Below are positions 1-64,000 of a DNA stretch of 64,000 nt, piece after piece (within the stretch, counting starts at the first letter, position 1; each line of letters starts with the position of its first letter). Location of the stretch: assembly GCF_963675395.1 (NCBI RefSeq), contig NZ_OY776222.1, positions 1,426,001-1,490,000 of the forward strand, in the 5' to 3' direction. The position numbers and the translations under genes are program-made. The notes under the pieces were generated by a model. That model was not told where the DNA came from. It saw only the letters and a program-made list of their open reading frames with translations, and did no database searches. The DNA is from an uncultured Vibrio sp. Its GTDB lineage: Bacteria; Pseudomonadota; Gammaproteobacteria; Enterobacterales; Vibrionaceae.

Positions 1-29
1 AAAACAACCTAAATAGACAAGGAGCCAAC

Positions 30-503
30 GTGTCTAAATTTTTGTTTCCTCTCATCATTTTTGTTCTGGCGGCATTTTTCATTTATCGCACTTGGACAAA
101 CCACAAAGTGGCCGATGAAAACTTTGCCAAGGGACAAGCATTCCTACTAGAGAACGCCAAGAAAGACGGGGTCATCACAACAGAAAGTGGCCTGCAATAT
201 ATGGTGCTAGAGAAAGGCACGGGTGACATTCACCCTACAGCGACAAGCAAAGTAAAAGTGCATTATCATGGCACACTCATCGATGGTACGGTTTTCGATA
301 GTTCAGTAAACCGCGGCGAGCCTATCTCATTCGGTCTAAACCAAGTGATTAAAGGCTGGCAAGAGGGTGTTCAGTACATGGTAGAAGGTGAGAAGATTCG
401 CCTGTTCGTACCAAGCACTCTCGGCTACGGTAAAGGTGGTACGGGTCCAATTCCACCAGCCAGTGTGCTGATCTTTGATATTGAGTTGCTAGAAATTCAA
501 TAA
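30..503 (+). CDS. FKBP-type peptidyl-prolyl cis-trans isomerase, membrane-anchored
   Basis: Peptidyl-prolyl isomerase that speeds folding at proline bonds, probably in the periplasm. The 157-residue product has one hydrophobic segment at about residues 4-20 with no clear cleavage site, then a linker and an FKBP domain at about residues 60-155. Typical FKBP motifs are visible (VKVHYHGTLIDGTVFDSS, QVIKGWQEG, PSTLGYG). Translation starts at GTG, with AAGGAG six bases upstream. The gene converges on cyoE and shares a bidirectional terminator with it. The family is clear; the substrate is unknown, and membrane anchoring is inferred from the uncleaved N-terminal segment. Confidence 0.92.
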   Translation: MSKFLFPLIIFVLAAFFIYRTWTNHKVADENFAKGQAFLLENAKKDGVITTESGLQYMVLEKGTGDIHPTATSKVKVHYHGTLIDGTVFDSSVNRGEPISFGLNQVIKGWQEGVQYMVEGEKIRLFVPSTLGYGKGGTGPIPPASVLIFDIELLEIQ

Positions 504-511
504 TAAAAATT

Positions 512-545
512 AAAAACGCCGGATGACTACAATCCGGCGTTTTTC
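512..545. terminator. Bidirectional Rho-independent terminator (FKBP gene / cyoE)
   Basis: The stem ACGCCGGAT (516-524) pairs with ATCCGGCGT (532-540) around a 7-base loop. A T-run follows on the plus strand and an A-run precedes it, so it can end transcripts from both converging genes. Confidence 0.9.
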
Positions 546-566
546 TATTCAGAAAGTCACAAAGGT

Positions 567-1475
567 TCACATCATTGATAAATTGAGGTTGTGGTCTGCA
601 AGTAAAGCGATAAACAACACAAAAAGATGGTAGATAGAAAACTTAAAGGTTTCTATCGCGCTCCTTTCTTCCGGTGCAAACTTCAGCTTCCACGCATGGT
701 AAATAAACCCGGCGTTAAGCAGAAGTGAGGTAAATAGATAAATTAAGCCGACCATACCAACCAGCACTGGCATCACACATACCAAAGTCAGAAGTACGGA
801 ATACAACAGAATTGAGGTTTTGGTGTATTCGATACCATGCGTGACAGGAAGCATAGGGATATCCACTTTACGATATTCTTCCACTCGGTGAATCGCGAGT
901 GCCCAAAAGTGGGGCGGCGTCCAGATGAATATGATCATCACCAAAAGCCATGCATTACCGTGCAATTCGCCAGTTACCGCTGTCCACCCTAATAGTGGTG
1001 GCATCGCACCAGCTATGCCGGCTATCACAATATTTTGTGGCGTAGCCCGCTTGAGATACATGGTGTAGACAACCGCATAACCAAGCAAGCTCAATAATGT
1101 CATCCATGCGGTCAACGGGTTTACCCAAGCGTACAGCAGAACAAACCCTACTCCGCCTAAACAAACGGCAAATGTCACCACGGACTTCGGACTTGTGTCC
1201 CCAGAAGGCAACGGACGCTTATGGGTACGAGCCATTCGCGCGTCTATATGACGATCGATCAGGTGATTAAATGCCGCAGCAGAGCCTGCCATCAAACCGA
1301 TCCCGGCTAGCCCTATTGCCGCTTTTAACCAAGGAAACACAGCCACAGGAGCTAGACTCATACCAACTACGGCAGTCACCAGCATAAGTGCGACGACTTT
1401 CGGCTTGGTGAGCTTTAAGTAAGTGGAACCGATTCGCTTTCGTCCCTCTAAAGACAATACAATTTCTTTATTCAT
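567..1475 (-). CDS. cyoE: Protoheme IX farnesyltransferase (heme O synthase)
   Basis: Transfers a farnesyl group to heme B to make heme O, the first step towards heme A for cytochrome oxidase. It is an integral membrane protein of the UbiA prenyltransferase family. The 302-residue product, of normal length, shows the diphosphate-binding motif NxxxDxxxD (N70, D74, D78, in [11 protein letters not shown]), the second acidic loop EEYRKVD and many hydrophobic segments. It is the last gene of the minus-strand oxidase locus, and its start overlaps the end of the heme A synthase gene by 8 bases, indicating translational coupling. Some genomes call it ctaB. Confidence 0.95.
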
Positions 1476-2487
1476 AGCGAACTCCTTTCACTTGATGACT
1501 CCAGTGTGTTTTTCCCTGCCACAAATAGAACTGACTCACACAAATCAGGCTCAACATAATCGCAGCACCTAATGTATGAGCCACAGCGACATAGATAGGT
1601 AACTGAAACACCACATTACTCACGCCGAGCATGATTTGGCAGATGAGCGTAATGCCAATCCACACCCCAAGGTTTCGTGAATGATGGGACTCTTGTTTGA
1701 ACAGCAGCATACAATAAGTAGCGACCACCAACGCCACAATTATGGCTCCAATGCGATGAGTAACGTGTATGGTCATTCTTGCCGGATACTCTAAAACGCC
1801 AAATTCGTAATTTTCGAACCCGGTTTGCCAGAACGAAAACGCTTCTTTCCAGGACAAATAACTGACCCAATCACCCTCACAGATGGGTAATGTAGTACAC
1901 ATCAAAGCGGCATAGTTTGAAGACGTCCAACCGCCAAGCAGCACCTGTAAAAGCACTACCACAAAGGCAACCATCGAGAATAAACGCACGGTATTGGTAG
2001 AAGGTGAAAAATAGAGATTACCTCGCGCTTTAAGTTGGCAATAAAATACCGCTTGTAATGCCAGCAAAGTAAAACCGCCAAGCAAATGAAGCATGACGAC
2101 AACAGGCATCAGTTTGAGTGTGACGGTCCACATCCCCAACATCGCTTGCCCAACAACCAGTAGACATAGCATGAAAGGTATCGAAACGTTAACCCGCTCT
2201 GAGCGTGATGCAATAACGGCTATAGCTAAGATGATGATTCCAAGCGTCCCGGCAAAATAACGATGGATCATCTCCAGCCAAGCTTTCTCATGCTCGACCG
2301 TTCGATCAGGAAAGTTCAGGTTGGCTCTTGCGACATCATCTTCATGGTGGGGAACCGACAAATGGCCATAGCAACCTGGCCAGTCAGGGCAACCTAATCC
2401 AGCGTCGGACAAACGCGTATATGCTCCAAGCATGATCACCACCAATGTAAGACATAAACTAACTCTTACCAGTCGAATTAACGTCAT
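1468..2487 (-). CDS. ctaA: Heme A synthase (COX15/CtaA family)
   Basis: Oxidises the C8 methyl of heme O to the formyl group of heme A, which the neighbouring aa3 oxidase needs. The 339-residue membrane protein has about eight hydrophobic segments. Paired histidine motifs typical of COX15 are visible ([24 protein letters not shown]), as is a cysteine pair in the second half (CTTLPIC). The length fits the proteobacterial family. It lies 9 bases downstream of the Sco-like gene and overlaps cyoE, so the heme-modification enzymes are made together with the oxidase subunits. Confidence 0.93.
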
Positions 2488-2496
2488 CGTTTCCCC

Positions 2497-3033
2497 CTAT
2501 CCCACTCGGGATAACTTAAGCAGTTTGCGTAAGTCAGCCAGCATATCCTTGCTAAGCTTGACCAAATCTTCGTTTGGCTGTGGTGTGTAGGACATAACTA
2601 ACTGCCCCAAAGGGTCAACAATGACCACTTGCCCTTGTTCAACTTTCTCTGCGACAGACGCATTTATCGCCATCTTCTCCATTGGTACCTCTACCGAATC
2701 TGACGACTCCGATGTCCATAGCACGGGCACCACGCGATCTTGGTATTTACCAAGGGCGACATGACTTTGCTTAAGAAGGTACAGTTGTTGTCGGCACTGC
2801 TGTTCGCACTGGTTGGGAACCACATAAGCCAATTGCCAACCGTGTACCGTTTGTGGGGCCGCTTGACCTAATTGTTCTAGCGTGGTGTAAGGTTCGATGA
2901 GTTGGCCGCGATTCGTCACACCACTCTGGTACCAGCCCTGGTTCAAAATTAACTTGGCAACAAGGGCTGGAAGGGCAAACAAGCACACTAACGAGATCAG
3001 GACAAAACGCCCTCTTGTTACTTTCGACGTCAT
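2497..3033 (-). CDS. Sco-like / thioredoxin-fold membrane-anchored protein of the oxidase operon
   Basis: A 178-residue protein with an N-terminal membrane anchor (about residues 11-30) and an extracytoplasmic domain carrying C76-xxx-C80. CxxxC is the copper-binding motif of Sco/PrrC assembly factors. The C-terminal DPLGQLVMSY also resembles the DPxG..Y end of that fold. The conserved distal histidine of true Sco proteins is not evident, so copper handling or thiol reduction during CuA assembly is an inference from motif and position. It lies between SURF1 (4-base overlap) and ctaA (9-base gap). Similar small proteins occur at this operon position in other gammaproteobacteria. Confidence 0.7.
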   Translation of the reverse strand: MTSKVTRGRFVLISLVCLFALPALVAKLILNQGWYQSGVTNRGQLIEPYTTLEQLGQAAPQTVHGWQLAYVVPNQCEQQCRQQLYLLKQSHVALGKYQDRVVPVLWTSESSDSVEVPMEKMAINASVAEKVEQGQVVIVDPLGQLVMSYTPQPNEDLVKLSKDMLADLRKLLKLSRVG

Positions 3034-3797
3034 TTTTCACCTCCATGTGATGAGACCGCCCTTAACCAACGAATTAAAACCACAACAGTAAGGAAGAGAA
3101 ACACGCCAGCCATAACAAACCATTGAACGGAATAACCAAAATGTTTAGCACTTGTCAGTGGTAATGGGTTCCATGGGAATTCGTAAGGCCAGTTAACTAA
3201 ATTGTCAGGCTGTAAAACCGCGGGCATTAATTCGATATTTAACATTTCATTCAGTTGAGAAATATTGAGATTTTGCACTCGAATGGACTCGCCCAGCTCA
3301 GGCATCAATTCGGAACTCAGTGGGTTCATTGATTTGCGGTACAAACGTCCAGTGACCCAAATAGGCGTGTCTAACTCTTTGACGATAGGCAATTCAGAAC
3401 GGGCGCTTTCCCCGACTACAAAGCCAAGTTCCATCAGTGCCAATATGTTCTGATCCTGACTCACCGACACCACCTGATAAGCGAGGTAACCCACAGCGCC
3501 GTTGTAGGTTTGGTTATCCAGCAAAATGATGGGTAAAGGCTCTGGGGCGACTTGTGCTTCAACCTTTACGCCAATGACGCTTTCTTGGCGCCAGTCATTG
3601 GTATCGAGTACGACATGCATTTCCTGATAGGGTAAGTCAGCTCTAGCGCGGAGAGTCTGCTCAAGTGCTTGTTTCTCCTCACCTCTCTCTAATTGCCAAA
3701 AGCCCAGTTTGACCAACAGAGAAAACACAGCCACAGTTAAACAAACTGCAGCCCAAAACCGCTTCGATAAAAGTAGCGTTAAAACCGGAGGTTCCAT
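3030..3797 (-). CDS. SURF1 family cytochrome oxidase assembly protein
   Basis: Assembly factor for aa3 oxidases, implicated in heme A insertion into subunit I. It shows the two expected terminal membrane segments (about residues 12-30, and near the C terminus before the last 15 residues). It also shows the family motifs GFWQLERGEEK after the first segment and HFGYSVQWF before the second. The chosen ATG at 3797 gives 255 residues, normal for the family. An in-frame ATG at 3830 adds 11 residues and the frame stays open to 3926. None of these starts has a good ribosome site, so the start is uncertain. The chosen ATG shares the bases CATG with the opposite-strand gene's ATG. Confidence 0.9.
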   Translation of the reverse strand: MEPPVLTLLLSKRFWAAVCLTVAVFSLLVKLGFWQLERGEEKQALEQTLRARADLPYQEMHVVLDTNDWRQESVIGVKVEAQVAPEPLPIILLDNQTYNGAVGYLAYQVVSVSQDQNILALMELGFVVGESARSELPIVKELDTPIWVTGRLYRKSMNPLSSELMPELGESIRVQNLNISQLNEMLNIELMPAVLQPDNLVNWPYEFPWNPLPLTSAKHFGYSVQWFVMAGVFLFLTVVVLIRWLRAVSSHGGEK

Positions 3798-4032
3798 GTC
3801 CACCGTATTCTTGTTCAAATTGACGCTCATCCTTTTGCTACTTTTCATTATATTCAACCTCGCAAAAGCGCTTATCGAAATGGTCCGTGAAGACCCTGAC
3901 AATCCCGACCGTGACCATAAACCCATGAGTCACTATTTAGGGCGACGAGTCATGTTTTCTGCTTTAGTTGTTATCCTGCTCCTCATCGCTCTTACATCTG
4001 GATGGATAGACCCGAACCCACGTCCCTACTAA
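3796..4032 (+). CDS. Small twin-transmembrane protein (DUF2909-like), antisense within the oxidase locus
   Basis: A 78-residue protein with hydrophobic segments at about residues 4-22 and 50-68, separated by a charged, Asp/Pro-rich loop (EDPDNPDRDHKP). It starts at ATG 3796 with GGAGG at 3787-3791, a strong ribosome site that rules out the longer open frame. It lies between ctaE and the SURF1 gene but on the opposite strand to all oxidase genes. Small twin-membrane proteins at this oxidase-operon position are known as DUF2909; the assignment rests on size, topology and position. The function is unknown. Confidence 0.8.
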   Translation: MSTVFLFKLTLILLLLFIIFNLAKALIEMVREDPDNPDRDHKPMSHYLGRRVMFSALVVILLLIALTSGWIDPNPRPY

Positions 4033-4046
4033 TGTTTGAGATTGAA

Positions 4047-4931
4047 CTAGAGCACATAAACAAAGACAAATAGGCACAACCAAACCACATCAACAAAGTG
4101 CCAATACCAACTGCCTGCCTGAAAAGCAAAATGGTTTTTCGGAGAAAAGTGGTCCTTCGCGATTCTAAACAGCAATACGATTAAGAAGATCGTTCCCAGA
4201 CAAACGTGCATGCCGTGGAAACCCGTCAGCATAAAGAAAGTATTACCGTAAACCCCGGATTGCAGAGTCAGCCCCATTTCCTGATAGGCATGGATGTACT
4301 CCTCCGCCTGATAAAATAGGAAAAAGCCCGCAAGAATAATGGTGATTTCTAACCAAACTACCAACGCCGTCCGCTTGTTTTGCTCCAAACTGATGTGGGC
4401 CATATGCAAGGTAACGGAAGAGAGCAAGAGAATAATGGTGTTGGTCAGAGGAATCCCTTGCCACGGCATCGCTTGGGTGGTTTCACCACCAGGCGTGGTC
4501 GTCAGTGGCCACATCGCTTCAAAATTGGGCCAGAGAACTTCATTGGTCATAAAGTTATTATCCGCCCCACCCAACCATGGAACGGCAACCATTCGTGCGT
4601 AGAACAGAGCGCCAAAGAACGCACCAAAGAACATTACCTCAGAGAATATGAACCAACTCATCCCCTGACGAAAAGATCGGGTAATTTGGGAACTGTATTT
4701 ACCTGTCAGCGACTCGGTAATCACGTTGCTAAACCAGCCAGCTAACATGTACAACAGAAACAGAAACCCCACGGTCAAAACAACACGACCAATCGAGCCG
4801 ACCGGACCTTCACTTTGGGTCCCCTGTACGGTCATACCTGCGCCGACAGCGACTAAGAACAGAGCAAACGCGCCAAGAATTGGCCAGCTGCTTTGAGCAG
4901 GAACATAATAAGTCCCAGGTTTATTACTCAT
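4047..4931 (-). CDS. ctaE: Cytochrome c oxidase subunit III
   Basis: Core membrane subunit of the aa3 oxidase, which stabilises turnover and proton uptake. The 294-residue product has seven hydrophobic segments. Typical subunit III signatures are present (FIFSEVMFFGAFFGALFYAR, HMAHISLEQNK, ALFYQAEEYIHA-like region, TGFHGMHVCLGT, NHFAFQAGSWYWHFVDVVWL). GTAAGGAGAG precedes the start. It lies 48 bases downstream of ctaG in the minus-strand operon. Confidence 0.96.
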   Translation of the reverse strand: MSNKPGTYYVPAQSSWPILGAFALFLVAVGAGMTVQGTQSEGPVGSIGRVVLTVGFLFLLYMLAGWFSNVITESLTGKYSSQITRSFRQGMSWFIFSEVMFFGAFFGALFYARMVAVPWLGGADNNFMTNEVLWPNFEAMWPLTTTPGGETTQAMPWQGIPLTNTIILLLSSVTLHMAHISLEQNKRTALVVWLEITIILAGFFLFYQAEEYIHAYQEMGLTLQSGVYGNTFFMLTGFHGMHVCLGTIFLIVLLFRIAKDHFSPKNHFAFQAGSWYWHFVDVVWLCLFVFVYVL

Positions 4932-4979
4932 GAGTTCTCTCCTTACAGACGTTAATTGGTCTGTGCTCTCTATGAGAGG

Positions 4980-5522
4980 CTAACTCCCTTCCGCTGGAGG
5001 CAGCTTGTAGAGTGTGTAAGACAGCGTTAACGTATTGATTGAATCTGGAATATCAGGCTCAATGTAAAAAATCAGTGGCATTTGCGCGTGTTGATTGCCT
5101 TCCAACGGCTGCTGGTTGAAGCAGAAACACTCGATCTTATTAAAGTACGCCGCGCCGTTACCCGGTGACACAGACGGTACCGCCTGTCCAACCAATTTGT
5201 GCCCGCTCTCGTTAAACGCAAGGTACTCGGTTTGGACGACCTGTCCGGGATGAACATCCATAGAAATGACTTTGGGTTTAAATTCCCAAGACATATCCGG
5301 ATGAACGTGCGCCATAAACTCAACTCGAATGATACGGCTCATGTCAGGCTGCATACCGGTTGGCTGAATCGCCGCCACTTCACTGGTTTTACCGTTAATA
5401 CCCAACGCGTCGCACATCACGTCGTACAAGGGGACCAAAGCAAACCCAAAGCCAAACATCAGCACTGTTGCCATCACTAGCTTGGTGATCAGTTTCTTGT
5501 TCGATGGATTAGATTGAGTCAC
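4980..5522 (-). CDS. ctaG: Cytochrome c oxidase assembly protein CtaG/Cox11
   Basis: Copper chaperone that delivers copper to the CuB site of subunit I. The 180-residue product has one N-terminal membrane segment (about residues 13-31) and a periplasmic domain. The domain contains the invariant copper ligand motif CFCF (in IECFCFNQQPL) and the FNESGHKLVGQA region of the family. It lies 15 bases downstream of ctaD and 48 bases upstream of ctaE, the usual place for cox11. Confidence 0.95.
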   Translation of the reverse strand: MTQSNPSNKKLITKLVMATVLMFGFGFALVPLYDVMCDALGINGKTSEVAAIQPTGMQPDMSRIIRVEFMAHVHPDMSWEFKPKVISMDVHPGQVVQTEYLAFNESGHKLVGQAVPSVSPGNGAAYFNKIECFCFNQQPLEGNQHAQMPLIFYIEPDIPDSINTLTLSYTLYKLPPAEGS

Positions 5523-5537
5523 GCTCGCCTCCTACAA

Positions 5538-7178
5538 CTAATCAATTTTAGGAGGTGTAGTGAAAGTATGGTGCGGAGCGGGACTTGGCACTGTCCATTC
5601 CAACCCTTCTGCTCGCTCCCAAGGTTTCGCCGTTGCTTTCTCACCGCCACGAATACACTTGATGACCACCCATAAGAAAATCAGCTGAGAAAGACCGAAG
5701 GCAAAACCACCAATAGAGACGATTTGGTTAACATCAGCAAACTGAATGGAGTAATCAGGGATTCGTCGTGGCATGCCCGCTAGTCCCAGAAAGTGCATGG
5801 GGAAGAACAACACGTTGACGGAAATTAGCGAGCACCAAAAATGCCACAGACTCAACTTGTGGTCATACATGTTGCCTGTCCATTTCGGAAGCCAATAATA
5901 AGCCGCTGCCATAATGGAGAACACCGCCCCAGACACCAGTACATAGTGGAAGTGAGCAACCACAAAATAGGTATCGTGATATTGAAAATCAGCTGGAACG
6001 ATAGCGAGCATTAACCCTGAGAATCCACCAATAGTGAATAGTACGATAAACGCAATCGCAAATAGCATTGGCGTTTCGAACGTGAGAGCACCACGCCACA
6101 TGGTCGCGACCCAGTTAAACACTTTCACCCCAGTGGGTACTGCAATCAGCATGGTGCAGTACATAAAGAATATTTCGGCAAACACAGGCATACCGGTAGT
6201 AAACATATGGTGAGCCCACACTAAGAACGAAAGTAGTGCGATGCTGGAGGTTGCATACACCATAGAATGGTAGCCAAACAACTTCTTACCACTAAACGCA
6301 GGAACAATTGCCGAGATGATGCCAAAGGAAGGAAGGATCATGATGTACACTTCTGGGTGACCAAAGAACCAGAAAATGTGTTGGAACATCACCGGATCCC
6401 CACCACCAGCCGCATCAAAGAAACTGGTACCAAAATACTTATCTGTCAGTACCATGGTTACCGCACCAGCCAGTACCGGCATGACCGCTATCAGTAGAAA
6501 TGCAGTGATTAGCCAAGTCCAGACAAACATCGGCATTTTGAACCAGGTCATGCCCGGTGCACGCATATTCACGATCGTTACGATGACATTGATCGCCCCC
6601 ATGATCGAGCTAATACCCATGATATGCACAGAGAACACAAACAAAGCCGTACTGTCCGGGCCGTAGGTGGTCGACAGCGGTGCGTAGAATGTCCAGCCAA
6701 AGTTAGGCGCGCCTCCTGGCAAGAACAGAGAGCTTAATAAAATGAGAAACGCAAAAGGTAGAATCCAAAAGCTCAGGTTATTCATCCGCGGTAAAGCCAT
6801 ATCTGGCGCACCAATCATCATCGGTATCATCCAGTTAGCCAAACCAGTAAATGCAGGCATCACAGCACCAAAGACCATGACTAAACCGTGAACTGTCGTC
6901 ATCTGGTTGAAAAACTCAGGTTCGACTAATTGTAAGCCTGGTTGAAACAGCTCTGCGCGAATGACCATCGCCATCGCTCCACCAGTAAGGAACATTGTGA
7001 AGCTAAACCAGAGATATAGTGTGCCGATGTCTTTATGGTTGGTCGAATACAACCAACGAGTAAGCCCTTTGGGCGCGTGATGAGCATCGTGATCATCATC
7101 GAGGGCAATCGTTGAATTTGCCGAGGTTTGCGCTTCAATCGGCGCAGACTTTATCGCTTTTTCTGCTGGCTTACTCAT
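5538..7178 (-). CDS. ctaD: Cytochrome c oxidase subunit I (aa3 type)
   Basis: Catalytic subunit carrying heme a and the heme a3-CuB centre, which reduces oxygen and pumps protons. The 546-residue product has twelve hydrophobic segments. The CuB motif [14 protein letters not shown], the paired histidines HHMFTTGMP, the heme ligands near HFHYVL and the D-channel style [10 protein letters not shown] region are visible. The start overlaps the ctaC stop by 4 bases (ATGA), so the two are translationally coupled. Confidence 0.97.
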
Positions 7179-8338
7179 ATTTCCTCCTTAGCACTCTTTT
7201 GTGCCTTAAAGGCATTGACGTCAGATGCTTGAACGGTATCGCCCGTATCATTACCCCACGCATTTCTCTGATAGGTTATGACGGCGGCGATCTCTTTATC
7301 ACTTAGCTGGTTAGCAAAAGATTGCATCGCGGTTCCCGCGCGACCATTCACAACCACTCCAATGTGTTCAGTCACATTACCTGTAGCCACTGGGCTGCCT
7401 TTAATGGCAGGAAATGCGCCTGGAATCCCTTCACCATTAGCCTGATGGCACACTGCACAGCGTGATGTATAAATCGCTTCGCCTTCTACCATCAGCTCAT
7501 CCATGGATAAGTCTTGGGTTAATGCCTCTTGAGCAGCGGCTTTCTGAAGGGCTATTTCTTCTTTTTTGCCAGATAGCCATTGGTCAAACTCTTGCTCTTC
7601 CATCGCATGCACCACAATCGGCATAAAACCGTGTGCGCGTCCGCAGAGCTCGGCGCATTGGCCCCGATACACACCTGGCTCGTCAATTCGTGTCCACGCT
7701 TCATTGATGAATCCAGGTACGGTGTCTTTCTTCACTGCAAAATCAGGTACCCACCACGAGTGAATCACATCGTCTGACGTGAGAAGGAAACGGACTTTTC
7801 GATTAACCGGAAGTACCAGCGGTTGATCCACTTCAAGTAAGTAATGAGCGCCTTTGGCTTCAACACCGTCGATCTGCTTCTGACTGGTTGCGAGAAGACT
7901 AAAAAACTCGACGTCTTGACCAAAATAGTTGTAATGCCACTTCCACTGCGAGCCAGTGATTTTGATGGTGAGATCAGATTGGCTGGTATCTTCCATTGCA
8001 ACTAAGGTTTTGGTTGCGGGAATCGCCATTGCCACAAGAATGATGATAGGGATAACCGTCCAAATAATTTCCACTTTGGTGCTCTCATGGAAATGAGCGG
8101 CAACGGCTCCTTTTGACTTGCGATGACGAATGATGGAATAGAACATGACACCAAAGACCACCAGGGCAATCGCACAGCAAATATAGAAGATCAGCATATG
8201 CAATTCATATACTTGCTCACTGATCGCTGTGACCCCTTTGGTCATGTTGTAATCATTGTCTTTTGACCATCCATAGGAGGAAAATATGATTAAAATCACA
8301 TTCAGTGTTAAGGCTAGAGTAGTCGCTAATCTTTTCAA
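7175..8338 (-). CDS. ctaC: Cytochrome c oxidase subunit II with C-terminal cytochrome c domain
   Basis: Electron-entry subunit of the oxidase. The 387-residue product has an N-terminal signal, two membrane segments (about residues 45-65 and 90-110) and a periplasmic cupredoxin domain with the CuA ligands ([12 protein letters not shown]). It ends in a fused cytochrome c domain with the heme motif CAVCH. The fusion marks a caa3-like form that can take electrons directly from soluble or bound c-type cytochromes. It is the first gene of the minus-strand locus, and its promoter should lie in 8339-8650. Confidence 0.96.
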
Positions 8339-8650
8339 AAGATCTCTCCTCTGCTCAGCCGCTACGCTTACGCGAGCTTCCTTGCGTCCCGATGCAAATA
8401 TCGAACAAATTTACGAAAAATCGCAAAAACTGCGATTTCAACATGGTTTGTTATATTTATGTTAAAAGGCTAGTTATAGTTCTAAAGTTCTTCAAGAAAT
8501 AAAATGCGAATAAATTTTGTTCGATAATTAAAAAATAAATTCGGTTTATCGATTGCCCTCTTTGAATTGGAATTGAGAACCATTTACATTAATTGCAATC
8601 TATGACGAAAAGTCAAAACAGGTAGGCTCCCCACCTAAGGAAAGACAGAC
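8339..8650. promoter_or_regulatory. Divergent intergenic region between ctaC and the phosphohexomutase gene
   Basis: AT-rich, 312 bases, and must contain the promoters of both divergent units. One hairpin is visible: AAATCGCA (8418-8425) pairs with TGCGATTT (8431-8438) around a 5-base loop, without a T-run. No convincing operator or promoter could be fixed by eye. Confidence 0.5.
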
Positions 8651-10345
8651 ATGACCGCAATAATTGATCAATGGCTAGCACGAGACCCCGACCCAAAGAC
8701 TCGTGAAGAGCTGCAACACCTCGTCGACACAAATGCACAGCAAGAGCTCAACGACCGATTTGGTTCACGCCTTGCTTTTGGTACCGCAGGACTGCGAGGA
8801 AAAGTCGGCGCTGGCCCAAACCGTATGAACCACCTGGTCATTCAGGAAACCGCAACCGGACTTGGCCACTACTTGATTGAACAGGTTCAAGATGCAACGT
8901 CGCGTGGCGTTGTTATTGGTTACGATGGTCGTCCAGACTCCAAACGGTTCGCGCATGACACCGCATCTGTGCTGACGGCACTGGGTATTAAGGTTTATCT
9001 GACTCATAAAGTGGCAGCTACGCCAATCGTTGCCTTTGGTGTACGTACACTGAACGCTGCCGCAGCGGTTGTGGTGACAGCAAGTCACAACCCGCCGGAA
9101 TATAATGGCTTTAAAGTCTACTGGGAGAATGGTGCGCAAATTATTCCACCGCATGACTCGGGGATTGCCGCTGAGATCGACCTGGCAACGACCAAACCTC
9201 TACCGCTGATGTCGTTAGACGACGCGAAGCAACAGGGATTACTGATTTGGCTAGACGATAACTACTATCAACGTTACCGTAAAACCATGAACGAAAACGC
9301 GTTGCTAAAACCAGATTCCAGCACCGATATTTCTATCGCTTACACAGCTATGCATGGCGTCGGAGCCGATATGGCGGAGACACTTTTAGCAGATGCGGGA
9401 TTCAAGAAAGTGGCGAGTGTAACAGAGCAGCGTGAACCCGATGGTTCCTTCCCGACCGTCAACTTTCCTAACCCGGAAGAAGCGGGGGCAATGGACATGG
9501 TGATGGCACTGGGTAAATCGGTAGACGCTGATATCGCGTGTGCGAATGACCCTGATGCCGACCGTTTTGCAGTCGCGGTTAAACGATCTGATGGTGAATA
9601 CCAAATGCTCACTGGCGACCAAGTCGGCTCGCTCTTCGGTGATTACTTACTAGAGCAACAACCAAACGCGCTGGTTGGTAATACCATCGTCTCTTCTCGC
9701 CTACTAAGCAGCATTGCCAAAGCACATGGTGCACAGTACTACCAAACCTTAACGGGCTTTAAATGGCTGACCAATGTCGCCATGGAGAAAGAAACAGAGC
9801 AAGATCCATTCTTATTCGCTTACGAAGAGGCTCTGGGTTACACCCTTGGTAATAAAGTCTGGGACAAAGATGGGCTATCAGCGATTGTTGCCTTTGCTCA
9901 ACTGACCGGAAAGCTTAAAGCGCAAGGCAAAACAGTGTGGGACAAGCTGGAGGCGCTTTACCGTCAGCACGGATTTTACTTCAACGCACAACGCAGTATT
10001 GCTTTGGATCCAAAATCGCCACCTATCGGTGACAAGCTACGTGCAGCCCCACCAAAGGATATCGCAGGGAAAAAAGTAGCAATAACAGAAGATTTAAAAA
10101 CATCCGTGAGAACGTATGATGACGGGTCAGAAGAAGCGATCGATTTACCTTCCAGTGATGTATTGATCTACCACCTCGAAGATCAATCACGCGTGATCGT
10201 TCGACCTTCCGGAACTGAGCCTAAATTGAAATGTTACTACGAAGTCATCTCTGATTTTCCGGACAACATGAGCTATGAACAAGCCCAGCAAGCTGCAGAA
10301 GCGAAGATGAATGAACTTATCGACGCCCACCAAAAAAGCTTGTAA
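8651..10345 (+). CDS. Phospho-sugar mutase (phosphoglucomutase/phosphomannomutase, PGM2-like)
   Basis: Interconverts hexose 1- and 6-phosphates through a phosphoserine intermediate. The 564-residue product carries the four alpha-phosphohexomutase signatures: the catalytic serine S145 in TASHNPPEYNG, the Mg-binding loop NDPDADR, the sugar-specificity loop EEALGYTLG and the phosphate-binding loop RPSGTEPKLKCYYE. Length and motif spelling fit the PGM2/phosphopentomutase-like subgroup rather than short GlmM or ManB proteins, so glucose or pentose phosphates are the likely substrates. The start has AAGGA upstream. It is monocistronic and ends in a bidirectional terminator. Confidence 0.92.
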   Translation: MTAIIDQWLARDPDPKTREELQHLVDTNAQQELNDRFGSRLAFGTAGLRGKVGAGPNRMNHLVIQETATGLGHYLIEQVQDATSRGVVIGYDGRPDSKRFAHDTASVLTALGIKVYLTHKVAATPIVAFGVRTLNAAAAVVVTASHNPPEYNGFKVYWENGAQIIPPHDSGIAAEIDLATTKPLPLMSLDDAKQQGLLIWLDDNYYQRYRKTMNENALLKPDSSTDISIAYTAMHGVGADMAETLLADAGFKKVASVTEQREPDGSFPTVNFPNPEEAGAMDMVMALGKSVDADIACANDPDADRFAVAVKRSDGEYQMLTGDQVGSLFGDYLLEQQPNALVGNTIVSSRLLSSIAKAHGAQYYQTLTGFKWLTNVAMEKETEQDPFLFAYEEALGYTLGNKVWDKDGLSAIVAFAQLTGKLKAQGKTVWDKLEALYRQHGFYFNAQRSIALDPKSPPIGDKLRAAPPKDIAGKKVAITEDLKTSVRTYDDGSEEAIDLPSSDVLIYHLEDQSRVIVRPSGTEPKLKCYYEVISDFPDNMSYEQAQQAAEAKMNELIDAHQKSL

Positions 10346-10371
10346 GTAAAAGTCTCTAGACGCAAAAACAA

Positions 10372-10401
10372 AAACAGCCAGCAATAACTACTGGCTGTTT
10401 G
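10372..10401. terminator. Bidirectional terminator (phosphohexomutase gene / LysE gene)
   Basis: AAACAGCCAG (10372-10381) pairs with CTGGCTGTTT (10391-10400) around a 9-base loop, between two converging genes. Confidence 0.88.
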
Positions 10402-10417
10402 CTCGCATTTGAAAAGG

Positions 10418-11050
10418 TTAGAGAACGAAACTGCTCAACATCCACAATGCCAGAATTACAAATACGAGTCCCATCAATTTATGTTGGACCATGCGGAATT
10501 TATCATTCTCTATCAATCCTTTACCAACACTGCCAGCCAACGCGACAAGTAACAGATTAAACAGTAGCCCCATAACGTTGAGTAACAAGCCAAGCGCTAA
10601 CATTTGCTCACCCGATGACGCCGTAATATTGTTTGAAACAAACTGCGGCAAGAACATAACGAAAAACACCAACGCTTTGGGGTTAAGTAAGTTGCTCATC
10701 AAAGCGCGTTGATAATAGGTCGTCGCCATTTTACTCATTTGATCAAGCTCTGGAGCCGACGAAGCCTGCGCTCTCATACAGTCCCACCCCATTTTTAGCA
10801 GGTAAGCACCGCCCAGCAAGTGCAGCAGCTTAAGCGCAACCGGACTCATTGCGACAAGCGTGGAGACGCCCATCGCAGCCAACAGGGTTAAAATGACGCC
10901 TGAGGTCGCATTTCCAAGGCTGGCAAACAGTCCAACTTTTTTGCCATAGCTCATACTTGAACTGGCAATCAGTAACATATCAGGACCAGGCAACATCAAT
11001 AACGCCAGAACAGCAGTCAGATAAACAGGGAGTACAACTAAATCAATCAT
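10418..11050 (-). CDS. LysE/RhtB family amino acid exporter
   Basis: Proton-driven exporter of amino acids or similar small metabolites. From the chosen ATG the product has about 210 residues and six hydrophobic segments. It has the family's N-terminal signature LMLPGPDMLLIAS and the LLNPKALVFFVMFLPQF segment. The frame stays open upstream to a TTG at 11116 and an ATG at 11095, but only the MIDLVVLPVYLTA start gives a normal LysE N terminus. No good ribosome site is seen at any of them. It is divergent from the AraC regulator, which is a plausible controller. Substrate unknown. Confidence 0.87.
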   Translation of the reverse strand: MIDLVVLPVYLTAVLALLMLPGPDMLLIASSSMSYGKKVGLFASLGNATSGVILTLLAAMGVSTLVAMSPVALKLLHLLGGAYLLKMGWDCMRAQASSAPELDQMSKMATTYYQRALMSNLLNPKALVFFVMFLPQFVSNNITASSGEQMLALGLLLNVMGLLFNLLLVALAGSVGKGLIENDKFRMVQHKLMGLVFVILALWMLSSFVL

Positions 11051-11294
11051 GGGAGAAAAGGAGTGCAATAAAAAAGGAGGCGGATCATATATCATTAAAA
11101 ACACAAAAAACAACAAGTATATGCCGGTTACATTTAATTAATCCATACAATAATTTGTCATTTAAAAGAAATACAAACTATTAAATCCCCTTAACTATCC
11201 ACTATTTTTTAAACACATAGCAATTTTATACAAAAATGAGCACGATAGATCCGGTACACTCACCAGTTGTAACTCCTGAGTACGATGAGAGAGC

Positions 11295-12122
11295 ATGAAA
11301 CAGAAGAATAAGGAAATCGCGACATTCAAGATTGCTCAAGAATTGGGAGGCCTAGAACTGCTTGATGCGAAGTACGAGAAACAGCATTTTTCTCGTCATA
11401 GTCACGAAGGCTATACCATCGGAGTGATAGAAAAGGGGGCGCAAAAGTTCTTTCGTACCGGTGGAAACCACATAGCGCCGCAAGATAGCATCATCTTGAT
11501 TAATGCTGATGAAGTACATAGTGGCCACTCAGCTTCAGAAGGAGGCTGGGAATACAAAGCCATGTACCCTGTCCCGGACCAGTTTCAGACTCTGGGGCAA
11601 GAGCTATCTTCTCCAAACATTGCACTGCCCTATTTTCCTCAACCCGTGGTGTACGATCCTGAACTCGCAAACCAGCTACGTCTGGTGTTTGAGATGTTAG
11701 AAAAGTCAGACAATCGACTGCTGAGAGAGACGTTAGTATATGGCACGCTTATCAAGCTAACGAGTAAACACAGTACTCACAGAGCCCCGCTGCAACAGTC
11801 GACTAAGGCACAAAAACAGGTGATGTTAGTGAAGGAATTTTTAGAGGACTTTCCACAAGCTGATGTCTCGCTGGAAGAATTAGCCAAACTTGCCGCGCTA
11901 AGCCCATTTCATTTGCTCAGAGAGTTTCAAAAGCAGTTTGGCTTCCCACCTCATGCTTTTCAAATTCAGCAACGTTTACGAATGGCGAAGAGATTGCTAA
12001 AGCTAGGCGGGAAGATTTCTGATGTCGCTCAAGAGTGTGGTTTCCATGACCAGAGCCACTTACATCGCCACTTTAAAAAAGCAATGGGAATAACACCCGG
12101 CCAATACACTCGCTATTGTTAA
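11295..12122 (+). CDS. AraC family transcriptional regulator with N-terminal cupin domain
   Basis: A 275-residue regulator. Residues of about 20-110 form a cupin-type ligand domain (HSHEGYTIGVIEKGAQ, INADEVHSG). Residues of about 175-275 form the double helix-turn-helix DNA-binding domain (SLEELAKLAALSPFHLLREF and ISDVAQECGFHDQSHLHRHF). This architecture is common for regulators next to amino acid exporters. It is divergent from the LysE gene and 83 bases upstream of azlCD, so control of one or both exporters is likely. The effector is unknown. Confidence 0.9.
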   Translation: MKQKNKEIATFKIAQELGGLELLDAKYEKQHFSRHSHEGYTIGVIEKGAQKFFRTGGNHIAPQDSIILINADEVHSGHSASEGGWEYKAMYPVPDQFQTLGQELSSPNIALPYFPQPVVYDPELANQLRLVFEMLEKSDNRLLRETLVYGTLIKLTSKHSTHRAPLQQSTKAQKQVMLVKEFLEDFPQADVSLEELAKLAALSPFHLLREFQKQFGFPPHAFQIQQRLRMAKRLLKLGGKISDVAQECGFHDQSHLHRHFKKAMGITPGQYTRYC

Positions 12123-12205
12123 TCTCAGCAAATTTGTACAAGGCGCGTAATCGTATTCACGCTACTTTCGGGATCAACCTGAACTCTGAAAAATAAGAAA
12201 ATAAA

Positions 12206-12919
12206 ATGGAAAATACTTTGCCTTTAGAAGCACAATCCAAAACCACACTGTTTTGGCAAGGCACGATAGCCATGATGCCACTCAGCATTGCCGTACTTCC
12301 TTGGGGGCTGCTCGCTGGCTCGTTTGCGATAGATACCGGCCTTACTCCGCTGGAAGGGCAAGCATTGTCAGCGATCCTATTTGCAGGCTCCGCACAACTG
12401 GTTGCGATGGGGATGATAAAAGCGGGAGCGGGATTAACAACCATGTTGTTAACGACTTTTTTTATTACTTCCAGACACTTTCTGTATAGCGTGTCTATGC
12501 GTAGTAAGATCTCCCCCCTCCCCTTAAAGTGGCGTCTTCCACTCGGATTTTTACTCACCGACGAGCTCTTTGCCATCGTCGGGCATCACTCAGACAAGCA
12601 GTTTAACCGGTGGTATGCGCTTGGTGCGGGCTTAAGCTTTTACCTCTTTTGGAATGCTGCCACTCTAACAGGCATCGTGGCGGGAAGTATGATCCCCGAG
12701 TTGAATGAAATAGGGCTTGAATTTGCCGTTGCTGCGACGTTTATCGCGATTGTCGTGCCAACCATAAAAAATGCAGCGGTATTGGCCAGTGTCTTGAGTG
12801 CTTTAGTCAGTTCCGTTGCTCTCGCCTATTACCAAGTCGAAGGCAGCCTGATGATATCAAGTATTTTGGCAATGCTAATCGGATACTTTGTGGAACAGTT
12901 TACGGAGAAACACACATGA
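12206..12919 (+). CDS. azlC: AzlC family branched-chain amino acid exporter, large subunit
   Basis: Large subunit of a two-component exporter for branched-chain amino acids and analogues. The 237-residue membrane protein carries the AzlC signatures (PWGLLAGSFAIDTGLTPLEGQALS, FAGSAQLVAMGMIKAGAG, TSRHFLYSVSM, FLLTDELFAI). The start follows an A-rich leader with GAAAATAAAATG and only a weak ribosome site. Its TGA overlaps the following ATG, so the partner is translated in step. The neighbouring AraC gene may regulate it. Confidence 0.9.
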   Translation: MENTLPLEAQSKTTLFWQGTIAMMPLSIAVLPWGLLAGSFAIDTGLTPLEGQALSAILFAGSAQLVAMGMIKAGAGLTTMLLTTFFITSRHFLYSVSMRSKISPLPLKWRLPLGFLLTDELFAIVGHHSDKQFNRWYALGAGLSFYLFWNAATLTGIVAGSMIPELNEIGLEFAVAATFIAIVVPTIKNAAVLASVLSALVSSVALAYYQVEGSLMISSILAMLIGYFVEQFTEKHT

Positions 12920-13227
12920 TCATGTTATCCATATTACTCATGACAGCACTGGTATTCACCAGCCGATACTTGTTTCTTGAGCCAAAACTGCCAATTAGAC
13001 TGGGGACACGTACGCAAAAGATCTTGAGTTACGCGAGCCCAGCGGTCCTGACGGCAATTTGGGCCCCAATTGTCTTCGTTCCCGAAGGTGAACTCGGCTT
13101 GAGCTTGCAAAATCCATTCTTGCTCGCCGCCACTATCGCCGTTTTAATCGCTTATCTGACCAAAAACGTGTTAATGACGACGATTGTAAGTATGGCTGCG
13201 TTTCTCCTTCTGAGGCTCATGCTTTAA
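12916..13227 (+). CDS. azlD: AzlD family small subunit of the branched-chain amino acid exporter
   Basis: A 103-residue membrane protein with about four hydrophobic segments and the AzlD-type region LSYASPAVLTAIWAPIVF. It overlaps azlC by 4 bases (ATGA), the usual arrangement of this pair, and is required with AzlC for export. Its stop codon overlaps the stop of the converging FAH-family gene (13224-13227), leaving no room for a separate terminator. A second ATG two codons in is an alternative start. Confidence 0.87.
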   Translation: MIMLSILLMTALVFTSRYLFLEPKLPIRLGTRTQKILSYASPAVLTAIWAPIVFVPEGELGLSLQNPFLLAATIAVLIAYLTKNVLMTTIVSMAAFLLLRLML

Positions 13228-13838
13228 TCCGCTACCCACTCAGTTTCAAACAAGGTGACGTCACCACATTTTAGGCGTCCGAGAAAAACGTCACCTTGGT
13301 GAACTTCTCCAACACCTTTAGGTGTACCGGTCATGATCACATCACCATCTTCTAATCGGGTGTAGCTGCTTAGTTCATCCAGAATCGCGAAAGGAGGATA
13401 TAGCATCTGCTTTACGTGCCCTTTTTGTACATGGACACAATTAATCAGAAGCTCAAGGTTGAGATCGTTGATATCTATCCCTTCAAGAGAAACAAAACGA
13501 CTAAACACGACTGAGCCATCAAACGCTTTTGCACGTTCCCAAGGTAGTCCCTGCTGTTTCAGCGTGGATTGTAGACCTCGCTTCGTCAGATCTAACCCTA
13601 GACCGACCGCTGTGTATTGCCCATCTTGAATCAAAAAACAAATTTCTGCTTCGTAATGCAATGGCTCTTGATGAAATGAATGCAATGTCTCAGATATTGA
13701 TGATGAAGGTTTATTAAACACAACCATCTGTTCTGGTATCGCATTATCAAGCTCATGTATGTGCTCGACATAGTTTCGGCCTACACACAACACTTTACCC
13801 ACTTTAACTACCTGTTCTTCGACTTGAATTTCACTCAT
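13224..13838 (-). CDS. Fumarylacetoacetate hydrolase (FAH) family protein
   Basis: A 204-residue single-domain member of the FAH fold, which includes acylpyruvases, oxaloacetate decarboxylases and 2-oxo-hept-3-ene-dioate hydratases. Metal and substrate motifs are visible: VGRNYVEHIHELDNAIP, HYEAEICFLI, RAKAFDGS and MTGTPKGVGEV. The length is typical of short YcgM-like proteins. It stands alone and converges on azlD with overlapping stops. The exact reaction cannot be told from sequence. Confidence 0.87.
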   Translation of the reverse strand: MSEIQVEEQVVKVGKVLCVGRNYVEHIHELDNAIPEQMVVFNKPSSSISETLHSFHQEPLHYEAEICFLIQDGQYTAVGLGLDLTKRGLQSTLKQQGLPWERAKAFDGSVVFSRFVSLEGIDINDLNLELLINCVHVQKGHVKQMLYPPFAILDELSSYTRLEDGDVIMTGTPKGVGEVHQGDVFLGRLKCGDVTLFETEWVAD

Positions 13839-14163
13839 TGCTCATCCCTGAAAAAACATACACCAATTCTTAGAGTTAACGACACTAGATCGCATACCCG
13901 TTATTTAAATGCAAGCAATTCGGCTCATTTTGAGTTTTGTGTCACCAATCTGAATCAGTCTACTTATTGAGCAATTTTGTTACGTTTGCAAAGCGATGCT
14001 CTGCTATTGAGAAAAGAGTAAAAAAGTCAGCCATTTACTCGCAATAAAACTGAAATAGAATCATCACACAACAGAAATCTATCTTTCATTTTCACCGTTT
14101 ACCTTAGCGTCATCAACACATCAGGCAAGAAAGCCCATTTATAACAAATAAGGTATTAAGATA
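13839..14163. promoter_or_regulatory. Intergenic region upstream of the porin gene
   Basis: 325 bases, AT-rich, between divergent genes. It must hold the porin promoter and a long 5' leader. No operator or riboswitch was recognised. The porin ribosome site is poor (AATAAGGTATTAAGATA before the ATG). Confidence 0.45.
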
Positions 14164-15132
14164 ATGAAAAAAGCAGCAATCACTACTGCAATTCTATCAG
14201 CATTGGTAACAGCACCCTCTTTCGCAGCAACGGTTTACCAAAATGACGGCACTGAGCTAAAAGTTGGCGGTCGTGTTGAATTTCGCGGTGACTTCATCGG
14301 TTCAGGCGGTGAAGAAGTTGAAGGCTCAATGAAAGATAAAAGCCGTGCTCGTGTAAACCTTAAAGGTAAAACAGACATCGGTAACGGCCTTTCAGCATTT
14401 GGTGTATACGAAGCTGAGCAAGATACAGGTTCAAGCGAGTTTGAAAACCGCTACATGTACGCTGGTGTAGATTCAGATGCAGGTGCTTTCTCAGTAGGCC
14501 GTCAAGACATGGCCGCGGTAATCATCTCTGATATGACGGATATCACTGAGTTTTCTGGTGTTCAACAAGTTATCGATTCATCTTCTGACAAGCAAGACAG
14601 CGTGTTCGCATACCGTGGTGAGTTCGACGCTCTACAACTGCAAGCAACTTACCAAGCAAACTCTGATGATAACCAAGACAAATATGGTATCTCTGGTATG
14701 TACTCTCTGCCAATGGGTCTAGACCTAGGTCTTGCATACTCGGGTGGCGATGTTGACGCAGACAATTCTGAAGACCAAATCCTTGGTGGTATCGCTTACT
14801 CTCTGGATAACCTATACCTTGCAGGTACATACTCACAAGGTCAGCTATCTGACTCTGAAGACTTCACAGCGTACGAATTAGTAGCAAGCTACAAAGTGGC
14901 TAGCCAGGTAACCATCGCTGGTCTTTACACTTACCAAGAAAACGATGAAGACGGCGTCGGTAAATCTGATGCAACTGATGGCTTCGAGCTAGTTGGTTAC
15001 TACAAACTAAACAGCAACTTCCGTACTTACCTTGCTTACTACTTCAACCAACTTGATGAAGAGAAAGATGCAGAAGGTTTGGTTACCGAAGGTGAAGATA
15101 CACTACGTCTAGGTGTACGTTACGATTTCTAA
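14164..15132 (+). CDS. Outer-membrane general porin (OmpU-like)
   Basis: Trimeric beta-barrel channel for small hydrophilic solutes. The 322-residue precursor has a Sec signal peptide (cleavage after SFA, about residue 21). It starts with a typical first strand (ELKVGGRVEFRGDF) and has tyrosine-rich barrel repeats (ENRYMYAGVDSDAGAFSVGRQD). It ends in the canonical C-terminal phenylalanine, RLGVRYDF. Spacing and motifs resemble Vibrio OmpU/OmpL porins (DITEFSG, YYKLNSNFRTYLAYYFNQLD). Codon use is strongly biased, as expected for an abundant protein. It ends in a strong terminator. Confidence 0.93.
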   Translation: MKKAAITTAILSALVTAPSFAATVYQNDGTELKVGGRVEFRGDFIGSGGEEVEGSMKDKSRARVNLKGKTDIGNGLSAFGVYEAEQDTGSSEFENRYMYAGVDSDAGAFSVGRQDMAAVIISDMTDITEFSGVQQVIDSSSDKQDSVFAYRGEFDALQLQATYQANSDDNQDKYGISGMYSLPMGLDLGLAYSGGDVDADNSEDQILGGIAYSLDNLYLAGTYSQGQLSDSEDFTAYELVASYKVASQVTIAGLYTYQENDEDGVGKSDATDGFELVGYYKLNSNFRTYLAYYFNQLDEEKDAEGLVTEGEDTLRLGVRYDF

Positions 15133-15158
15133 TTCTCTCTTGTCCTAGAGCGAGTCCT

Positions 15159-15187
15159 TGGCCGACAACTTTGTCGGCCATTTTTTG
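15159..15187 (+). terminator. Rho-independent terminator of the porin gene
   Basis: TGGCCGACAA pairs with TTGTCGGCCA in a tight hairpin followed by TTTTTT. Confidence 0.92.
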
Positions 15188-15307
15188 CTTCATAAAAGTG
15201 GTTTTCCAAATACTTCCTTAACTATTTTCATTCACTTACGCGATTTATTCCCACATATTCTTCCTCTCCCTGCCCTGTTTTAATGCAATTTTTCACAGAC
15301 TTAGTGC

Positions 15308-15325
15308 ATACCTCCTAAGAGGTAT
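15308..15325. promoter_or_regulatory. Palindrome, candidate enhancer site for a sigma-54 activator
   Basis: ATACCTCCTAAGAGGTAT is a perfect inverted repeat (7-bp arms, 4-bp spacer). Its centre lies about 80 bases before the start point predicted from the sigma-54 promoter at 15370, a usual distance for an activator site. Which activator binds is unknown. Confidence 0.5.
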
Positions 15326-15369
15326 AGAGCCAAAAAATAAATATTCTTATATTTCAATAAGATAAAAGT

Positions 15370-15385
15370 TGGCACGCGAACTGCA
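15370..15385 (+). promoter_or_regulatory. Sigma-54 promoter (-24/-12)
   Basis: TGGCACG-CGAA-CTGCA matches the consensus TGGCACG-N4-TTGCA in all but one base. The GG and GC elements have the obligatory spacing. The predicted transcript start is near 15396. Confidence 0.75.
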
Positions 15386-15395
15386 TTATAGATAT

Positions 15396-15498
15396 TGCAA
15401 ATGCATGGCAGCGTTTGTGCTTCTCGTTCTTTGTACCTGTTTTAACAGGCACGTCCTTTGAATTGGTAATGTGGCCTCCCTATGGGAGGCATTTTTTT
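15396..15498 (+). ncRNA. Candidate sigma-54-dependent small RNA, about 103 nt
   Basis: Bounded upstream by a near-consensus sigma-54 promoter. It ends with the terminator GCCTCCC-TAT-GGGAGGC followed by A and seven T. An internal hairpin CCTGTTTTAACAGG (about 15436-15449) may also form. There is no ribosome-bound reading frame of useful length inside; the only ATG frame encodes 14 residues without a ribosome site. It does not resemble Qrr, GlmY/GlmZ or Spot 42 as remembered. The 5' end is predicted, not measured. Confidence 0.6.
15474..15498 (+). terminator. Rho-independent terminator of the candidate small RNA
   Basis: A seven-base-pair G/C-rich stem GCCTCCC/GGGAGGC with a 3-base loop and a T7 tail. 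Confidence 0.88.
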
Positions 15499-15659
15499 AT
15501 CAGCTTTATTGGCTTAATAACCAACAGCACGTATTATACATACCACGCCATCACCAAAATATTTCAACGTAATCAAATCCTTTCACCGTGTCAACGCCAG
15601 TTTAAAATTGACCCACTTATCGGCGTTATCGCCGAAGTAAAACTGACCCACCCACGTAA

Positions 15660-17470
<1,811 letters not shown>

Positions 17471-17687
17471 AATCCGCCGCTTTGTCCATTTACGAACGGA
17501 TAGTTTGCCTCAGGTGGGTCAATTTTAAATCGGCGTTAGTGGGTCATTTTGACATCGGCGCTGACAACCGTATCGGACAACTAATTTAACTTTTATCAGT
17601 GTTTGGACGTAAAAATGCATGTTGAGTTGAAAGAAAAATCCCGCTTTTGAGTTCTATATTTTCAGAGAAGAAAATAAGGAGCGTCGT

Positions 17688-18302
17688 ATGACACAACCAA
17701 TCAAAATTACACTCTATCGATGGGCAGGAAGCTGGGGGCCTTTCAAGGTCAACATCCCTTGCGGAGAATGCACGCTAACCCACGATATTTTAACCGATAC
17801 TTTCGAAAATGAGCTGTCCGATGTGCCTGTAGAGCTGGAAGTTAAAGATTGGTTATCTTGCTGGTGGGAACCCTTAAAAAATGGCGCTTGGCACGCCCCT
17901 ATTCTGATTGTAGAAGGTAAGGTGATCAGCCAAGGAGAAGCATTAAATCGAGGTGTATTAATACAGTCGGTTGTTTCTGAGTGGGTTAAACGAGATAGTC
18001 TTAAAGGGAATATTGTTTACGGAAAGGCTACGTGTCCACATTGTAAGAAGGCCAAGCAGCTGCTTGATAATGCAGGTATCTCATACCAATATTACGATGT
18101 CGTGAAAGACAGCGCCGCGCTTTATAGAATGATACCGGAAGTGAAAGCCATCATAGGTGAGAAAACACCCGTAACTGTGCCTCAAATCTGGCTAGAAAGT
18201 AAGTATATCGGAGGTGCTGATAGTCTGGAAAAGTGGTTAGTGGCAAAGGGGCTAGATAACGTCCCAAATAATGTTGTTGAGATACCAAGTCACTCCGCAT
18301 AG
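17688..18302 (+). CDS. Tandem thioredoxin-fold glutaredoxin-like protein
   Basis: A 204-residue cytoplasmic protein made of two thioredoxin-fold halves. The N-terminal half has C25-G-E-C28 and a cis-proline-like APILIV (about residue 71). The C-terminal half (about 105-190) is a clear glutaredoxin with C116-P-H-C119, the cis-proline TVPQIWL and the GGADSLEKW glutathione-site region. ATAAGGAGCGTCGT precedes the start. It probably reduces protein or low-molecular disulfides, perhaps passing electrons between its two CxxC sites; that last point is inference. It shares a terminator with the facing 44-residue gene. Confidence 0.8.
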   Translation: MTQPIKITLYRWAGSWGPFKVNIPCGECTLTHDILTDTFENELSDVPVELEVKDWLSCWWEPLKNGAWHAPILIVEGKVISQGEALNRGVLIQSVVSEWVKRDSLKGNIVYGKATCPHCKKAKQLLDNAGISYQYYDVVKDSAALYRMIPEVKAIIGEKTPVTVPQIWLESKYIGGADSLEKWLVAKGLDNVPNNVVEIPSHSA

Positions 18303-18334
18303 CGCGACTTGAAAATACCCTGAAGCTATAGAAA

Positions 18335-18367
18335 CAAAAAACCCTGATTAGGGAATCAGGGTTTTTT
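18335..18367. terminator. Bidirectional terminator
   Basis: ACCCTGATT (18341-18349) pairs with AATCAGGGT (18354-18362) around a 4-base loop, with an A-run before and a T-run after. It serves the glutaredoxin gene and the opposing small gene. Confidence 0.92.
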
Positions 18368-18370
18368 GTA

Positions 18371-18505
18371 TTAATTCGCTAGCTTTTTCACTAAACGAGA
18401 AAGAGCAGAAGCTTTTTTCTTCTTCGCTTTACCGTGAAGTGCTTTGTGCATTGCATCTTTAGCAATCATTTGGCCAATGTAAGCGCCACCAAGTTCGTTT
18501 GTCAT
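18371..18505 (-). CDS. Small basic protein, 44 residues, unknown function
   Basis: Too short for usual gene calling but well supported. ATG at 18505 is preceded by CCAGGAGAAGGTC, a strong ribosome site, and the stop lies just before a bidirectional terminator. The product starts MTNELGGAYIGQMIAKDAMH and ends with a lysine-rich stretch (GKAKKKKASALSRLVKKLAN) that would form a basic amphipathic helix. It has no membrane segment. RNA, DNA or membrane-surface binding is possible but unproven. I do not recognise a named family. Confidence 0.75.
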   Translation of the reverse strand: MTNELGGAYIGQMIAKDAMHKALHGKAKKKKASALSRLVKKLAN

Positions 18506-18635
18506 GACCTTCTCCTGGAAGTTACCCTTCTTGTTTATGTAGTAATCTTACACCACAAAAAGACAAAAACAAGATCTAAATCACATATTTATGTAATTAA
18601 ATTTCAGGATAGCTTAACTCGGTCGCCTATTAAAG

Positions 18636-18983
18636 TTAGCGTTTTGGCTGTTGATAAGTTTTACCGGCCGCTACGTAAGTATCTTTTTGTTTGATTTCAA
18701 AGAAAGTTTCAAAGAACCAGGCAGCAAACTTGATTAGGTGGTCTCCCTCATTCATGACATGCTCAACATATTCTTGCTCTTCACCAGACTCATCTTGTTG
18801 CGTTGTCATATGGTAGATACGTTTCTCGCCATCCACTTCCGCAAGGCCAAACTGACCGGTTAGAGACTGCGCCGCTTGTGCAATCTCGACTTCTTCACAA
18901 GCTTTTAGTAACTCTAGTGCCTTCAGCATGCTCTCTTGCTGGACAATTTCTTTTACCAACGTTTCAAATTCATTTTGTTGCAT
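18636..18983 (-). CDS. Conserved-looking hypothetical protein, 115 residues
   Basis: An acidic soluble protein without signal or membrane segments. The first half is helical (QQNEFETLVKEIVQQESMLKALELLKACEEVEIAQAA). The second contains an aromatic stretch HLIKFAAWFFETFFEIK. The start ATG follows a weak GGTGAAAGA site. It stands alone between the small basic gene and the LysR regulator. Codon use and frame integrity support a real gene; the family is not recognised. Confidence 0.65.
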   Translation of the reverse strand: MQQNEFETLVKEIVQQESMLKALELLKACEEVEIAQAAQSLTGQFGLAEVDGEKRIYHMTTQQDESGEEQEYVEHVMNEGDHLIKFAAWFFETFFEIKQKDTYVAAGKTYQQPKR

Positions 18984-19247
18984 TCTTTCACCTAACGATT
19001 AAAGACGGTTTGTCGAGCATTTTAGAAAGGTGATGTCTCCCTTGCAAGAAGATTCAAGCCGTTGCTGCAGACCGGAGTGAAAGATGGGTCAGAACACGCC
19101 TGCCGCTGGTGACAACTCTCCCCATAACATTGTGTTTTAGGTGCTCTATCTTCAACGATGACAACCTTGCGACGAACAGTGTATATTCCAACACTAACAA
19201 ATAATAATTGATTCTGCGTGAGAGGAATTGATTCTTAGGAGGAAACA

Positions 19248-20135
19248 GTGGATTGGATTCAAAGTGTACATAGCTATATTCGCGTCGTTGAAGAGGGAAG
19301 CTTTAACGGTGCAGCACGAAAACTCAATACCACCAGCTCGGCCATCAGTAAGCGCATTCAATGGCTCGAAGATAAAGTGGGTGTACAACTGCTAAAACGC
19401 ACCACTCGCTCAATCAGCCAAACGGAAGCAGGCGCTCTATTCTACGAGCGTGCCAAAAGCCAGCTCGATTCCTGGCAGTCCGTTTTAGACGAGACTCGCT
19501 CCGTGAACCAATCCCCGGCCGGGCTGTTAAAAATTGGTGCGACACTTGCGGTGGGTTCTAAGTTTCTCGTCCATTACCTAGATGACTTTCTTGAACAATA
19601 TCCAGACATAACCTTACAGCTGACGACGACATTGCCCGGTCAACTCCCTGAATTGAGTCTGGATCTCTTTATCAGCCGAGAGCTGGAGCAACTTAACTCG
19701 CTTAGCTTTAAAGCCAGCCCTCTGTTTAAGCATAAGGCTCAGTTCTATGCCGCTCCGAGTTACTTGGAAAAGAACGGCACACCAGAACGTGTTGAAGATT
19801 TAACCCAACACAACGTGCTTATCTGGGGTGAAAAACCAGTAAGAGAAATTAAAACCAATAAACACCAGCGGATTAGCTTGTCCGGTAATTTTGCCACCAC
19901 AAACCCAGAAGCTCTGTTTCATGGTGCTAAACGAGGAATGGGGATACTCATGACCAACAATGTCATGATCAAAGATGATCTAAAATCCGGAGCATTGGTG
20001 CCTATTTTACCAGACGTAACGGCCGATGAAGCGATAGTCTATGCTTATTACCCCAAACTAGACTACCAACACACGAGAACTCAATTGTTTCTCGATTATT
20101 TAAAATCTCGATTAGAAGAAGAAAAGCGAGAATAA
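19248..20135 (+). CDS. LysR family transcriptional regulator
   Basis: A 295-residue regulator with an N-terminal winged helix (about residues 1-60, GSFNGAARKLNTTSSAISKRIQWLEDKVGVQLLKRTTR) and a periplasmic-binding-protein-like effector domain (about 90-290). The start is GTG at 19248 with AGGAGG seven bases upstream. The sequence resembles the CrgA/YafC-like branch. No divergent target gene is adjacent (the upstream gene is a small hypothetical), so targets are unknown. Confidence 0.92.
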   Translation: MDWIQSVHSYIRVVEEGSFNGAARKLNTTSSAISKRIQWLEDKVGVQLLKRTTRSISQTEAGALFYERAKSQLDSWQSVLDETRSVNQSPAGLLKIGATLAVGSKFLVHYLDDFLEQYPDITLQLTTTLPGQLPELSLDLFISRELEQLNSLSFKASPLFKHKAQFYAAPSYLEKNGTPERVEDLTQHNVLIWGEKPVREIKTNKHQRISLSGNFATTNPEALFHGAKRGMGILMTNNVMIKDDLKSGALVPILPDVTADEAIVYAYYPKLDYQHTRTQLFLDYLKSRLEEEKRE

Positions 20136-20261
20136 CTTCGATAACTAGACGTGCTCCGAAAGCATTCCCTTGCCTTAGATGACTTTGGCACTAGCCAAAA
20201 GGCGCATAAGAATGAGAGCGAACAACAAAACTGCGTCAAAACAGAGCACCCAGCATAAAGC

Positions 20262-20288
20262 AAGGCGGGTTACCCCGCCGGCTTTTAT
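20262..20288. terminator. Terminator between the lysR gene and the chemoreceptor gene
   Basis: GGCGGG (20264-20269) pairs with CCCGCC (20274-20279) around a 4-base loop. T-rich sequence follows on both strands, so it can serve either converging gene. Confidence 0.75.
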
Positions 20289-22408
20289 GAAGCCTTACTC
20301 ACTTCAAAACGCCCGACTAACTGGTCGAGACGCTGTAGTGAATTCTGCATCAATGTTGTTCTACGAGATAACTGTGAAGAGGCTTCTTGAAGTTGAGTCA
20401 CCGTAGACTGCGCTTCATCCGCTGTTTGTCGGTGTTCTTCACTGTTTCTGGCGATATCCTGAATCAAAGTAAACAGACTGGTGACTGAAGTTTGCAACTG
20501 TTCGCTTCTGGCCGATTCATCCACGACTTGCGTGTTATTCTCCACATTGGTGATCCCTTCCTGCATATAGCTAACAGCACGCTCTGACTGAGTATGAAGC
20601 GCTGTCATTAACTCACCAATGTTATTCGCCGCCTGGGAAGTCTTGTTAGCAAGCACTCGCACTTCATCTGCAACGACAGAGAAACCGCGGCCATGCTCTC
20701 CGGCTCGCGCCGCTTCAATTGCAGCGTTCAACGCCAGTAGATTGGTTTGAGCCGTTATTTCAGTAATGACAGAAACAATGCTGCCTATTTTTTGCATTTC
20801 ATTGTTCACTTCGTTCACTGTTTCAGCTGAAGATTGAACAATGCTTTTAATTTGCTGAGCACTTTCAGCGGCTTTCTGATATTCAAGTTGGGCTGACTGT
20901 ACTGTCTGCTGCATCAACTCATTCATTTCATTTGCAGTATCATTAGCGCTATTGATTTCTTTGCTTTGAACACCCGCAAGAGAAAGCATATCAGTAATGG
21001 AAGTCGCCGTCATATCACTACTTGTAAGCAATACCTGGCTACGACGGAACATAGACTCCGACACCTTTTGCACTTCTTTACTGGCGAAAACGAGCTCTTC
21101 AATAATACCTTCTAAACTATCGATAAAACTGTTAGTCCAACGACCTAAATCACCCGTTTCATCTGACTTAAATTTACTCTCATTCAGGCGACGCGTTAGG
21201 TTCCCATCGCCTTCTGCTAATACCTGCATTACCTGAGTCATACTTTCAAGGTTTTTAGCCATAGGTTTAGCACTAAAAACATGGAACAACCCTATCGCAA
21301 CAAGCCCCATGAAGATAGAGAGCAATAAGAGCAGATCTTTTGCTAAAGGGAAGAAGGCATCAATCACAAAAGGAACCAGCATAGGCCCGAAGATACTCAA
21401 TGTGAATTGCTGATTCAGTTTTTGTGCAACAGAACGATGGCGGTAAACCTCTTCCAGGTCTGACTCACACATCATGCCCCAACGATCGCTCGATCCGGGC
21501 AAAGTGAATGTCACACCCTTACCTATCACAGGTATATGTCGGTAATCCGAATAACCCGGATAATCGATGTATAGGTTCTCACCATTTCGGATCGTTTCTC
21601 GAATCCCTGGGTGGAGCTTATTCGTCGCTGGGTCATTGAACACAATCTCAAATTCGGTATGATGATTTACCTTCACCACACCCCATTTGGTATGAACACC
21701 ATCTTTCAAGTTCTCTCCGTGAGAAAAGTGGTTATCCTCAAAGCGGGAACGAGACAGAGCAACACCAGGTTTAATAGCAGGGTCAAAGTTAGAGTCGACC
21801 ATAAATAGATAGTTATCACCTGATTCGCTATAGATATGACCCGCTTCTCGCTGAATTAAATCACCAATAACATCATTAGGAACACGCCCACACAAGCAGC
21901 CTTTTGTATTGTCTTCAAATTCTATTGGCTGATAGAACATGAGCGTCACTTCATCATGAAAATGAGAGCTAGATGGCCCAATAGTTAATGTCACATTATC
22001 ACGATATGGACCGTGCAAAAAAGGTTGGGTAAGCCCTTCTTGCAACGCTTCCGGTGATACAACTTTCTTTCCTTTCTGCGCCACATATGAAGATTCAATA
22101 ATCTCTCCATGAGCAGAAACAATAAATAATTCGGATAGGTCAGAACTGCGCTGTAATAGACGATTTAACGTATCTCGGTATTCATGTTTAGATTTAGTCG
22201 CGACGTAAAGAGAAGCGTCATGCAGAAAGGACCACTGATTTTCAGCCCAGGTGGTTAAAATTTTAACTCTAGTATTGGCAATATTTTCAAAAGTTTGTTC
22301 TAAAGAGGCTTTACGCTTTCTGTTAAACCAGCAAGCTTTGCGCATTGCGAGTTTACCCGTACAACCAAACCACGGCAGCCACCTCTGTTCTTCAGGCGTC
22401 AATTGCAT
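20285..22408 (-). CDS. Methyl-accepting chemotaxis protein with soluble N-terminal sensor region
   Basis: Chemoreceptor signalling to CheA/CheW. The 707-residue product ends in a standard MCP signalling domain with the hairpin tip [27 protein letters not shown], preceded by a HAMP-like segment (about 385-440). About 330 residues of Cache-like sensor sequence come first, with no N-terminal membrane segment. The only hydrophobic stretches are two adjacent ones at about 340-385 ([15 protein letters not shown] and [17 protein letters not shown]). Read literally, the sensor would be cytoplasmic, followed by a membrane hairpin. GAGGG precedes the start. The ligand is unknown. Confidence 0.9.
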
Positions 22409-22797
22409 AAAAATCCCTCGTTTTCATATTCTTATGAAGAAAATTTTGCAATACGCGTTCCAACATTGAGATGTTAGTACATTATTCCGCGCTTAAATAA
22501 AATAAGGAGCGAGTTGACTATAATATTAAAAATCAACCAGTTAAATCAACTTCAAGCATTCCCCACACATACATAAGCACTCTCTACTATAGGGAAACAA
22601 ACCCCATATAGCACCAATTTGGTGCCATTAAATCACTATATCGAGTCGGATTAAGGGGTAGTGCTCAACACTTCTGTCGGGAGGATTCGGTTTACTTTCA
22701 ACCCGGTAGGTTTACCAGCTTCGCTGGGCAAACAAAAAAAGCCAAGTAATACTTGGCCTTTTCAAACTAACAAGATAATAGGGTATAACCCCGCGTA
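22409..22797. other. Intergenic region with palindromes
   Basis: 389 bases between two minus-strand genes, holding the chemoreceptor promoter and the endopeptidase terminator. A perfect palindrome GCACCAATTTGGTGC lies at 22611-22625 and a short hairpin CCAGCTTCGCTGG near 22714-22726. Neither has an assigned role. Confidence 0.5.
22733..22762 (-). terminator. Rho-independent terminator of the M23 endopeptidase gene
   Basis: On the minus strand GCCAAGT pairs with ACTTGGC around a 3-base loop and is followed by a run of seven T. Confidence 0.88.
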
Positions 22798-24081
22798 TTA
22801 TAAAACCGCGTTCTCTTTTTCTTTCAGCAGCTTATCCATCGCATCACGATTAGCAATGAAGGTTGCCATTTCTTTCTTAGGCACCGAGCTCGCCATCGGA
22901 ATGTTTGCTCTCATGGCATTTACTGGTCGCCCATATTGGATCAGCTCGTAGTGCAGGTGAGGCCCAGTAACACGACCCGTTTTACCCGACAGACCGATTC
23001 GTTGGCCACGAGATACTTTTTGCCCTTTCTTCACCAAGATCTTACTTAGGTGTAGATAGCGGGTTTTGTACTTACTGCCGTGTTCAACCACGACGTAATT
23101 ACCCGCATATGGGTGTTTACGTGTCATGATAACTGTCCCGTCACCTGTTGAAACCACTGGTGTACCGATTGGCGTCGCGAAGTCGGTACCATTATGTGGT
23201 GCGATACGACCTGTCACAGGATGATGTCGGTTAGGGTTAAAGCCAGAACTAATACGCCAACCACGACTCACAGGGTAACGCTGGAAAGCACGCTGTAGGC
23301 TTTCACCTTTCGCGTTATAAAACTGACCATCGGTATGCAGATATGCTGTGATTTCACGACCGCGATTATAAATTTTAATCGCTTCAATTTCATTCTTACC
23401 TGTTGAGAACCCGTTGATGCTTTGTGAACGTCTAACCACTTCAAAACGGTCTCCAGCGCGAAGATCTTTGCCAAAGTTTAATTGCTCTTTTAGCAAGCTC
23501 ACAACCTGGCTGATTTCAGCAGACGTTAAACCAAGACGACTGGCTGATGAAGAGAAACTCCCATGAATAACGCCAACCAGAGGTTCTTGAGTCCAAATAC
23601 CAGGAATTGAAATGTCGGTAAAGTTATAACTACCGTCACCATTCAGCTCATAAACTACTTTGTCTGCAATAGAAAATTGCAGTTCCATTTTAAGTAGTTC
23701 ACCTTCGATATCATCACGCCAGAATCGTAATGTATTGCCGGGTTTTAACGTATCCAGAGCAAGGTAGTTTAAGTCAGTTTCCATGACTTTCATTAATGAG
23801 CTATAGCCAAAACCAAGCTGACTAAAAATTGTACTAAGATTGTCGCCAGCCTGGATCTGATACTCAAAGTTTGGTGGGGTGACAACTTCTGCAGTCGTCG
23901 CATCAAGAATTCTTTCAACAACCTGCGATTCTGGCAGGTTTAAAGCAATGGTTTTCGTCAATGGTGACTCTTTGAGAGAGTGAGAAATGCCAATAGCGAC
24001 CAAAACAGGTAAGGAGTACAACAGCAGCGCTCTACGACCCGTCAGATTCGGCAACCGTCTTGTAATTTCATTTGTAGACAC
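22798..24081 (-). CDS. M23 family murein endopeptidase (Shy/MepM-like)
   Basis: Zinc metallopeptidase that cuts peptide cross-links in peptidoglycan to allow cell-wall growth. The 427-residue product has an N-terminal membrane or signal segment (about 17-33). A LysM/OapA-like cell-wall domain follows (about 75-130, YQIQAGDNLSTIFSQLG). The C-terminal LytM domain (about 300-400) keeps the zinc ligands: His and Asp in HNGTDFATP and HxH in GPHLHYEL. Length and domain order match Vibrio ShyA/ShyB proteins; which one cannot be told here. The start is probably GTG at 24081, with AAGGAG 12 bases upstream. Confidence 0.93.
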   Translation of the reverse strand: MSTNEITRRLPNLTGRRALLLYSLPVLVAIGISHSLKESPLTKTIALNLPESQVVERILDATTAEVVTPPNFEYQIQAGDNLSTIFSQLGFGYSSLMKVMETDLNYLALDTLKPGNTLRFWRDDIEGELLKMELQFSIADKVVYELNGDGSYNFTDISIPGIWTQEPLVGVIHGSFSSSASRLGLTSAEISQVVSLLKEQLNFGKDLRAGDRFEVVRRSQSINGFSTGKNEIEAIKIYNRGREITAYLHTDGQFYNAKGESLQRAFQRYPVSRGWRISSGFNPNRHHPVTGRIAPHNGTDFATPIGTPVVSTGDGTVIMTRKHPYAGNYVVVEHGSKYKTRYLHLSKILVKKGQKVSRGQRIGLSGKTGRVTGPHLHYELIQYGRPVNAMRANIPMASSVPKKEMATFIANRDAMDKLLKEKENAVL

Positions 24082-24201
24082 GGGAATTACTATCTCCTTA
24101 TAAACAGGCCTAATAGCTTATGCATTCCAGCATAAGAAATCACTAGGAAATTTCGAGATCTAGCTCAGAAAACACCTTTTTTTTACACAAGGAAAATAAA
24201 T

Positions 24202-24834
24202 TCATCCTTGTTGCATATGTAAGGAATTACCTACACGCTTCAGGGATACAGAATTTAATTGTTTAGGTGGTTCCGACATCGCTTGATTTACATCATGCGT
24301 GAGATAGGAAGCCTCGATAATAGTATCATCTCGCCATTCCAATTGATGAAATTTAATACGATCACCGATGAACACACTATCAAGTAATATGACTCGGCTT
24401 GGGAGTGCGTCAAATTTAAACAGACCAATATAATAAAATGTCCCTGTGCCTTGTGTGGTCACGATCATCGGCGCAACGATCCAAGGCTCCTGATTTATCT
24501 GGCGTTGAACTATATACTCTGTCGGTAGCAAAACCTTACCTCTTGTAGAGTCAGCGTCATATTGACCTATCAAATAACCAAGTTCTTTATCCCAATCGTC
24601 AATGAAGCTCACTGCATTTTGTTCGGGAATTTGAATTGTCCATGGGTTTGAAGATTTGATATTAAGCACGTCCAAAATAATCGAATTTGATTGAACTTCA
24701 CGTGATGGAAACTTGGCTAATATTTCATCATCGGAGAGGCTAAATCGGTAAACACCAGCAACAATCACAGTGATTAATAATACAACGGGGATAAGAAGGA
24801 TAAGTGGAATAGGCAGAATTCTATTGCGAGCCAT
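24202..24834 (-). CDS. Single-pass membrane protein of unknown function
   Basis: A 210-residue protein with one strong N-terminal hydrophobic segment (about residues 8-28), probably an anchor, then an extracytoplasmic domain without recognised motifs or cysteines. The start ATG follows AACAAGGAAGTCTCT, an adequate ribosome site. It lies 120 bases upstream of the endopeptidase gene on the same strand, and co-expression is possible but not shown. No family recognised. Confidence 0.72.
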   Translation of the reverse strand: MARNRILPIPLILLIPVVLLITVIVAGVYRFSLSDDEILAKFPSREVQSNSIILDVLNIKSSNPWTIQIPEQNAVSFIDDWDKELGYLIGQYDADSTRGKVLLPTEYIVQRQINQEPWIVAPMIVTTQGTGTFYYIGLFKFDALPSRVILLDSVFIGDRIKFHQLEWRDDTIIEASYLTHDVNQAMSEPPKQLNSVSLKRVGNSLHMQQG

Positions 24835-25144
24835 AGAGACTTCCTTGTTTTTATATTTTATAAGTTGCGCTCGGAGTATATACCAAATAAAGACTCATCA
24901 CCGTAAAACAAACTCGGTACCAAGACATCAAATGTTTCAAAATAAAAATGACCAGTTCTGTCTAAGTTCGTCGAGTTTTCGTTTGAAAGGTGATCACTGG
25001 CATGAGGTGTTTAGGGTATAAATGTCCTAAACTGTTTCCTGAGAACTAGCGAAATTTAACCCCTCGTGACGCCAAGCATTCTATTTGCTTGTGCTGAAGC
25101 TCACTGAGGACATGAGTAAAGTTTGAGGTTTTTTAAGTTAAACG
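24835..25144. other. Divergent intergenic region, no feature recognised
   Basis: 310 bases between the membrane-protein gene and the GFA gene. It presumably contains both promoters. No clear repeat, operator or RNA structure was seen. Confidence 0.4.
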
Positions 25145-25552
25145 ATGCTAAAACCAAACAGTATCCACTCATGCGAATGTGCGTGCGGCTTGATTCAGCT
25201 GCGCTGTTTAGGCGAACCCATACGTACATCGATTTGCCACTGCTTTGAATGTCAAAAGCGAACAGGTAGCGTTTTTGGTGTTCAGGCACGCTTCGCCAAA
25301 GCGCACGTCATTTTAGACGGCGACGTTATCAGCTATACCAGAATCAGCGATGACGGGAGCGAAGTCCGATACGAATTTTGTCCAGCCTGTGGCACAACCA
25401 TGCGCTTGTTGCTGTCTACTGCGCCAGACATCATTGTTGTACCTGTAGGGCTTTTTAGTGACAAAGAATTTCAGGAACCAACCATATCGGTCTACGAGGA
25501 GAGAAAGCATGGCTGGGTGAGTTTCGAATGCACTATTGAGCACTTTGAATGA
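25145..25552 (+). CDS. GFA family (glutathione-dependent formaldehyde-activating-like) zinc protein
   Basis: A 135-residue protein of the GFA/CENP-V fold. The zinc-binding cysteines are visible in order: CECACG near residue 12, CHCFECQKRTG near 34 and FCPACGTT near 84. Members are often labelled formaldehyde-activating enzymes, but most have no proven activity and many are probably zinc-binding or S-(hydroxymethyl)glutathione-related proteins. The gene stands alone. Its start ATG lacks a strong ribosome site. Confidence 0.87.
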   Translation: MLKPNSIHSCECACGLIQLRCLGEPIRTSICHCFECQKRTGSVFGVQARFAKAHVILDGDVISYTRISDDGSEVRYEFCPACGTTMRLLLSTAPDIIVVPVGLFSDKEFQEPTISVYEERKHGWVSFECTIEHFE

Positions 25553-25755
25553 CTATATAGCCAGTGCTTATCGAAAATTTGTGCCTTTTTTCAAGCATTT
25601 TTCCTACGCTATCTCTGATCGCTTGTTTAGTGCGCTTGATCTATCCCTGCTTTTTTGAGTTTTTTTGAGAATGATCAACCGAGTTGTACTGTGAGGGGTT
25701 TCGTATCTCGGTATGAGCGCTATAATCTCCACCTAACATTTGGTGGGGTTTTATT

Positions 25756-26427
25756 GTGATTTCCAGACTTCCTCGTTGGGTGGAATATGGCGCGTTTCTA
25801 CTTGCTCTTCTCGCAGGCTGCGTCAATGCCGTCGGTCTACTCGGCTTTCAACATCAAGCGATAACACACATTTCCGGAACCGTAACTCAGCTAGGGAACA
25901 GCTTACTAACAGGTATGGACAGTTCCATTCACCTGTTCTTCATCGTATTCAGCTTTTTGATTGGTGCTGCGTTCAGTGGTTTTTTTATCGAAAGCAGTGC
26001 ATTGAAACTTGGGCGTCGTTACGGGGTTGCGCTGTGTATTGAAGGCAGTTTACTCCTTCTTAGTTTGGGCTTTTTGGTTCAGGGCAATGTTTATGGCCAA
26101 TATTTAGCTTCCGCTGCCTGCGGTTTGCAAAACGCGATGATTACGACGTTTAGCGGTGCTGTAGTCAGAACCACTCATATGACGGGTGTTATTACTGATC
26201 TGGGCATTATGATTGGAGAAAGCTTACGCGGACGTCAATTTGACCGACGAAAAGCCCTGTTATTCTTCTTTATCTTTTCAGGATTTTTGCTCGGTGGCGT
26301 AACCGGAGCAGCCCTATTTACTGTGTATGGTCTGCATACACTGATCTTTCCAGCTCTATTGGCATTTGCTACCGCAATTATCTATTGGATTTACTTGTAC
26401 ATGCTAAATCACAGCACAAGAGATTGA
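25756..26427 (+). CDS. DUF1275 (YoaK-like) membrane protein
   Basis: A 223-residue protein with about six hydrophobic segments and the DUF1275 signatures AGCVNAVGLLGF, ITHISGTVTQLGNSL, CGLQNAMITTFSGAVVRTTHMTGVITDLG. The start is GTG at 25756, with GGTGGGG about six bases upstream. The family is widespread in bacteria and annotated as a possible transporter, but its function is not established. No operon partner. Confidence 0.88.
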   Translation: MISRLPRWVEYGAFLLALLAGCVNAVGLLGFQHQAITHISGTVTQLGNSLLTGMDSSIHLFFIVFSFLIGAAFSGFFIESSALKLGRRYGVALCIEGSLLLLSLGFLVQGNVYGQYLASAACGLQNAMITTFSGAVVRTTHMTGVITDLGIMIGESLRGRQFDRRKALLFFFIFSGFLLGGVTGAALFTVYGLHTLIFPALLAFATAIIYWIYLYMLNHSTRD

Positions 26428-26973
26428 GAATAAAGAACTATCACGTTCCGACTGCAAAACAGCCTAAATGTAAAAAGTTTTATAACACTTAGGCTGCAAA
26501 GGTGCCCGACTGAATACCGTCAAAAACTAAACAGCAAATTCTGTTCTCAGTCCTAACGACCATCCCAAACTTTTCCTTACCCTCTTCTATCCCCCCAAAC
26601 TTGACATGTACCAGTGGAAAGTCGTTATGTTAAGAAAGTGTAACGGTGAAAAATCCAACAAATAGCAGGTGATTAAAATCACACTTACCCACGTTTTTAC
26701 TATTCCAATCACACTGCTTCCCAGAATTATCTTCACTGACGTAAATTGATGATACAATTTTCTAACACGGGCAACATATTCGTATACAGAATTGCATTAA
26801 TCAGCGAATTTACCGACAAATCGACTGAATAAGTAAATGTATATAATGAATAGTATTGCAATGGATGTAGTTTGCGGGTACCCTCCGCATCCTGCGATTA
26901 AATACGGATGTTTAGTGAATATTTATGTCATGCAGTATGGCAAGTATTGACTAGTAGTAACACGAGACAATGT
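26428..26973. other. Long upstream region of the YjiH gene with one hairpin
   Basis: 546 bases without a credible gene. CAGCCTAAATGT (26460-26471) can pair with ACACTTAGGCTG (26485-26496) with one mismatch. There is no T-run, so it is not a standard terminator. The promoter of the downstream permease gene must lie in the AT-rich second half. Confidence 0.45.
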
Positions 26974-28338
26974 ATGCACAATAATACTAATGCTACAGAA
27001 GCACCTAAAGGCAACTTTTGGATGTTCCTGATCCCATCCTTAATCGGTCTTCTGCTTTTTATGGCACCAATCTCTTACGATGGTGATCTTACTATCCCAG
27101 TTGCGGTCATGGCTAAAGTCATTCCTGCTGTACTCGGCGATACGTTAATTGCCATTATTACCGTTATTATCTCTTTTATGGCTGTCGCTTCTGTTCTTTG
27201 CAAAATTTTTCAGCCGGCTGCGATCCTTCGTAATGGTTTCCTGAACGGTTTATTTAACCCATCTCCACTTTGGTTACTTGTTCGCTTAATCGGCGCAGCT
27301 GCCGTGTTGATGACCTTCTTTGAAATCGGTCCTAAAGCAGTCTGGGAAGAAAATACAGGTGGATTGGTACTAACAGGGCTATTACCGACACTGTTTGCGG
27401 TTTTCATCTTTGCTGGCCTATTACTGCCACTGCTGCTTAACTTTGGCTTGCTGGAACTGTTTGGCGCACTGCTAAGTAAAATAATGCGTCCAGTATTTAA
27501 CCTGCCGGGTCGTAGTGCTATCGACTGTATGGCATCTTGGTTAGGTGATGGCAGTGTTGGTATACTGCTTACCAGTAAGCAGTACGAAAACAAGTTTTAC
27601 ACCCAACGTGAAGCTGCGGTAGTGGGCACCACATTCTCTGCGGTATCTATTACCTTCAGTTTGGTCGTCATCGCTCAGGTTCAACTTGAACACCTGTTCC
27701 TGCCGTTCTACGGTACTATTTGTCTTGCAGGTATCGTTGCCGCTGTGATTATTCCTCGCTTACCACCACTAAGCCTGAAGAAAGATCGCTATATTGATGA
27801 CAGCAAGCGAGACAAAGATGCAGATGCCGTTCCTGAAGGCCATACTACGTTTTCTTGGGGTATGGATCTGGCTCTTAAACGCGCATCTGAAGTGACCTCG
27901 TTCCAATCAGTGTTTAAAGAAGGTGTTCACAACGCAATAGATATGGTCTTTGGCGTTCTACCTGTCGTAATGGGCCTAGGTACCGTGGCTTTGGTAGTCG
28001 CAGAGTACACTCCTGTATTTGAGATTCTGGGTCAGCCATTCATTCCTTATCTTGAATTGCTACAAGTTCCTGAAGCAGTAGCCGCATCGCAAACCATCGT
28101 CGTTGGCTTTGCTGACATGTTTATCCCTGCGATTCTGGCTGCATCAATTGATAACGAAATGACGCGCTTTGTGATTGCGGCGATGTCAGTGACTCAGCTT
28201 ATCTACATGTCTGAAGTAGGTGCTTTGCTGCTAGGCAGTAAGATTCCAGTTAATATCGTAGAACTATTCGTTATCTTTATTCTGCGTACCCTAATCACAC
28301 TTCCTGTGATTTCTGGTATGGCGCATTTGATCTTCTAA
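26974..28338 (+). CDS. YjiH family membrane protein (nucleoside-recognition/Gate domain)
   Basis: A membrane protein of about 454 residues with ten or so hydrophobic segments. It contains a nucleoside-recognition Gate-type region (PLLLNFGLLELFGALLSKIMRPVFNLPGRSAIDCMASWLGDGSVGILLTS). The frame opens at 26908, but the ATG at 26974 (MHNNTNATEAPKGNFW) gives the usual YjiH N terminus and is preferred. Ribosome sites are weak at both. Transport of an unknown small molecule is the family-level guess. It ends in a terminator and has no operon partner. Confidence 0.85.
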   Translation: MHNNTNATEAPKGNFWMFLIPSLIGLLLFMAPISYDGDLTIPVAVMAKVIPAVLGDTLIAIITVIISFMAVASVLCKIFQPAAILRNGFLNGLFNPSPLWLLVRLIGAAAVLMTFFEIGPKAVWEENTGGLVLTGLLPTLFAVFIFAGLLLPLLLNFGLLELFGALLSKIMRPVFNLPGRSAIDCMASWLGDGSVGILLTSKQYENKFYTQREAAVVGTTFSAVSITFSLVVIAQVQLEHLFLPFYGTICLAGIVAAVIIPRLPPLSLKKDRYIDDSKRDKDADAVPEGHTTFSWGMDLALKRASEVTSFQSVFKEGVHNAIDMVFGVLPVVMGLGTVALVVAEYTPVFEILGQPFIPYLELLQVPEAVAASQTIVVGFADMFIPAILAASIDNEMTRFVIAAMSVTQLIYMSEVGALLLGSKIPVNIVELFVIFILRTLITLPVISGMAHLIF

Positions 28339-28355
28339 AATCAATTGCTCTTACT

Positions 28356-28381
28356 AAGGCTCCGCTGCGGGGCCTTTTTTA
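28356..28381 (+). terminator. Rho-independent terminator of the YjiH gene
   Basis: AAGGCTCCGC pairs imperfectly with CGGGGCCTT, followed by TTTTTT. Confidence 0.85.
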
Positions 28382-28760
28382 TTTCTTAGCGCAAGCCTTC
28401 CTATTGCTTCATTTCAATCATGGTTCGCAATACCAATCGATGAAATTGGCTGGTTATTCTCTTCTCTCAAGTTGGCACCGCTCTCATCAGACCAGCCTGT
28501 ACATACTCATCTTAGCATGCCCTCTTATCTAACTTATTCATATCAAAGAAGTAAATAATAACGTCAAGTCTCATCCATAATCAGAGTGTCAAATTTAGTG
28601 TTTTTTTATCCCAAAAGCGCATGTTTGGCTTCAAGTTTTTCATCATATTGTCGATAAGTAAGGAAGAACCAAACTCAGGTTTCTTTACTGTCAAATTCAC
28701 CCATTGAATAAGAGGTGAAAGCAGGGATAAGCCAATAGGGATATACTCAGAGGAAAACTA
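28382..28760. other. Intergenic region upstream of the second chemoreceptor gene
   Basis: About 380 bases holding the chemoreceptor promoter. No repeat or operator recognised. AGAGGAAA provides the ribosome site before the ATG. Confidence 0.4.
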
Positions 28761-30632
28761 ATGAAATTCAGACACAAGGTTGTCACCGCCTCTTCAATTT
28801 TGCTGCTAATTACTGTATCGCTACTTTCGATAGAGCAAGTCATAACTATCCGTGCGCAAACCAGCGAACATATTGATTCAAGCGTGCAAGAAATCTTAAC
28901 GAGCGTAGGCAACACCGTAAAATCAGAAATGGCGGCCAAGAAGGATCTTGCTCGCGCTACTACCGAGATCATTGAGCTAGATCCAAACTCATATGACTAT
29001 GTTAAGAGTATTGTCGAGAAACCAACCCTAAAATCTAGCTTCATCGCGATTGGTTTAGGATATGACAGTAACGGAGTCGTGGTCGAAAATGACGATGGTT
29101 GGGAACCAGACGCTACTTACGACCCTCGCAAACGTCCTTGGTTTACAGACGCAAAAAACAAAGGCGACCTGGCAGTCACCGCTCCGTATGTGGATGTATC
29201 CACGAAAAGTGTCATTATCTCGGTTGGAACACCAGTCCAAGAGAATGGTCGGTTTACAGGTGCGATGTTTTACGATTTAGCACTCACGACGCTTTCCGAT
29301 TTAGTCAACCAAGTCAACTTGTTTGACGCGGGCTATCTGTTTCTGGTTGCTTCAGACGGTACTACCATCGCACACCCTAATAGCAAGCTCCATGGCGAGA
29401 AAATCAGCAGCTACTTACCGCAGGTCAAACTGGAAAGTACGACTCAGAAGATTGAAATAGATGGCAACCCATACGTGGTCAGCCTGAAACACATTCCAAG
29501 TGAAGACTGGTATTTGGGTGCTGTGATCGACGAAACAATCGCCTATGCAGATGTGGCTGAGTTACGTAACAGTGCAATCATCTATTCAATCATTGCGATT
29601 ATCGCGTCAATTATTGCTTTGACTCTGCTGATTCGTACCTTAATGCGCCCACTTGATACATTGAATAACGCGATTAAAGATGTCGCATCAGGCAAAGGCG
29701 ACCTCACTCAACGCCTGGAAACCAATACCGATCCTGAGTTTTCTGAGCTAGCGAAAAACTTCAACACATTTATCGAGAACTTACAGCATCAAATCGTTGA
29801 ATCAAAAAGCATTTCTGACCAGATCCTAACGGGTACGCAAATCACGGCAAGAGGCGCTGAAGATTCCGCAAGCGCGATTCAAACTCAGCTACAGGAACTT
29901 GAGCAGTTGGCAACAGCGATGCACGAGATGTCTGTCACGGCAGGTGAAGTGGCAAACAATGCACAAGGAGCCGCTAGTGCAGCGAAAGAAGCAGATCAAG
30001 CGACGGTTGAAGGTTCATCAGTCGTAAGTGAATCGACACAAACCATCAACCTACTTTCAGATAGTATTGATTTAGCCGTCGAGGAAGTTCACGTTCTTGA
30101 GTCGGCAACAGCGAACATTGAAACGATCCTTAAAGTGATTAACGACATCGCTGATCAAACCAACCTACTCGCGCTTAACGCAGCGATTGAAGCCGCTCGT
30201 GCTGGTGAGTCAGGCAGAGGCTTTGCAGTGGTGGCTGATGAAGTGCGTACGTTGGCTCAGCGTACACAAGAGTCCACAACAGAGATTCGTAGCATGATTG
30301 AGCAGCTTCAGTCTGGTGCCTCATCCGTTGCCAGCGCAATGCACCAAAGTAAAGGCAGCGCTGTTGAAGCGGTGGAAAAAGCCGAGTTAGCCAATAACTC
30401 ACTGCAACGTATTCGAGATGCTATTCAAAGAATTTCTGATATGAACTTACAGATAGCCTCTGCAGCGGAAGAGCAGAGCCTAGTTGCTGAGGAGATCAAC
30501 AACAATACTGTTAATATTAAAGACCTGTCAACTCAGGTCGCTGAATCAGCGAATCGAACCAACGAAGCGATGCAGACTCAGCAACAGGATGTTCACAAGC
30601 AAGACGAAATCCTCAACCGATTTACCGTATAA
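28761..30632 (+). CDS. Methyl-accepting chemotaxis protein, dCache sensor
   Basis: A classical membrane chemoreceptor of 623 residues. The first membrane segment lies at about 10-29, and a periplasmic double-Cache domain at about 35-270 ([36 protein letters not shown]). The second membrane segment is at about 276-296, followed by HAMP (about 297-350) and the signalling domain with tip [27 protein letters not shown]. dCache receptors of this type commonly bind amino acids or organic acids, but the ligand here is unknown. It is monocistronic and ends in a terminator. Confidence 0.95.
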
Positions 30633-30649
30633 AGTAACCTGCAATAACA

Positions 30650-30675
30650 ACAGCGAGCCTAGCTCGCTGTTTTTC
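30650..30675 (+). terminator. Rho-independent terminator of the dCache chemoreceptor gene
   Basis: ACAGCGAGC (30650-30658) pairs with GCTCGCTGT (30662-30670) around CTA and is followed by TTTT. Confidence 0.9.
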
Positions 30676-30699
30676 TATCCATCACCTTGCAAAGTCTGA

Positions 30700-31068
30700 C
30701 TAGAGTCTTAAATCGACATGCACATAACGATCATTTGAACGACGATAATAGTGTTCGTCAACTTTTAAATAGGTCAAATTACCAATTTGGATAAAGACGC
30801 TATTACTTGGAACGCGATCTCGGTAGTAATACCTGTGCCTTGGCGGTCTGGCGTCCACCACAATCACATCTCGATGCTTATATTTATGCTTATGCCTGTG
30901 TTTATGTTTACGCTTATGGTGGTGACGATCATGGTCATGATGATCATGGTAGTGATGATGCTCTCGTTCATAGCGATGCTTATGCTTCGGATCCGCCATC
31001 GCGTCGGCACTAAACATACCTAAAGAAAGCATCACGCCAGCCATGGCAACAGATAATTGTTTTGACAC
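30700..31068 (-). CDS. Secreted histidine-rich protein, unknown function
   Basis: The chosen GTG start at 31068 has AGAGGA seven bases upstream and gives 122 residues beginning with a Sec signal peptide (SKQLSVAMAGVMLSL, cleavage after ADAMA). The frame is open further upstream to 31155, but those starts place charged sequence before the signal. The mature protein opens with a run of about 40 residues dominated by His, Lys, Arg and Asp (for example HHHYHDHHDHDRHHH). A C-terminal part with RYYYRDR and YLKVDEHYYRR follows, resembling the RcnB/DUF6515 style. Metal binding in the periplasm is likely from composition; which metal is unknown. Confidence 0.78.
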   Translation of the reverse strand: MSKQLSVAMAGVMLSLGMFSADAMADPKHKHRYEREHHHYHDHHDHDRHHHKRKHKHRHKHKYKHRDVIVVDARPPRHRYYYRDRVPSNSVFIQIGNLTYLKVDEHYYRRSNDRYVHVDLRL

Positions 31069-31237
31069 AACAGTTCCTCTCATCGAAATTACCCCTCTGA
31101 TCTTAGGCAGCGGACATCTATACCATGTCAGACCCCCGCTAAGGTTTTTCACCAAACCGTCAGGGTTTTTGCCAAATATCTGGTTTACGTCAAAACAGTG
31201 GCTCCACCGCGATGTCTAGTACCATTTCAGAACCAAT

Positions 31238-31271
31238 AAAAAAGCCGCGCTATTTCATCAGCGCGGCTTTA
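31238..31271 (-). terminator. Rho-independent terminator of the aromatic amino acid permease gene
   Basis: AAAGCCGCGC (31241-31250) pairs with GCGCGGCTTT (31261-31270). On the minus strand it is followed by TTTTTTATT. Confidence 0.92.
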
Positions 31272-31295
31272 CCAGAATTGTCTTTTTCAGGGTGA

Positions 31296-32453
31296 TTACA
31301 CAGCTTGAGCAATTAACAAAAAGCAGCCAAACAGGAATATCATGCCCATTCCCATCGCGCCACCGCCAGCTTCATAAATATCGCTATCTTCCACCGGTAC
31401 GCGACGGACTTTCATGGTCATCGAGAGAGGAACAAAAACCGCAAGGAATACCAGAATAATACCTGCATAGCTAAGGATGGCTAAGAAGTGTTCTGGTGCA
31501 AACACTGCACCCAGCAAAGGCAAAATAAACGTGGTGACAAATACCACTGGCTTACCCGCTTGCAACAAATCTGCGTTTTGATCGTAAAGGGCCATCGCCA
31601 CGCCTAAGAAAGAGGTCAACAGAGCAAGGCCTGTAAACATAGACAGAATAAACTCCAGCCCAGTGTATTGCTGCCCAAGTACCGCAATCAATTCCGTCAC
31701 ATTTGAGTATTGTGCAAGCTCATGAGGGGGTAAATTGCCCACAACAGCAAGTAGCCATAGCAGGTAACAAATAAGAGGAATGGTTGAGCCAACAATGATC
31801 ATGTTACGCAACTGCGTTTTGCTCGCTTCTTTGTTGTAGCTGACCAGAGACGGAATCACGACCATAAAACCAAAGCTCGTAAATAGAACTGAGCTGGTTT
31901 TAATCAGCGCTACTTTGTCTTCGCTCACGACTTCATCTAGCCCTTCAAATGTCACGCTTGGCATAAGAGCGAAAAGAGTAAGGATAAGTGCGGCAATCAT
32001 ACCAATGAACAACGCGCGATTAAGCTTATCAACAACACCAGTGCCGGCAGAAACAACGATGCCAACCAAAAGAGTGAAGCCAACTTGGCTTGAGATGGTC
32101 GAGATTGGGAGTCCCATCGACGCAGTAACTTTTTGTAGCAAATCGCCAGCACCGATAATGTAAGCCATTAGAAGACAAACAAGCAGGGCATAAAGCAGAC
32201 CGTTAGTAACCAACTGGCCACCTTTCCCAAGCGTTTCACGGGCAATCGCGTTCATGCTAACGCCACCACCCACTTTACAGCTCGCTTCAAGAAGAAGCAG
32301 CGCCGCGTAAGTGGTTCCGGCCCAGATGAACAGCATAAGAAGTGTGCCCCACAGGAGGCCAAATTGAGCGAGCACCATAGGTATAGCAAGCATACCGGCG
32401 CCAAGAGCAGTACCTGCAACAATCAGGGAGCTGCCGACAAGTTTTAGATTCAC
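31296..32453 (-). CDS. Aromatic amino acid permease (HAAAP family, TyrP/Mtr-like)
   Basis: Proton-coupled importer of tyrosine or tryptophan. The protein of about 385 residues has eleven hydrophobic segments and the HAAAP signature near its start (GSSLIVAGTALGAGMLAIPMV). The open frame begins at a TTG (32474). The GTG at 32453 has TTTAGAGG at good distance and matches the usual N terminus, so it is preferred. A TyrR-like box lies about 440 bases upstream (32893-32910). Tyrosine versus tryptophan specificity is not decided. Confidence 0.9.
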   Translation of the reverse strand: MNLKLVGSSLIVAGTALGAGMLAIPMVLAQFGLLWGTLLMLFIWAGTTYAALLLLEASCKVGGGVSMNAIARETLGKGGQLVTNGLLYALLVCLLMAYIIGAGDLLQKVTASMGLPISTISSQVGFTLLVGIVVSAGTGVVDKLNRALFIGMIAALILTLFALMPSVTFEGLDEVVSEDKVALIKTSSVLFTSFGFMVVIPSLVSYNKEASKTQLRNMIIVGSTIPLICYLLWLLAVVGNLPPHELAQYSNVTELIAVLGQQYTGLEFILSMFTGLALLTSFLGVAMALYDQNADLLQAGKPVVFVTTFILPLLGAVFAPEHFLAILSYAGIILVFLAVFVPLSMTMKVRRVPVEDSDIYEAGGGAMGMGMIFLFGCFLLIAQAV

Positions 32454-32892
32454 GGTTAATACCTCTAAATTCAATCCGTTTTTGTTTCGCCTGCCGTACT
32501 TAATCCAAAAAGTACAAACAACAAAAAGTCCCTCCTAGATTGGCAAAATTTAGGTGCAAAACGACACCAAATAGCCATAACAACACGCATTAAAAGAGTG
32601 TTTACTCTAATTCATGAGCATTTAGGAGAGCGTTTCCAGGCGATATTTTGATTGATGGGATGTCCAAATTTTGGGTTCGAAGCAAAATAGTTCATCAAAT
32701 TCATCAATCTCTCATTCACAATAGAATGAGATTGGTTCGGCGAGATTGTACGGCATAACCAGGATAATTGAAAAGTAAAAGGTCAAATTTTCAGCCCTAT
32801 ATTTTATTATCTGCAACCAAACACCTAATATGTGTGGTTATAATAACCAGAAAATAGATGAATATCTGGCATTCTCACACCTAACTATCGAG

Positions 32893-32910
32893 TGTACATT
32901 TTTTTTTACA
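32893..32910. promoter_or_regulatory. TyrR-like box
   Basis: TGTACA-TTTTTT-TTTACA differs from the TyrR consensus TGTAAA-N6-TTTACA by one base and lies upstream of an aromatic amino acid permease gene. The distance of about 440 bases is long, so the link is tentative. Confidence 0.4.
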
Positions 32911-33051
32911 GATTGGGAGAAGACGTTAAATTCCAATGCCGTAGCCTAGATCAGACATTATCGCTATTATTCGCTGCGTACCGACATCATTCGGTGCACA
33001 TACCTCTAAAACACTGAGTTACGGTTCGAAAATTTGGTAACTTAAGTGGCG

Positions 33052-33079
33052 AAATGCTGGGTTCGGTTCCCCAGCATTT
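33052..33079 (+). other. Perfect 10-bp stem-loop, terminator-like
   Basis: AAATGCTGGG pairs with CCCAGCATTT around an 8-base loop. Plus-strand sequence after it is moderately T-rich (ACATTTTCC). It might end an unannotated transcript from the long non-coding region, or the neighbouring minus-strand gene. Confidence 0.5.
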
Positions 33080-33134
33080 ACATTTTCCTTGGTTTTAAGC
33101 CAAATCCATACGACACATAACCCCTTGATTTTAA

Positions 33135-33446
33135 TCAACAGATTTCGTCTAAGGCCTGTATCATATACGTCAAAGCATGAACTCCCTCATCAGCAATTAC
33201 TTTTTCGGTTTCGCTCATGCAGTTATAAAGCGTTTGCAATTCTTCTTCACCAATCGATTCGCGATGTAAGTAAAGCTCCTTGTAGTTCATCAATCGCAAC
33301 TGAGATTCACGCATCAACGCCAAAACACCTCTCCTGACTGTCTGTTGTTTGTCAGCAATTTCACTACGTAACATATCTAAAATGCGTTGCATTTTGCGAA
33401 TATCTGTTTCGTTCGTGGTCAAATGATATGACTGATTATTTCCCAT
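33135..33446 (-). CDS. Hypothetical helical protein, 103 residues
   Basis: A soluble protein predicted to be almost all helical, with charged heptad-like stretches (DIRKMQRILDMLRSEIADKQQ, RRGVLALMRESQLRLMNYKELYLHRE) and no signal or membrane segment. It is divergent from an Xre-type regulator 138 bases away, so the regulator may control it. The start ATG lacks a strong ribosome site. No family recognised. Confidence 0.6.
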   Translation of the reverse strand: MGNNQSYHLTTNETDIRKMQRILDMLRSEIADKQQTVRRGVLALMRESQLRLMNYKELYLHRESIGEEELQTLYNCMSETEKVIADEGVHALTYMIQALDEIC

Positions 33447-33584
33447 TTTTTATAGCCAACTGAAATTTATGTATTTTTTAGGTCGCCATTCATATACCTA
33501 ATTTTTAACAAGATAAAGAGCACCTGGTTAAACTGGTCCACTTCTTGCGTATTTTAGGTCAAAACAGTCCATTCTGGAGATGGT

Positions 33585-33914
33585 ATGCAAGTCGACCCTA
33601 TTATCGAAGCACTGATCAAAAGGCGAAAAGAGCTCGGCTTCTCCCGTGAACAAATCGCCAAAATGGCCGGGATGAGCGTTAAAACCTATCAAAGAATTGA
33701 ACGAGGTGAATCCGATCTCAAGCTTTCACAATACCGTTCAATCTTAAGATCAATGCAGCTAACTGATCTTGATATTGCACTCGATATCAGGGGCGTGGAA
33801 CATGTGACAGAACAGGATCTTGCCTCCATCGCTCGCCTATTATCACCTGAAGCACAAGCCTTATTAGTACGTCTTTTATCTCTCATACTCGCGCAGCGTA
33901 ATAGCACTTCCTAA
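33585..33914 (+). CDS. Xre-type helix-turn-helix regulator
   Basis: A 109-residue DNA-binding protein. Residues of about 8-62 form a Cro/C1-type helix-turn-helix (RRKELGFSREQIAKMAGMSVKTYQRIERGESDLKLSQYRSIL), followed by a short leucine-rich C-terminal tail (RLLSPEAQALLVRLLSLILAQ) that could dimerise. GGAGATGGT precedes the ATG. Two copies of TTTTAGGTC (33476-33484 and 33552-33560) lie in its upstream region and are candidate operator half-sites. Autoregulation and control of the divergent 103-residue gene are inferred. Confidence 0.85.
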   Translation: MQVDPIIEALIKRRKELGFSREQIAKMAGMSVKTYQRIERGESDLKLSQYRSILRSMQLTDLDIALDIRGVEHVTEQDLASIARLLSPEAQALLVRLLSLILAQRNSTS

Positions 33915-33977
33915 GTCGGATGGTCTGTCACAATTAGGCTGCAATATCGGTTCTCCAATATGTAATGGAGACGTTTT

Positions 33978-34169
33978 ATGAAAAGCGGCTTAATTATCAG
34001 ATGGGCTGTTACCGCCTTGACATTTTTCCTTATAGGCCTTACCTCGGTGTTGACCAAGCAACACAACGAGCCTTCCACACACCCAGTGAGAAAGCCCACC
34101 CATCGACATATAATGGTTACACACTCCATCATTCGACTTAGCGTCCACTTGTCCCGAGTTTGCCAATAA
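33978..34169 (+). CDS. Possible small membrane protein, 63 residues
   Basis: A short frame with a plausible ribosome site (TGGAGA, seven bases before the ATG) and one N-terminal hydrophobic segment (about residues 5-25, RWAVTALTFFLIGLTSVL). A basic His/Pro/Arg-rich tail follows. No family recognised and no conservation data are available. Overlapping minus-strand frames of similar length have no ribosome site. It lies 63 bases after the Xre gene on the same strand and could be co-transcribed. Confidence 0.35.
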   Translation: MKSGLIIRWAVTALTFFLIGLTSVLTKQHNEPSTHPVRKPTHRHIMVTHSIIRLSVHLSRVCQ

Positions 34170-34593
34170 CAAACGGTTTTCACTATGTTCAATCACAGAA
34201 AAAGGACCGCTTCCTATCTGTCGGTGGGCAACTAAGTCTGCAACTCTGACAATAAAGATTGCAACTTTTACATTAAAGTTTGAAACTTTTATGGCTGGAT
34301 ATTGCAGCCTGTTTTTTGTTCTGGCACATTTTTGGACATCATTTCCGTTTTATCAAGATTGTTAATTTAGTAAAGCATGAATTATTAAAAATATGGAAAA
34401 AGTCGCTTACGTGAGTGTTCAGTATCACTGGAGCAGCTCACTTCTACCAACGCTGGTTGATTCACACCGAATAACACAGCATCATCCCATCAATTGCTCA
34501 TTTGTATGGCGGCAAGTGCGCAACTTTAGTCATGTAAACCGTTCAACATAGCCATACTATGTTCACACCTTCTTAATTGAGAAAAGCTAACCA
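34170..34593. other. Intergenic region with 21-bp phased repeats
   Basis: 424 bases upstream of the AraC/GyrI gene without a credible gene. The repeats at 34237-34299 are described separately. No terminator or clear promoter was fixed. Confidence 0.45.
34237..34299. repeat. Three imperfect 21-bp direct repeats
   Basis: Three consecutive 21-base units begin at 34237, 34258 and 34279. Each carries GCAACT or GAAACT at positions 4-9, and the first two end in TAAAG. The second-third junction forms a perfect palindrome AAAGTTTGAAACTTT (34275-34289). The 21-base period is two helical turns, as for cooperative binding of a regulator on one DNA face. The third unit is degenerate at its end. Confidence 0.55.
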
Positions 34594-35460
34594 ATGACAA
34601 GTTCCATACAGCGCAGGGAGCAACAAATCAGAACCGTCTGTAAGTACATAGATACCCACCTTGACCAAGAGTTGAGTTTGGAGCAACTGAGCCAGATTGC
34701 TATTTGCTCTAAATATCACTTTCAGCGAGTGTTCTCTGCATTTATGGGGATTAGTGCTACGCAATATGTGCTGTTAGTAAGGCTTAAACGAGCGTCATTT
34801 CGTTTAGCGTTTGAAAAGAACATAACGATCACAGATATCGCTTTTGAAGCGCAATTTGAAAGTTCTGAAGCTTTCAGCCGAGCCTTTTCTCGTACATTTG
34901 GTCAAACTCCATCTCAATTCAGAAGTCAACCAGAGTGGCAGCACTGGCACTCAAAGTATGAATTTAATCCACCTACCTTAGGAGAATACATTGTGGATGT
35001 GAACATTGTAGATTTTGCCGAACAACCTATCGCTTTTATCGAGCACCGAGGAAAGCCACAAAGAGTTTTTGAAACGGCGGCTAAGTTCATTGAATGGCGA
35101 AAATCGACAGGTCTCTCGCCAATAAAAACCAGCAAAACCTTCGGTATTCCTTATGGAGACCCAAGCCAATTGCCAGAGGAAGAATTTCGATTTGATATCT
35201 GCGGTGGCCATAATGGAGAAGTCCCAGAAAACCCACTTGGCGTAAAAGCTGGGGTTATTCCAGCAGGACGTTGTGCAATGGTGCTGCATAAAGGAAGCCA
35301 CGATACGATTGGCGACACTATCTATCAACTCTACCAACAATGGCTACCAACAAGCGGCGAGGAGCTTCGCGAGTTTCCAGTATTCTTCTGCTACCTAAAC
35401 TTTGTGCACGAAGTGGATGAGTGCGATCTCTTGACCGAGGTTTATCTACCCATTCTATAA
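34594..35460 (+). CDS. AraC family regulator with GyrI-like effector domain
   Basis: A 288-residue protein with an N-terminal AraC double helix-turn-helix (about 8-105, LSLEQLSQIAICSKYHFQRVFSAFMG and ITDIAFEAQFESSEAFSRAFSRTFG). A GyrI-like small-molecule-binding domain makes up the C-terminal part (about 125-288). This layout matches Rob/SoxS-related multidrug regulators such as those annotated GyrI-like AraC. It stands alone. The start ATG follows a weak GAAAAGC site. Effector and targets unknown. Confidence 0.9.
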   Translation: MTSSIQRREQQIRTVCKYIDTHLDQELSLEQLSQIAICSKYHFQRVFSAFMGISATQYVLLVRLKRASFRLAFEKNITITDIAFEAQFESSEAFSRAFSRTFGQTPSQFRSQPEWQHWHSKYEFNPPTLGEYIVDVNIVDFAEQPIAFIEHRGKPQRVFETAAKFIEWRKSTGLSPIKTSKTFGIPYGDPSQLPEEEFRFDICGGHNGEVPENPLGVKAGVIPAGRCAMVLHKGSHDTIGDTIYQLYQQWLPTSGEELREFPVFFCYLNFVHEVDECDLLTEVYLPIL

Positions 35461-35529
35461 CCCGATATATGTATGTCATTGCTTATAGGTGCTGTAAAAA
35501 GCGAAATGAACAGTTAAAAAGGACTACAA

Positions 35530-35631
35530 CTACGCTTACATGTCCATAAAGACAACCACACAGCAATCAAAGCATACTACAAGACCAAACTTTCAAAGTC
35601 AGACTATGGAATCATGGTTTTAAGCGATTAA
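35530..35631 (+). pseudogene. Remnant of a GNAT acetyltransferase (C-terminal end)
   Basis: A 33-codon frame ending at TAA encodes LRLHVHKDNHTAIKAYYKT followed by SKSDYGIMVLSD. This is the typical last part of a GNAT fold (the N-x-x-A-x-x-x-Y motif after strand 5). No start or upstream domain is present; stop codons precede it. A terminator follows at 35658-35684, so it looks like the surviving 3' end of a deleted gene. Confidence 0.6.
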
Positions 35632-35657
35632 GTAGCAGCGTTACTATATCGCAGTTG

Positions 35658-35684
35658 AAAGCCTCGCTTATACGAGGCTTTTTC
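35658..35684 (+). terminator. Rho-independent terminator after the acetyltransferase remnant
   Basis: AAAGCCTCG (35658-35666) pairs with CGAGGCTTT (35673-35681) and is followed by TTT. Confidence 0.85.
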
Positions 35685-35920
35685 ATATTAGATTTCCTTA
35701 GGGTATCAACAACGTTCAAAACACATTTTGGGCAGCGATTCGTTGGGACGCACTATCAAACTAAAAAGTAGGGCAAAATTAGTTTCGAACTTTATTGTTA
35801 CTTTCTTAGCTGTAGCGTCACGAAGTAATCAGTCCTGCGTAAGAGAAAAGTTTTAACCTGTGTTGTTCACCGACACTATCCATGGGATCGACTTGCATAA
35901 CCCACTCGTACCACGTACAA

Positions 35921-35942
35921 TCAATCGCAATTCGACGATTGA
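35921..35942. promoter_or_regulatory. Inverted repeat, candidate ArsR operator
   Basis: TCAATCG (35921-35927) and CGATTGA (35936-35942) are perfect inverted arms with an 8-base spacer. They end 16 bases before the ArsR start codon, where autorepressor sites usually lie. Confidence 0.5.
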
Positions 35943-35958
35943 CTATAAAGACCGACAG

Positions 35959-36300
35959 ATGAGTGATAAATGCGATAATACCTGCCAGGTTTCTTTCGAA
36001 ACGACTGAGCAACAACTGAACAAAGAAAAAACCTTGGCAGCACAGGCAAAAGCTTTGTCACACCCAGCGCGTATACGCATCCTGCACATCCTCCATAAGT
36101 TAGACACAATGGACAACTGCTTGAATAGTGATTTAGTCTCTGAGCTGGGTCTTGCTCAATCAACGGTTTCAGAGCACTTACGAATTCTAAAACAGGCAGG
36201 CTTTATTACCGCCGAGCCTAATCCACCAAAAGTTTGCTATCGTATTCAGCGCAAAGCATTGGACAGTTTCAACTCTGAATTTTCTAACCTTTTTAATTAA
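35959..36300 (+). CDS. arsR: ArsR family metalloid-responsive repressor
   Basis: A winged-helix repressor, probably released by arsenite or antimonite. The ATG at 35959 gives 113 residues, the normal ArsR size; the frame is open back to 35860 but that extension has no family resemblance. The HTH region reads ARIRILHILHKL and LVSELGLAQSTVSEHLRILKQAGFI. Two cysteine pairs are candidate sensor ligands: CDNTC near the N terminus, and C-containing sites at TMDNCLNS and KVCYRI. It lies 71 bases upstream of the ACR3 efflux gene, forming a compact resistance unit. Confidence 0.87.
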   Translation: MSDKCDNTCQVSFETTEQQLNKEKTLAAQAKALSHPARIRILHILHKLDTMDNCLNSDLVSELGLAQSTVSEHLRILKQAGFITAEPNPPKVCYRIQRKALDSFNSEFSNLFN

Positions 36301-36371
36301 TCGCCCTTGCACACTAAGAGAGTAAGAGCACATTCAAAAATCGTCTTTCGACGATAAACGAGGAAGGCACC

Positions 36372-37427
36372 ATGACCACCGAAGTTTTAACCAGTGCTAG
36401 TAATAAAATGAGCTTTCTTGATCGATATTTAACCATTTGGATTTTTGTCGCAATGGCAATTGGTGTGGGTATTGGTGCTGTTTTCCCACAAGTCGCCCAA
36501 TGGAATGAAGCCATGTCGGTCGGCAGCACTAACGTACCACTGGCTATTGGCTTGATCCTGATGATGTATCCACCACTGGCTAAAGTGGACTATGGATTGT
36601 TAGGCACGGTGACCAAAGACAAAAAAGCCATCACGCTGTCATTGGTAATGAATTGGGTTGTTGGTCCGATTCTCATGTTCATCCTTGCTTTGACATTCCT
36701 TGGCGTTCACCCTGGCTACATGGTTGGAATCATCCTCATCGGTCTTGCTCGATGCATCGCTATGGTTCTGGTATGGAATGATATCGGTGGTGGTAATAAA
36801 GAATATGGCGCGGCGTTGGTTGCTTTAAACAGTGCGTTTCAAATTCTCACTTATAGTGTGATGGCATGGCTATTTATCACCGTGCTACCACCTTATTTTG
36901 GCTATGAAGGTTTCGTCGTTGATATCTCTATGGGGGATATCGCAGAAAGCGTATTGATTTATCTTGGTATCCCTTTCCTTGCTGGTTTTCTGAGTCGCAA
37001 GTGGCTGGTCGCAGCCAAGGGAGAACAATGGTACAAAGATGAATTCATTCCACGAATTTCCCCAATCACCTTAATCGCGCTACTTGCGACTATCGTGCTA
37101 ATGTTCAGCCTGAAAGGTGAAATGATTTTAGATCTTCCGATGGATGTATTTCGAGTGGCTATTCCATTGGCGATTTACTTTGTATTAATGTTTTTTGTCA
37201 GTTTCTTTATTGGGAAGAAAATCGGGCTTCCTTATGACAAAAATGCTTCTATCGCTTTCACCGCAACCGGCAATAACTTCGAGCTCGCGATCGCCGTTTC
37301 TATCGCGGTGTTTGGTTTAAACTCAGACCAGGCGTTCGCGGGTGTGATAGGTCCCCTAATTGAGGTGCCAGTTTTAATCGCGTTAGTTAACGTCGCACTC
37401 CGAATGAAAGCCAAATACACGAGCTAA
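36372..37427 (+). CDS. acr3: Arsenite efflux permease, ACR3 family
   Basis: A ten-segment membrane carrier that exports arsenite. The 351-residue product has the ACR3 signature with the essential cysteine, [35 protein letters not shown], and the later [15 protein letters not shown] motif. Length is normal. ACGAGGAAGGC precedes the start. It lies directly behind arsR, so it is likely induced by arsenite through ArsR. No arsenate reductase gene (arsC) is adjacent, so arsenate would need a reductase encoded elsewhere. Confidence 0.94.
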
Positions 37428-37454
37428 TTGAAAAAATTAAACAAATATCGCCCA

Positions 37455-37484
37455 AAACGCCTTCCCTTACCGGAAGGCGTTTAA
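37455..37484 (+). terminator. Terminator of the arsR-acr3 unit
   Basis: AAACGCCTTCC (37455-37465) pairs with GGAAGGCGTTT (37472-37482); the T-tail is short. Confidence 0.8.
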
Positions 37485-37535
37485 GTATATTGATTATGAA
37501 ACTTGGTTTGAGCTCATGTAAAGAAGGGAAAATAA

Positions 37536-38327
37536 ATGGAATTAGATATTTACGTTGTTGACGCATTCACAGATGCACAATTTAAAGGTAATTCGGCTGC
37601 AGTCGTTCCTGTCACTGAATGGTTAGAACCAGAGCTCATGCAAAACATCGCCGCAGAGAACAACCTCTCTGAAACGGCATTCATCAAACATATCAGCGAG
37701 AATCAATATGAGATCCGTTGGTTCTCTCCTCTTACAGAAATTGACTTCTGTGGTCATGCGACACTCGCTTCGTCCAAGGTTCTTTTTGACCATCTCAATG
37801 TTGAAAGCACTATTGAATTTCACACGTTAAAAGTAGGCAAGCTGAGTGTCGTTAAGAATGCTCAGAACAAGATTGAAATGACCTTCCCAATCAGACCGCC
37901 GCAACCAGTCAGTGTTATTCCAAAAGAACTTATTGAGGGGTTAAGTTGCAAAGTCGAACGAGTGTTACTCAGCCCACAAGCTTACTTTGTTGTCTTAGAG
38001 CACCAACAGGACGTGTTAGACGTTCAATACCAGTCAGAGCAACTCAAACAGCTTGCGCCTTATGACGTCGTCGTCACGGCAAATGGCTCTGACTATGATT
38101 TTGTCTCGCGCTACTTTTGGCCAGCAAACGGCGGTGATGAAGACCCGGTTACGGGTTCAATTCACGCAGGGCTCGCGCCATTTTGGGCAGAGGAGCTTGG
38201 TAAATCTTCGCTTGTCGCCTATCAAGCCTCTGCTCGAGGTGGCATATTACATTGTCAAGTGAGCGACGACAGCGTCAAAGTGTCTGGTGAAGGGGTGCTT
38301 TACCTGAAAGGGAAAATTTTCGTTTAA
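37536..38327 (+). CDS. PhzF family isomerase-like protein
   Basis: A 263-residue member of the diaminopimelate-epimerase fold family named after the phenazine isomerase PhzF. It carries the family motifs FKGNSAAVVP at the N terminus, DFCGHATLAS in the middle and DPVTGSIHAGLAPFW near residue 210. AAGAAGGGAAAATAA precedes the ATG. No phenazine genes are nearby, so it is probably a YddE-like stand-alone enzyme of unknown substrate. Confidence 0.92.
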   Translation: MELDIYVVDAFTDAQFKGNSAAVVPVTEWLEPELMQNIAAENNLSETAFIKHISENQYEIRWFSPLTEIDFCGHATLASSKVLFDHLNVESTIEFHTLKVGKLSVVKNAQNKIEMTFPIRPPQPVSVIPKELIEGLSCKVERVLLSPQAYFVVLEHQQDVLDVQYQSEQLKQLAPYDVVVTANGSDYDFVSRYFWPANGGDEDPVTGSIHAGLAPFWAEELGKSSLVAYQASARGGILHCQVSDDSVKVSGEGVLYLKGKIFV

Positions 38328-38688
38328 CTTCATTTCACTAATCATCCTAAACAAGCCCAATTACAGTTGGGCTTTGTTATTTTACCCCATCCTATCGACA
38401 GCATTTTAGTCACTGAATTGCTCACTCATCACACTAACTGCAGTTACGTGTGCATCATGAAGATGTACGAAACCTGATCTTGCTCTCGATTCTTCAAACG
38501 AACAACTCATCAAGGAAGTTTAGAGTCTAAGTCTCTCTATTTAAAAAGAATAGTTTCTGGATTACATGCTAAGCTGTAGTAAAGCTTGGTCATTGTTGGA
38601 ATGACAAGGTTTAACGATCAAAGTACAGCCAGTGACTTCAGCGTTTCAAGGCTACTTGTCTAAACGTCTTTCAGGGAAGCAACGCATT
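38328..38688. other. Intergenic region between the PhzF gene and the exporter operon
   Basis: 361 bases. It contains the phzF-like gene terminator (stem AAGCCCAA 38353-38360 with TTGGGCTT 38367-38374) and presumably the promoter of the exporter operon. Nothing else recognised. Confidence 0.5.
38353..38380 (+). terminator. Terminator of the PhzF-family gene
   Basis: An 8-bp stem AAGCCCAA/TTGGGCTT with a 6-base loop and T-rich tail. Confidence 0.82.
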
Positions 38689-39636
38689 ATGAAGCGAATC
38701 ATCTTTGGTACTTTACTTATTGCTCTACTGACTGCATGTTCAAAAGACAACACGCACCAAGCTCTCGGCACACTAGAGCGTGACCGCGTAACTTTTACTG
38801 CGACCTCAAATGAGATCATTCGTGCTCTCCCCGTTAGAGAGGGCAGCCAAGTCAGTAAAGGTGACGTTCTAGTACAGTTGGATACCAAGAATCAACAAGC
38901 TGTACTCGCCCATACTGTCGCAGAACAAGCCAAAGCCGAAGCTTATCTGTTGAAACTCACTAACGGCGAGCGACCAGAAGACATCGCTGCCGCCTCAGCA
39001 AAAGTAGCAAGAGCAGAAGCACAACTCACCGAAGCGCAAAAAAGCTACCAACGTAAAGCCGAACTGGTACGCAAAAAACTCATTAGCCAGTCCGAGAAAG
39101 ACTCCGCACTGGCGGCTCGGGATTCCGCTCGAGCTGAACTCAACTCCGCCAAAGAAGAATTCAGTAAACTCACTGCTGGATCTCGGCCTGAAGACATCGA
39201 ACAAGCTAAAGCGGCATTAATGGCCGCTAAAGCAGATGTAGCACTCCAAGAGCAAAAACTGGCAGAGCTGACCATTACCGCTACGCGTGACGGCACACTG
39301 GATAACCTACCCTACAACCTAGGAGAACGAGTGCCGTTGAATGGTATCGTTGCCGTAATACAAGCCAACAGAACCCCCTACGCACGAGTGTACGTGCCAG
39401 CCAAATTCCGTCTTAGTTTTGTTCCCGGCAAAACCGTTACGGTTAACGTCGACGGATTGGATAGTCCTTTGCAGGGAACCGTTCGTTGGGTGGCAACAGA
39501 GCCATCGTTTACGCCTTATTTCGCACTCACGGAAGAAGAACGTTCACGTCTGATGTATCTGGCTGAAGTCGACTTGCCTGACTCGGCAAAATCACTGCCT
39601 TCTGGTGTACCTGCTCAAGTTGATCTGGTGGAGTGA
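38689..39636 (+). CDS. HlyD-like membrane fusion lipoprotein of an ABC exporter
   Basis: Periplasmic adaptor that links the inner-membrane ABC transporter to an outer-membrane channel. The ATG at 38689 gives 315 residues starting with a lipoprotein signal whose lipobox is LLTAC. The open frame back to 38632 would bury the signal. Barrel-sandwich halves flank a long alpha-hairpin (about residues 75-190, rich in Ala, Glu, Lys and Gln), containing two NGERPEDIAAA / AGSRPEDIEQA repeats. A beta-barrel region follows. The arrangement resembles YbhG. First gene of a three-gene operon. Confidence 0.88.
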   Translation: MKRIIFGTLLIALLTACSKDNTHQALGTLERDRVTFTATSNEIIRALPVREGSQVSKGDVLVQLDTKNQQAVLAHTVAEQAKAEAYLLKLTNGERPEDIAAASAKVARAEAQLTEAQKSYQRKAELVRKKLISQSEKDSALAARDSARAELNSAKEEFSKLTAGSRPEDIEQAKAALMAAKADVALQEQKLAELTITATRDGTLDNLPYNLGERVPLNGIVAVIQANRTPYARVYVPAKFRLSFVPGKTVTVNVDGLDSPLQGTVRWVATEPSFTPYFALTEEERSRLMYLAEVDLPDSAKSLPSGVPAQVDLVE

Positions 39637-39640
39637 TATC

Positions 39641-40567
39641 ATGACGGAATACGCGATCCAGGCCGAGAATGTGGTCAAAAAATTCGGTAGTTTTACCGCA
39701 ATAAACCAAATCACATTAAAGGTTCCCAAAGGTTCTATCTATGGCTTTTTAGGCCCCAATGGCTGTGGCAAGTCGACCACTATTCGCGTGCTGACAGGCT
39801 TACTCAGCCCAACTGAAGGCAAGGTCGATGTTCTGGGATTGGAAATTCCTAAGCAGTCCGAAATGCTACGACTCAAGATCGGTTACATGACACAGAAGTT
39901 CTCACTTTATGACGATCTCTCTGTTCAAGAAAACCTTGAGTTTATTGGCCAAATTTTTGGTCTGAGTAGTAAAGCACTTAAAGCTCGGATAGAAGAACAA
40001 CTGAGAACCTATGGGTTAGATCAGCTACGAAAGCAACGAGTCAGCGGTATGAGTGGCGGTCAAAAACAACGCCTTTCGCTTGCTGCTGCAACCATGCATA
40101 ACCCCGAGCTTCTGTTTCTTGATGAACCAACCTCAGCCGTCGATCCTGAAAACCGACGTGACTTTTGGGAGCAGTTGTTTGACCTATGTGACAAAGGTAC
40201 AACCATTTTAGTCACCACACATTACATGGACGAAGCGGAACGTTGTCATCGCCTGGCCATCATGGAGTCTGGTGAAATTCGTGCAGATGGCGAGCCTGAA
40301 ACACTGATGGAAAACATGGGGGTGAATATTATCGAAGTCAAAGCCGGCAAACTACGTGAGTTAAAAGAAAAGCTCATTCAGCGTGAAGAGGTTCGCTCTG
40401 CTGCCCAGTTAGGTATTCGTCTGCGCATTCTGATCCACCAGCGTATTGAACACCCCATTAATTGGCTGAAACAGACGTTTCCAGAGCTGAAAAATGCCGA
40501 AATGAATCATGCGCGACCAAGTCTGGAAGATGTCTTCGTCACCGTGACAGGAAAGGGCCGTCAATGA
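39641..40567 (+). CDS. ABC exporter ATP-binding protein
   Basis: ATPase of an ABC-2 exporter. The ATG at 39641 gives 308 residues with GGTGGAG upstream; the frame is open back to 39605 within the previous gene. Walker A GPNGCGKST, the signature SGMSGGQKQRLSLA, Walker B LLFLDEPTSAVDP and the switch H in VTTHYMDEAERC are all present. The C-terminal extension (about 235-308) is typical of drug or lipid exporters. It starts 4 bases after the adaptor gene stop and overlaps the permease start. Confidence 0.93.
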   Translation: MTEYAIQAENVVKKFGSFTAINQITLKVPKGSIYGFLGPNGCGKSTTIRVLTGLLSPTEGKVDVLGLEIPKQSEMLRLKIGYMTQKFSLYDDLSVQENLEFIGQIFGLSSKALKARIEEQLRTYGLDQLRKQRVSGMSGGQKQRLSLAAATMHNPELLFLDEPTSAVDPENRRDFWEQLFDLCDKGTTILVTTHYMDEAERCHRLAIMESGEIRADGEPETLMENMGVNIIEVKAGKLRELKEKLIQREEVRSAAQLGIRLRILIHQRIEHPINWLKQTFPELKNAEMNHARPSLEDVFVTVTGKGRQ

Positions 40568-41664
40568 TCAAACCAATCGCCCGAATGAAAGCCGTAATGA
40601 TCAAGGAAATTCGTCAGCTTTCCAGAGACCGGATTACCTTTGGGATGGTGGTGATGATCCCGCTCATTCAGTTGTTGCTGTTCGGGTTCGCGATCAATAC
40701 GGACATACGTAATATTCCGGTTGGTGTCGTCGATCAAAGTAACAGTACCGCCGGGCGTATCATTACTCAATCAGTCGAAGTCACCCAGGTTGTCGATATC
40801 AAAGAAACCTATGCAACCGCCCAAGAAGCAGAGCAAGCCATTCAAGACGGTCTTGTGCGAGCCGTGCTTATTTTACCGAGCGACCTTACGCAACGAATGA
40901 TGCAAGGGCGCGAACTGGGACAATGGATAGTCGATGGCTCAGATACCATGATCAGCTCTGCAATCTTGTCAATGCAAACCATGCCTCTGACGGATTTTGA
41001 CTTCGAGATTCGATCCAGACCAAGCAAAACCTTTGAGGTTGCACTCTACTACAACCCAAGCCGACGTTCCGCTGTCAATATTGTTCCGGGTTTACTCGGC
41101 GTCATTCTCACCATGACGATGATCTTATTTACCAGTGCTGCCATTGTTCGGGAACGAGAGCGCGGGAATTTAGAGCTTCTTATCACCACTCCGATTCATT
41201 CTATTGAATTGATGATTGCGAAAATCGTTCCGTATATCTTCGTCGGCTTGATTCAAGTATTTATCATTTTAGGTCTTGGCCACTGGATTTTTGGCGTTCC
41301 GATTAACGGCGCTATCAGTCAAATGCTGTTGGGTACATTGCTCTTTATTGCAGCCAGCCTGACCTTGGGACTGATGATATCGACCATTGCGAAAACACAA
41401 CTTCAGGCAATGCAGATGACGGTGTTTATTCTGCTGCCGTCCATTTTGTTATCTGGATTTATGTTTCCCTATGAAGGAATGCCAGTGGAGGCGCAATGGA
41501 TATCTGAAGTACTCCCCGCGACCCACTTCATGCGGATGATTCGAGGAATTGTGTTACGTGGTGCGGACTTAGCCGATTTATGGCGAGATACGTTATGGCT
41601 ATTCGGATTTACGATCCTTGGCCTATTGGTCGCTTCCCTCAGGTTTAAGAAGTCGCTCGATTAA
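40564..41664 (+). CDS. ABC-2 type exporter permease
   Basis: Membrane subunit of the exporter. The ATG at 40564 overlaps the preceding TGA (ATGA). The 366-residue product has an N-terminal membrane segment, a large extracytoplasmic loop (about 45-175) and five further hydrophobic segments. The family motifs RERERGNLELLITTPI and ILLSGFMFPYEGMP are present. The set resembles YbhGFSR but has a single permease gene, so it probably acts as a homodimer. The substrate is unknown; drugs or envelope lipids are the usual cargo of this class. Confidence 0.92.
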   Translation: MIKPIARMKAVMIKEIRQLSRDRITFGMVVMIPLIQLLLFGFAINTDIRNIPVGVVDQSNSTAGRIITQSVEVTQVVDIKETYATAQEAEQAIQDGLVRAVLILPSDLTQRMMQGRELGQWIVDGSDTMISSAILSMQTMPLTDFDFEIRSRPSKTFEVALYYNPSRRSAVNIVPGLLGVILTMTMILFTSAAIVRERERGNLELLITTPIHSIELMIAKIVPYIFVGLIQVFIILGLGHWIFGVPINGAISQMLLGTLLFIAASLTLGLMISTIAKTQLQAMQMTVFILLPSILLSGFMFPYEGMPVEAQWISEVLPATHFMRMIRGIVLRGADLADLWRDTLWLFGFTILGLLVASLRFKKSLD

Positions 41665-41680
41665 CGCTGGATCAAGGTTA

Positions 41681-42052
41681 TTAATAGTACTCACCCATAG
41701 AGCAGTCACGTATGTAAGAAATCGTGTAGTTATTTAAAGAGTCTATCTTAAAATTAAACACCACTTCTTTGCAGACCATACCTTGACGGTCACTATACGT
41801 GATAAACCCTTCGCTGTAGGCTCGATTTCCATCGGAAGATTTAATCTGAGCAGCAAGCTCTAAGTAACCTTTGTGTGCGTCAACTCGGTTCATCACTTCG
41901 AACGCATCCAGCCATTCTTCTCGATTTGCCATCTTTAGCAACATTGATTCTGCCTGGGATTCCAATTGCTTTGGGTACACATAAAGTCGGTTATACCCAA
42001 AATACGCGCACATCAATAAAAAAACGACAGCCAATGAGGTGGTTCTTGTCAT
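41681..42052 (-). CDS. Hypothetical membrane-anchored protein, 123 residues
   Basis: One N-terminal hydrophobic segment (about residues 5-22, LAVVFLLMCAYFGYNRLYVYP) and a short extracytoplasmic domain. Two cysteines (MVCKEV and RDCSMG) might form a disulfide. The start ATG is preceded by AGAGGCACTTGC. It converges on the exporter operon. No family recognised. Confidence 0.65.
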   Translation of the reverse strand: MTRTTSLAVVFLLMCAYFGYNRLYVYPKQLESQAESMLLKMANREEWLDAFEVMNRVDAHKGYLELAAQIKSSDGNRAYSEGFITYSDRQGMVCKEVVFNFKIDSLNNYTISYIRDCSMGEYY

Positions 42053-42195
42053 GCAAGTGCCTCTTGTTGTTATAAAAACTCACGTTGTAAATTGAGTATA
42101 GGAACTCAGCAAATTTTAGGTTATAGAACTTGCCTGAATAACAGAGAACCGTCAGAAACAGTCAATTCTCTGACAATCTCGCTACCAGCAACATA

Positions 42196-42232
42196 ACAAA
42201 AAAGGCAGGAATCCGATTAAGATTCTCTGCCT
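42196..42232 (-). terminator. Rho-independent terminator of the formate dehydrogenase gene
   Basis: On the minus strand GGCAGAGAATC pairs with GATTCCTGCC (one bulge) and is followed by TTTTTT. Confidence 0.85.
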
Positions 42233-42278
42233 ATCGCGATCGTTAGACTCAATATCACGTCTGTTTGTTGGTGTCGTT

Positions 42279-45200
42279 TTATTCCGTTTGAACGTATTCC
42301 GTCGCCTCGCTGGATGTCTTAACAGATTCTACGCTCTCAACTTTGACCGCGGCAACCTTAAATTCAGGGATCTTGGCGTGAGGATCCGTTGCCGTGGTGG
42401 TTAACCGGTTGACTGGCGACTCCACGAAATGAAAAGGAATAAATACCACCCCTTTTTGCATTCTTTTCGTCACAAAGGCATCGATCTCAATATGGCCACG
42501 ACGCGTCGATATTTTCAGACGTTTACCGTTGCTGATCCCTAAAGCTTCAGCATCTTCGACGCTGATCATGGCTCTCGGTCCTGCCAGATTATCTAGTCCT
42601 TTTGTCTTACGCGTCATGGTCCCTGTGTGGAATTGCTCCAATACGCGTCCTGTTGTCAGTACCAACGGATATTCAGTATCCGGTAGCTCAGCAGCGTAAC
42701 GGAATGGGATGCCCACCATTTGCCCTTTACCACGCGTGAACTGGGTTTGGTGCATGATGCGCGTACCGTTCGGATTATTCTTGTTGCTCGGCCATTGAAC
42801 TCCATTGGGTGTGATCGCATCCCAACGTAGGCCCGCATACTGTGGCGTGACACGAGCAATTTCACTGGTGATCTCTGACACGCTGCGATAATGCCAGTCA
42901 CTGCCCATGGCATTCGCCAACTCTTGAATGATCCACCAGTCCTCTTTCGCTTCCCCCGGCGCTGTGACGACTGCATTCACCCGCTGAACACGACGCTCGG
43001 TATTAGTGAAGTGACCCGATTTTTCTGCAAACGAACAAGAAGGCAAAACCACATCGGCGTACTGAGCTGTTTCCGTCAAGAAGATATCCTGCACGACCAG
43101 GAAATCTAAAGCCTCCAAGCCTTCAATCACATGCGCTTGGTTTGGATCACTCAACACTGGGTTCTCCCCCATGATGTACATCCCCCGGACGTCCCGTTTG
43201 CATGCTGCATCGATGATTTCTGTCAGCGTTAATCCTTGCTCAACAGACAAATTCGGTGCATTCCACTCTATGGTAAACTTCTGCCGAACCATTGGGTTAT
43301 ACACTTTTTGATAACCCGGATAGCAGTTCGGCAACGCCCCCATGTCACAAGCCCCTTGCACGTTTGATTGGCCGCGTAGTGGATTGATACCACCGCCTTC
43401 GATACCAATGTTTCCGCACAGCAGTTGCAGGTTTGCTATAGAACGGACGTTGTCATGCCCGGTGGTATGCTGCGTAATTCCCATCGAATAGTACACAGCG
43501 GTACGCTTGGCTGTCCCGATCATACGCGCCATAGCGAAAATATCATCGGCTTTCACGCCCGTTACCAGCTCAACTTTGTCTAAGTTGTAAGCCGGTGACA
43601 TCACCTCTTGAAGCAAGGTATCAAAACCATCAACTCGCTCTTCAATGTACTCTTGATCAAACCAGCTGTTCTTAATGATTTGCTGCATCACACCATTAAG
43701 CAACATGACATCCGTCCCCGGACGATGCGCCAAATAAAGCTCAGCATGCTCAACGATATCGACACGTTTTGGATCCGCGACAACCAGACGGGCACCATGA
43801 TGACGGATGGCCTGTTTGATATGAGAGGCGATGATTGGATGCGCAGAAGTGGTGTCTGAACCGATAATAAAGATTACATCCGAGTGTTTGATACTCGGGA
43901 TATCATTGGTCATTGCACCACTGCCTAATGAGGCTTCTAACCCGGTGACGCTCGATGCATGACATAGCCTTGCACAGTGATCTACGTTATTGGTACCGAG
44001 TTCACGACGGATGAACTTCTGGAACGCGTAGTTATCTTCGTTGGTCGTTTTCGCTGAAGAAAAACCCGCCAGCGCATTGCTGCCAAAGTCTTGCTTAATC
44101 GTAGAAAGCTTGGATGCCACTAATTGAATCGCCTCCTCCCAACTTGCTGGTTGTAGCCAACCATCTTTGCGGATAAGTGGTGTCGTTAATCGTTCTTCGC
44201 TCGCAATAAAATCAAAACCAAAACGCCCTTTTACGCACAACATGCCTTGGTTCACTGGTGAGTCTGCACCTTTCACGTAGCGAATTTTATTCTCCGCTTC
44301 GTCAACAAACATGGTTAACTTACAACCGACCCCGCAGTAGGTACAGATAGTATCAACAGCCTTCAAATCCTCAGTTCGACCTTGCGATCGGTCACGGCTA
44401 TCGACCATGGCTCCCGTTGGACATGCTTGCACACAGGCACCACACTGCACACATTTAGAGTCACTCATCAACGTTAAACCGCCGTGCTTGCCTCCTTTGT
44501 TGTCTGAACGGAATCGAGGCCGATCATCTGGTCGCAGCGCCGGACGACCATGAGCATCACTCACAAAACCTAGTACCCCATGGACGGCTTGCTCTCGACA
44601 TGCCTGAATACACTGACCACAACTGATACAACGGTTAGCATCGAATTCAATGAACTCTGAACTGCGGTCAACTTCATATTTATGGCGAAGATCTTTTGCT
44701 CGTAGGTCGAGCCAACTTTGATGGTCCACCAAATCTGTTGCCTTGGCTTGTAACGTATCCTCAAATTTCTGCTCAGCTTGATATTCTGTAGAGTAATCAC
44801 GCAAAGCACAGTCAGTATTGGCCTGACAGCCACATTCAAGGCAACGCGCCGCTTCTTTCATTGCCTCTTCATTATCAAATCCGAGCTCGACTTCGGCAAA
44901 ACTCTGCTCACGCTGCTCGGGGGTTAACTCCGGCATGATCGTACGAGCAACTTTTTGGATGTTTTCAAAGTGAAGCGGATCAACTTGCGACAATTTTTGC
45001 TCTTTACGTGAGTTAAAAGCCGGCGTTGGCATATCCTCCATGTCTCCGTTTAGGAAAAGATCAATGGCTTTTGCGGCAACTCGCCCATCTCCAACCGCTT
45101 CTACCGCTGTCGCAGGGCCGCGGCGGAAATCACCAATGCTGAAAATATTCTCCGTCCCGGTATGCATGGTTTGTGCATCGGATTCTGAGGTGTTCCAACG

Positions 45201-46547
45201 AGTAAGCGGTATCTCTAACGAGTCATTTTCTAAGAAACTCAAATCAGGCTTCTGTGATACCGCGGCAATCACCGTATCGAATGCTTCAGTAAAGAGCTCC
45301 CCTGTCGGTTTCGGGCTGCGACGACCTGATGAATCCGGAGCACCAAGTGCCATCCGCTCTAACCGAACGGCATAAACGCGACCGTTGTCATCGGCTAAGT
45401 TTTCTGCAGGGTTGGTCAGAAAGTGGAACTTAACGCCTTCATGCTCAGCTTCAACAATTTCATAGTCTTCTGCTGGCATTTCATCTCGAGTTCGACGGTA
45501 AATCAACGTCGTATCAGCACCAGCTCGTCTTGCGGTTCGGGCACAATCGATCGCGGTGTTACCACCACCAATAACGGCTACTTTTTTGCCAGTGACATAG
45601 TTTCTTTCGGTTACGTAGTCTTTTAGATAATCGACGCCCAGATAACAGCCTTTTAAATCGCTACCCGGATAAGCCATCTCAACCGCTTTAGAAGCTCCGA
45701 CAGCCAGACAAACCGCGTCGTAATCTTTACTTAATTGTAAAAGCGTGAAATCCACGCCAAGCTTTTTATTGGTTTTGATATTCATGCCATTACGACACAT
45801 CAATTCGATTTCTTTATCCAGAATGTCTTTCGGTAAACGATATTCCGGTATGCCGTAGCGTAACCACCCACCTGCTTTCGGCATCGACTCAAAAACGGTA
45901 ACGTCATAACCCTCGTTAGAAAGGTAATAACCCGTAGTCAGCCCACCCGGACCACTTCCCACAACCGCTATTGTTAGGCTTTTAGTTGGCTTTTTGTTTG
46001 GCACATAGGCGTCATAAGAAGCTAAATCGGTATCGGCGGCGTGACGCTTAAGTTGGCGAATGGCAATAGGTTCATCGACTAACGAACGACGACATTCACT
46101 TTCACAAAATGCGGGGCACACACGCCCGATCGATAGCGGCATGGGCAGCGTTTTTTTGATCACTTCAATTGCTTTTTGGTGATCGTTTTGCGAAATATGG
46201 TAAAGGTAAGACTGAATATCGACCCCAGCGGGACAGGCCGTTTTACATGGAGCTTCGCAGTCAGCGTAATGATCGGTCATGATTCGGTTAAGTGCTTTTC
46301 TTCGATGCTCGCTGAGTGGCTCTGACTGTGTAACTACGTTAAGCCCGCGATAGACTTCCAGCTCACAAGCTCGCTTTGTCCCACCCCTCTCGATCTCAAC
46401 GACACACAAGTCACATGGAATTTTTTCATTACTCTTATTCATTCCGCAAAGTGACGGTATTTCCACCCCGCACACTTTTGCCGCTTCAAGAAGAGTAAGC
46501 CCTTCCTCTACGATTCGATACTTCCCGTCAATGACAATTTCAATCAT
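42279..46547 (-). CDS. Fused GltD-like flavoprotein / molybdopterin formate dehydrogenase
   Basis: A 1422-residue multi-domain oxidoreductase. In order: a NuoG-like 2Fe-2S domain (C34, C45, C48, C61); a linker with an N-terminal GltD-type Cys set (CEAPCKTACPAG); a FAD domain (VVGSGPGGLTTG, near 195); and an NAD(P) domain (VIGGGNTAID, near 335). Two 4Fe-4S clusters follow (CISCGQCIQAC and CVQCGACVQACP, near 645-715), then the molybdopterin catalytic subunit with CTYCGVGC and Cys862 in RLCHASS. Cys862 sits where FdhF carries selenocysteine, so it is the likely Mo ligand. The likely reaction is formate oxidation coupled to NAD(P), or the reverse; nucleotide choice is unproven. The flavocytochrome gene lies 227 bases upstream on the same strand. 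Confidence 0.88.
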   Translation of the reverse strand: MIEIVIDGKYRIVEEGLTLLEAAKVCGVEIPSLCGMNKSNEKIPCDLCVVEIERGGTKRACELEVYRGLNVVTQSEPLSEHRRKALNRIMTDHYADCEAPCKTACPAGVDIQSYLYHISQNDHQKAIEVIKKTLPMPLSIGRVCPAFCESECRRSLVDEPIAIRQLKRHAADTDLASYDAYVPNKKPTKSLTIAVVGSGPGGLTTGYYLSNEGYDVTVFESMPKAGGWLRYGIPEYRLPKDILDKEIELMCRNGMNIKTNKKLGVDFTLLQLSKDYDAVCLAVGASKAVEMAYPGSDLKGCYLGVDYLKDYVTERNYVTGKKVAVIGGGNTAIDCARTARRAGADTTLIYRRTRDEMPAEDYEIVEAEHEGVKFHFLTNPAENLADDNGRVYAVRLERMALGAPDSSGRRSPKPTGELFTEAFDTVIAAVSQKPDLSFLENDSLEIPLTRWNTSESDAQTMHTGTENIFSIGDFRRGPATAVEAVGDGRVAAKAIDLFLNGDMEDMPTPAFNSRKEQKLSQVDPLHFENIQKVARTIMPELTPEQREQSFAEVELGFDNEEAMKEAARCLECGCQANTDCALRDYSTEYQAEQKFEDTLQAKATDLVDHQSWLDLRAKDLRHKYEVDRSSEFIEFDANRCISCGQCIQACREQAVHGVLGFVSDAHGRPALRPDDRPRFRSDNKGGKHGGLTLMSDSKCVQCGACVQACPTGAMVDSRDRSQGRTEDLKAVDTICTYCGVGCKLTMFVDEAENKIRYVKGADSPVNQGMLCVKGRFGFDFIASEERLTTPLIRKDGWLQPASWEEAIQLVASKLSTIKQDFGSNALAGFSSAKTTNEDNYAFQKFIRRELGTNNVDHCARLCHASSVTGLEASLGSGAMTNDIPSIKHSDVIFIIGSDTTSAHPIIASHIKQAIRHHGARLVVADPKRVDIVEHAELYLAHRPGTDVMLLNGVMQQIIKNSWFDQEYIEERVDGFDTLLQEVMSPAYNLDKVELVTGVKADDIFAMARMIGTAKRTAVYYSMGITQHTTGHDNVRSIANLQLLCGNIGIEGGGINPLRGQSNVQGACDMGALPNCYPGYQKVYNPMVRQKFTIEWNAPNLSVEQGLTLTEIIDAACKRDVRGMYIMGENPVLSDPNQAHVIEGLEALDFLVVQDIFLTETAQYADVVLPSCSFAEKSGHFTNTERRVQRVNAVVTAPGEAKEDWWIIQELANAMGSDWHYRSVSEITSEIARVTPQYAGLRWDAITPNGVQWPSNKNNPNGTRIMHQTQFTRGKGQMVGIPFRYAAELPDTEYPLVLTTGRVLEQFHTGTMTRKTKGLDNLAGPRAMISVEDAEALGISNGKRLKISTRRGHIEIDAFVTKRMQKGVVFIPFHFVESPVNRLTTTATDPHAKIPEFKVAAVKVESVESVKTSSEATEYVQTE

Positions 46548-46774
46548 AAGCTACCTTGAGCAAGCATTTAACCCTTACATAAATTAAGGATAAATCCTGC
46601 AGCGGGAAGTTCATGTGACAAAATGCTCACTAACTACATTTTTATTGTCAAATATTAACTATTGACTTTACCCCATTGGTTCATCGAGACGGCTGAGTTT
46701 CCAAATCAGTCATGACCTGTTCCGGCTCACATCGGGTCATTAATCCAACATATCTTACATGTTGAATTGCATGA

Positions 46775-48109
46775 TCACCTCATCACAAACAGCTCTTCAT
46801 GATAGTGATGCTCGATATCGAATCGATACTCAGCCAATTGTTGTTTTAATGCGGTAGAAAACGCTTCAGGTCCACAGAAATAAAGCTCATAGTCTGACAA
46901 ATTCCCACACTGTTTAATGATGCGTTGCGCGTTAAGTCTTGGCGATATCTGAGTATCAATAACACTTAATTCAACCTCAGCGTGATGGGCATAACGCCAT
47001 AACTCATCCACTAAATGGCTATCCAAACCGCGTACACAATAGAATAGGTATACTGGCTGATGCGATTTCCGCTCTTTTAATGAAGCAAGTATCGCAAAGA
47101 AAACCGCAATACCAACACCACCAGCAATCCAGATTTGAGGTTTGGTAAGGTCAAACTCTAAACGACCATAAGGTCCTTCCAGAGTTACCTCATCATCTAC
47201 TTTTACTTGGTCGAATAAGCCCGTTGTAAAATCTCCAAGCTCTTTGATCAAAAATCGTAGCTCAGGTTCACCATTAGCCGAGGCAATCGTAAACGGATGC
47301 GGATCTTCATTACCAAATCGTACATAAGCGAATTGTCCTGCTTTATGCCCCTGCCAAGAGTCCGTTGGGGTAACCACCAATTCCATAACACGAGCCTGAG
47401 GGAAAAAGCGCGTCGATTTCACTTTCATACTATGGCGGTTCATTCGACCAACCAAGCCCGATAAGCTATAGATAGCCGCAGCACTTCCAATCAAGGCAAA
47501 TGCGATAGACACATAATGAATCGGATCACCCCAATAAGCTCGCTTGATCAACAAAACGGAATGTATGGCAATCATCAGATAGACAGCGGCCATCAATCGA
47601 TGTGACACTTTGAACGGCTTGTATTTCACCACGCCCCAAAGTGAAATAACGAATAAAACTAATAGAAGATAAAATCCCCACTCTCCGAGACTAAGTCCCA
47701 CATCGCGCAGACCCACTATCGATTGTTCCAATCCTGTTAAGTTATGTCCGGCAGGCCCTTCCCCGCTATGTTTAAGGGGCTCTGCTAGGATTCCCGACTC
47801 GACTAACCATTTAGGCACTTGATACCAAAGCCAATGCACTATGGCTAAACTCACACCAGAAATACCCAACCACTTATGAACTCGATAGGCTTTGTCCATA
47901 CCATTCGCCCAGCGCTCTACAACCGGCAAGCGCAACGCTAACACCATGGCAATGGACATTAAGCCGAGTGCTATCACACCAGAATATTGAATCAACGCTG
48001 AGCGCCAATAAAAAAATTGTGTCGATGACAGCAGTTGTGGTTCGCTCATAAACCACAGAACAGATACGACTGCAATCACGACACATATAGAATTCCGTAC
48101 TGTTTTCAT
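46775..48109 (-). CDS. Ferric-reductase-like flavocytochrome
   Basis: A 444-residue membrane oxidoreductase. The N-terminal half (about 1-215) has six hydrophobic segments of the ferric reductase/NOX heme b domain with histidines HKWLGISG, AIVHWLWY, VSHRLMAA and IAIHSVLL. The C-terminal half is a ferredoxin-reductase module with the FAD motif HPFTIAS, the NAD(P) motif IAGGVGIAVF and the terminal CGPEAF. It would pass electrons from NAD(P)H across the membrane. It precedes the formate dehydrogenase gene, and co-transcription is possible but the gap is 227 bases. Confidence 0.88.
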   Translation of the reverse strand: MKTVRNSICVVIAVVSVLWFMSEPQLLSSTQFFYWRSALIQYSGVIALGLMSIAMVLALRLPVVERWANGMDKAYRVHKWLGISGVSLAIVHWLWYQVPKWLVESGILAEPLKHSGEGPAGHNLTGLEQSIVGLRDVGLSLGEWGFYLLLVLFVISLWGVVKYKPFKVSHRLMAAVYLMIAIHSVLLIKRAYWGDPIHYVSIAFALIGSAAAIYSLSGLVGRMNRHSMKVKSTRFFPQARVMELVVTPTDSWQGHKAGQFAYVRFGNEDPHPFTIASANGEPELRFLIKELGDFTTGLFDQVKVDDEVTLEGPYGRLEFDLTKPQIWIAGGVGIAVFFAILASLKERKSHQPVYLFYCVRGLDSHLVDELWRYAHHAEVELSVIDTQISPRLNAQRIIKQCGNLSDYELYFCGPEAFSTALKQQLAEYRFDIEHHYHEELFVMR

Positions 48110-48320
48110 CTTCGCTACTCCACCACTGGTGACAACTTTAGTTTAGTGCAACCTACGTAAAGCAACGTCAATAACGGTAAAGCTTAGTAAAACGCTTTAT
48201 TTGAGCAGAATTCTACAGAAAACCAACAGGGATTTAACAGTCCGTAGTGCATTCCATCGCTATAGTCTGAGTTGATTTCACCTCAATGCGAGCCAGAAAA
48301 ATAAATAAAGATAATCACCC

Positions 48321-49172
48321 ATGAGAAAGTTACTTTTTTTGATTGCGCTAATGGTCGTCTCACCTTTAAGTCACGCCTCTAAATTACATGAAGATATTTC
48401 TCTTCTTGAGCAACAGATCACTGGTCGCATAGGGATCGCCGTCTGGGATACTCAGACGGATAAACATTGGGCCTATCGTGGTGACGAAAGATTCCCTCTG
48501 GTAGGGACCGTTAAGACGTTAGCATGTGCAACCATGCTGAATGAGATGGACACTGGTATTCTCAGAAAAAACGCAACAGCAGCAGTAGAAAAACACAATA
48601 TGGTGATGTGGTCCCCTATTTTGGACAAGCTTTCCGGACAAAATGTACGTATCGAGCATGCATGCGAAGCCGCCATGTTGATGAACGATAACACGGCAAC
48701 AAACCTGGTTTTAAATGAAATAGGTGGTCCCAAATCGGTCACACTTTTCCTGCGTACCATAGGAGACAAAGCCACAAGACTCGACAGAATTGCGCCAGGC
48801 GTCAACGAAGCCATGCCAGGTGACAAGCATGATACAACAACACCCAACGCTATTGTAAACACTCTGGAAACGCTCATCGATGGCGATGCGCTTTCTTATG
48901 AATCTCGAACTCAATTAAAGATTTGGATGCAAGACAGTAAAGTGTCTGATTCACTCATGCGTTCAGTGTTACCTTCAGGCTGGTCTATCGCAGACCGCTC
49001 AGGTTCTGGTGGAAACGGCTCTCTTGGTTTTAATGCCGTCATCTGGAAAGAAAACCACAAGCCTGTTTATATTAGTATCTATGTTGCAGAAACCGAACTG
49101 TCTCTGCAGGCAAGAGAACAACTCATCGCACACATTAGTCAACTTATTTTGTATAAGTACCAGAACTTCTAA
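48321..49172 (+). CDS. Class A beta-lactamase homologue lacking catalytic residues
   Basis: A 283-residue secreted protein (signal peptide ending SHA near residue 20) that aligns along its whole length with CARB/PSE-type class A penicillinases. Numbering is constant: residue n here equals Ambler n+8. Lys65 (Ambler K73), Asn124 (N132), Asn162 (N170) and the RSG triad 226-228 (CARB form of KTG) are kept. The nucleophile Ser70 is Gly62, Ser130 is Asn122 and Glu166 is Ala158. No frameshift or stop is present. By known mechanism it cannot hydrolyse beta-lactams, so it is either a pseudoenzyme with another role or a decaying gene. Confidence 0.88.
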   Translation: MRKLLFLIALMVVSPLSHASKLHEDISLLEQQITGRIGIAVWDTQTDKHWAYRGDERFPLVGTVKTLACATMLNEMDTGILRKNATAAVEKHNMVMWSPILDKLSGQNVRIEHACEAAMLMNDNTATNLVLNEIGGPKSVTLFLRTIGDKATRLDRIAPGVNEAMPGDKHDTTTPNAIVNTLETLIDGDALSYESRTQLKIWMQDSKVSDSLMRSVLPSGWSIADRSGSGGNGSLGFNAVIWKENHKPVYISIYVAETELSLQAREQLIAHISQLILYKYQNF

Positions 49173-49196
49173 TGATGACATCAACCATAAGATTCA

Positions 49197-49230
49197 AAAT
49201 AAAAAAGGTAGCGACCTAAACGCTACCTTT
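49197..49230 (-). terminator. Terminator of the DUF2158-like small gene (also faces the beta-lactamase homologue)
   Basis: AAAGGTAGCG (49204-49213) pairs with CGCTACCTTT (49221-49230) around 7 bases; on the minus strand TTTTTT follows. Confidence 0.88.
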
Positions 49231-49326
49231 ATCCCTACTTCCACCGCCGCCGCTTACGCCTGTAACGACCATTTTACCTAGATCAGTACCTTTAGTTGCT
49301 ACTACTTCGTCACCGATTTAAAACAT
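49216..49326 (-). pseudogene. DUF2158/YodC-like small gene with a stop at codon 3
   Basis: The minus strand reads ATG TTT TAA ATC GGT GAC and stays open to a TAG at 49216, giving MF*IGDEVVATKGTDLGKMVVTGV plus a Gly-rich tail (37 codons). Read-through resembles the small YodC/DUF2158 type (MFKIGDxV.. KMVVTGV). A good ribosome site (AAAAGGTG) precedes the ATG and a terminator overlaps the end. A single base change, AAA to TAA, explains the loss. A sequencing error is possible. Confidence 0.5.
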
Positions 49327-49581
49327 ATTCAACACCTTTTATGCAGATTGAGACAACGAGTCATTGCGAGGTATTTAATATGAAACAACGTTGTTTACCT
49401 AGTCAGATTTTTTGTCGTTAGGATTACGTTTTCTATTATCTTTCGTACATCAATTTACTATTTTCTCATGCAGATAAACTTCACTGAATCATAAAAAAAC
49501 AAGTAAGCAATTTCCGCGTAGTAAGTTACTATTTCGAGACATAAGAATAGGAGCAACACCTGCTCTAACCGGAGAAGCATC

Positions 49582-50112
49582 ATGACGAAAGGCCTTAAAA
49601 TGCGTGCGTTAGAACGATCAGACCTTCGTTTTATCCACGAACTCAATAACAACCGCAATATCATGGCCTACTGGTTTGAAGAGCCTTACGAATCTTATGA
49701 TGAACTGGAGGAACTTTACCGTAAGCACATTCATGATGATGCAGAAAGGCGTTTTGTTGTAGAAGATGTTGACGGTATTGTTATCGGCTTAGTTGAACTG
49801 ATTGAAATCAACTACATTCATCGAAGTGCAGAGTTTCAGATCATCATTGCTCCTGAACACCAAGGCCGGGGCTACGCGATGGAGATGATCCACCGCGCTT
49901 TAGATTATTCTTTTTCTATTCTCAATCTACGTAAAATTTATCTGCTGGTTGCAGTAGAAAATGAAATCGCCATCCACTTATATAAAAAGTGTGGCTTTAT
50001 CGAAGAGGGCCACTTAGTTGAGGAGTACTTTATTAATGGTGGTTATCGAGACGTTATACGCATGTACATTTTGAAGCATCAATATCAGAAGCAGATAGAA
50101 GAAAAGCAATAA
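49582..50112 (+). CDS. speG: Spermidine N1-acetyltransferase
   Basis: Acetylates spermidine and spermine with acetyl-CoA to control polyamine levels. The 176-residue GNAT protein is close to V. cholerae SpeG as remembered, including RALERSDLRFIHELNNNRNIM, EEPYESYDELEELY, RRFVVED, LVELIEINYIHRSAEFQIIIAPEHQG and KCGFIEEGHLVEEYFINGGY. The acetyl-CoA loop is QGRGYA. CCGGAGAAGCATC precedes the ATG. It converges on the FadL-type gene and shares a terminator with it. Confidence 0.95.
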   Translation: MTKGLKMRALERSDLRFIHELNNNRNIMAYWFEEPYESYDELEELYRKHIHDDAERRFVVEDVDGIVIGLVELIEINYIHRSAEFQIIIAPEHQGRGYAMEMIHRALDYSFSILNLRKIYLLVAVENEIAIHLYKKCGFIEEGHLVEEYFINGGYRDVIRMYILKHQYQKQIEEKQ

Positions 50113-50155
50113 AGCGATTAGTTCGTTACAGCTTAAAACTATCAAATCAGAATAA

Positions 50156-50190
50156 ATAAAACGCGGCTACATGGCTGCGTTTTATTTATT
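50156..50190. terminator. Bidirectional terminator (speG / FadL-family gene)
   Basis: AAAACGCGGC pairs with GCTGCGTTTT (one G-T pair) around a 6-base loop. T-rich on one side, A-rich on the other. Confidence 0.85.
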
Positions 50191-50221
50191 CTGAACTCGG
50201 GATACGGATTGATTCTAATTA

Positions 50222-51343
50222 TTAATTCTTCCAGCTATAACCAAAGCTTAGGAAGTACAACGCGGGGTCACTATATCCAGCCAGTTTAGTTCCGTTCGCC
50301 AGCGTCGATTCCGAGGAGTCAATTATCACCGCTTCAAATGCGACACTTACCGTTTTCTTCTCATCCCATTTGTAGTCAACCCCGGTGCCTAATCGGTATG
50401 CGTCACCTGTCGGAACCGTAATATCACCCTTAGACTGTTCTTCATACATGCTGCTATCAAATGCTAATCCTGCATTCCACATCAACCTGTCGCTTACTTG
50501 ATATTGGGTACCAAAGGCGACCTGGTAAGTATCCTGAGTATCGACGTTCAATGTAGTTTGGTATTCACTCCAGTCTTGCCAGTTCACGTTACCCATCCAC
50601 GCCAACTTGTCGTTTACCTGATTATAGATACTGAATACAACCTGCTGTGGCGCGACAGATTTTGTGCTTTCAAACTCAAATTCAGTTTCACTCAAGTAAG
50701 ATAAACCGAAACGTGTACGCGGTGACAACTCGTATAAAACACCGATACGACCATTCACCTGAACATCATTGTCATCACCCTCTAACGAGAAGTTACTATT
50801 TGCTGTACTGGCGTTCGCCTCTATTTGATATTTACCGTACTGAACACCGAGAGCTGCACCAAGTGACCACTGCTCATTAATCCGGTAGGAAGCACTCGGT
50901 TGGATTGTTACCGCCTGTGTAATCGCAGTAGGAATATCTAATTTAGCCACAGTTCTGTCCACCAACCCTTCATAGCCCAACCCAAGGCCGTAGTTACCAT
51001 ATAAACCGATACCTAACGTCCATTTGTCGTTCATCTGCTGGCTATAAAATGCTGATCCCATAGGCACAAAGCCAATCACATTACCTGCATCACCCGCCAA
51101 TGTGTCCAGCTCCGCATCACCGTAAAGACTGATGAGGTGGCCAGAAAAAGATTGCCCAGAGACATTTGCCAAACCTGCTGGGTTTGCCGCCATAACAGAT
51201 GCATCATGCGCTCTTGCGGCCATCCCCGCAGAGGCTAAACCAATATCTGTCGTATTTGTTTCGTATAGGTATAAACCCGCCGCTTGAACCGTGGCACAAG
51301 TAAGTAAAGAGCTAGCCACGACGATTTTTGAAAGATAATTCAT
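50222..51343 (-). CDS. OmpP1/FadL family outer-membrane transporter
   Basis: Outer-membrane channel for long-chain fatty acids or other hydrophobic compounds. The 373-residue precursor has a Sec signal (cleavage after VQAAG-type site near residue 22). Mature residues start with the plug region (TDIGLASAGMAARAHDASVMAANPAGLANVSGQSFSG), which contains the NPA motif of the family. The C terminus, FLSFGYSWKN, ends near the membrane without the classical terminal Phe, as in some FadL members. It lies head-to-tail with another outer-membrane gene. Confidence 0.9.
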   Translation of the reverse strand: MNYLSKIVVASSLLTCATVQAAGLYLYETNTTDIGLASAGMAARAHDASVMAANPAGLANVSGQSFSGHLISLYGDAELDTLAGDAGNVIGFVPMGSAFYSQQMNDKWTLGIGLYGNYGLGLGYEGLVDRTVAKLDIPTAITQAVTIQPSASYRINEQWSLGAALGVQYGKYQIEANASTANSNFSLEGDDNDVQVNGRIGVLYELSPRTRFGLSYLSETEFEFESTKSVAPQQVVFSIYNQVNDKLAWMGNVNWQDWSEYQTTLNVDTQDTYQVAFGTQYQVSDRLMWNAGLAFDSSMYEEQSKGDITVPTGDAYRLGTGVDYKWDEKKTVSVAFEAVIIDSSESTLANGTKLAGYSDPALYFLSFGYSWKN

Positions 51344-51445
51344 ACTAAAAAACCGTTATTTTTATATAGAACCCATGCCACAATTAACGTTGTAGCTCAT
51401 TCAAAAACAGATCTATTCTGACCATCTAAAATCAGCCAATTGACC

Positions 51446-52237
51446 TTAGAATTGGTAGTTAAACTCGATGCGATGATCGCCATCGCCAAAATTAACGTGT
51501 TCATTCCAGTTGGCAAAATAACGCACATTTGTACGTGGGTTAATTTGGTAAGACAAGGCAAATTCATGAGTGAAAATATTATCTTCACCAGCGTAGTACG
51601 TATCTTTATATTGGCTAGAGCCAGATAAAGTGTGCATATACATTGGGTTATAGTTAATCCAGATTTTATCCGTTAATTCAACTTTGCCGTACATGCCAAG
51701 GACAGTGAAAGTGCCTGGAATTTCATAACCTTTATCATCGCCACTGTAATCATTCGCGACAGTGACACCCGCGCCCGCTAACGGAAATAGCTGGAATGGA
51801 CCCCATTTAGGCAGCGCTTGAATAAAGCTGTAAGATGCATCGAGCTTATCTCCATCAACGTCATAGTTCACATCCAGTTGACGACCAAGACCCTTTGCCA
51901 TTTCTACTTGGAAATTACGTAAGCGGAAAGAGTCAATACTGTCGTCCACATTGCCATACAAAGCGTCGTCGTTGTCTCGAATGCCCAAGAACTCTCCGCC
52001 GATACCCTTCATTTCTATGACATTCATAGCCATAGTACCTGGCTGACTAGGTTGATAAGTTTGACCGATTTTAATATTTAAGCCCTTATCGGTAATACCA
52101 AAGCCAGCTTGTGTATAAACAGCAAGTGGATCTGACATATCTTGTACTTGTTCGTCATTATCTGTTTGCGCATAGGCTGTAGATGCAAATTGAAGAGCAA
52201 CTGTCAAAATTGCAACTGTTGTTTTAACTAAATTCAT
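51446..52237 (-). CDS. Outer-membrane beta-barrel protein, unassigned (Tsx-like size)
   Basis: A 263-residue precursor with a signal peptide (cleavage after AYA, about residue 23). It has alternating beta-strand sequence and a C-terminal aromatic end, EFNYQF, typical of substrates of the Bam machinery. Repeated YNPMYMHTLSG / YQINPRTNVRYFANW strands suggest 10-12 strands. Size fits nucleoside-channel (Tsx/OmpK) proteins, but I do not see their signature sequences, so substrate and family remain open. It is upstream of the FadL-type gene, 102 bases away, same strand. Confidence 0.75.
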   Translation of the reverse strand: MNLVKTTVAILTVALQFASTAYAQTDNDEQVQDMSDPLAVYTQAGFGITDKGLNIKIGQTYQPSQPGTMAMNVIEMKGIGGEFLGIRDNDDALYGNVDDSIDSFRLRNFQVEMAKGLGRQLDVNYDVDGDKLDASYSFIQALPKWGPFQLFPLAGAGVTVANDYSGDDKGYEIPGTFTVLGMYGKVELTDKIWINYNPMYMHTLSGSSQYKDTYYAGEDNIFTHEFALSYQINPRTNVRYFANWNEHVNFGDGDHRIEFNYQF

Positions 52238-52750
52238 AAAACGGTACCCATTTAAAGACTATTAATTTGTTTACGCCTTTAGGTGTCATCAAGAGACATA
52301 AATTAAAAATCTTGGCGATGAAATATAATAAAAACAGCTCAAGAACATAGACAACTGACGCGTATACTAAAATAAATTAACTCTTCATATAAATTCAATC
52401 ACAGCCATTTATACTTTGTATCAGTGGAATTTTGGTAAGGGTCCAAGACAATGCAAATGCTAACAGATTGTAACTTTAAACATTTACTCTACGGAACGAC
52501 ATAGAAACTTAGATACAACACGCGAATAAACGAATAAAATTGATGTACCACCACCTTACAAACAGCAACGAAAAGACCAGTGCATTGAAAAATTTAGAAT
52601 TTCTTGTTTGTCATATTGCAGGATAATACCTAACAGAACTAATTAGACCATATAATCTATTGCTGTATTATTAAGTCAAAGCATGTAAAATTTGAAAAAT
52701 CAATACATTTCAGGCAAATCCATGTCGACATGTTATTAATTTGCTTGGAT
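52238..52750. other. AT-rich intergenic region left of IS30
   Basis: 513 bases containing the promoter of the outer-membrane gene. No gene, repeat or RNA structure was recognised. Confidence 0.4.
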
Positions 52751-53827
52751 TCAAGTACGAAGTGCGACACCTCTGAACATAAAAACAGTAAGGTGCGATA
52801 ATCATGAACTTTGCTCCCGCCAAGAAGTAAAAAACATGAAATACACGCACCTCACTGAGAACGAAAGGTATATGATTTCTGCTCTCAGAAAGCAAGGAAT
52901 TAGTACCGTTAAAATAGCTAAACAACTGGGGCGTCACAAAGCCACTATCTATCGAGAAGTTGAACGTAATTGCCGTTACAACAAGTTCTTCGATAGGTAC
53001 TCTTATCAACCAGAACGGGCACAGCAAATGGCGCGCAACCGGCTGAGCCGCTCACGGCGAAATAAGCGCTACAGCAAAATCGACTTCAAGTTGCCTGAAG
53101 CCTTGCTACGACTGGATTGGAGCCCTGACCAAATCGTCGGATACTTAAGGATGAGAGGCTATCCGACAATGAGTCATGAGCTCATTTATCAGCACATCTG
53201 GAACGACAAAACTCTCGGTGGAACACTGTGGAAACACCTACGCCAGTCCACTAAGAAAAGGCGTAAAAGGTATAACTCAAAAGACAGCCGAGGACGGCTG
53301 GCGGCAAAGCGTCATATCACCGAAAGACCTGCAAAAGCTGAGCACAGAAAAGAGCCTGGTCATTGGGAAATTGATACCGTCGTTGGCCGCGGAACCAAGC
53401 ACTGTATCGTGACTTTAGTCGACAGAATGACTGGCTACACTTTTATTGGGCAAATGGACGATAGAACAAGCGGGTCGCTCAACGTAAGAATGAGCAAAAT
53501 CATGACCCGCTCTGACTTACCTTTTAAGACGATAACTGCGGATAACGGCACTGAATTTCATGGTTATGCACAACTAGAAAAACATCATAACTGTTTGTTT
53601 TACTTTGCAAATCCATACCATTCATGGGAACGAGGCACTAATGAAAACACCAATGGCTTGATACGACAATACTTACCAAAACGAACTTCCATGTCACACG
53701 TGACACAGAAGCTCTGCAATGAAATTGCGGACAAACTAAACACGCGCCCACGCAAAAGACTTGGGTATAGGACACCAACGGAGTATATTCATGCGCATCT
53801 GTAGAAAGTGTCGCACTTCAAACTTGA
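52751..53827. mobile_element. IS30 family insertion sequence, about 1077 bp
   Basis: One transposase gene flanked by imperfect inverted repeats. The left end reads TCAAGTACGAAGTGCGACAC and the right end, read inward, TCAAGTTTGAAGTGCGACAC. The exact outer ends and any 2-3-bp target duplication could not be fixed by eye. Confidence 0.85.
52836..53804 (+). CDS. IS30 family transposase
   Basis: A 322-residue DDE transposase. The N-terminal HTH reads TENERYMISALRKQGISTVKIAKQLGRHKATIYREVERN. The catalytic core has HWEIDTVVG (first Asp), TADNGTEF (second Asp) and SWERGTNENTNGLIRQYLP (Glu), the hallmark order of IS30. The frame is intact, so the element may be active. Confidence 0.96.
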   Translation: MKYTHLTENERYMISALRKQGISTVKIAKQLGRHKATIYREVERNCRYNKFFDRYSYQPERAQQMARNRLSRSRRNKRYSKIDFKLPEALLRLDWSPDQIVGYLRMRGYPTMSHELIYQHIWNDKTLGGTLWKHLRQSTKKRRKRYNSKDSRGRLAAKRHITERPAKAEHRKEPGHWEIDTVVGRGTKHCIVTLVDRMTGYTFIGQMDDRTSGSLNVRMSKIMTRSDLPFKTITADNGTEFHGYAQLEKHHNCLFYFANPYHSWERGTNENTNGLIRQYLPKRTSMSHVTQKLCNEIADKLNTRPRKRLGYRTPTEYIHAHL

Positions 53828-54146
53828 TACTAAGTTGTAAACCCAAATAAAAAGTAAGAAAGTGAACTTTTGTCTCAATAACAACACACTAAAAGACGCC
53901 AGTATTATCGCCTTGTTGCCTTTAAAACAAGCGAAACAGTTTAGAAACGTTTTTAAGAATCGTACCGCTAAGTTTATGGAAGTCTGATATAAAAGACAAT
54001 TCAGTCAATAACGTTTTTACACTCCAACTCATTACTTTCATTGACGTTTCTTGCTACCTTTATCCAGTTTCGCGATCTTATCGACACAATTTTTTGTCAA
54101 GCCATACTATGCTTACAGTGAATATAATCCACTTAAGGGCGTGGTT
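53828..54146. other. Intergenic region upstream of uspA
   Basis: 319 bases with the uspA promoter. An open frame runs upstream of uspA from 54051 but has no ribosome site. No other feature recognised. Confidence 0.45.
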
Positions 54147-54572
54147 ATGAAATACAAACATATTCTTGTCGCACTGGAACTTTCTGATGAGAGCACTGTG
54201 CTGATTGATAGAGCAGTAGAAATGGCAAACTATCTCGACTCCGACATTTCATTCATCCATGTGGATGGTACTCATGGTGAGATCTATCGTGAGCTCGTGG
54301 ATATTAAAGCAAATCCAGAGCATGTGCCTCTAAATGAGCATTCGATGGAGTGTTTAAAAACGTTCAGTGAATACATGGACTATCCACTGAAGCACTTCTT
54401 TGTTGGGACAGGTGACTTGGCAGACAAGCTAGAAACAACCATTAAAGAGCAAGAAGTCGATCTGCTTATTTGTGGTCACCATCAGGATCTGTGGAGCAAG
54501 CTTATCTCTTACTCTCGTCATCTCATAAATAAGTCACCAGTCGACATTCTGGTTGTGCCGATTCACGACTAG
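54147..54572 (+). CDS. uspA: Universal stress protein A
   Basis: Small cytoplasmic stress protein induced by growth arrest in relatives. The ATG at 54147 gives 141 residues, matching E. coli UspA in length and in motifs (MKYKHILVALELS, SFIHVDG, GTGDLADKLETTIKEQEVDLLICGHHQDLWSKLISYSRHLI, VDILVVPI). As in E. coli UspA, the ATP-binding glycine motif of other Usp proteins is absent. AAGGGCGTGG precedes the start. The IS5 insertion duplicated its terminator's T-run but left the gene intact. Confidence 0.93.
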   Translation: MKYKHILVALELSDESTVLIDRAVEMANYLDSDISFIHVDGTHGEIYRELVDIKANPEHVPLNEHSMECLKTFSEYMDYPLKHFFVGTGDLADKLETTIKEQEVDLLICGHHQDLWSKLISYSRHLINKSPVDILVVPIHD

Positions 54573-54608
54573 GGTTCTGTCAATCAAATACGATATCCAA
54601 TATAAAGC

Positions 54609-54640
54609 AAAAGCCGATAGTGAATCACCATCGGCTTTTT
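54609..54640 (+). terminator. Rho-independent terminator of uspA
   Basis: AAAAGCCGAT (54609-54618) pairs with ATCGGCTTTT (54630-54639). The T-run overlaps the 9-bp target duplicated by the adjacent IS5. Confidence 0.9.
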
Positions 54641-54645
54641 AGTAT

Positions 54646-55684
54646 GGCGTTGTTGATCAAATCAGGTAAAGGACGTAGCTAGCCTACGGAACTACCTGTT
54701 AGTTTCTAATAGGCATACCTAGCCCTAGGACTTTGTTAATTGCTTTGACATTTGCCAACGCCTCCCCAACTTGAGCGTTATAACATCTCAAGCTCAATGT
54801 ACCGCTAGTCAGTCCTTTATATCGGGACATTGCCGTCTCAGAGATTGAACGGTTGTGATAGCCAGAGTCGTTTTTCCACTGAGCTAACGCATCGTTCTTA
54901 AGTGCATCTACCGCCTCATTCCGAGGGTGTCCCTCTTCCCAATAACCAGCATTTTTTCTAGGAGGTATAAGAGGTTTGCAACCCTTACTCTGCAATACTT
55001 CATGGCATTTTTTCGTGTCGTAAGCACCATCTGCTGATACGGAATGAACTTTTCTACGAAGCGGATTCAATAATGTTGGGAGAACTTCGCTATCACCAAC
55101 ATTGACGAGGCTGACTTCTGCGCTAATCACATCATGGGTATCGACATCAACGGCCAGATGCAGTTTACGCCAAGTCCTACGTTTTTCTGCTCCATGCTTT
55201 TTAACTTTCCATTCGCCTTCACCGAAGACTTTCAGACCTGTCGAATCAATGGCGATATGGCGAATTGAGCCTTTAGATTTGTTCTTGTATTTTACCTGAA
55301 CGGTCTTTGAACGCTTGCTAATACTGGTGTAGTTAGGGGAGCGCAAAGGGACGTTCATCAAGGCAAATATGGAGTCGATAAAACCTTGAAGCGCACGTAA
55401 CGGGAGAGAAAATATCCCTTTAATCATCAAAGCTGTTTCAATAGCAGTATCAGAAAATTGAAAGCCTCTTCCACGTTTGCCATGGTGGTTTTTGCATTGC
55501 CACGCTTCAACGACTGAGTCGTCAATCCAAAACGTTACCGAGCCTCGCTTGCACAAGGCTTCATTATACTCACTCCAGTTCACTATCTTCTTCTTCGATT
55601 TACCCATAACAACACCATGCTTCTACTACATGGGATCAGATCGCAGGACTGAGGAAAGGTTCAACTGATTTAGTCAACAATGCC
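54646..55684. mobile_element. IS5 family insertion sequence (IS903-like), 1039 bp
   Basis: Terminal inverted repeats GGCGTTGTTGATCAAATCAG (left) and, read inward, GGCATTGTTGACTAAATCAG (right). A perfect 9-bp target duplication TTTTAGTAT lies at 54637-54645 and 55685-55693. The intact duplication and transposase point to a recent insertion. Confidence 0.96.
54699..55607 (-). CDS. IS5 family transposase
   Basis: A 302-residue DDE transposase of the IS903 type. Catalytic regions: IAIDSTGLKVFGEGEWK (first Asp), SADGAYDT (second Asp) and the C-terminal Y-x2-R-x3-E region HNRSISETAMSRYKGL. The frame is intact. MGKSKKKIVNWSEYNEALCKRGS is the usual N terminus of Vibrio members. Confidence 0.96.
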   Translation of the reverse strand: MGKSKKKIVNWSEYNEALCKRGSVTFWIDDSVVEAWQCKNHHGKRGRGFQFSDTAIETALMIKGIFSLPLRALQGFIDSIFALMNVPLRSPNYTSISKRSKTVQVKYKNKSKGSIRHIAIDSTGLKVFGEGEWKVKKHGAEKRRTWRKLHLAVDVDTHDVISAEVSLVNVGDSEVLPTLLNPLRRKVHSVSADGAYDTKKCHEVLQSKGCKPLIPPRKNAGYWEEGHPRNEAVDALKNDALAQWKNDSGYHNRSISETAMSRYKGLTSGTLSLRCYNAQVGEALANVKAINKVLGLGMPIRN

Positions 55685-55841
55685 TTTTAGTATCGACGTT
55701 AAAATATAGACTCAGCCTGATGTGAAAATTCTCCATCAATTAGATACTTAACTTGCATCTGGTTAGATCCGATGTTTGACCAAAGCATACCACCGCTTTG
55801 ACAACAACTATCGCCTGCTGTTTATTCAGTTAGAAGAGAAA

Positions 55842-55973
55842 ATGACGAGAGATCGCCACGATAACCTTTCACGTTCAGAACGTGGTTGGACACCGCCACC
55901 GAAAGAGTACGCAGAGAACTTTGATGGCGAAAACGTTCACGAACTACACTTGCCAAAAGAAGACTCCAAATAA
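55842..55973 (+). CDS. Small hydrophilic protein, 43 residues (or 65 with a TTG start)
   Basis: The frame is open from a TTG at 55776. The ATG at 55842 has AGAAGAG five bases upstream and starts MTRDRHDNLSRSERGWTPPP, a charged protein rich in Glu and Pro. A strong terminator follows 15 bases after the stop, supporting expression. The upstream extension (MTKAYHRFDNNYRLLF) is well formed and could be the real start. Function and family unknown. Confidence 0.5.
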   Translation: MTRDRHDNLSRSERGWTPPPKEYAENFDGENVHELHLPKEDSK

Positions 55974-55987
55974 ACTTGAGGGTAATA

Positions 55988-56029
55988 AAAACCTCCCTGC
56001 CCTTAATCCAGGGTCAGGGAGGTTTTAAA
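55988..56029 (+). terminator. Rho-independent terminator
   Basis: AAAACCTCCCTG (55988-55999) pairs with CAGGGAGGTTTT (56015-56026) in a 12-bp stem. Confidence 0.9.
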
Positions 56030-56067
56030 TATTTAGAACACCACTAAACGCTTACAAGTAGAGCAAA

Positions 56068-56361
56068 TTACATAAGATCATTCATTAACGTCTCATATTC
56101 TTCACTCGCTTCCTCAACTAAATGAGAAAGCTCTCTAGCATCGGAAACCGCAAGCTTGAATTGCCAAGGAGCCGCGTTTTCTTTACCACAAATACGCGTC
56201 TCGTTGCCACGGCTTTCAAAAGACAAATCGTCAAACGCCGTCGAGTGACACTGTTGAAGTTCGACGATCTCGACTTTTAATTTACCGACAGGGTTTACTT
56301 CGATATGCGCGTGTAAATCCGGGCGTCTAGATAAACAGTAGTCTCGATGAACTGCAATCAT
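56068..56361 (-). CDS. Hypothetical protein, 97 residues
   Basis: A soluble acidic protein without signal. It has a basic start (MIAVHRDYCLSRRPDLH), a central beta-rich part (LKVEIVELQQC) and a C-terminal acidic helix (ELSHLVEEASEEYETLMNDL). AAGGAGACGGCT precedes the ATG, a strong ribosome site. It stands alone between two unrelated units. No family recognised. Confidence 0.65.
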   Translation of the reverse strand: MIAVHRDYCLSRRPDLHAHIEVNPVGKLKVEIVELQQCHSTAFDDLSFESRGNETRICGKENAAPWQFKLAVSDARELSHLVEEASEEYETLMNDLM

Positions 56362-56658
56362 AGCCGTCTCCTTGTGTCTACCAATTCAATAGTAAGTGTA
56401 GCTGAGCCCATGTGACAGAAAGGTAAAATAATGGTTAAGATTGATCTGTCTCATCAGATCAAGCAAGTTTTCTCACCAACAAAGAGTTCGGCATGAAACT
56501 CTCCGAACACTCGTTAGAAAAAAGCTCGATACTAAACGCTTTGGTGGCGAAACCTCGAACCACTGAAACAATAAATCGGCTCACACCTCTCAAAGCTCAT
56601 ACCACCTAGAAGGCTTGTTTAACGCCTTGAGAAGTAGACGTTAAACAAGCGCAACTAA

Positions 56659-58011
56659 CTACAACTGAGCCAAAAGTAAAATTGAGGATTTAGCTGGCAC
56701 CTTAATCTCCTCGCTGGATGAGATTGACAGCCCGGTCATCATATCTATCCAGTCCCCTTCTGTTGCAAGCGACAAAGATTGTGGACGAGACGATTTATTA
56801 AGGATCACTATCCCCTTGTCACCCCGTCCTAATACCAACATATCGTCGTTACCTTCTAAAACCGTCATAGGTTGACCATGAACCGCATTATGGAACTTAA
56901 TCATGGTAGCCATGCGAGGATCATTCCATGCCTCTTTCCATCTTGGTTTACCATTTGTGCCTTTAATGCCGCTCGTGTCTAAGTCTGTGTAAATTAGAGG
57001 GACACCACCATCTCTACCCAATATATACGCGTACGCCAGCCATTCGTCTTCTTCCTCCATAATTAAGTCGAGGAATACATCGTTATTTGGAATGTCGTGC
57101 GTCACTACAAAAGTGATGGCTCGACCCGGCGATAGTGCCTCACCGAAGCAGTACGGATCGATCAACGACTTAAAGCTACCCGCTTTAGAAAACGCTTTAA
57201 ATATGGTGGTAAATAACGGGAAGTCATAGGCACCTAAGCGAGTTTCTTGCAAATATGGCTCAAGAAAAAGCTGATATTCTTCTACTGTCGCCCCGCCATC
57301 AGTAATGATCTCACCAAAAATGTGCACATCTCGGGTAATCTCATCGGTCCAGACAAGCTTAAGATGCTCAAGCGTCATATGCTTGGCCGCATCAATACGA
57401 AACCCTTTCACACCAATCTTTTTCAGTGCTTTCAAGTAGGCTCGTTGCTGCGCAACAACATGGTCACATACTTTTAGCGTCGGCAAACCAGGATCGGCAG
57501 GGCCACCCGTAATTCGGCCATTTTGTACTTGCCATTTGTCTTTCCAGTTTTTAATGCCAAATGCTTTCGCAAAGTCCTGTTCGGTAAAAAGCGGCTCAGA
57601 TAAATCCCCAAACAGCTTGAGCGCGTGATATTTCTCTGGGTACCTTTGGTATTCCTGTAAAATTGCTGTACTTGGGTATTGCAGATCTTGGCGCATATGC
57701 GCTTCATTCGCCATATGGTTAAAGACAACGTCTGCATACACTAGCACGCCAAAACGTTCCAGCGCCTGAACCATATGGATAAAGTCTTGAGTGTCACCGA
57801 GCGCATTGTCGATAACACGGTAATCTTGCGGCTGATATCGCTGCCACCAGCGTTCATCGTTCGCACTTTTCATTGGTGGAGAGACCAGAACAGAACCATA
57901 GCCTAGCTCATGAATCTCTTTTGCACGTCGGGCGATGTCAGCATACTTCCAATCAAACGCATGCAGAATGACATTTGCACCAGCTGATTGTATTTCCTGT
58001 AAGCTACTCAT
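56659..58011 (-). CDS. GH13 alpha-amylase-like glycosidase, probably cytoplasmic
   Basis: Hydrolyses alpha-1,4-glucans. The ATG at 58011 has AGGAG at good distance and gives 450 residues; the frame is open back to 58083 without support. All four GH13 regions are visible: DVVFNHM (I), GFRIDAAKHM with the nucleophile Asp (II), FGEII with the acid Glu (III) and FVVTHDIPNND (IV). No signal peptide is seen at either start, so a cytoplasmic maltodextrin-processing role is more likely than starch secretion. A possible MalT-type site upstream is too weak to claim. Confidence 0.9.
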   Translation of the reverse strand: MSSLQEIQSAGANVILHAFDWKYADIARRAKEIHELGYGSVLVSPPMKSANDERWWQRYQPQDYRVIDNALGDTQDFIHMVQALERFGVLVYADVVFNHMANEAHMRQDLQYPSTAILQEYQRYPEKYHALKLFGDLSEPLFTEQDFAKAFGIKNWKDKWQVQNGRITGGPADPGLPTLKVCDHVVAQQRAYLKALKKIGVKGFRIDAAKHMTLEHLKLVWTDEITRDVHIFGEIITDGGATVEEYQLFLEPYLQETRLGAYDFPLFTTIFKAFSKAGSFKSLIDPYCFGEALSPGRAITFVVTHDIPNNDVFLDLIMEEEDEWLAYAYILGRDGGVPLIYTDLDTSGIKGTNGKPRWKEAWNDPRMATMIKFHNAVHGQPMTVLEGNDDMLVLGRGDKGIVILNKSSRPQSLSLATEGDWIDMMTGLSISSSEEIKVPAKSSILLLAQL

Positions 58012-58648
58012 GTTTTTTCTCCTACTCGCTCCACTTACCTGTTGCTGCTTGTATAGTTTTCGATTCATAGTAAGTGGATTCAATAGTAAAAATTATAAGT
58101 GCTATCTCCGGGAGCCCCTCACCCTTTGAGGCTTTACTCAAGGATGAAAATAAAGGCGTACTCCCTACTTCTTTCCGGTCCATCAAGGCTTACTTAATCC
58201 TTTACCGTGTGACAGCCCTTATAAAAAACCTGCCCAAAAACAAGTAACCCTCTGTTTTACATTCACATTATTACCATATAAACATAAAACACATATACGC
58301 CCTAATTTCGTTACTCTCGCGAAAACAAGCATTTTCTACCCTCTAGACAACAAAATTTCAACAAAAGGAATCTGGACGTTGGATCACATTCGGGGAGAAA
58401 GAAAACAGCTCTCAAATACAGTAAATTAAGCATGATTCAGGCCAAAGAAGCAGATGAATAGTGTTTTTCACCTCGGTGTTGGGGGATACCGCTCAAAAAT
58501 GACTGCTTAGTAATGTCGGGGAGCCCATACCGTTAAACAGAAGAGCTCCGAACTTACTCGTATACTTGTTTACGTTTAATACTGCCTTTGCAATCAATTG
58601 AAATATGGTAGAGTTTCAATCGCTTTACATAACGTTAACGGAGTAATA
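58012..58648. other. Divergent intergenic region upstream of the amylase and the oxidase-like gene
   Basis: 637 bases with the promoters of both divergent units. A GGGTGAGG-like string on the minus strand near 58113 resembles a degenerate MalT box. No riboswitch or small RNA could be recognised. Confidence 0.4.
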
Positions 58649-59773
58649 ATGCAGTACGATGTGATTGTTGTCGGTGCAGGATCGATGGGCATGTCCACGG
58701 GCTACTTTTTAGCTAAACAAGGGAAAAAAGTACTACTTCTTGATGCTTTTGACCCACCCCATTCACACGCCAGTCATCATGGTGAAACCCGCATTATCCG
58801 ACATGCTTACGGAGAAGGTGAAGAATACGTCCCGTTGGCGTTACGAGCACAAGAATTGTGGGGCGAGTTAGAACAGTTATCAGGTAAATCCTTATTCCTC
58901 AAAACTGGGGTTCTCAATATGGGTGATCAACGCTCACCCTTTATTTCAATGCTTATTGCCAGTGCAGAAAAACATCAACTACCGCTTGAAATTTTAACTG
59001 CTGATGAGGCTAACCAACGCTTCAAAGGCCTTAACCTGCCAGCCGAATATATCGGTTGTTTTGAGTCGACGTCTGGTGTCCTTAGAGTAGAAGAATGTAT
59101 TCAGGCATACCGTGATCTCGCCCTTGCTCACGGCGCAACACTGCTTACACACCATAAGGTATCTGGCATTGAACGCCTTGATGATGGCGTCAGCGTTACA
59201 GCAAACGGCAATACATTTCAGGGTAAGAAATTGGTCGTCTCCGTTGGTGCATGGTCAAACGACCTGCTGGATATGCTAGATATAACGTTGCCTGTCAGCC
59301 CTATCCGTAAAACATTTGCCTGGTACAACGCACCAGAAGCACTTTATGGAGAAGGTACTTTCCCTGCTTTTTCTTTTGTAACGCCAAATGGTATCTACTA
59401 CGGATTCCCAAGTATAGATGGTGCTGGATTAAAAATAGGCCGCCATGATTTAGGTGAAGACCAAGATCCCAACGCAAACATCACTCCTTTCGATAACAAA
59501 GCAGATTCAGCAGACCTTCAACAACTGCTTGATAAACACATGCCCCATGTTAAATCACTGAAGTTTGGTAAAACCTGTATGTACACCCGGACGCCAGATG
59601 AAAACTTTATTATCGATAAGCATCCACGGAATGATAATGTCGTGCTCGTGTCGGGATTTTCAGGGCATGGATTCAAATTTGCCAGCGTGATTGGCGAAGC
59701 TGTTGCAGATATGGCGGTTGATAATCCCGTTAAGTTCAACCTGTCTCTGTTCTCAATTGACCGCTTTAACTAA
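58649..59773 (+). CDS. FAD-dependent N-methyl amino acid oxidase (MSOX/SolA-like)
   Basis: Oxidises sarcosine, N-methyltryptophan or a similar N-methyl amino acid, yielding formaldehyde and H2O2. The ATG at 58649 has GGAG seven bases upstream and gives 374 residues, the size of SolA. The FAD fold begins VVGAGSMGMSTGYFLAKQG. The HASHHGETRIIRHAYGE segment is typical. The covalent-flavin cysteine lies in KTCMYTRTPDENFIID. The frame's earlier start at 58598 has no ribosome site. It converges on the MocR gene. Substrate unproven. Confidence 0.9.
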   Translation: MQYDVIVVGAGSMGMSTGYFLAKQGKKVLLLDAFDPPHSHASHHGETRIIRHAYGEGEEYVPLALRAQELWGELEQLSGKSLFLKTGVLNMGDQRSPFISMLIASAEKHQLPLEILTADEANQRFKGLNLPAEYIGCFESTSGVLRVEECIQAYRDLALAHGATLLTHHKVSGIERLDDGVSVTANGNTFQGKKLVVSVGAWSNDLLDMLDITLPVSPIRKTFAWYNAPEALYGEGTFPAFSFVTPNGIYYGFPSIDGAGLKIGRHDLGEDQDPNANITPFDNKADSADLQQLLDKHMPHVKSLKFGKTCMYTRTPDENFIIDKHPRNDNVVLVSGFSGHGFKFASVIGEAVADMAVDNPVKFNLSLFSIDRFN

Positions 59774-59952
59774 CCCTACCGTAACAGAAACTAGTAGCGC
59801 CAAACGTAAAATATGGTTGTCTCTGGCAACCATATACCTCTCTCTTTCAAACAGCATAGACATCAAAAGTTATCGATACTCAACGGGATATCATCGGCAT
59901 TTTTTTATTAAACAAATGAGTAGGCGTCAGTTTAAGCCTCAGTTTTGAGTTT

Positions 59953-61746
59953 TTAGGCTTGGGCTGTTTCACCAATCAGCTTAGCATCACCGATAAAGTA
60001 CCCATCTTCACCAAATCGCATTATCGAATCGCCATCCAAAATAACCGTTACTCTACGCACATCCGCAAATTGCCAGTTACGCCACTGGTACATAAAGTGA
60101 TTATTTTCAATCCACCAGTAACCTTCATCAGCGTCATTCGGTCTATCAGACACCCCGGTCATCTTACCATCGGCCTGAAAGGTGATCCGGTATGGGATAT
60201 TAAAACAATCTCTTGTCAGCACCACTCTGTCAGAGAGTAACTCTCGTATACGCTTGCCGTTTAAGCGAACGCCTTCTGCATCTTCTACTCGCGGAATAGG
60301 TAGTATTTTCTTTGCCAATTGAGCGAGCTTCTCGATACCGCTACGAATATCGGAATTCTTTATCGACTGAAAGCTGAGACGGAAACTGTTATTACGCTTT
60401 TCACACGTATAATACTTGGCACCATTGTTTATCAATATGCCATGAGCCTTCGCCAACTCCTCAAGTAAACCGGCATCAAAGCCTTCACGGTAGTCTATCC
60501 AAAATGCAGTTCCCGCGAGTGAAGGAGTAACACCAGACTGCGGAAAATAGGTATTTAACGCTTTTTCCATAGTTAACCATTTCTCACGATATTTCTTCAG
60601 CATCTTCTGGGTTAACGAGTCGTAATAACCAAGGCTGATGAAAAGTGCCAACGTCTGGCAATTGTTCTTTGGCGGCAAACTATGCATCCGCTGCTGAACT
60701 TGCCTTATTTGCTTGATAAGCGGTGGCGAAGCCACAATAAACCCTAACCTTAAGCCCGGTGCGATAATCGAAGAAAAACTGGAAATATAGATAATACGCT
60801 CACTTGGGTATTCGCAACGAAGAGCCGGGCACTTATCGTCGATAAAATTGATGTCGTGCTCAAAGTCGTCCTCAATAACCAGCAAATCCTCCTGTTCTGC
60901 CTTTTCCATCAAGCGCTTTCTTCGTTGTGTAGACATTCGAACCGTCGTCGGGAACTGATTACTCGGCGTAGTGTAGACAAGCTGACAGGAGTCCAGCCTG
61001 TCATCGACAACCATGCCTTCCCTATCGACTTCTAACGGTTGAACGTTTGCCCGTCTTGCTCTGAACTGCTGAAGGGCTTCTGGGTATCCAGGGTTTTCAA
61101 AGCCGACTTTCGTGTAGCGTGAAACCAACAGTTTGGAAATTAAATACAAACTGTTCTGACAACCATGAGTTAACGCGATCTGATCCTCATCGACAAAAAT
61201 CCCGCGATTTGGCAATACCCGGGTACGAATCTGTTCAATAAGATCGTGATAGTCATTGTCGTCTGAAGTCCAGCTTTTGTGATTGATCTTATTCAGAGAT
61301 TGAATACTGCATTTACGCCACTCAGATACTGGGAAGAGATCTTCATCAACCTGACCATGAACAAAAAGGTAAGGATAATTCTTGAGATTATTCGCGGCTG
61401 AGCCAAGCGCTTCATCACCGTCTATCAAGTATTTTTCCCAATCCAGTTGCCTTTCAGTATCGATGATACGTTCAGGGGCTTTTTTTGCGGTTACTTCTAA
61501 CTCAGGATTAACGAAATAGCCCTTTCTTTCTAACGAGATGAGCAAGCCTTCGTCGGTGAGTTGGTCATACACTCTGAGTACGGTATTCCGAGATACCGAG
61601 AGGGCTTGGGCGAGCTTGCGTGATGATTCAAGGCTGCGGTGTTTCGAAATAAAACCATCGAAGATTGCCTGAGAGATGCTGCTTTTGATTTGTTCTTGTA
61701 ACGTACGAGAATCGTTGGGATCAATGTGAATGTAACCCTGAAGCAT
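59953..61746 (-). CDS. MocR/GabR-type regulator with C-terminal extension
   Basis: A GntR-aminotransferase fusion regulator, probably controlling the adjacent GABA genes. A start at 61746 gives 597 residues (608 from 61779). An N-terminal winged helix comes first (about 10-75, QEQIKSSISQAIFDGF and SRKLAQALSVSRNTVLRVYDQL). A class I aminotransferase-like domain follows (about 125-475) with SSIIAPGLRLGF, where the PLP lysine normally sits, and HGCQNSLYLI. About 110 further residues (about 490-597) with WWIENNHFMYQW exceed the usual MocR length and are of unknown role. Confidence 0.87.
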   Translation of the reverse strand: MLQGYIHIDPNDSRTLQEQIKSSISQAIFDGFISKHRSLESSRKLAQALSVSRNTVLRVYDQLTDEGLLISLERKGYFVNPELEVTAKKAPERIIDTERQLDWEKYLIDGDEALGSAANNLKNYPYLFVHGQVDEDLFPVSEWRKCSIQSLNKINHKSWTSDDNDYHDLIEQIRTRVLPNRGIFVDEDQIALTHGCQNSLYLISKLLVSRYTKVGFENPGYPEALQQFRARRANVQPLEVDREGMVVDDRLDSCQLVYTTPSNQFPTTVRMSTQRRKRLMEKAEQEDLLVIEDDFEHDINFIDDKCPALRCEYPSERIIYISSFSSIIAPGLRLGFIVASPPLIKQIRQVQQRMHSLPPKNNCQTLALFISLGYYDSLTQKMLKKYREKWLTMEKALNTYFPQSGVTPSLAGTAFWIDYREGFDAGLLEELAKAHGILINNGAKYYTCEKRNNSFRLSFQSIKNSDIRSGIEKLAQLAKKILPIPRVEDAEGVRLNGKRIRELLSDRVVLTRDCFNIPYRITFQADGKMTGVSDRPNDADEGYWWIENNHFMYQWRNWQFADVRRVTVILDGDSIMRFGEDGYFIGDAKLIGETAQA

Positions 61747-61806
61747 AAATGACCTAGCCTTTACTACTACGCCGGCCATTTACATATGTCCGGCTTTAAC
61801 TACCTA

Positions 61807-61820
61807 ACCTGAATTCAGGT
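61807..61820. promoter_or_regulatory. Palindrome upstream of the MocR gene, candidate operator
   Basis: ACCTGAATTCAGGT is a perfect 14-bp palindrome between the gabT terminator and the MocR start codon, a likely place for autoregulation. Confidence 0.45.
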
Positions 61821-61837
61821 CACTAAAACATACCACT

Positions 61838-61868
61838 CAAAAGCAGTACGTTAAGTACTGCTTTTGAA
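61838..61868 (-). terminator. Terminator of the gabD-gabT unit
   Basis: CAAAAGCAGTAC (61838-61849) pairs with GTACTGCTTTTG (61855-61866) around 5 bases, just after the gabT stop. This separates the operon from the MocR gene. Confidence 0.85.
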
Positions 61869-61879
61869 AGTTTTATCAG

Positions 61880-63154
61880 CTATCGAGTTAAAGCCAGCAA
61901 CTCAGATTTAATGATACCTAACCCCTTGCAGATCAGTTCATCTTCAATCGTTAGCGGTGGCAGAAAACGGATGACGTTTCCTTTCACCCCACATGAGAGT
62001 AACACCACGCCTGCTTTATTCGCATTTGCAACAAGCTTTTTAGTCAGTTCAGGTAGCGGTTCTTTGGTACTAGGATCGTTAAATTCGATTGCAATCATTG
62101 CACCAACTTGGCGAATATCACCAATTTGGGGCGCTTCTTTTTGCATCTCAGATAACAACTCTGCAAAAGTTTGGCCAATCTGCTCCGCTCTTTCACACAA
62201 AGATTCTGACTCAATAATGTTAAGAACTTCAATACCAGCGACACAAGCTAAAGGAGAACCAGCGTAAGTGCCACCTAAACCACCTGGGTTTGCTGAGTCC
62301 ATTATCTCAGCTTTACCAACTATGCCCGATAGTGGGAATCCACCAGCGATACCTTTTGCCATTGTAGTGATATCGGGAACGATTCCAAGGTATTCTGAAG
62401 CAAACATCTTGCCAGTTCGAGCAAAGCCCGTCTGAATCTCATCACAGATAAGAACGATACCGTGTTTATCACAAACTTCTCTCAGCTTTTGTGCCCAAGA
62501 AGCAGGCGCTTGATAAAAGCCACCTTCTCCCTGAATTGGCTCAAAGATCATCGCCGCAACGCGAGTTGGTTCAATATCACACGCGAACAAATCATCCAAT
62601 GCATCTAAGCTCTGTTGCTCAGAGATTCCGTGATATTGATTTGGGAACGGTAGGTGGTAGATTTCGTTCGGAAAAGGACCAAAGCCCGCTTTGTACGGGG
62701 CAACTTTACCTGTTAAACCCATACACATATTAGTACGACCGTGAAAACCACCTTTAAATGCAATCACGCCACTACGGCCAGTATGAGCGCGAGCCACTTT
62801 GACTGCATTTTCTACCGCTTCTGCACCCGTGGTTAAAAACGCGACTTTCTTATCCCCTTCACCCGGTGCAACATCGACGATTTTTTCTGCCAATTCAATA
62901 AAGCTGCTGTATGGCGTTACCATCGAACAAGTGTGGCTGAACTTTTCTAACTGCTCTTTTACCGCCGAAACAATTTGCGGGTGCGAATGACCGGTGTTTG
63001 TTACTGCAATACCAGCAGCAAAATCAATGTACTCGTTACCTTCGATATCCGTCAGTAGCGCATTTTTGGCACTTTCGATGTATACCGCACTAAGGTTTGC
63101 CATGCCTTTAGCGACCACTTTTTCTTTACGCTCTTGCCATTGTGAATTTGTCAT
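61880..63154 (-). CDS. gabT: 4-aminobutyrate aminotransferase
   Basis: Transfers the amino group of GABA to 2-oxoglutarate, yielding succinate semialdehyde and glutamate. The 424-residue class III aminotransferase shows the PLP lysine in TTMAKGIAGGFPLSG, the GAEAVENAVKVARAHTGR phosphate-binding region, the VAMIFEPIQGEGGF segment and IVLICDEIQTGFARTGK (cofactor Asp). Length is normal. It follows gabD by 39 bases on the same strand, so both steps of GABA breakdown are co-expressed, probably under the MocR regulator. Confidence 0.95.
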   Translation of the reverse strand: MTNSQWQERKEKVVAKGMANLSAVYIESAKNALLTDIEGNEYIDFAAGIAVTNTGHSHPQIVSAVKEQLEKFSHTCSMVTPYSSFIELAEKIVDVAPGEGDKKVAFLTTGAEAVENAVKVARAHTGRSGVIAFKGGFHGRTNMCMGLTGKVAPYKAGFGPFPNEIYHLPFPNQYHGISEQQSLDALDDLFACDIEPTRVAAMIFEPIQGEGGFYQAPASWAQKLREVCDKHGIVLICDEIQTGFARTGKMFASEYLGIVPDITTMAKGIAGGFPLSGIVGKAEIMDSANPGGLGGTYAGSPLACVAGIEVLNIIESESLCERAEQIGQTFAELLSEMQKEAPQIGDIRQVGAMIAIEFNDPSTKEPLPELTKKLVANANKAGVVLLSCGVKGNVIRFLPPLTIEDELICKGLGIIKSELLALTR

Positions 63155-63193
63155 AGCCTTGTTCCTTTAAAACTAACTTCCGTCTGTTGTCTA

Positions 63194-64000
63194 TTACATT
63201 CCGCCGAGGCAGATGTATTTAATGTTCAAGTATTCATCGATACCTTGTTTTGCGCCTTCGCGGCCAAAACCAGATTGTTTAACGCCACCAAAAGGAGCGA
63301 CTTCGTTTGAAATGATCCCTTCGTTCACGCCTACCATGCCGTATTCCAGCTTTTCGGCGATAGAGAAAGCACGAGTCAACGTATTGGTGTAGAAGTAACT
63401 GGCTAAACCGTAAATCGTGTCGTTAGCGAGCGTGACCAGTTCTTCGTCATTGCTAAAACGGATAATTGGGGCGACTGGGCCAAATAGTTCCGTCTGCACA
63501 ATATCCATATCCTGAGTCACATCCGTCAGAATCGTTGGCTGTACGTATAATCCACCTAGGTCATCACCACCAAAGGCTACGTTCGCGCCTTGTGCCACAG
63601 CTGTTTCGATATAGCCCATCACCTGTGCTTTCGCTTTGCTGTCGATCAACGGGCCAATTGTCACGCCAGGCTCAATACCGTTTCCAACTTTGAGCTCAGC
63701 CACAGCGGCTTTGAATTTTTCAACAAATTGGTCGTATACGGCATCCTGCACATAGAAGCGGTTAGCGCAGACACAAGTTTGACCCGCGTTTCGAAACTTA
63801 GAGGCAATCGCACCTTTAACCGCTTCGTCAATATCGGCATCATCAAACACAATAAATGGCGCGTTTCCGCCGAGTTCCATCGACGTTCGTTTGATGGTGT
63901 CGGCACACTGTTTTATCAGTTGGCTACCTACCCCAGTCGAGCCAGTGAAGGACAATTTTTGAATATCTGGGTGTTGGCAGAAAAGATCGCCAATCGCGAC
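63194..64000 (-). CDS. gabD: Succinate-semialdehyde dehydrogenase, partial (5' end beyond the window)
   Basis: Oxidises succinate semialdehyde to succinate with NAD(P)+. Only the last 268 codons or so lie in the window; the frame stays open to base 64000 ([15 protein letters not shown] before KLSFTGST), and the rest is off the edge. Present: the NAD(P) loop [11 protein letters not shown], the catalytic Glu in [13 protein letters not shown], the catalytic Cys in [10 protein letters not shown], and the C-terminal [25 protein letters not shown]-type end. The following gabT confirms the role. Confidence 0.93.
   Translation of the reverse strand, partial: [268 protein letters not shown]

What the first reader, a model, noticed from the sequence alone, without database searches (positions are those of the whole stretch)
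48321..49172. Secreted class A beta-lactamase homologue with all three key catalytic residues replaced
With a constant 8-residue offset to Ambler numbering, Ser70 is Gly, Ser130 is Asn and Glu166 is Ala, while Lys73, Asn132, Asn170, the RSG triad, the signal peptide and the full length are kept. Loss of the nucleophile abolishes acylation by known chemistry. A random relic would be expected to carry frameshifts or stops; none is present. It may bind penicillins or peptidoglycan fragments without cutting, or act as a sensor.
Basis: partly seen in the sequence, partly recalled or inferred. Interest (0 to 1): 0.8.

Follow-up and report, generated by a model that had tools for sequence, protein, structure and literature searches.

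The report
Conserved dead penicillinase in Vibrio
A group of related Vibrio species carries, in place of its ancestral penicillin-destroying enzyme, a version whose cutting residues are gone but whose protein is still kept intact by natural selection, so it probably does another job in the cell envelope.

Summary
ORF 48321-49172 (+) encodes an intact 283-aa CARB-type class A beta-lactamase homologue with Gly70, Asn130 and Ala166. It is the orthologue of the intrinsic Vibrio blaCARB, at the same site with the same promoter elements. It is not a relic: omega is 0.08 in the dead crown and omega=1 is rejected, 2dlnL 586; two intact neighbour genes have 0.087 and 0.035. Of 70 conserved positions 59 are kept by all six; 47, 70, 130 and 244 changed in all six. 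The predicted fold matches solved Vibrio CARB at 0.6 A. A second, distant lineage (2 genomes) also lost Ser70, Ser130 and Glu166 and is constrained. Best reading: a maintained periplasmic pseudo-beta-lactamase, inert on beta-lactams, with a non-covalent binding role; the role is inferred. Five of six pass NCBI's "carbenicillin-hydrolyzing" cut-off.

The parts
48321..49172 (+). CDS of the pseudo-beta-lactamase (283 aa), orthologue of intrinsic Vibrio blaCARB
48321..48377 (+). probable signal peptide (about 19 aa), similar in all six dead relatives
   Evidence: sequence; solved CARB chain aligns from residue 19; cleavage site inferred, no signal-peptide predictor was run
48504..48506 (+). codon 70: Gly (GGG) in place of the nucleophile Ser
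   Evidence: Gly in 6 of 6 dead relatives with differing third bases (GGG, GGA, GGC)
48513..48515 (+). codon 73: Lys kept (Asn in relative L004)
48684..48686 (+). codon 130: Asn (AAC) in place of the proton-shuttle Ser
48792..48794 (+). codon 166: Ala (GCG) in place of Glu, in the window's species only
49023..49025 (+). codon 244 (ABL): Leu (CTT) in place of Arg
48215..48240 (+). promoter box: three ACA(G) at 11-bp spacing, of the kind OmpR/PhoB-family regulators bind (assignment inferred)
   Evidence: exact in 18 of 20 orthologues (misses L002 and L014), 0 of 14 other loci; 1 in window, 0.13 expected; pattern chosen after seeing the alignment
48261..48266 (+). TATAGT, -10-like hexamer; starts 46 bp after the box start in the 18 orthologues with the exact box
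   Evidence: present 58 to 63 bp before the start codon in 20 of 20 orthologues; the generic sigma-70 scan did not list it
46775..48109 (-). divergent neighbour: ferric-reductase-like membrane oxidoreductase, part of the conserved gene neighbourhood
49582..50112 (+). GNAT acetyltransferase, conserved downstream neighbour
49204..49230 (.). palindrome downstream of the gene, terminator-like
   Evidence: listed on the minus strand; 5 such sites found in the stretch, 1.2 expected

Best explanation
The intrinsic chromosomal CARB beta-lactamase of an ancestor of this Vibrio group lost its nucleophile (Ser70 to Gly), proton shuttle (Ser130 to Asn) and carboxylate anchor (Arg244 to Leu) while the gene stayed in place and kept its promoter elements. 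The product is a folded, exported periplasmic pseudoenzyme that cannot acylate or hydrolyse beta-lactams by the class A mechanism. It is kept by purifying selection for a non-catalytic job, most likely non-covalent binding of a protein partner or a cell-wall fragment through the retained scaffold and remodelled pocket, made under the old two-component (VbrK/VbrR-type) control. Shown here by computation: the lost residues, the clade, in-place orthology, conserved promoter elements, predicted fold, purifying selection, and absence of a second full-length class A gene in the five dead-species genomes searched. Inferred: lack of activity, export, regulator identity, and the binding role.
For: Gly70, Asn130 and Leu244 in 6 of 6 relatives, with codon 70 varying GGG/GGA/GGC. 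Same gene neighbourhood as orthologues with intact motifs. Codon ML: omega 0.047 on branches with intact motifs, 0.080 in the dead crown; dead=1 rejected 2dlnL 586; window branch 0.067, =1 rejected 2dlnL 101. Five close species alone (pairwise dS 0.34-0.95): 0.085, =1 rejected 2dlnL 362. Neighbour ferric reductase in four of the same species: 0.087. 59 of 70 conserved positions kept in all six; 47, 70, 130 and 244 changed in all six. If the codon were neutral, the simulated chance that all six keep Gly70, Asn130 or Leu244 is 0.006, 0.0015 and 0.012. Promoter box exact in 5 of 6, -10 hexamer in 6 of 6. Model pLDDT 92.3, 0.6 A to 6izc. The 16 best-scoring genomes by rpoB, own genome included, all hold the orthologue (with 8 and 14). 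A second nucleophile-less lineage is also constrained: omega 0.12, =1 rejected 2dlnL 148. VbrK/VbrR is said to regulate blaCARB (passages, PMC11921324; PMC7666205).
Against: No activity, binding, expression or knock-out data. Omega is higher than in orthologues with intact motifs (0.080 vs 0.047, p = 3e-4), so constraint is somewhat relaxed; the neighbouring GNAT gene is held tighter (0.035) though it also rises in these species (0.014 elsewhere, p = 0.012), the ferric reductase does not rise (0.087 vs 0.092). The active-site lists behind the enrichment tests (p = 0.011 and 0.0011; 0.02) were drawn up by me from recalled structural knowledge after seeing the alignment. The link of the box to VbrR is inferred; the passages read name no VbrR site at a bla promoter.
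Confidence: 0.66

Rival explanations
1. A beta-lactam sink or sensor: it still binds penicillins without cutting and so titrates or reports the drug.
For: Engineered S70G class A enzymes hold intact benzylpenicillin (CTX-M-9 S70G, passages of PMC11843585). Trp105, Asn132, Arg234, Gly236 and Ser/Thr235 are kept in all six. The promoter elements of the blaCARB gene are kept.
Against: Arg244 is Leu, Ser130 is Asn and position 276 is Glu in all six, which removes known contacts around the beta-lactam carboxylate (recalled). A sink that does not turn over is a poor defence (inference).
Confidence: 0.15
2. A changed enzyme that hydrolyses another bond without a serine nucleophile, for example with water activated by Lys73 or Glu166.
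For: Lys73, Glu166 and Asn170 are each kept in 5 of 6 relatives, more than a neutral codon would give (P 0.028, 0.022, 0.018).
Against: Each of these residues is lost in one species: Ala166 in the window, Asn73 in L004, His170 in L005. No single serine-free class A mechanism therefore fits all six, and the window lacks Glu166.
Confidence: 0.08
3. A pseudogene in slow decay: resistance is no longer needed and the reading frame survives by chance.
For: Catalytic residues are lost in several steps; omega is raised against orthologues with intact motifs; a further relative, L018, lost Lys73 and Arg234.
Against: omega=1 rejected by 2dlnL 586 and 362. About 101 new stops would be expected over the crown without constraint (extrapolated over long branches); none is seen in the six. 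The 16 best-scoring genomes by rpoB all keep the gene (with 8 and 14).
Confidence: 0.05
4. Low dN/dS only reflects selection against misfolding of an exported, expressed protein that has no function.
For: Exported proteins that misfold are costly (general knowledge); the scaffold is what is conserved.
Against: Loss of the gene or promoter would be an easier escape, yet the gene sits at its site in 6 of 6 and the promoter box is exact in 5 of 6. The new residues Gly70, Asn130 and Leu244 themselves are held.
Confidence: 0.06

Closest known systems
Intrinsic chromosomal CARB beta-lactamase of Vibrio parahaemolyticus (6izc, 6izd; the CARB-17 group by PMC4729947)
   Same: Same family, 74% identity and 0.6 A in the fold match; full-length match. 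The window's gene sits at the same site and has the same promoter elements as the orthologues with intact motifs read here; no genome named V. parahaemolyticus was read
   Different: Lacks Ser70, Ser130, Glu166 and Arg244
VHW-1 beta-lactamase (Vibrio campbellii record, 70% identity)
   Same: Same family, at an identity typical of the orthologous group
   Different: Annotated as a beta-lactamase; its own residues were not read here
PSE-4 / CARB-type carbenicillinases (8j6y, 1g68)
   Same: Fold, and Arg234 of the RSG motif
   Different: PSE-4 keeps Ser70, Ser130, Glu166 and Arg244 (alignment)
Engineered S70G traps (TEM-1 S70G 1zg6; CTX-M-9 S70G)
   Same: Gly at 70 removes the nucleophile (1zg6 listed; CTX-M-9 S70G in passages of PMC11843585)
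   Different: Laboratory mutants of active enzymes; here natural, fixed over six species, with Ser130 and Arg244 also gone
Second nucleophile-less lineage L065/L068 (found here)
   Same: Gly70 and loss of Ser130 with Lys73 and Asn132 kept; purifying selection
   Different: About 40-44% identical to the main orthologue group, other gene neighbourhood, Gly130, Omega-loop deletion, Arg235, Arg244 kept

Membership tests
Class A beta-lactamase (by homology and fold) | Match to curated class A models over full length; class A fold | tested here: met
   NF033103 266.6 bits, cut-off 200; PF13354; model TM-score 0.92 to 6izc
Class A beta-lactamase (as an enzyme) | Nucleophile Ser70 | tested here: not met
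   Gly in 6 of 6 of the clade
Class A beta-lactamase (as an enzyme) | SDN motif 130-132 | tested here: not met
   NDN in 6 of 6
Class A beta-lactamase (as an enzyme) | Glu166 general base | tested here: not met
   Ala in the window; Glu kept in the other five
Class A beta-lactamase (as an enzyme) | Lys73; K/R-T/S-G motif 234-236 | tested here: met
   Lys73 and RSG in the window
Class A beta-lactamase (as an enzyme) | Hydrolysis of a beta-lactam | not testable with these tools
   No assay
CARB family as named by NCBI (NF000188) | Score over 600 bits | tested here: not met
   514.3 bits; orthologue with intact motifs L006 627.4, but L009, also intact, only 571.4
CARB/PSE/RTG carbenicillin-hydrolyzing (NF000481) | Score over 430 bits | tested here: met
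   441.7 bits, although the catalytic residues are absent; 5 of 6 dead proteins and L017 pass, L005 does not (404.5)
Pseudogene | Stops, frameshifts or omega near 1 | tested here: not met
   No lesions in the six; omega 0.080
Pseudoenzyme | Enzyme fold kept, catalytic residues lost, lineage maintained by selection | tested here: met
   (fold is a prediction)
Pseudoenzyme | Non-catalytic function demonstrated | not testable with these tools
   Needs bench work

The most novel reading that the evidence does not exclude
A new kind of periplasmic receptor or regulator built on the class A beta-lactamase fold, which arose at least twice in Vibrio by removing both active-site serines while keeping Lys73 (in all but one relative) and Asn132. 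It is held by selection as a partner- or cell-wall-fragment-binding protein; in the window's lineage it is under the stress control of the old resistance gene.
Probability: 0.35. Interest if true: 0.78.

Novelty: new variant of a known kind. Interest (0 to 1): 0.62.

Why it matters
It is a natural case in which a resistance enzyme's orthologue appears to be kept for something other than resistance, in species where no second full-length class A gene was found (five genomes). It makes testable whether beta-lactamases have a native non-hydrolytic role in the envelope. Practically, curated models would label five of the six proteins "carbenicillin-hydrolyzing", so genome-based resistance calls in this Vibrio group could be wrong.

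Tried and rejected
Relic: rejected by dN/dS. Extra paralogue beside an active copy: rejected for the five clade genomes searched whole, which have one such gene each at the ancestral site. Another serine beta-lactamase in the own genome: PF00144 gave this gene and a weak 384-aa frame; PF13354 this gene and frames of 384, 394 and 492 aa; PF00905 four frames of 604 aa or more; these look like penicillin-binding proteins by length (inference). Metallo-beta-lactamases were not searched.

How many times Gly70 arose is not settled. The first protein tree, built with the catalytic columns, needs only one change for Gly70, with L065/L068 joined to L017 on weak support (84/48). Without the catalytic columns L065/L068 fall beside L006/L007 (88/24) and L017 at the base of that group; the AU test does not reject L017 plus the six as one clade (p 0.124). 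The 19-taxon codon tree puts L017 outside the dead clade; the 25-taxon codon tree makes it sister to the clade and puts L065/L068 well outside; neither codon tree carries support values. By ferric reductase L017's species is next to the dead species (no support values); by rpoB it groups with four of them at 99.5 SH-aLRT / 62 bootstrap (G080 gave no rpoB match). I count at least two origins because L065/L068 lie at another site and in a distant species pair, but this is a judgement.

L018's omega (0.013) rests on a long branch and is not used. The stem omega differs between data sets (0.079, 0.13). Paper searches for an inactive class A homologue found none (0 papers; 2, judged unrelated from the listing); the library lacks most subscription papers. 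Resistance data warn that blaCARB orthologues with intact motifs do not always give resistance: 33.9 to 78.4% of isolates in three species (passages, PMC11921324).

Genomes G196-G226 were searched with the window protein only at E 1e-100 and with L068 at 1e-40. Five genomes could not be scored in the rpoB ranking.

Full report
What is there. The ORF 48321-49172 (+) is intact, 283 aa, with a signal-peptide-like start. It scores 514 bits against NCBI's CARB model (cut-off 600), 441.7 against the CARB/PSE/RTG "carbenicillin-hydrolyzing" model (cut-off 430) and 266.6 against the class A model (cut-off 200). Aligned to solved V. parahaemolyticus CARB (6izc) and to its orthologues, it has Gly70, Asn130 and Ala166, with Lys73, Asn132, Asn170 and RSG 234-236 kept. 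In standard numbering (recalled) residue 235 is position 244, and it is Leu where 42 of 42 relatives with intact motifs have Arg. The own genome holds one copy. Below, "active" means that the catalytic residues are present, not that activity was measured.

How widespread. I read the catalytic residues of 56 homologues, counting one from the named genome Vibrio sp. J1-1 and two from one genome (G043), after dropping three of another family: 9 of 56 lack Ser70. Six form one clade: the window, L002, L003, L004, L005 and J1-1 (L031), the others at 94 to 75% identity to the window. All six have Gly70, Asn130 and Leu244. Ala166 is in the window only, Asn73 in L004 only, His170 in L005 only. The clade stands at 100/100 support when the catalytic columns are left out of the tree. 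L017 has Gly70 but keeps Ser130, Glu166 and Arg244; several but not all trees place it or its species next to the clade (see Tried and rejected), which would make Ser70-to-Gly the first step. L065 and L068 are a more distant pair with Gly70, Gly130, no Glu166 and Arg235, in another gene neighbourhood; in 227 genomes only these two match L068 above 44% identity.

Where it sits. I compared 14 orthologous neighbourhoods (window, L042-L053, L031). Thirteen have the divergent ferric-reductase-like gene beside it (L046 lacks it; in L044 it is split in two frames); thirteen have efflux-type genes upstream (recognised by eye and by similarity to each other, no family search; absent from the window); ten show the GNAT gene downstream within the stretch read. 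All six dead copies are at this site. In the window a formate-dehydrogenase-like gene stands where the efflux genes are elsewhere. So this is the ancestral gene altered in place. The upstream region keeps ACA-N8-ACA-N8-ACAG at -104 to -109 and a TATAGT 46 bp after the box start: exact box in 18 of 20 orthologues (5 of 6 dead; L002 and L014 miss), 0 of 14 other loci; TATAGT in 20 of 20. The pattern occurs once in the window against 0.13 expected, but it was chosen after seeing the alignment. Such 11-bp repeats are typical of OmpR/PhoB-type regulators (recalled), and VbrK/VbrR is said to control blaCARB (passages, PMC11921324; PMC7666205).

Selection. I fitted codon models with my own program, whose one-ratio likelihood (-8324.37) agrees with IQ-TREE's (-8324.42). 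Omega is 0.047 on active branches, 0.080 in the dead crown, 0.079 on the stem and 0.067 on the window's branch. Omega=1 is rejected for the crown (2dlnL 586) and for the window's branch (101). Dead equal to active is also rejected (p 3e-4), so constraint is mildly relaxed. Using only the five close species, whose pairwise dS is 0.34 to 0.95, omega is 0.085 and 1 is rejected (2dlnL 362). As controls, the neighbouring ferric reductase has omega 0.087 in four of these species and 0.092 elsewhere; GNAT 0.035 in four and 0.014 elsewhere. So the dead protein is held about as tightly as one intact neighbour and less tightly than the other. The L065/L068 pair has omega 0.12, and 1 is rejected (2dlnL 148).

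What was kept and lost. Of 70 positions invariant in 12 active orthologues and at least 90% conserved in 42 relatives, all six dead proteins keep 59; those changed in all six are 47, 70, 130 and 244. Active-site positions are over-represented among changed ones (3 of 11 vs 1 of 59, p 0.011; any change 6 of 11 vs 5 of 59, p 0.0011; dead-specific changes 5 of 20 vs 18 of 244, p 0.02); the active-site lists are mine, drawn up afterwards. With that codon neutral, simulation gives 0.006, 0.0015 and 0.012 for all six keeping Gly70, Asn130 and Leu244. Cys77, Cys123, Asn132 and Arg234 are kept in all six, and so is Trp105. Predicted structure: pLDDT 92.3, pTM 0.89; best solved match 6izc, rmsd 0.6 A, TM-score 0.92.

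Other activity in the species. PF13354 over 12 genomes, among them five of the six dead species, shows no second full-length class A gene in any of those five; further matches there lie in frames of 384 to 782 aa. In the own genome PF00144 and PF00905 give no short class C or D candidate. By rpoB score the top 16 genomes (95% or more, own genome included) all hold the orthologue, active or dead; five genomes were not scored and G080, itself a dead species, gave no rpoB match. The 19th, G127 (94%), has no match to the window protein at E 1e-10.

How it most likely works. Acylation needs Ser70; without it, and with Ser130 and Arg244 also gone, class A hydrolysis should not occur (established mechanism). 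Because the remaining residues Lys73, Glu166 and Asn170 are each lost in one species, a shared serine-free reaction is unlikely. The protein is nevertheless strongly held by selection. A non-catalytic role is therefore the best reading. Binding of a protein partner or cell-wall fragment is my choice over penicillin binding because of Arg244; this last step is inference.

Novelty. Pseudoenzymes are a known kind. A natural, multi-species, selectively maintained class A beta-lactamase without its nucleophile was not found in four paper searches of the held library. PMC4729947 (passages) lists CARB-like genes in several Vibrio species, V. natriegens included, without comment on catalysis in the passages I saw. 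The size of contig G153:C2 reminded me of V. natriegens chromosome 2 (recalled), but the species of the window, of L002, L003 and of L005 were not established here; L004 is a metagenome-derived Vibrionaceae genome.

Noticed in passing
L065 (G135), L068 (G043); also L115, L116: A second, distant nucleophile-less class A lineage with Gly70, Gly130, shortened Omega loop and Arg235; G043 also carries a copy with all catalytic residues (L067).
   Followed up: partly
L018 (G120): Orthologue that keeps Ser70 but has Thr73, Ser170 and His234: probably another inactive form.
   Followed up: partly
48157-48191: Four GTnAA units at exact 10-bp spacing (48157, 48167, 48177, 48187) between the divergent genes, partly conserved in relatives; perhaps a regulator site of the ferric-reductase gene.
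   Followed up: no
48473-48877 (-): 134-aa antisense ORF inside the gene, open in several relatives too; probably a by-product of codon usage.
   Followed up: no
42279-46547 (-): Formate-dehydrogenase-like gene (molybdopterin domains; name inferred) stands where 13 of 13 compared relatives have the efflux-type genes, which have no match in the window: a rearrangement next to the gene in this species.
   Followed up: partly
52836-53804 (+): IS30-type transposase (HTH_38 and rve domains; IS30 name recalled).
   Followed up: no
L044 (G080), about 6419-7760: In this metagenome-derived genome the ferric-reductase frame is split in two ORFs, by error or mutation; left as is and not used in the control.
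   Followed up: no
L046 (G192): This orthologous neighbourhood lacks the ferric-reductase gene but keeps the efflux-type genes, the beta-lactamase gene and GNAT.
   Followed up: no
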